From positions 1 through 22,808 of the forward strand of contig JAFARH010000107.1 of assembly GCA_019245555.1 (NCBI GenBank): DNA of 22,808 bases, written 5' to 3'. Origin of the DNA: Betaproteobacteria bacterium. GTDB taxonomy: Bacteria; Pseudomonadota; Gammaproteobacteria; Burkholderiales; SG8-39. A model generated the notes under the pieces. The model did not search any database and had not been told where the DNA came from. It saw only the letters and a list, made by a program, of their open reading frames with translations. Positions within the stretch are counted from its first letter, which is position 1. Each line of letters starts with the position of its first letter. Position numbers and translations under genes: made by a program. This document shows, in pieces, positions 1 to 22,808 of this stretch.

Positions 1-298
1 TGGCGTCCCAGTAGAAGAAGAAGCTGTTCGCGTAGTGGTGCTCTCCGCGGAAGATCGCCACCCACACCAGTGTGGCGACTACGCCAATCCCGAGACCCCA
101 TTTGCCGCCGCAGGCCCACGTCACCATCGTGATCGGCACGAGATACAGGATGCCGAGATGCAGGTCGTAGCCAGTCAGGCGGTCGATGGTGGCAATCGCA
201 AGCACTAGGATCACACCGGCTGCGCAGGTGACTGCCGGGCTGTACTCGCCGAAGACTCCAGTGGCGGCCGGAGCCGGCCGGGCCACTTGCTCGTTCAT
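1..298 (-). CDS. N-terminal part of a membrane-bound sensor protein (partial)
   Basis: The reading frame opens with ATG at 298-296 and stays open for 99 codons to the window edge, so the C-terminal part is missing. A GGGACGG stretch just upstream could serve as ribosome binding site. The visible protein has a short polar N-terminus, a hydrophobic span near residues 21-37, then LHLGILYLVPI and further hydrophobic spans, then a HYANSFFFYW segment. This arrangement resembles the multi-span N-terminal sensory region found ahead of GGDEF or histidine-kinase domains in many proteobacteria (family resemblance from memory). The output domain is out of view, so the function is not settled. The gene lies 70 bp downstream of kup copy 1 on the same strand and may be co-transcribed with it. 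Confidence 0.6.
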   Translation of the reverse strand, partial: MNEQVARPAPAATGVFGEYSPAVTCAAGVILVLAIATIDRLTGYDLHLGILYLVPITMVTWACGGKWGLGIGVVATLVWVAIFRGEHHYANSFFFYWDA

Positions 299-350
299 AG
301 CCGTCCCATTGTGCGCCCGTTCATGGCCCGGGCAAGGTCGTATTTCGCGG

Positions 351-368
351 CCTTAACGCCGCCTTTAC
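351..368. promoter_or_regulatory. Possible KdpE-like direct repeat between kup copy 1 and the partial sensor gene
   Basis: CCTTAAC (351-357) and CCTTTAC (362-368) repeat with an 11-bp period, like the TTTATA-N5-TTTACA arrangement known for E. coli KdpE. The site also contains a short inverted repeat, GCGGC (347-351) and GCCGC (358-362), with no T-run after it. It could therefore be a weak hairpin instead. The call rests on pattern only. Confidence 0.2.
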
Positions 369-2255
369 CTAGATCAGCACCCGCGTCCCGAGCTCCACCA
401 CCCGGTTCGTCGGGATATTGAAGTAGTCGGTGACGTTGCCAGCGTTACGGGCCATGGCCGCGAAGATGCGCTCGCGCCAGAGCGCCATGCCGCCGGGGCC
501 GGCGCTCGGCACGACGCGCTGGCGTGAGACGAAGTAAGACGTCTGCATCGCGTCGATCTCGAGGCCGAGGGCCCCGCAGTGGTCAAGTGCACGCGTGATA
601 TCCGGACGGTTCATGAAGCCGTAGCGCACACGCACTTTCCAGCAGTTGCCACCCAGGCGCTCGCAGATTACGCGCTCCTCGAAAGGCACCCAGGGCACAT
701 CGCGGAACTCGATGGTGAGGAACACGACGCGCTCGTGCAGCGTCTGGAAGTGCTTGAGGCTGTGGAGCAGCGCCTGCGGCGTCGCGTCCGGAGTAGCCGT
801 CAGATAGACCGCCGTGCCCTCGACGCGCTGCGGCGGATCCTTCAGCAGCGATTTCATGAACGGACCTAGTGGCACTGAATCCTGCTGCAATCGCTCGGCG
901 AGGATCTCCCGGCCGCGACGCCAGGTCGCCATGATCAGGAACACGATCGCGCCCAGCGCAAGCGGGAACCAGCCGCCCTCGTGAATCTTGAGAAGCGCAG
1001 CGCCGAAGAGGGTCAAATCGATTGCCATGAAGAAGCCCGTGGCCAGCAAACAGAGCCAAAGCGGATATCCCCAGCCAAAGCGGATGACGAAAAATGTGAG
1101 AAAGGTCGTCACCAGCATCGTGCCCATCACCGCCACGCCATAGGCATTGGCGAGTCGGGTCGACGAGCCGAAGCCGATGACCGCCGCTGCGACGACGAAG
1201 AGCAACGTCCAGTTCACCGCCGGGATGTAGATCTGGCCGAAGGTCTTGGCCGAGGTGTGTTCGATATCCATGCGCGGCAGGTAGCCGAGCTGGATCGCCT
1301 GGCGTGTCATGGAATAGGCGCCGGAAATGGTCGCCTGAGACGCGATTACGGTGGCGATGGTGGCGAGCACCACCATTGGGTAGAGGGCCCACTCTGGATA
1401 CGAGAGGTAGAACGGATTTTCCAGCGCCTTCGGCGTGGAAATGAGGAGCGCCCCCTGGCCGAAGTAGTTCAACACCAGGGCCGGCGCGGCAAGCCCGAAC
1501 CATGCGATGCGGACGGCCCTCTTGCCGAAATGTCCGACATCGGCATAGAGCGCCTCTGCGCCGGTAATCGCGAGGAGCACTGAGCCAAGCACGACGAACG
1601 AGGCGAAACCGTGACCCGTGACGAAGCGCAGCGCATGCACGGGATTCAGCGCCTCGAGGATCGCAGGATGCTGGCCGATCTGCCACGCGCCGATCACGCC
1701 GAGCGAAATGAACCAGAGCACCATTACTGGCCCGAACAGCAGGCCGACGAAGCCGGTGCCCTGCTTCTGGATCAGGAACAGCGCCACCAGGATGCCGGTC
1801 GCGAGCGGCACGATGTACGGCTTGAAGGCCGCAGTGCCTACTTCCAGCCCCTCGATCGCGGAGAGCACTGAGATGGCGGGCGTGAGCACGGCGTCGCCAT
1901 AGAACAGGGAAGCGCCGAATACGCCCAGGACGAGGAGCGGCGCGGTCCACTCCGGATGCTTCTTCACCGAGCCCGTGGCCATCGCGAGGAGCGCCATGAT
2001 GCCCCCCTCACCCCGGTTGTCCGCACGCAGGACGAGCGTCACGTACTTCAGGGACACGACAATCATGAGGATCCAGAAAATCGTCGATACGCCCCCCATC
2101 ACGTTTGCCGCATTCAGCGGGATGCCGTGGTCCGGATTGAACGTTTCCTTCACTGCGTACAGCGGACTCGTGCCGATGTCGCCATAGACGACGCCGAGCG
2201 CGAGGAGCGAGAGCGTTGCGGTCGATTGCCGCGATTGCGGCTGCGGGGCGGCCAA
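369..2255 (-). CDS. kup: Kup-type potassium uptake transporter (copy 1)
   Basis: Kup/HAK/KT secondary K+ transporter, thought to act as a K+/H+ symporter in the inner membrane. The N-terminus has the family motif GDIGTSPLYA, whose Asp matches the residue important for proton coupling in E. coli Kup. It is followed by RADNRGEGG, FGASLFYGDAVLTPA and about twelve hydrophobic spans, then the family's cytoplasmic C-terminal domain ending NAGNVTDYFNIPTNR. The frame is open up to a TTG at 2315, where an in-frame TAA lies two codons upstream. I prefer the TTG at 2255 because it gives 628 aa, exactly the length of the paralogue at 11479-13365, with the GDIG motif at the same position. Neither TTG has a convincing Shine-Dalgarno sequence, so the start is uncertain. 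The gene is divergent from the kdp operon and shares its control region. Confidence 0.95.
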   Translation of the reverse strand: MAAPQPQSRQSTATLSLLALGVVYGDIGTSPLYAVKETFNPDHGIPLNAANVMGGVSTIFWILMIVVSLKYVTLVLRADNRGEGGIMALLAMATGSVKKHPEWTAPLLVLGVFGASLFYGDAVLTPAISVLSAIEGLEVGTAAFKPYIVPLATGILVALFLIQKQGTGFVGLLFGPVMVLWFISLGVIGAWQIGQHPAILEALNPVHALRFVTGHGFASFVVLGSVLLAITGAEALYADVGHFGKRAVRIAWFGLAAPALVLNYFGQGALLISTPKALENPFYLSYPEWALYPMVVLATIATVIASQATISGAYSMTRQAIQLGYLPRMDIEHTSAKTFGQIYIPAVNWTLLFVVAAAVIGFGSSTRLANAYGVAVMGTMLVTTFLTFFVIRFGWGYPLWLCLLATGFFMAIDLTLFGAALLKIHEGGWFPLALGAIVFLIMATWRRGREILAERLQQDSVPLGPFMKSLLKDPPQRVEGTAVYLTATPDATPQALLHSLKHFQTLHERVVFLTIEFRDVPWVPFEERVICERLGGNCWKVRVRYGFMNRPDITRALDHCGALGLEIDAMQTSYFVSRQRVVPSAGPGGMALWRERIFAAMARNAGNVTDYFNIPTNRVVELGTRVLI

Positions 2256-2315
2256 GATTCGGAAGCTTAGCCGGGCGCCCGGGACGGCTCTTGAACCAAG
2301 GCACACCGGCGGCAA

Positions 2316-2332
2316 TTTTTACGGGATTTTTA
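2316..2332 (+). promoter_or_regulatory. Candidate KdpE operator upstream of the kdp operon
   Basis: TTTTTA (2316-2321), five bases, TTTTTA (2327-2332): a direct repeat of 11-bp period matching the spacing of the E. coli KdpE site TTTATA-N5-TTTACA. If the spacing from operator to transcription start is as in E. coli (operator about -71 to -55), the start would fall near 2387. TTAATC (2352-2357) and AATAGG (2374-2379) would then lie roughly at -35 and -10, though both are weak matches. The site directly abuts the upstream TTG of kup copy 1. Confidence 0.45.
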
Positions 2333-2417
2333 TGCCGCGCGGCGCTCCACGTTAATCGCTTTTGTTTCAACTCAATAGGCCCGGTCCGGACTCGTGTCCA
2401 ATAGCCAGCAGGCCCGT

Positions 2418-2434
2418 TCTTACGCTGGTTTTAC
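2418..2434 (+). promoter_or_regulatory. Second candidate KdpE-like direct repeat
   Basis: TCTTAC (2418-2423) and TTTTAC (2429-2434) repeat with an 11-bp period and share a following GC. The repeat sits 24 bp before the first small ORF of the kdp operon, closer than expected for an activator site. It could be a secondary site or chance in this short leader. Confidence 0.3.
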
Positions 2435-2457
2435 GCCGCCCTGCCCAACATTGCACC

Positions 2458-2559
2458 ATGAAAGGCACCGTCTTCATCATCGCCTGGCTCGTGTATGTGG
2501 CCGCCCTATGGGCGGTGCTCATCTACAAGGACCGCCGTGATCGCGACGCCCGCCCTTAG
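2458..2559 (+). CDS. 33-aa single-span membrane protein at the head of the kdp operon
   Basis: ATG at 2458 to TAG at 2557-2559. The peptide has a short N-terminus (MKGT), one hydrophobic span of about 20 residues rich in Val, Ala, Trp and Ile, and a charged tail IYKDRRDRDARP, which predicts an N-out/C-in micro-membrane protein. Third codon positions are nearly all G or C, as in neighbouring genes, which supports real coding. No strong Shine-Dalgarno precedes it. It lies downstream of the putative kdp promoter and 38 bp before the next small ORF. I do not recognise a family. It may be an accessory peptide of the Kdp complex or a leader peptide. Confidence 0.55.
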   Translation: MKGTVFIIAWLVYVAALWAVLIYKDRRDRDARP

Positions 2560-2597
2560 TAACCGCAGTGCGCCGTCGAAAAAAGAGGAAACCCGTC

Positions 2598-2693
2598 ATG
2601 GCTGACCTGATCTTTCTCCTCGTTTCCATCGCATTTTTCGCCGTCTTCATCGGCATTACGCATTTCTTCGAGCGCGTGAGGAGCGACAAGTGA
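2598..2693 (+). CDS. 31-aa single-span membrane protein upstream of kdpF
   Basis: ATG at 2598 follows a good Shine-Dalgarno (AGAGGA, about 8 bases upstream) and the frame ends in TGA at 2691-2693. The peptide is almost entirely one hydrophobic span rich in Leu, Ile and Phe, then a basic tail (FFERVRSDK). Its stop overlaps the GTG start of kdpF, so translation is coupled. Very small hydrophobic ORFs in this position occur in other kdp operons as far as I recall, but I know no assigned function. It is distinct from KdpF, which follows it. Confidence 0.65.
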   Translation: MADLIFLLVSIAFFAVFIGITHFFERVRSDK

Positions 2694-2782
2694 CCGTCCT
2701 TTACATCATCGGCACCATCGTCACGGTCGGCCTGACTATCTATCTCGTCTGGGCGCTCTTCCGGCCGGAGGACTTCTCGTGA
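2690..2782 (+). CDS. kdpF: KdpF, small subunit of the K+-transporting ATPase
   Basis: GTG start at 2690, six bases after a GAGGAG ribosome binding site, overlapping the previous stop; TGA at 2780-2782. The 30-aa product has one transmembrane span followed by YLVWALFRPEDF, which is the typical KdpF ending (a Leu/Val/Tyr-rich helix and a Pro-Glu-x-Phe tail). KdpF is known to stabilise the KdpABC complex in the inner membrane. Its stop overlaps the kdpA GTG start, so it is the second link in a coupled series of small ORF, kdpF and kdpA. Confidence 0.85.
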   Translation: MTVLYIIGTIVTVGLTIYLVWALFRPEDFS

Positions 2783-4587
2783 TCTCCAACATCCTCGTCC
2801 AGTCGGGGCTGTACATCGTCGTGCTGCTCGCGCTCGCCAAGCCGCTCGGCGAATACATGGCGCGCGTCTTCCAAGGCGAGCGCACCTTCATGACGCCGGT
2901 GCTCGGCTGGCTTGAGCGCTTCACCTATAGAGCTTCGGGCGTCGATCCGGCGAAGGAAATGCGCTGGACCGAGTACGCGGTGGTGTGCCTTATCTTCAAC
3001 CTGGTCGGGCTGGTCGTGGTCTACGCGTTCCAACGGCTCCAGCACATGCTGCCGCTCAACCCAGCCAACCTCGGCGCTGTTTCGCCGGATTCGTCCTGGA
3101 ACACGGCAGTGAGCTTCGCCACCAATACGAACTGGCAGGGCTACGGCGGCGAGTCGACCATGAGCTATCTGACGCAGATGCTGGCGCTCGCCGTGCAGAA
3201 CTTCGTTTCGGCCGCCGTGGGCATCGCCGTGCTGATCGCGATGATCCGCGGCTTCACACGCCGCTCGGCCCAGACCATCGGCAATTTCTGGGTCGATCTC
3301 ACACGCACGACGATCTACGTGCTGCTCCCCCTCTCGTTTGTCCTTGCGCTCGCGCTCGTCAGCCAGGGGGTGGTGCAGACCTTCGGTCCCTACGCCACCG
3401 CGCAGACGATCGAGAAGGTCGACTACGAGGAAGCGAAGAACGGTCCTGACGGCAAGCCCTTGACGGACAAGGAGGGCAAGCCGGTCATGGAAAAGAAGAG
3501 CACGCAGGAGCAGACCCTGCCGCTTGGCCCGGCCGCTTCGCAGATCGCGATCAAGCAGATCGGCACGAACGGCGGCGGCTTCTTCAACGTGAACTCCGCG
3601 CATCCATACGAGAACCCGACGCCGCTATCGAACTTCCTCGAGATGATCTCGATCCTGCTCGTCTCTGCAGCGCTTTGCATCACGTTCGGCCGCATGGTCG
3701 GCGACGTGCGGCAGGGCTGGGCCATCCTCTGGGCGATGAGCATCGTGATGATCGTCCTCATGGCGTTCGCCGTATGGGCCGAGCAGTACGGCAATCCCAT
3801 GCTCGCGAAGGCAGGCGCCGACACGACCGCGACGGCAATGTCCTCTGGCGGAAACATGGAAGGCAAGGAGGTGCGCTTCGGCATCGTCAATTCCGCCATC
3901 TGGGCGAACGTCACGACCGACGCATCCAACGGCTCGGTGAACGCGATGCACGATTCGTTCACGCCGCTCGGCGGGCTGGTGCCGATGTGGAACATGCAGC
4001 TTGGCGAGGTGATCTTCGGCGGCGTCGGCTCAGGCCTGTACGGCATGATCATGTTCGTCCTGATCGCCGTCTTCGTCGCCGGCCTGATGATCGGGCGCAC
4101 GCCGGAATACCTCGGCAAGAAGCTCGAATCCTTCGAGATGAAGATGGCGTCGATCGCCATCCTGCTGCCGCCGCTCGTCTGCCTGATCGGAGCCGCGGTC
4201 GGTGTGATGGCCGAGGCGGGCCGCGCCGGCGTCGCCAATCCGGGCGCGCACGCGTTTTCGGAGATCCTCTACGCGTTCTCCTCGGCTGGAAATAACAACG
4301 GCAGCGCGTTCGGCGGGCTTTCCGCGAACACGCCCTTCTATAACTCGGCACTCGGCGTGGCGATGCTCTTCGCGCGCTATCCGCTGATCATCGCGGCGCT
4401 CGCCGTCGCCGGCTCGCTCGCTGCGAAGAAGACCGTGCCTGCGGGCCTCGGCACGCTGCCGACGCATACGCCGCTCTTCGTCGTGCTGCTCATCGGCACG
4501 GTGCTGCTCGTCGGCGCGCTCACCTTCGTGCCGGCGCTCGCGCTCGGCCCGATCGTCGAGCATGTGCAGATGCTCGCCCTCAAGTAA
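2779..4587 (+). CDS. kdpA: KdpA, potassium-binding and channel-like subunit of Kdp ATPase
   Basis: Inner-membrane subunit that selects and conducts K+ in the KdpFABC pump. The 602-aa protein contains selectivity-filter segments of the four pseudo-repeats: [11 protein letters not shown] (115-125), [20 protein letters not shown] (262-281), [20 protein letters not shown] (379-398) and [14 protein letters not shown] (501-514). GTG start at 2779, seven bases after GGAGG, overlaps the kdpF stop. The protein is longer than E. coli KdpA (557 aa). Part of the excess is a hydrophilic insert of roughly 25-30 residues near 212-245, rich in Lys, Asp and Glu, just before the second filter. kdpB follows after 8 bp. 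Confidence 0.97.
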
Positions 4588-4595
4588 GGACTGCC

Positions 4596-6707
4596 ATGAC
4601 CACGCAAACCGCAACCAATTTGCGCGACCTGCGCGCAGCCCAGGCCGGCAGCATGCGCTCGATGTTCGAGTCGCGGTTCGTCACCCCGGCGCTCTGGGAA
4701 TCGCTGAAGCGCCTTTCGCCGCAAGCGCAATGGCGCAACCCGGTCATGTTCGTCTGCTATGTGGGCGCCATCCTCACGGCGGGCCTCTGGCTGCAGGCGC
4801 TGTTCGGCAAGGGCGAGGCCCCGGCGGCCTACATCTTCTGGGTCTCGGTCTGGCTCTGGTTCACGGTGCTCTTCGCCAACTTCGCCGAGGCGCTCGCCGA
4901 AGGCCGCAGCAAGGCCCAGGCGGCGAGCCTGCGCGCCGCGCGCAAGGAAGTGATGGCGAAGAAGCTGAGCGCACCCAAGCGCGACGCCGCATGGCAGAAC
5001 GTGCCGGGCGCGACGCTGCGCGCGGGCGACTTCTACGTCGTGCAGACCGGCGACGTGATCCCGGCGGACGGCGAGATCGTGGAAGGCGTCGCGTCGGTCG
5101 ATGAATCGGCCATCACGGGCGAGTCCGCCCCGGTCATCCGCGAGGGCGGCGGCGATTTCTCGTCCGTCACGGGCGGCACGCGCATCCTTTCCGACTGGCT
5201 CGTCGTGCGCGTCACGGCGAACCCCGGCGAATCGTTCCTCGACCGCATGATCAACATGGTCGAGGCGGCCAAGCGCCAGCGCACGCCGAATGAGATCGCG
5301 CTCACGGTCCTGCTCGTCGTGATGACGCTCGTGTTCCTGCTCGCCTGCGCGACGCTATTGCCGTATGCGCTCTACTCGGTCGAGCTCGCCAAGAAGGGCA
5401 CGCCGGTGTCGATCACCACGCTCGTCGCTCTCCTGGTCTGCCTGATCCCCACCACCATTGGCGGCTTGCTCTCCGCCATCGGTATCGCCGGCATGGGTCG
5501 CATGATTGCGAAGAACGTGATGGCCATGTCCGGCCGCGCAGTAGAAGCCGCGGGCGACGTCGACGTGCTCCTTCTCGACAAGACTGGCACGATCACGCTC
5601 GGCGACCGCCAGGCGGCCGCCTTCCTGCCCGTGCAAGGCGTGAACGAGCGCGAACTTGCCGAGGCAGCGCACCTCGCGTCGATGGCCGACCAGACTCCGG
5701 AAGGCCGCTCGATCATGGTGCTCGCCAAGAACAAGCACAGCCTGCGCGAGCGCGACCTCGGTTCGCTGCACCCGAAGTTCGTACCCTTCTCCGCCTATAC
5801 CCGCATGAGCGGCGTCGATTTCGACGGCCGCCAGCTGCGCAAGGGTGCATCGGATGCCATCCAGGATCACGTCCAGAAGGCCGGCGGGCAGGTACCGCGC
5901 GAGCTCTCCGTGATCGTGGAGCAAGTCGCTCGCCGCGGTTCGACCCCGCTGGTCGTCGCCGATGGCAAGCGGGTGCTTGGCGTGATCGAGCTGAAGGACA
6001 TCGTCAAAGGGGGCATAAAGGAGCGATTCGGCGAGCTGCGCCGCATGGGCATCAAGACCGTGATGATCACCGGCGACAACCGCCTCACCGCCGCGGCGAT
6101 CGCCGCGGAAGCCGGCGTCGACGACTTCCTGGCCGAGGCGACGCCGGAAGCGAAGCTGAAGCTCATCCGCGACCACCAGGCAGCGGGCCGCCTCGTGGCC
6201 ATGACCGGCGACGGCACGAACGACGCACCGGCGCTTGCGCAGGCCGATGTCGCGGTGGCGATGAACACCGGCACGCAGGCCGCGAAAGAGGCCGGCAACA
6301 TGGTCGACCTCGACTCCAATCCGACGAAGCTGATCGAGGTGGTCGAGACCGGCAAGCAGATGCTGATGACGCGCGGCGCGCTCACCACGTTCTCGATCGC
6401 GAACGACGTCGCCAAGTATTTCGCCATCATCCCGGCCGCATTCGCCACCACCTACCCGGAGCTGAACGTGCTCAACGTGATGCGCCTCGAGACGCCGCAG
6501 TCGGCGATTCTCTCGGCGGTCATCTTCAACGCGCTCATCATCCCGGCGCTCATTCCGCTTGCGCTGAAAGGCGTGCGTTATCGGGCCATCGGCGCCGCCG
6601 CGGTGCTCGAGCGCAACCTCTGGATCTACGGGCTGGGCGGCATCATCGTGCCGTTCATCGGCATCAAGGCGATCGACGTCATCCTCGCCCTGCTCGGACT
6701 GGCCTAG
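4596..6707 (+). CDS. kdpB: KdpB, catalytic P-type ATPase subunit
   Basis: P-type (type IA) ATPase that hydrolyses ATP to drive K+ uptake through KdpA. The 703-aa protein has the actuator motif TGES (174-177), whose Ser corresponds to the inhibitory phosphorylation site described in E. coli KdpB. It also has [12 protein letters not shown] (285-296) in the membrane domain, the phosphorylation motif DKTGT with Asp328, a KGAS nucleotide-binding motif (416-419), and the hinge [11 protein letters not shown] (537-547). ATG start at 4596 follows AAGGA at good spacing. All key residues are present and the length is normal. kdpC follows after 9 bp. Confidence 0.98.
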
Positions 6708-6716
6708 GAGAACGCC

Positions 6717-7292
6717 ATGCTGCAAACCACACTCCAATCGATCCGCGCCCTGCTTGTCTTCACCGTAATCACCGGCGTTGCCTATCCCCTGGCCGTGACC
6801 GGCATCTCGCAGGCCATCTTCAAGGACAGGGCGAACGGCAGCCTGATCGTCAAGGACGACAAGGTGCTCGGCTCGCGCCTCATCGGCCAGCCGTTCTCCG
6901 ATCCGAGGTACTTCTGGAGCCGTCCTTCGGGCACGTCGCCACAGCCCTATAACGGCGCCGCTTCCTCCGGCACCAACCAGGGACCGACGAATCCGGCGCT
7001 GAAAGAGGCGGTGGAAGGCCGCGTCAAGGCGCTGCGCGACGCCGGCGGCGACGCGGCGAAATCGATCCCGGTCGATCTTGTCACCGCGTCCGGCTCGGGC
7101 CTCGATCCGCACATCTCGCCCGCGGCCGCCGAGTACCAGATCGCGCGCGTCGCCAAGACGCGCTCGCTGCCCGAAGCCAAGGTCAAGGAGCTCGTCGAGC
7201 GCTATACCGAAGGCCGGCAGCTCGGCGTCCTCGGCGAGCCGCGCGTGAACGTGCTCGAGCTCAACCTCGCGCTCGACGCTGCAACCAAATGA
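6717..7292 (+). CDS. kdpC: KdpC, accessory subunit of Kdp ATPase
   Basis: Single-span periplasmic subunit that associates with KdpA/KdpB and is proposed to increase ATP affinity or stabilise the complex. The 191-aa protein has an N-terminal membrane helix (about 10-32), GSRLIGQ (52-58), YFWSRPSGT (65-73), [20 protein letters not shown] (119-138) and the C-terminal [11 protein letters not shown] (173-183), all hallmark KdpC blocks. ATG at 6717 is preceded by AGGAG, which overlaps the kdpB stop region. The kdpC stop overlaps the ATG of a further tiny ORF. Confidence 0.97.
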
Positions 7293-7381
7293 AGCAGAAG
7301 TGGCTCGACGAGCTCGTCGCGATCCTTATTCCGGCATTGATCCTCGCGGCACTGCTCTTCTTGAAGTCGTGCGAGTCCTGA
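7289..7381 (+). CDS. 30-aa membrane peptide translationally coupled to kdpC
   Basis: ATG at 7289 overlaps the kdpC stop (ATGA) and the frame ends in TGA at 7379-7381. The peptide begins MKQKWLDEL, continues with a hydrophobic span of Ile, Leu and Ala, and ends LKSCES. There is no separate ribosome binding site, so expression would depend on kdpC translation. Third positions are mostly G or C. It differs from KdpF, which lacks the charged N-terminus. I do not recognise a family. It is an attractive candidate for an extra small Kdp-associated subunit, but it could be a chance frame. Confidence 0.55.
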
Positions 7382-7387
7382 TGCCGG

Positions 7388-7404
7388 TCTTAACGCAACT
7401 TATA
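7388..7404 (+). promoter_or_regulatory. Possible KdpE-like repeat between kdpC and kdpD
   Basis: TCTTAA (7388-7393) and CTTATA (7399-7404) are spaced with an 11-bp period and share CTTA at the same offset as the candidate boxes near 2418 and 351. If real, it could drive or autoregulate the downstream small ORFs and kdpDE. I could not place a convincing -10/-35 pair after it. Confidence 0.25.
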
Positions 7405-7429
7405 TGGCGCGCAGCGTACGCTGAAGAGC

Positions 7430-7561
7430 ATGAAAACCATGGCTCATCGCGTGTACGGCCTCTCGGGCGCTACGACCGAGCGCATTTCGCTGACTTCCGT
7501 CGCGGTTTGCGTCGGCATCCTGGTTTGGGTATTGGCGAACGCCTATCTCGCCCAGGCATGA
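7430..7561 (+). CDS. 43-aa single-span membrane protein between kdpC and kdpD
   Basis: ATG at 7430 (a second in-frame ATG is three codons on) to TGA at 7559-7561. The N-terminal half is polar and contains YGLSGATTERISLTS. The C-terminal half is one hydrophobic span (SVAVCVGILVWVLANAYLA) ending in AQA. A GAAGAG sequence lies immediately before the start, at short spacing. No family is recognised. It is 48 bp beyond the previous small ORF and 16 bp before the 69-aa ORF, so it would be part of the same transcript. Confidence 0.5.
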   Translation: MKTMAHRVYGLSGATTERISLTSVAVCVGILVWVLANAYLAQA

Positions 7562-7577
7562 CGCCGACCTGCGGCCG

Positions 7578-7787
7578 GTGATCCAGTCGATCGAGTTCGT
7601 CGTCGAAGCCGGCGAGACCAATCTCGTCGTCGACACCGCGCGTGCCGCGGCAAACGAAGCACTCGAGCGCATCACTATCGCCCCGATCGACGGCACGCCG
7701 CGCTACAAGGTGAGGATCGCGCTGCAGCCCGCTGCTACGGCGATGGTAATGCGCGCCATCATGAATGCCCTGGAAAAAAGCGGCTAA
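7578..7787 (+). CDS. 69-aa soluble protein of unknown function preceding kdpD
   Basis: GTG at 7578 to TAA at 7785-7787. The sequence alternates a strand-like stretch (IQSIEFVVEAG), an Ala-rich helix (VVDTARAAANEALERI), a second strand region (YKVRIALQ) and a C-terminal helix (AMVMRAIMNALEKS). That suggests a small alpha/beta fold, possibly ferredoxin- or ACT-like. There is no signal peptide or membrane span and no clear Shine-Dalgarno. The frame is the same as kdpD, separated by TAA and three sense codons from the kdpD GTG. The position suggests a role beside the sensor kinase, but this is inference and the start codon is uncertain. Confidence 0.55.
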   Translation: MIQSIEFVVEAGETNLVVDTARAAANEALERITIAPIDGTPRYKVRIALQPAATAMVMRAIMNALEKSG

Positions 7788-7796
7788 AGTGACGGC

Positions 7797-10523
7797 GTGA
7801 GCGCCGTCCGCCCCGATCCCGACGCGCTCCTCGCGCGCGTGCAGCGCGAGGAGGCGAAGGCCCGGCGCGGCAGACTCACCATTTTCTTCGGCGCCACCGC
7901 CGGCGTCGGCAAGACCTTCACGATGCTCCAGGCCGCGCATGACCGCAAGCGCAAAGGCGCCGACGTCGTGGTCGGTTATGTGGAACCGCATGGCCGCGCC
8001 GAGACCGAGGCGCTGCTCGACGGTCTCGAGCGCCTGCCATACTTGCAGCCGGTCTATCGCGGCCGCACCTTGCGCGACTTCGATCTCGATGCAGCCCTCG
8101 CGCGCAAGCCCGAGATGCTGCTGGTCGACGAGCTGGCGCACTCCAACCCGGTAGAAGCCGAACCGAAGCCGCGACATGCCAAACGCTGGCAGGACGTGGA
8201 GGAGCTGCTCACCGCGGGCATCGACGTCTACACCACCGTCAACGTCCAGCACATCGAGAGCCTGAATGACACCGTTGCCGGCGTTACCGGCGTGCGCATG
8301 CAAGAGACGGTGCCCGATTCGGTGTTCGAGAACGCCGACGAGGTCGTGCTGATCGACACGCCGCCCGACGAGCTTCTCGAGCGGCTGCAAGCCGGCAAGG
8401 TCTACATCCCGGAGCAGGCGAAGAACGCGATCGAGAACTTCTTCCGCAAGGGAAACCTGATCGCGCTGCGCGAGATGGCGCTACGCAGCACCGCCGATCG
8501 TGTCGACAAGGCGATGCGCGAATACCGCGACGTCAAGGGCATCCGCGCCACCTGGGCCGCGGGCGAGCGGCTGATGGTGGCGCTCGGCCCCGACGAGCAG
8601 GGCGAGCGCCTGATTCGTGCCACGAAGCGCCTGGCGAACGCGCTGCATGCGGAATGGATCGCGGTCTACGTGGAAACGCCCGACCTCCTGCGCCTGAGAG
8701 ACGATAAGCGCAATGAGCGCATCGCGCTTCTGCGCCTCGCCGAATCGCTCGGCGCCGAGACGGTCACGCTCTCAGGGCGCAGCGCCGGCGAAGCGCTCGC
8801 CGAATACGCGCGCGAGCGCAACGTGACGCGGGTCGTCATCGGCCGACCGCGTCGCGCACTGTGGCAGCGGCTGTTCCGTCCCTCCACCTACGGCGAGCTG
8901 CTGGCCAAGACCGAGGGCATCGACGTGCACGTCGTAGGCGGCGCGGACGAGGCTGCGGCATTGCGCAGTCCGTTCCTCGCGCGCACGCGCGCCTACCTGG
9001 GTGCGCCACCGCCCAGCGGCAAGATCCGCTGGCCCGGGTACGCGTGGGCCATCGCCGCGACCGCGATCTGCACGGTTGCCGGCCTGTGGATGAGTCCGCA
9101 ATTTGAGCTCACCAACATTGCCATGGTGTATCTGCTCGCGGTGGCCTTGATCTCCGCGCGCTACGGGCGCGGCCCGGCAGTCACCGCATCGATCCTCGCG
9201 GTTGCCTCGTTCGACTTCTTCTTCGTGCCGCCGCTCATGACCTTCGCGGTGAGCGATGTCCAGTACCTGATCACGTTCGCGATCATGCTGGTGGTAGCGC
9301 TGCTCATCGCCAACCTGAACATCAGCGTTCGCCTCCAGGCAAACGTGGCCGGTCATCGCGAGCGGCGCACGGCACTTCTCTACGCCATGACGCGCGAACT
9401 CGCCGGCACGCGCGGGCAGGAAGCGATGGCGCGCGTCGCCGTGCGCCATGTGAGCGAGGTCTTCGACGGCCAGGTCGTCGTGCTTCTACCGGACGGAGAC
9501 AGGCGGCTGCACTATCCGAGGGGCGAGAGCCTGCCCGCGTCACTGCGCGGTGCCGACCTGGCGGTGGCGCAATGGGTGCAGGACCACGGCGAGCCGGCGG
9601 GCTTCGGCACCGACACGCTGCCGGCAGCCGGCGCCGTGTATCTGCCGCTCAAGGGATCGCAGGCGACGCTGGGCGTGGTGGGTGTGCTGCCCGCCAATCC
9701 GCGTCGCGTGCTCCTGCCCGAGCAATTCCACCTGCTCGAGACGTTCGCCGGCCAGATCGCCATCGCACTGGAGCGCGCCACGCTCGCCGAGCAGGCGCAG
9801 AGCGCGCAGGTGCAGGCGGAGACCGAGGGCCTGAGGAATGCGCTCCTCGCCTCGATTTCGCACGACCTGCGCACGCCGCTCGCCGTGATCGCCGGCGCCT
9901 CATCGAGCCTCGCCGAGCGCGGCGAGCGCCTGACGCCCGAGGAGCGCAAGGCGCTCGCCCATTCGGTCTACGAGCAGTCGCGCCAGATGGGCGAGCTGGT
10001 CGGCAACGTGCTCGAGATGACCCGTCTCGAGGCCGGCGCCATCGCTCTCAACCGCGACTGGCACGCGATCGGTGAGATCGTCGGCGCCGTGCTGCGGCGG
10101 TTGGAAGAGCGCCTCGGCAGCCATCCGGTGGAGGTCGACTTGCCGATGAAACTGCCGCTCGTTCGGGTCGATGCAGCCCTCATCGAGCAGGTTTTGGTCA
10201 ACCTTCTCGAGAACGCCATCAAGTACACGCCGGCCGACACGCGCATCGCGCTGCGCGCCGACCGTCGCGAGGACTCGCTCGTCATCTCGGTGGAGGACAG
10301 CGGGCCGGGACTGCCCCAGGGCGAGCCCGAGCAGCTCTTCGCCAAGTTCCATCGCGGCAGCACGGAGGGCTCGATCGGCGGCGTCGGCCTCGGCCTCGCC
10401 ATATGCCGCGCGATCGTGCACCTGCACGGCGGCAAGATCTGGGCAGAGCGCAGGCACGAAAGGGGTGCCGCATTCCGCTTCACCCTGCCCTTGGAGGAAG
10501 AACCGAGGGTGCCTGCCGAGTGA
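7797..10523 (+). CDS. kdpD: KdpD, potassium/osmotic sensor histidine kinase
   Basis: Membrane histidine kinase that controls kdp expression through KdpE. The 908-aa protein has the full KdpD architecture. First comes an N-terminal KdpD domain with Walker A GATAGVGKT (32-40) and a Walker-B-like LLVDELAHSN (108-117), then a Usp-like domain (about 255-382). Four clustered membrane spans (about 415-507, DUF4118-type) lead into the basic segment VRLQANVAGHRERR. A GAF-like domain (about 525-660) precedes the HisKA domain with SISHDLRTPL (His689) and the HATPase with NLLENAIKY (802-810), DSGPGLP and GVGLGLAI (862-869). GTG at 7797 is the only reasonable start because the in-frame TAA is 12 bp upstream. 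Its stop overlaps the kdpE GTG. Confidence 0.97.
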   Translation: MSAVRPDPDALLARVQREEAKARRGRLTIFFGATAGVGKTFTMLQAAHDRKRKGADVVVGYVEPHGRAETEALLDGLERLPYLQPVYRGRTLRDFDLDAALARKPEMLLVDELAHSNPVEAEPKPRHAKRWQDVEELLTAGIDVYTTVNVQHIESLNDTVAGVTGVRMQETVPDSVFENADEVVLIDTPPDELLERLQAGKVYIPEQAKNAIENFFRKGNLIALREMALRSTADRVDKAMREYRDVKGIRATWAAGERLMVALGPDEQGERLIRATKRLANALHAEWIAVYVETPDLLRLRDDKRNERIALLRLAESLGAETVTLSGRSAGEALAEYARERNVTRVVIGRPRRALWQRLFRPSTYGELLAKTEGIDVHVVGGADEAAALRSPFLARTRAYLGAPPPSGKIRWPGYAWAIAATAICTVAGLWMSPQFELTNIAMVYLLAVALISARYGRGPAVTASILAVASFDFFFVPPLMTFAVSDVQYLITFAIMLVVALLIANLNISVRLQANVAGHRERRTALLYAMTRELAGTRGQEAMARVAVRHVSEVFDGQVVVLLPDGDRRLHYPRGESLPASLRGADLAVAQWVQDHGEPAGFGTDTLPAAGAVYLPLKGSQATLGVVGVLPANPRRVLLPEQFHLLETFAGQIAIALERATLAEQAQSAQVQAETEGLRNALLASISHDLRTPLAVIAGASSSLAERGERLTPEERKALAHSVYEQSRQMGELVGNVLEMTRLEAGAIALNRDWHAIGEIVGAVLRRLEERLGSHPVEVDLPMKLPLVRVDAALIEQVLVNLLENAIKYTPADTRIALRADRREDSLVISVEDSGPGLPQGEPEQLFAKFHRGSTEGSIGGVGLGLAICRAIVHLHGGKIWAERRHERGAAFRFTLPLEEEPRVPAE

Positions 10524-11206
10524 CGACCGTTCTCATCGTCGAGGATGAGCCCGACATCCGGCAGTTCCTGCGCTCATCCCTGGGCGCCGAGGGCTACCGC
10601 GTGGTCGAGTCGGCCACCGGCGAGCGCGCCACGATCGACGCCGGGACGCACAAGCCCGATCTCGCCATCGTCGATCTCGGGCTACCTGACCTCGACGGCG
10701 TCGAGGTGATTCGAAGGATCCGCAGCTGGTCGCCCATGCCGATCATCGTCCTTTCGGCGCGCGCCCTCGAGCAGTCGAAGGTGCAGGCGCTCGACGCGGG
10801 CGCCGATGACTACGTCACCAAACCCTTCGGCGTCGGCGAGCTCCTCGCGCGGGTGCGCGTTGCGCTGCGCCACGGCAGCCGCTCGGCAACCGGCAGGCCC
10901 GCGCTCAAGCTGGGCAGCGTGACCGTCGACCTGGAGAAGCACGCCGTGAGGAAAAGCGGCGCGGAAGTCCATCTCACGGCGCTGGAATTCAGGCTGCTGA
11001 CCTGCCTCGCCCAGCACCTCGGCATGGTGGTGACGCACCGCCAACTGTTGCGCGAGGTCTGGGGGCCGTCCCACGTCGAGCACACGCATTACCTGCGCAT
11101 CTACATGAAGCAGCTGCGCGACAAGCTCGAGGAAGATCCGGTGCGGCCGCGCTATCTGGTCACCGAGACCGGTATCGGCTACCGGCTGCTAGCGGACGAC
11201 GCCTAG
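10520..11206 (+). CDS. kdpE: KdpE, OmpR-family response regulator of kdp
   Basis: DNA-binding response regulator phosphorylated by KdpD that activates the kdp operon. The start is the GTG at 10520, overlapping the kdpD TGA (GTGA); the frame is open further upstream, but the protein begins properly with VLIVEDEPDIR. The 228-aa product has the receiver acidic pair (Glu8, Asp9, Glu10), phospho-acceptor Asp52, conserved Ser79 and Lys101 (DDYVTKPF). A winged-helix effector domain (about 125-225) with LTALEFRLL, LLREVWG and TETGIGYRL follows. Its stop overlaps that of a small ORF on the opposite strand. Confidence 0.96.
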   Translation: MTTVLIVEDEPDIRQFLRSSLGAEGYRVVESATGERATIDAGTHKPDLAIVDLGLPDLDGVEVIRRIRSWSPMPIIVLSARALEQSKVQALDAGADDYVTKPFGVGELLARVRVALRHGSRSATGRPALKLGSVTVDLEKHAVRKSGAEVHLTALEFRLLTCLAQHLGMVVTHRQLLREVWGPSHVEHTHYLRIYMKQLRDKLEEDPVRPRYLVTETGIGYRLLADDA

Positions 11207-11379
11207 GCCCAGGCGGGCCGGGGAAGCGCGGGAACGTCGTTCGTCGACTTGGTCAGCACCACGCGGGTGTATTCGCCGACCTGGCTGACAGAGATCTCGT
11301 GCTTCGGTGGGAAGGCGAGCCACGCTTCATTCGCGGCTTCGGTGACTCGCACTGGCACGAGCTTGAACATTGCAGCCAT
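11203..11379 (-). CDS. Small hypothetical protein of about 58 aa, tail-to-tail with kdpE
   Basis: The frame ends in TAG at 11205-11203, overlapping the kdpE stop on the other strand. Possible starts are TTG at 11388 and ATG at 11379 or 11370; none has a good Shine-Dalgarno. The protein (MFKLVPVRVTEAANEAWLAF then a Ser/Val/Thr-rich region with VGEYTRVVLTKS) is soluble, and its codon use favours G/C at third positions. It follows kup copy 2 on the same strand after about 100 bp of AT-richer sequence. No family is recognised. It may be a real small gene or a spurious frame. Confidence 0.35.
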   Translation of the reverse strand: MAAMFKLVPVRVTEAANEAWLAFPPKHEISVSQVGEYTRVVLTKSTNDVPALPRPAWA

Positions 11380-11478
11380 CGTGCGCAAACACGGTGACCG
11401 GCGTAAGTATTCAAATGATAGAAAAGGTACAGTCCGCGCAAAAATCTATGCAGGAAGCGGAACTAGTTCACACTCTTC
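11380..11478. other. AT-richer intergenic stretch between the small ORF and kup copy 2
   Basis: About 100 bp that is visibly lower in GC than its surroundings, between the end of kup copy 2 and the small ORF downstream of it. I see no clear hairpin with a T-run and no strong sigma-70 promoter. On the minus strand, TTGCGC and TATCAT with a 15-base spacer form a poor candidate promoter for the small ORF. Confidence 0.3.
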
Positions 11479-13365
11479 TCAGATCTGGACGCGGCTCCCC
11501 AGCTCGATCACCCGGTTGGTGGGGATGTTGAAGTAGTCGGTGACGTTGCCGGCGTTGCGGGTCATGGCGGCGAAGATGCGGTCGCGGAAGAACGCCATGC
11601 CCGCGCCGCCGTGCACCGGCACGATCTTCTGCCGCGAGAGGAAGAACGACGTTTCCATCATGTCGAACTCGAGGCCGAGCGCGCCGCAGAGCTCGAGCGC
11701 GCGGGTCACGTCGGGGCGGTTCATGAAACCGTAGCGCACTCGGATGCGCCAGCAGCCGTGGCCCATCGACTCGCTGGTGACGCGGTCGGAGAAGGCGATC
11801 CACGGCACGTCGCGCACCTCGACGGTGAGGAAGACCACGCGCTCGTGCAGCACCTTGTTGTGGTTCAGGTTATGGAGCAGCGCGTGCGGCACGGCGTCGG
11901 GCGTCGCGGTGAGGAAGATGGCGGTGCCGGGTACGCGGTGCGGGGGGTCCTTGAAGAGCGAATCGAGGAATCCCTTCAGCGGCACCGCGCCCTCCTCCAG
12001 GCGCTGGAACAGGATCTCGCGCCCGCGGCGCCAGGTGCTCATGATGAGGAAGACGCACGCGCCGATGGCGAGCGGGAACCAGCCGCCGTCGGCGATCTTG
12101 AGGAGCGTCGCGCTGAAGAAGGTGACGTCGATGAACGCGAAGAAGCCGGTGGCGAGCACGCAGAGCCACAGCGGGTAATTCCACATGTAGCGGATGACGA
12201 AGAAGGTAAGGAGCGTATCGACCAGCATGGTCGCCGTCACCGCGACGCCGTACGCGCCGGCGAGGCGCGACGAGGAGCCGAAGCCGATCACCGCGGCGAT
12301 GACGACGAAGCACAGCGTCCAGTTGATACTCGGGATGTAGATCTGGCCCATCTCGCGCGACGAGGTGTGCACGATGGTCATGCGCGGCAGGAAGCCGAGC
12401 TGCACCGCCTGCCGGGTGAGCGAATAGGCGCCCGAGATCACGGCCTGCGAGGCGATGATCGAAGCGGCCGTCGCGAGCGCCACCATCGGATACAACGACC
12501 AGCCCGGCAACAGCAGGTAGAAGGGGTTCTCCACCGCCCCCGGATTGACCATCAGGAGCGCGCCCTGGCCGAAGTAATTGAGCATCAGCGCGGGCGCCAC
12601 CAGGCTGAACCAGGCGACGCGCACCGCGCCCTTGCCGACGTGCCCCATGTCCGCATAAAGCGCCTCGGCGCCCGTGACGGCGAGGACCACCGACCCGAGA
12701 ACGACGAACGATGCGGTGCCGTGGCTCGTGACGAAGGCGAGCGCGTGCAGCGGATTCAGCGCCGCGAGGATCGCCGGGGCCTGCACGATGCCGTAGAGAC
12801 CGGCGGCACCGATGGCGATGAACCAGGTCATGGTCACCGGGCCAAAGACCTTGCCGACCGTCGCCGTGCCGCGCACCTGCAGCGCAAAGAGGGCGAGCAG
12901 CACGCCGACCGCGATCGGCACGACATAGGGCTTGAAGGCTCTCGTGCCGACCTCGAGGCCCTCGATCGCGGAAAGCACCGTCACCGCCGGCGTGAGCACG
13001 GCGTCGCCGTAGAAAAGCGAGGCGCCGAAGATGCCGATGACGAGGAGCGGGATGCGCCACTGCTGATGCTTCTTGATCGCTTTCTGCGCGAGCGCGATCA
13101 GCGCCATGATGCCGCCCTCGCCGCGGTTGTCGGCGCGCATGATCAGCACCACGTACTTGAGCGAGACGATGATCATCAGCGCCCAGAAGATGGTCGAGAG
13201 GCCGCCGAGGATCGAGGTGTGGTTGAGCTCGATGCCGTGGTCGGGCGAGAACGTCTCCTTCACGGCGTACAGCGGGCTCGTGCCGATGTCGCCGAAGACG
13301 ATGCCGAGCGCGGCGAGGGTCAGCGCGCCGAGCGAGGACCTGCGGGTACGGCTGTCTCTTTCCAA
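11479..13365 (-). CDS. kup: Kup-type potassium uptake transporter (copy 2)
   Basis: Second Kup/HAK/KT K+ transporter, 628 aa. It carries GDIGTSPLYA (25-34), RADNRGEGG (77-85), IFGASLFYGDAVLTPA and about twelve membrane spans. The C-terminal cytoplasmic domain ends NAGNVTDYFNIPTNRVIELG, nearly the same as in copy 1, and the two proteins match along their whole length. The start is a TTG at 13365. AAGG, overlapping the TAA of the upstream coiled-coil gene, lies five bases before it, and an in-frame TAA prevents an earlier start. It is the last gene of the tightly linked minus-strand chain, so its expression is likely tied to the signalling genes upstream. Confidence 0.95.
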   Translation of the reverse strand: MERDSRTRRSSLGALTLAALGIVFGDIGTSPLYAVKETFSPDHGIELNHTSILGGLSTIFWALMIIVSLKYVVLIMRADNRGEGGIMALIALAQKAIKKHQQWRIPLLVIGIFGASLFYGDAVLTPAVTVLSAIEGLEVGTRAFKPYVVPIAVGVLLALFALQVRGTATVGKVFGPVTMTWFIAIGAAGLYGIVQAPAILAALNPLHALAFVTSHGTASFVVLGSVVLAVTGAEALYADMGHVGKGAVRVAWFSLVAPALMLNYFGQGALLMVNPGAVENPFYLLLPGWSLYPMVALATAASIIASQAVISGAYSLTRQAVQLGFLPRMTIVHTSSREMGQIYIPSINWTLCFVVIAAVIGFGSSSRLAGAYGVAVTATMLVDTLLTFFVIRYMWNYPLWLCVLATGFFAFIDVTFFSATLLKIADGGWFPLAIGACVFLIMSTWRRGREILFQRLEEGAVPLKGFLDSLFKDPPHRVPGTAIFLTATPDAVPHALLHNLNHNKVLHERVVFLTVEVRDVPWIAFSDRVTSESMGHGCWRIRVRYGFMNRPDVTRALELCGALGLEFDMMETSFFLSRQKIVPVHGGAGMAFFRDRIFAAMTRNAGNVTDYFNIPTNRVIELGSRVQI

Positions 13366-13371
13366 AACGCC

Positions 13372-15741
13372 TTAGGGACGATAGGTGCCGAGCGAACGCT
13401 CGAGGCGCAGCTGCAGCGGCTCGGCGAGCGGCGCCTTGCCCGTGGTGCGCGATCCAGCGAGGTAGCCCAGCACGACGGCCGCGATTATCGCTGCGGGTAT
13501 CCAAAGCGCCAAACCGCGGCGCGGCAGTGTTTTCAGACGATCGCGTGCCGCAGCGGCGCGCTCCTGGTCGGAAGCGAGCGTGTCAGCGGCAACCACCCGG
13601 GCGCGCATCGCCTCGTGCACCGCGGCTTCGGCAGCAATCCGCTCGTTGGCACGCTGCTCGGCCCGCCGCTCGGTCGCGCTGCGCGCTTCGAGCGCTGCCG
13701 TAGCCTTGGCCTCTGCGTTGGCCCGGTCCTCGGCCTCGCGCGCAGCGAGCTTGTCGGCCTGCTCGCGCGCGGCAAGCGCCGCCCGCAAGGTCTGTTCCCG
13801 TTCGACGCGGTCTTTCGCGAGCGCCGCAGCGCGCGCTGCAGTCGCGGCGGCCTCGGCGCTCTTGCGCTGGAGAGCCTCCTCGGCGGCAATGCGCGATTGC
13901 AGGATCGCAGTGACGCGCGATTCCACCTCGACCTTTTCGGCGGCTGAAGCCTCGCTCTTGCGCTCCGCCTCCAGGCGGCGCTGCAGCTCGCTGGCCGCCT
14001 CGGTCTCGGTCTTTTCTCGCTCGCGCGCGGCGCGCAGTGCTTCGGCATCGGCCTCGGAGCGCGCTTGCGCTCCGCGCCGCAGCTCCGCGTCAAGGGCGAC
14101 ACGCTGGCGCGCCGCGTCGGCCGCGCGCTTCTCGGCTTCGGTGCTTTTCTCCGCTTCCGCCTTGAGGGCTCGCTCGCGGGCCATGCGCGCCTGCAGCTCC
14201 GCTGCCGCTGCCGCCTCCGCGGCGGCGAGCTCCTCCGCCGCGGTCCGGCGCCGCTCCTCCGCGGCAATGCGCGCGTGCAGCTCCGCCTCGGCGCGCGCTT
14301 CGGCCTCTTCGCGCGCGCGCACCGCCTGGCTCGCCTTCTCGTCGGCTTCGGCATGGGCCTGCGCCGCGAGGCGCAGCTCCTCGTCGGCCGCGCGGCGCAC
14401 TTCGGTCGCCGCCGCCGCGGCCGCTTCCGCGGCTTCCGCGGCCTTTGCCCGCTCGGCAAGCCTTTGCTCGGCAACGGCGCGCTCACGCGTCGCGGCGGCG
14501 AGTGTTTTCTCTGCGCTGGCGCGCTCCGCCGCTTCCGCGAGCGCCTTCGCTCGTGCGTCGGCCGCTTCGCGCGCCGCCTGCGTCGCTCGCGTCTCTGCTT
14601 CATGGCGCTCCTGCGCCGCGTGCTTCAGATTCAGCTCGGCGGCGGCCCGCTCGCGCGAGAGCCGATCGGCTTCGGCCTCGGCCGCCGCTCGCGCTGCCGC
14701 CGCCTGCAGCGCCGCCTGCTCGGCCGCTGCCGCCGCGCGCGCGCGCTGCGCCTGGGCCTCCTCCGCTCTTGAGCGCTCGAGCGCCGCGCTGCTAGCCGCC
14801 TCGTCCGCCCGCGCGCGCGCTTCCGCCTCGGCCTGCGCCTTCGCACTCGCCTCGGCGGCGGCGCGTGCAGACTGGCTCGCCACCGTGTCGACCCGGACGC
14901 GCTGCTCGGCGGCGCGCTTGGCCGTTGCCTCGGCCTCGGCTCTCTCCTCGGCGAGGCGTGCAGCCTTGCCGTCGGCCGTTGCCCTCGCTTGTGCTTCGCG
15001 CGATAGCTTCTCCTCGGCGGCGAGGCGCTCGCGTGCCGCCTCCAGGGCGACCGCATCCGCCTCGGCGCGCCTGAGTGCCTTCGCCCCGGCATCGGCTTCG
15101 GCCGCCCGTCGTTCCTCGGCGAGTTGAGCTGCGGCTGTTTCCTTCTCCGCGCGCACCCTCGCCTGCTCCATCGCAGCGCGCTCCATCTCGGCGCGCTCGC
15201 GTGCAAGACGACCCGCGTCGGCCTCCGCCGCGACCTTGTCCTCCGCCTCGCGGCGCAGCTTGTCCTCGGCAACCTTCTTCTCGCGTGCCGCTTCCAGCGC
15301 GCGATTTTCAGCCTGCACTCGATCGCGCACCGCGCGCCGCGCCTGCTCCTCCGCGGCTGCGCGTTCGCGCACCGCGGCCGCCGCCTGCGCCTGCGCTTCG
15401 GCACGCTCCCTGGCGTGCGCGGCGGCTTCCTCTTCCTTCTGCCGCCGGCTCTCGGCGAGCGCCGCCGATTTCCTCTCCGCCTCTTCGCGGCTCTTCGCCT
15501 CGGAAAGCGCCTGCGCTTCGGCACGCTCGCGCTCGGAGACGAGGCGCGCCGCCTTCGCCTCGGCTTCGGCGCGCGCATGCGCCAGGCGTCGCAGCTCGAC
15601 CTCGGCGGCCTGGCGCTCGCGCGCGAGATCGAGCCCGCGCTTCTCCTCTGCCACGCGCGTGCTCGCCACCTGCTCGGCCGCCTTCTCGCGCTCGATCCGC
15701 TCGCGCTCGGCGTTCTGCAGCTGGTCGTAGAGCTTGCTCAT
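13372..15741 (-). CDS. Giant alanine/glutamate/arginine-rich coiled-coil protein with C-terminal membrane anchor
   Basis: 789-aa protein of unknown function. Residues 1-12 read MSKLYDQLQNAE. Residues 13-726 can be divided without any gap into 51 units of 14 residues, loosely [RE]-E-R-x-x-A-E-x-x-A-x-x-x-A. This predicts one very long Ala-cored coiled coil. A short basic linker (LKTLPRRG) leads to a membrane span at about 744-763 and a 26-residue tail with TTGKAPLAEP, so the rod is probably cytoplasmic and tail-anchored. ATG at 15741 overlaps the stop of the receiver-HD-GYP gene (ATGA), and kup copy 2 starts 6 bp after its stop. It could be a scaffold or tether. The low-complexity composition makes homology assignment unreliable. 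Confidence 0.85.
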   Translation of the reverse strand: MSKLYDQLQNAERERIEREKAAEQVASTRVAEEKRGLDLARERQAAEVELRRLAHARAEAEAKAARLVSERERAEAQALSEAKSREEAERKSAALAESRRQKEEEAAAHARERAEAQAQAAAAVRERAAAEEQARRAVRDRVQAENRALEAAREKKVAEDKLRREAEDKVAAEADAGRLARERAEMERAAMEQARVRAEKETAAAQLAEERRAAEADAGAKALRRAEADAVALEAARERLAAEEKLSREAQARATADGKAARLAEERAEAEATAKRAAEQRVRVDTVASQSARAAAEASAKAQAEAEARARADEAASSAALERSRAEEAQAQRARAAAAAEQAALQAAAARAAAEAEADRLSRERAAAELNLKHAAQERHEAETRATQAAREAADARAKALAEAAERASAEKTLAAATRERAVAEQRLAERAKAAEAAEAAAAAATEVRRAADEELRLAAQAHAEADEKASQAVRAREEAEARAEAELHARIAAEERRRTAAEELAAAEAAAAAELQARMARERALKAEAEKSTEAEKRAADAARQRVALDAELRRGAQARSEADAEALRAAREREKTETEAASELQRRLEAERKSEASAAEKVEVESRVTAILQSRIAAEEALQRKSAEAAATAARAAALAKDRVEREQTLRAALAAREQADKLAAREAEDRANAEAKATAALEARSATERRAEQRANERIAAEAAVHEAMRARVVAADTLASDQERAAAARDRLKTLPRRGLALWIPAAIIAAVVLGYLAGSRTTGKAPLAEPLQLRLERSLGTYRP
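13564..15705 (-). repeat. 51 tandem degenerate 42-bp units encoding a 14-residue coiled-coil repeat
   Basis: Translated units align end to end with no insertion or deletion. Examples are RERAEAQAQAAAAV, RERAAAEEQARRAV, RDRVQAENRALEAA and RERLAAEEKLSREA. Arg at position 3, Ala at 6, Glu/Asp at 7 and Ala at 10 and 14 are the most constant. The DNA units have diverged, so this is an old repeat conserved at protein level, not a recent microsatellite-like expansion. Confidence 0.85.
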
Positions 15742-16823
15742 TTGGCTTTCTTCGCCGCCGGCTTGGCAAAGTCCAGGTTGATGATCTCGCCCAGCTCATC
15801 TGCAAGCTGCTCGCGCACCTTCAGCATCGCTGGCAGCGCCGCCTTGAAGGCTTCGACGACCTTCGGATCGAAGCGCTTGCCCGAGAGTCGCTCGATCTCC
15901 GCCGCGGCTTCTTCGGGCTTGCGCGGCTCGTGATAGAACTGGGTCTCGGTCATGGATTCGAAGGTATCGACGACTGCCATGACGCGTCCCGGCCACGGAA
16001 TCGCCTCGCCTTTCAGTCCGTCGGGATAGCCCGAGCCGTCCCAGTTCTCGTGATGCGTGAGCGCAACCTGCCGGGCGAGCTTGAGGAGGGGATCATCCTG
16101 TTCGCCAATGATATCGGCGCCGATTTTCGGATGCCGGCGGATGCGTTCCCAATCCGGGGCCGAAAGCTTCTCCTTCTTCTGCAGGATCTCCGAAGGCACG
16201 CCGAGCTTGCCGATGTCGTGCAACGGGGAAGCAATGGCCATTGCCTCGCACACCGGCGGCTTCGCGCCGGCAGCGCGCGCCACGAGCTTCGCGTATTCCG
16301 AAAGCCGCACTGCACGGTTGCCCGCCGATGCGGTCTCGTGCATCTGCATGGCACGACCGAGGCGCAGCATGAGCTCGCTGCGCGTCTTCTCAAGCTGCGC
16401 GGTGCGCTCCTGGACTATGCGCTCGAGCTCCTGGCGCTGGTTGGAGAGCGCAAGGTGCATGCGCACGCGCGCCATCAGCACCTTGGAGTTGATCGGCTTT
16501 GTGACGTAGTCGACCGCGCCAAGCTCCAGGCCCTCGACCTGTGCCTGCGCCTCGTTCTTTCCGGTGAGGAAGATGACCGGGATGTCGGCCGTCCGCGGTT
16601 CGTCCTTGAGCGCCCGGCATACCTCGAAGCCCGACACGTTCGGCATCTCGACGTCCAGCAGGATCAGGTCCGGTCGTGGCTCACCGCTCGCTGCCGCAAT
16701 CGCGTCCCCGCCGTTGTCCACTGTGATGACCTTGTAGCTCGTACCCAGGGCCTTGCTCATCAGCGCGAGGAGGTCCGTCGCGTCGTCGACGGCAAGGATG
16801 ACCGGCTGGGCTTTGGCGTTCAC
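15738..16823 (-). CDS. Response regulator with HD-GYP-type output domain
   Basis: 361-aa two-domain regulator. The receiver (about 7-122) has Asp12/13, phospho-acceptor Asp57 (ILLDVEMP) and Lys109 (YVTKP). A short coiled linker (129-150) leads to an HD-GYP domain, a family that hydrolyses c-di-GMP. It has HD at 202-203 (LHDIGK), His231 (RRHPKIG), HH at 257-258 (THHEN), GSGYP (263-267) and Asp286. The usual Glu and His preceding the HD pair are replaced: the region reads ETASAGNRAVR, with Ser166 and Arg170 at the expected positions. Activity is therefore uncertain. GTG start at 16823 overlaps the TGA of the binding-protein gene, and its stop overlaps the ATG of the coiled-coil gene. Confidence 0.9.
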   Translation of the reverse strand: MNAKAQPVILAVDDATDLLALMSKALGTSYKVITVDNGGDAIAAASGEPRPDLILLDVEMPNVSGFEVCRALKDEPRTADIPVIFLTGKNEAQAQVEGLELGAVDYVTKPINSKVLMARVRMHLALSNQRQELERIVQERTAQLEKTRSELMLRLGRAMQMHETASAGNRAVRLSEYAKLVARAAGAKPPVCEAMAIASPLHDIGKLGVPSEILQKKEKLSAPDWERIRRHPKIGADIIGEQDDPLLKLARQVALTHHENWDGSGYPDGLKGEAIPWPGRVMAVVDTFESMTETQFYHEPRKPEEAAAEIERLSGKRFDPKVVEAFKAALPAMLKVREQLADELGEIINLDFAKPAAKKAK

Positions 16824-17527
16824 TCCGGGGGAGTGTAGCCCGCCTGTGCAAGACGAGCCCTGGCCTGCGGCCCTGTCAGGTGATCGATAAACGCGAGCGC
16901 GGCCGGCGATGCCTTGATCGGCACCGCCACGTACACGGTGTATTTCTGCAGCTCGCGCGGCAGCTCGCCGACGAGCTTCACGCCCTTCACTGGCATGATC
17001 TCGCTGATCTGGTGGATGCCGAGCTCGATCTCGCCCTTGCCTACGGGCTCGACGATGTAACCGCCGGAGCCGAGCTTCGCCTTCGCGTTGACCTCGCTCG
17101 CGATACCGAGCTTCTCGAGCACTTCCGCGACATGCTTTCCGCTCGTACCCACCTTCGGATCGATGTAGACGATCGACTTCGCCGCGAGCAGCGTTTTCCT
17201 GAATGCCTCGACGGTCGAAATATCGGGCGACGGCGCCTTCTCATTCACCGCAACGCCGATACCAACGCGCGCGATGGCTCGCGCACCCGGTTTTGCTTGC
17301 AGGCGGGAAACCATCTCCTGCGTAACGATCACCACGTCGACGTTCGCGCCTTGCGAAAGCGACTCGAAGAGCTTGCCCATCGGCTGGAATTGCACATCGA
17401 CCTCGCCGCCCGGAAAGGACGCCGCCATCGGCTCGACCAGCGACTTCGCTGCGCCGCCCGAGAGCACGTGAAGCTCTTGCGCGCCCACCGCAATGGGAAG
17501 CGCGGCCAATAGCAGGAAAAGCTTCAT
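16820..17527 (-). CDS. Stand-alone ModA-like periplasmic substrate-binding protein
   Basis: 235-aa protein with a signal peptide (MKLFLLLAALPIAVGA, cleavage likely before QEL), placing it in the periplasm. The mature part resembles the molybdate-binding (ModA/SBP_bac_11) class: ELHVLSGGAAKSLVEPM at the start, a DVVIVT segment (64-69), the hinge region IVYIDPKVGTSGKHV (119-133), GEIELGIHQISEI (165-177) and a C-terminal FIDHLTGPQARARLAQAGY (213-231). No permease or ATPase gene is nearby, and the ligand cannot be assigned. ATG at 17527 overlaps the stop of the GGDEF-EAL gene (ATGA). The frame is open further upstream, but that part is the shadow of the previous gene. It may serve as a sensor subunit, not as a transporter component. 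Confidence 0.85.
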   Translation of the reverse strand: MKLFLLLAALPIAVGAQELHVLSGGAAKSLVEPMAASFPGGEVDVQFQPMGKLFESLSQGANVDVVIVTQEMVSRLQAKPGARAIARVGIGVAVNEKAPSPDISTVEAFRKTLLAAKSIVYIDPKVGTSGKHVAEVLEKLGIASEVNAKAKLGSGGYIVEPVGKGEIELGIHQISEIMPVKGVKLVGELPRELQKYTVYVAVPIKASPAALAFIDHLTGPQARARLAQAGYTPPE

Positions 17528-19227
17528 GCCCTCATCCCTTTCTGTCGAGCGCGATCGAGGAGTTGCGCGAATTGCTCGGGCGGAATCGGCTCGCCGTAGA
17601 GGAAGCCCTGCACCTGGTCGCAGCCATGGCGCTTGAGGAAGTGCAGCTGGGCATCGGTCTCGACGCCTTCGGCGATTACTCTCAGGTGGAGCGCGTGGCC
17701 GAGCGAGATGATCGCCTGCGCGAGCACGCCATCCTCGGCCTCCGAGCCGCCGCGGATGTCGCGCACGAATGAGCGGTCGATCTTCAGCGTGTCGATCGGC
17801 AAGTCTTTGAGGTAAGAGAGCGACGAGTAGCCCGTGCCAAAGTCGTCGACTGAAAGGCTGACGCCGAGCGACTTCAGTCCCTGCAACGTCGCGATCGCGG
17901 CCTCGACGTTGTGCATGACCATGCTCTCGGTGAGCGCCGTCTCGTGCATAGACAGATCGAGCGCCGTCTCTTGCAGGATGCGCGACACGGTGCGCACCAG
18001 GCCCTCGGCGCGGAATTGGCGCGCCGAGAGATTGACCGAGACGACGCCCGGCGTGAGCCCCTGGTCGAGCCACGCGCGCGTCTGCCGCGCTGCCTCGTGG
18101 ATCACCCATTCGCCGAGCTGCACGATGAGGCCGGTTTCTTCCGCGATCGGGATGAAGCGCGCGGGCCGCACGAGGCCCCACTCCGGATGGCTCCAGCGCA
18201 CGAGTGCCTCGGCGCCGATGATTGAACCCGAGCGCAGGTCCACCTTCTGCTGGTAGTGAAGCATGAACTCCTTGCGCTCCAGCGCCCGGCGCAACGCGTG
18301 CTCGAGCGCGAGGCGGTCGTTCACGCGCTCGTTCATCTCGGAGGTGTAGAACTGGAAGTTCGAGCGTCCGTGCTCCTTGGCGCGGTACATGGCCGCGTCG
18401 GCGTTCTTCAGCAACGTATCGACGTCGCGACCATCCTGCGGATATAGGCTGATGCCTGCGCTGCTGGTGACGTAGAGCTCCTTGCCGTCGATCGTGATCG
18501 GCTCGGAGACCTTCGCGGTGATCCGCTGCATGGCGCGGTAGATGACTTCTTCGTTCGACTGGTCGTTCAGGATCAGCACGAACTCGTCGCCGCCGACCCG
18601 GCCGACCGTATCGCCTTCGCGCAGCACGGAGCGCAGCCGTTCGCCCATCGCCTTGAGCAGCTTGTCGCCGGTGGAATGGCCGAGGCTGTCATTCACGAAC
18701 TTGAAGTGATCGAGGTCCATGAACACGACGGCGATGTTCCGGGGATTTCTCTGCGAGTACACCGTCTGCCGGAGCCGGTCGTGCAGCAGGTTGCGGTTCG
18801 GCAGCCCGGTGAGGGCGTCGTAATTCGCCTGGTGCTCGAGCTGGACCTGGTAGCGCTTGCGCTCGATGGAGTAGTGCATCGAGCGGAGCAATAGCTCGCG
18901 GTCGAGGCGACTCTTGACGAGGTAATCCTGAGCGCCGCCTTTTACTGCCGAGAGCGCGAGTGAATCGTCGTCGTGCCCGGTAAGCACGATGATCGGCACG
19001 GCCGGCGCGTGCGTATAGACCTTGGTGAAGGTCTCGAGGCCGTAGCTATCGGGCAGCGAGAGGTCCAGGATGATGAGCGCGATCTCGCCGGCGGAGAGAT
19101 GCTCGAGCCCCTTGGCGAGGCGGTCCGCAAAATGGATCGTGAACGGCGCGCGCGGGTCCTCCGCAATCATCTCGCGGATCAGGCGAGCGTCGCCGGGGTT
19201 GTCCTCGATGAGGAGGACGTTGTGCAT
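17524..19227 (-). CDS. Response regulator with GGDEF and EAL domains (c-di-GMP turnover)
   Basis: 567-aa three-domain protein. The receiver (1-120) has phospho-acceptor Asp55 (IILDLSLPD) and Lys105. The GGDEF domain (about 131-295) keeps GGDEF at 212-216 and has an RxxD inhibitory site (Arg203-Asp206) at the standard five-residue distance, so it is expected to make c-di-GMP under product feedback. The EAL domain (about 305-560) keeps EAL (340-342), TES (433-435), DDFGTGYSSL (461-470), KIDRSFV and IAEGVET (518-524), so it is expected to degrade it. Both domains look intact, and the direction of activity cannot be told from sequence. ATG at 19227 lies 4 bp after the stop of the single-domain receiver gene, with no own ribosome binding site. 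Confidence 0.95.
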   Translation of the reverse strand: MHNVLLIEDNPGDARLIREMIAEDPRAPFTIHFADRLAKGLEHLSAGEIALIILDLSLPDSYGLETFTKVYTHAPAVPIIVLTGHDDDSLALSAVKGGAQDYLVKSRLDRELLLRSMHYSIERKRYQVQLEHQANYDALTGLPNRNLLHDRLRQTVYSQRNPRNIAVVFMDLDHFKFVNDSLGHSTGDKLLKAMGERLRSVLREGDTVGRVGGDEFVLILNDQSNEEVIYRAMQRITAKVSEPITIDGKELYVTSSAGISLYPQDGRDVDTLLKNADAAMYRAKEHGRSNFQFYTSEMNERVNDRLALEHALRRALERKEFMLHYQQKVDLRSGSIIGAEALVRWSHPEWGLVRPARFIPIAEETGLIVQLGEWVIHEAARQTRAWLDQGLTPGVVSVNLSARQFRAEGLVRTVSRILQETALDLSMHETALTESMVMHNVEAAIATLQGLKSLGVSLSVDDFGTGYSSLSYLKDLPIDTLKIDRSFVRDIRGGSEAEDGVLAQAIISLGHALHLRVIAEGVETDAQLHFLKRHGCDQVQGFLYGEPIPPEQFAQLLDRARQKGMRA

Positions 19228-19231
19228 CTAG

Positions 19232-19674
19232 TCAGTGACCATTCGGCGGCAGCGTCACGACCGTGAGCCAGAAGATGTCGATCGACTTCACCACCACGAT
19301 GAACTTCTCGAGGTCGACGGGCTTCGTGACGTAGCAATTCGCGTGCAGGTTATAGGTGCGAAGCACGTCCTCTTCAGCCTTGGACGTGGTGAGCACGACC
19401 ACCGGGATACGCTTCAGTGCCTCGTCGGACTTGATGTCCTGCAGCACCTCGCGGCCGTCTTTCTTCGGCAGGTTGAGGTCGAGCAGGATGATGTCCGGGC
19501 GCGGCGCATTGGCGTGCTTGCCCTTGCGCTGGAGAAACTCCATCGCCTCCACGCCATCCTTGGCCCAGTGGAGCTTGTGGAAGACCTTGCCTTCCTTCAG
19601 TGCCTCGCGCGTGAGGCGCTCGTCGCCGGGGTTGTCTTCCACCAGCAGGATCTCGATTGGCGAACGGCCGTCGG

Positions 19675-19678
<4 letters not shown>
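19232..19678 (-). CDS. Single-domain response regulator (Rcp1-like receiver)
   Basis: 148-aa receiver with no output domain. It shows LLVEDNPGDERL (11-22), phospho-acceptor Asp67 (IILLDLNLPKKDG), Thr97 (VVVLTTS) and Lys119 (YVTKPVD), and ends with DIFWLTVVTLPPN. That ending is typical of small regulators paired with phytochrome-like or PAS histidine kinases (Rcp1 group). ATG at 19678 overlaps the stop of the histidine-kinase gene (ATGA), so the pair is co-translated. It probably acts as a phosphate shuttle or sink, or passes the signal on to the receiver-containing c-di-GMP proteins encoded downstream. The last step is inference. Confidence 0.95.
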
Positions 19679-22398
<2,720 letters not shown>

Positions 22399-22399
22399 T

Positions 22400-22808
22400 T
22401 TAATGCGTGTACAGGCCCTTCGCGGACGCTTTGGCCATGACGAGCGGCACGAGAAAATCGAGCGTCGGCGTGTGCACTTTTTGCAAGCGCGCGAGCTCGA
22501 GAGGCGCTACCAGCTGGGCTTCGACTTCCATCGGCCGATTGCGCTCGTAGTCCTGCAGCATCGACGGTTTGTGCGCTGCTGCAGAGGCGGATGGGCTCGG
22601 ACGCTTTGGTGCCTGCTCTATCGCAACGTCCAGCGCCCGGGCGATAGCGCGTGCCTCTTCTGTGGCGCGAGCAGCGATCGGTTTTAGCTCTGGATTTTCC
22701 TGGACCTCGCGCACGCTCCCCTGCGTGAGCGTGCATAGCGTCGAAGTCCAGAGGTTCTGCGCAAGCTTGCTCCAGACTGACTGCCGGATATCCGAGAGCG
22801 CGGGAGAA
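22400..22808 (-). CDS. panE: 2-dehydropantoate 2-reductase, C-terminal part (partial)
   Basis: The frame runs in from the right edge and ends in TAA at 22402-22400, giving about 135 residues of what is normally a protein of about 300 or more. The visible part fits the ApbA/PanE C-terminal domain: SDIRQSVWSKLAQNLW near its start, LCTLTQGSVREV, then KPSMLQDYERNRPMEVEAQL and a C-terminal LARLQKVHTPTLDFL. PanE reduces ketopantoate to pantoate with NADPH in pantothenate/CoA synthesis. Some members of this family have other substrates, so the exact reaction is less certain than the family. The Rossmann domain is outside the window. It precedes the PAS kinase by one base, so the two are likely co-transcribed. 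Confidence 0.8.
   Translation of the reverse strand, partial: SPALSDIRQSVWSKLAQNLWTSTLCTLTQGSVREVQENPELKPIAARATEEARAIARALDVAIEQAPKRPSPSASAAAHKPSMLQDYERNRPMEVEAQLVAPLELARLQKVHTPTLDFLVPLVMAKASAKGLYTH

Follow-up and report, generated by a model that had tools for sequence, protein, structure and literature searches.

PodJ, a polar scaffold of Caulobacter crescentus, combines cytoplasmic coiled coils with a membrane span and a periplasmic part and recruits a signalling protein; in the accessible part of its description its coiled coils are six and separate, a further region is disordered, and the periplasmic part carries TPR and peptidoglycan-binding domains (PMC8980812). In FrzS and AglZ from Myxococcus xanthus a receiver is linked to a coiled coil, 258 residues long in FrzS, which steers where the protein localises, and the receiver is described in the available sections as atypical, with no phospho-Asp (PMC1974792). 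Alacoils and related alanine-core coiled coils (PMC5347031) and honeybee silk (PMC12284834) have Ala-rich helical interfaces, and single alpha-helix (SAH) domains contain much R and E, paired from i to i+4 (PMC5347031), as far as the excerpts of these sources go.

The locus compared here lies in a contig of a betaproteobacterium known solely from environmental DNA, whose genome (2.44 Mb, 466 contigs) is 77.7% complete. The window, that is, the whole stretch of DNA analysed (22,808 nucleotides), contains seven minus-strand genes running in the same direction, with adjacent genes overlapping by up to 4 nt or separated by up to 6 nt. One of them encodes a long repetitive protein, hereafter the rod (P0001), whose residue numbers are used below.

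13372..15741, minus strand: rod gene, 789 residues (P0001), ATG at 15741, stop at 13372
15706..15741, minus strand: N-terminal motif, residues 1–12, family form MS[KR][LI]xDxLKxAE
13564..15705, minus strand: 51 gap-free 14-residue units, residues 13–726
15202..15351, minus strand: residues 131–180, best match of the fused-rod start
13519..13563, minus strand: linker, residues 727–741, basic towards its end
13462..13518, minus strand: membrane span predicted by hydropathy, about residues 742–760
13375..13461, minus strand: C-terminal tail, residues 761–789, with a conserved terminal LxL[KR]L[DE] segment
15738..16823, minus strand: receiver-HD-GYP protein (P0003), likely partner, 4-nt overlap with the rod gene
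16820..17527, minus strand: substrate-binding protein (PF13531), ATG at 17527, neighbour at genus level only
17524..19227, minus strand: receiver-GGDEF-EAL protein, genus-level neighbour
19232..19678, minus strand: receiver protein, genus-level neighbour
19675..22398, minus strand: multi-PAS histidine kinase, genus-level neighbour
11479..13365, minus strand: Kup K+ transporter, 6 nt downstream with a TTG taken as its start, a neighbour only

The rod would resemble PodJ if its predicted helix, for which the fusions described below suggest a cytoplasmic side, and the one predicted span after it are as they seem; set against the accessible description of PodJ, it differs in being one uninterrupted rod of 14-residue units with a tail of about 29 residues. 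The periplasmic TPR and peptidoglycan-binding domains of PodJ are absent from P0001, which has no Pfam match and only that short tail. FrzS and AglZ recall the fused receiver-HD-GYP-rod proteins, since receiver and coil share one chain, but P0001 itself carries no receiver; only its fused relatives do, with the HD-GYP domain in between, and the available sections on FrzS and AglZ mention neither an HD-GYP domain nor a tail anchor. From the Ala-rich interfaces of Alacoils and silk, as partially described, the rod is set apart by a strict 14-residue unit with R3 and E7 constant every second heptad, and by being bacterial and membrane-anchored. Compared with the AEEEXXX designs of SAH type in the accessible text (PMC5347031), it has more alanine and a hydrophobic seam of period 3.50. 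P0001 has no match in Pfam or NCBIfam, and the rod family is nameless in these libraries; against PDB sequences nothing was returned at E<=0.01. The sequence-only reading knew of no described system of this kind, and the literature on 14-residue repeats, coiled coils, and HD-GYP proteins with a coiled coil, Kup or a membrane anchor yielded no such protein among the papers listed.

The N-terminal motif, the 14-mer rod, the C-terminal span and the LxL[KR]L[DE]-like tail are all present in P0001 and recur in seven more full-length HD-GYP-linked rods (tails judged by eye). A linker, single membrane span and short tail had been proposed from the translation, and hydropathy bears this out with one hydrophobic span at about residues 742–760. 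The protein is 35% Ala and 41% charged, with zero proline and zero aromatic residues. The proposal of 51 consecutive gap-free 14-mers over residues 13–726 is confirmed by division of the translation and by lag statistics. Self-identity against shuffles is high at lags 14, 28, 42 and 56 (z = 8.0, 10.5, 9.8 and 8.9, respectively) and below chance at lags 7 and 21 (z −3.8 and −4.3); the repeat period is therefore 14 and not 7. Position 3 of the unit is R in 40 of 51 units, and position 7 is E in 37 and D in nine. A cyclic-profile path runs through residues 1–718 in a single phase with no break, and the same path found no repeat in three shuffled control proteins.

Across the rod family the constant positions are R3 (81%), E7 (80%, with D in 10%), A6 (66%), A10 (66%, with L in 19%) and A14 (73%). 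At 3.5 residues per turn, one helix face holds positions 3/10, 7/14 and 6/13, and this face alternates by heptad, with R3 and E7 in one and A10 and A14 in the next. The hydrophobic seam at period 3.5 that marks a coiled coil was found in all four rods computed (peak at 3.50, power 90–122 versus a shuffled maximum of about 38–40, sd 11–12). The rod would self-associate as a putative coiled coil. AlphaFold2 places helices of P0001 at residues 2–255, 270–412, 420–593, 601–736 and 748–761 in a monomer model of low confidence (mean pLDDT 66.8, pTM 0.24), and the long helix is thus a prediction only.

Phase was followed across the family with a leave-one-out cyclic profile. The 35 proteins or fragments comprised 10 linked to HD-GYP, two intact fused proteins and 23 from rod-profile loci of family genomes, of which two probably supply the ends that the G009 and G010 rods lack. 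The path assigned 19,484 residues with 29 phase breaks, 14 of which fall in L202 and L211, in a sample that leans to in-phase members because these were collected with a 14-mer profile. No break occurs in 24 of the 35, which supports the earlier suggestion that register is constrained, here across the rod family. The longest single in-phase run extends for 1135 residues in L200, where the start codon is undefined. When five rods are aligned globally, only 12 of the 37 gaps have a length divisible by 14, and our judgement of register rests on the phase path rather than on these gaps. When orthologues are compared, as had been proposed, most keep phase while the number of units changes; the close orthologue in G001 departs from this with a 2-residue shift. 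In a packed pair, the bulky polar layers (R3/E7) of one helix would sit on the small layers (A10/A14) of its partner, which would let helices pack only in 14-residue steps, so that units may be gained or lost and register should not slip. Such packing would explain why phase is kept modulo 14.

The gene upstream of the rod encodes P0003, a predicted c-di-GMP phosphodiesterase by its PF13487 match (E 2.7e-35) and its HD and HHExxDGxGYP motifs, which are intact (HDIGK at 202, HHENWDGSGYP at 257). Its receiver retains the segment LLDVEMP, presumably the phospho-Asp segment, in contrast to the receivers of FrzS and AglZ. The loci scanned were the window, L022–L035 and L060–L159, reported only where the HD-GYP match reached 1e-60; among them a 14-mer rod is adjacent or fused where the HD-GYP is at least 51% identical to that of the window. 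In all 10 adjacent loci measured the rod ATG overlaps the HD-GYP stop by 4 nt; the eleventh, in G094, is cut by a contig end. A midpoint-rooted tree of 37 HD-GYP rows, with states coded by the author and some contigs ending within about 1 kb, gathers 11 adjacent, seven fused and five rod-less members in one 23-row clade (99/94), and the 14 rows outside it have no adjoining rod. This clade splits into the fused group (96/91) and a group of the 11 adjacent and five rod-less rows (98/94). Of the rod-less members (G005, G012, G061, G097 and G074), G074 alone matches the profile at another site, some 7 kb off. Within the window's genus a rod match is found in seven of 11 genomes; those without are G002, G003 and G008 (56–63% complete) and G005, where HD-GYP and kup follow each other with the rod missing between them. 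Absence from close relatives, named earlier as a sign of unconstrained sequence, was seen in G005. Most of the nearest named records that bear an HD-GYP gene are environmental bins of betaproteobacteria or Burkholderiales. L087 and L088 have Bordetella parapertussis in their titles, yet in the HD-GYP tree they fall among other environmental bins of betaproteobacteria, and the titles look wrong.

The gene had been placed between a c-di-GMP-type regulator and a K+ transporter with overlapping or near-overlapping junctions. Its 4-nt overlap with the response-regulator HD-GYP gene stands, and the 6-nt distance to kup holds if TTG is the start. The firm neighbour of the rod is the response-regulator HD-GYP gene, not Kup. 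The rod is followed by a kup gene in the window, G001, G006, G007 and G060 (at about 0.8–1 kb in G001, G007 and G060), and rod fragments are followed by one in G004, G009 and G010. A general link to K+ transport is unsupported and was rejected: kup is downstream only in the window's genus and G060, genes other than kup follow the rod in L062–L064, and in G005, G012 and G074, which have no rod at this position, kup still comes after HD-GYP. Beyond Kup the window holds kdpABCDE and a second kup; the two kup genes (369–2315 and 11479–13365, 71% identical over the match) flank the opposite-strand kdp set. A link to the periplasmic substrate-binding protein was also rejected, with a match in four of the seven loci that have upstream sequence (genus and G060): present in the window, G001, G009 and G010, absent from G006, G007 and G060.

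Receiver, HD-GYP domain and rod are fused in one uninterrupted chain in L070 and L216, and in P0002 and L219 as far as the sequence reaches; L216 and L219 are from genus g105, where L217 looks to be the contig of L086. The HD-GYP domain is N-terminal in these fusions, which would place the rod in the cytoplasm. The block at which the fused rod starts aligns best to residue 131 of the window rod or its equivalent in five of five unfused rods, for two of the seven fused sequences; the other five lack the block.

Five of nine fused loci are interrupted (L068, L069, L086, L087 and L088), four by an in-frame TAG and L069 by a frame change and a TAG; in L087 the frame may also change near the end. 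All eight full-length unfused rods are free of interruptions. Genuine decay, errors of assembly and some form of regulation are all candidate causes. Reassignment of TAG is so far unsupported as the cause: rpoB has no stop in G082, G107 and G114 (full match) or in the partial match of G115, with no match in G116, and other open frames in the interrupted loci terminate in TAG. Separately, G010 and G009 hold a second receiver-HD-GYP paralogue, 44–47% identical, fused to a different and more heptad-like coil (L031 2081–4945, also L119, with a membrane span in L031; L032 5331–7091), which makes a second HD-GYP-coil fusion.

Rods also occur away from HD-GYP genes. With profile A3, matches at E<=1e-6 come from 32 of the 98 family genomes, more than the HD-GYP-linked ones, and matches at E<=1e-9 from 14 of the 300 genomes sampled across the order, the window's own included. 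Among 23 further rod ORFs the N-terminal motif was found in 11 by pattern, in L203 by eye and in L194, where GTG is the start; contig ends truncate several of the rest. Where the 3′ end is present, a span is predicted by hydropathy in 16 of 19 and an LxL[KR][LM][DE]-like tail was seen by eye in 16 of 19. Their neighbours vary (panE, holA, hscA), and HD-GYP is therefore not the sole context; L189 has panE followed by the rod, and L063 has panE, HD-GYP and the rod. The first rod gene of G082 seems to be followed by another of MSKLFDQLRQAE type (L202 5846–10037). Soluble repeat proteins of genus g29, from another family of the same order, were found through A3 (L218, L220–L223, L226 and L227). 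They resemble the rod in 14-mer composition and differ in their MTFKSRLL-type N-terminus and in having no span near the C-terminus and no tail in seven of seven loci.

The rod ORF is a gene under selection, with an excess of third-position changes. Over the first 180 codons dN/dS is 0.12 for window/G010, 0.14 for window/G009 and 0.19 for G010/G009 (HD-GYP 0.32, 0.23 and 0.25, respectively), values that are rough because synonymous distances are 0.4–1.0. Five more distant pairs give 0.28–0.51, no lower than HD-GYP where computed (0.31–0.42), and the last 200 codons give 0.31–0.48; strong N-terminal constraint is thus established for the three nearest genomes only. That the rod is unconstrained low-complexity sequence of a GC-rich genome, as its Ala/Arg-rich composition and the long open frames of the opposite strand might suggest, is scarcely credible: the codon data (third-position excess, dN/dS of 0.12–0.19) contradict it, as do the conserved ends, the retained phase and the invariable overlap in the 10 loci. 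The molecular ruler of fixed length proposed in the sequence-only reading is very improbable, and selection on total length was not borne out. The spacing between two conserved blocks is an identical 518 residues in the window and G006, as a ruler would have it, but 406 in G007 and 464 in G001 (modulo 14: 0, 0, 0 and 2, in that order), and the eight full-length HD-GYP-linked rods measure 789, 711, 670, 740, 796, 395, 390 and 818 residues, or about 17 to 51 units. With lengths of 390–818 residues not conserved, a fixed ruler was rejected and is contradicted across the genus; a per-species ruler is possible.

Our leading interpretation, to which we give about even weight, is that the rod is a tail-anchored, cytoplasmic, Ala-rich helix by which the response-regulator HD-GYP phosphodiesterase encoded just upstream is tethered to, or scaffolded at, the membrane. 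A tether or scaffold with a tail anchor had been among the earlier ideas, and the pairing, the fusions and the predicted span support it. The two proteins would bind, and the rod would act as the inner-membrane anchor of HD-GYP, in cis where the two are fused and in trans in the lineage of the window; an N-terminal cytoplasmic enzyme in the fusions together with one span would put the tail in the periplasm. The rod, a conserved repeat kept in phase, is paired with or fused to HD-GYPs of one clade. Counting against a tether are the varied stand-alone contexts, the five rod-less clade members, the interrupted fused loci, the distant-pair dN/dS, the low share of gaps that are multiples of 14 and the low AlphaFold2 confidence. 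The stand-alone rods imply a broader scaffold, which HD-GYP may have entered a single time. In the rival reading of this kind the rod is a general filament or scaffold anchored in the membrane, serving shape, polarity or the envelope, with several clients and HD-GYP recruited once, in one clade. The reach of A3 beyond HD-GYP-linked genomes, the spans of the further rod ORFs and the panE arrangements of L189 and L063 speak for it, but the varied neighbours hint at no common role and the HD-GYP pairing is tight where present, and we consider it rather doubtful. A monomeric SAH spacer, still tethering and free of 14-residue locking, is unlikely. R to E(+4) pairs are strongly enriched (z 7.5–9.6, five rods; E to R(+4) z −0.9 to 2.1, +3 pairs at chance), and the four window-type rods are 39–41% charged with zero proline; yet they are also 34–37% alanine with the seam at 3.50 in four of four, Ala-faced designs are mostly multimers in the accessible text of PMC5347031, and an SAH has no need for strict 14-residue phase across hundreds of residues.

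Returning to the HD-GYP tether, its purpose would be to position c-di-GMP breakdown at the inner membrane or concentrate it there, and the anchored enzyme would make hydrolysis local and receiver-controlled. A more specific form is conceivable, though less likely than not, in which a register-locked, length-adjustable intracellular tether sets where the receiver-controlled phosphodiesterase acts relative to the inner membrane; whole 14-residue units would be gained or lost in evolution, and the alternating R/E and Ala layers would forbid slippage. Rods range from fewer than 20 to about 80 units, which as helix throughout would span some 35 to 170 nm. It is an open question by what means bacteria confine c-di-GMP signals to one place. 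If the tether reading is true, a rod devoted to holding an HD-GYP enzyme at the membrane would achieve this in a direct, physical way. Natural rods of common phase and differing unit number offer a ready set of length variants for studying the effects of distance.
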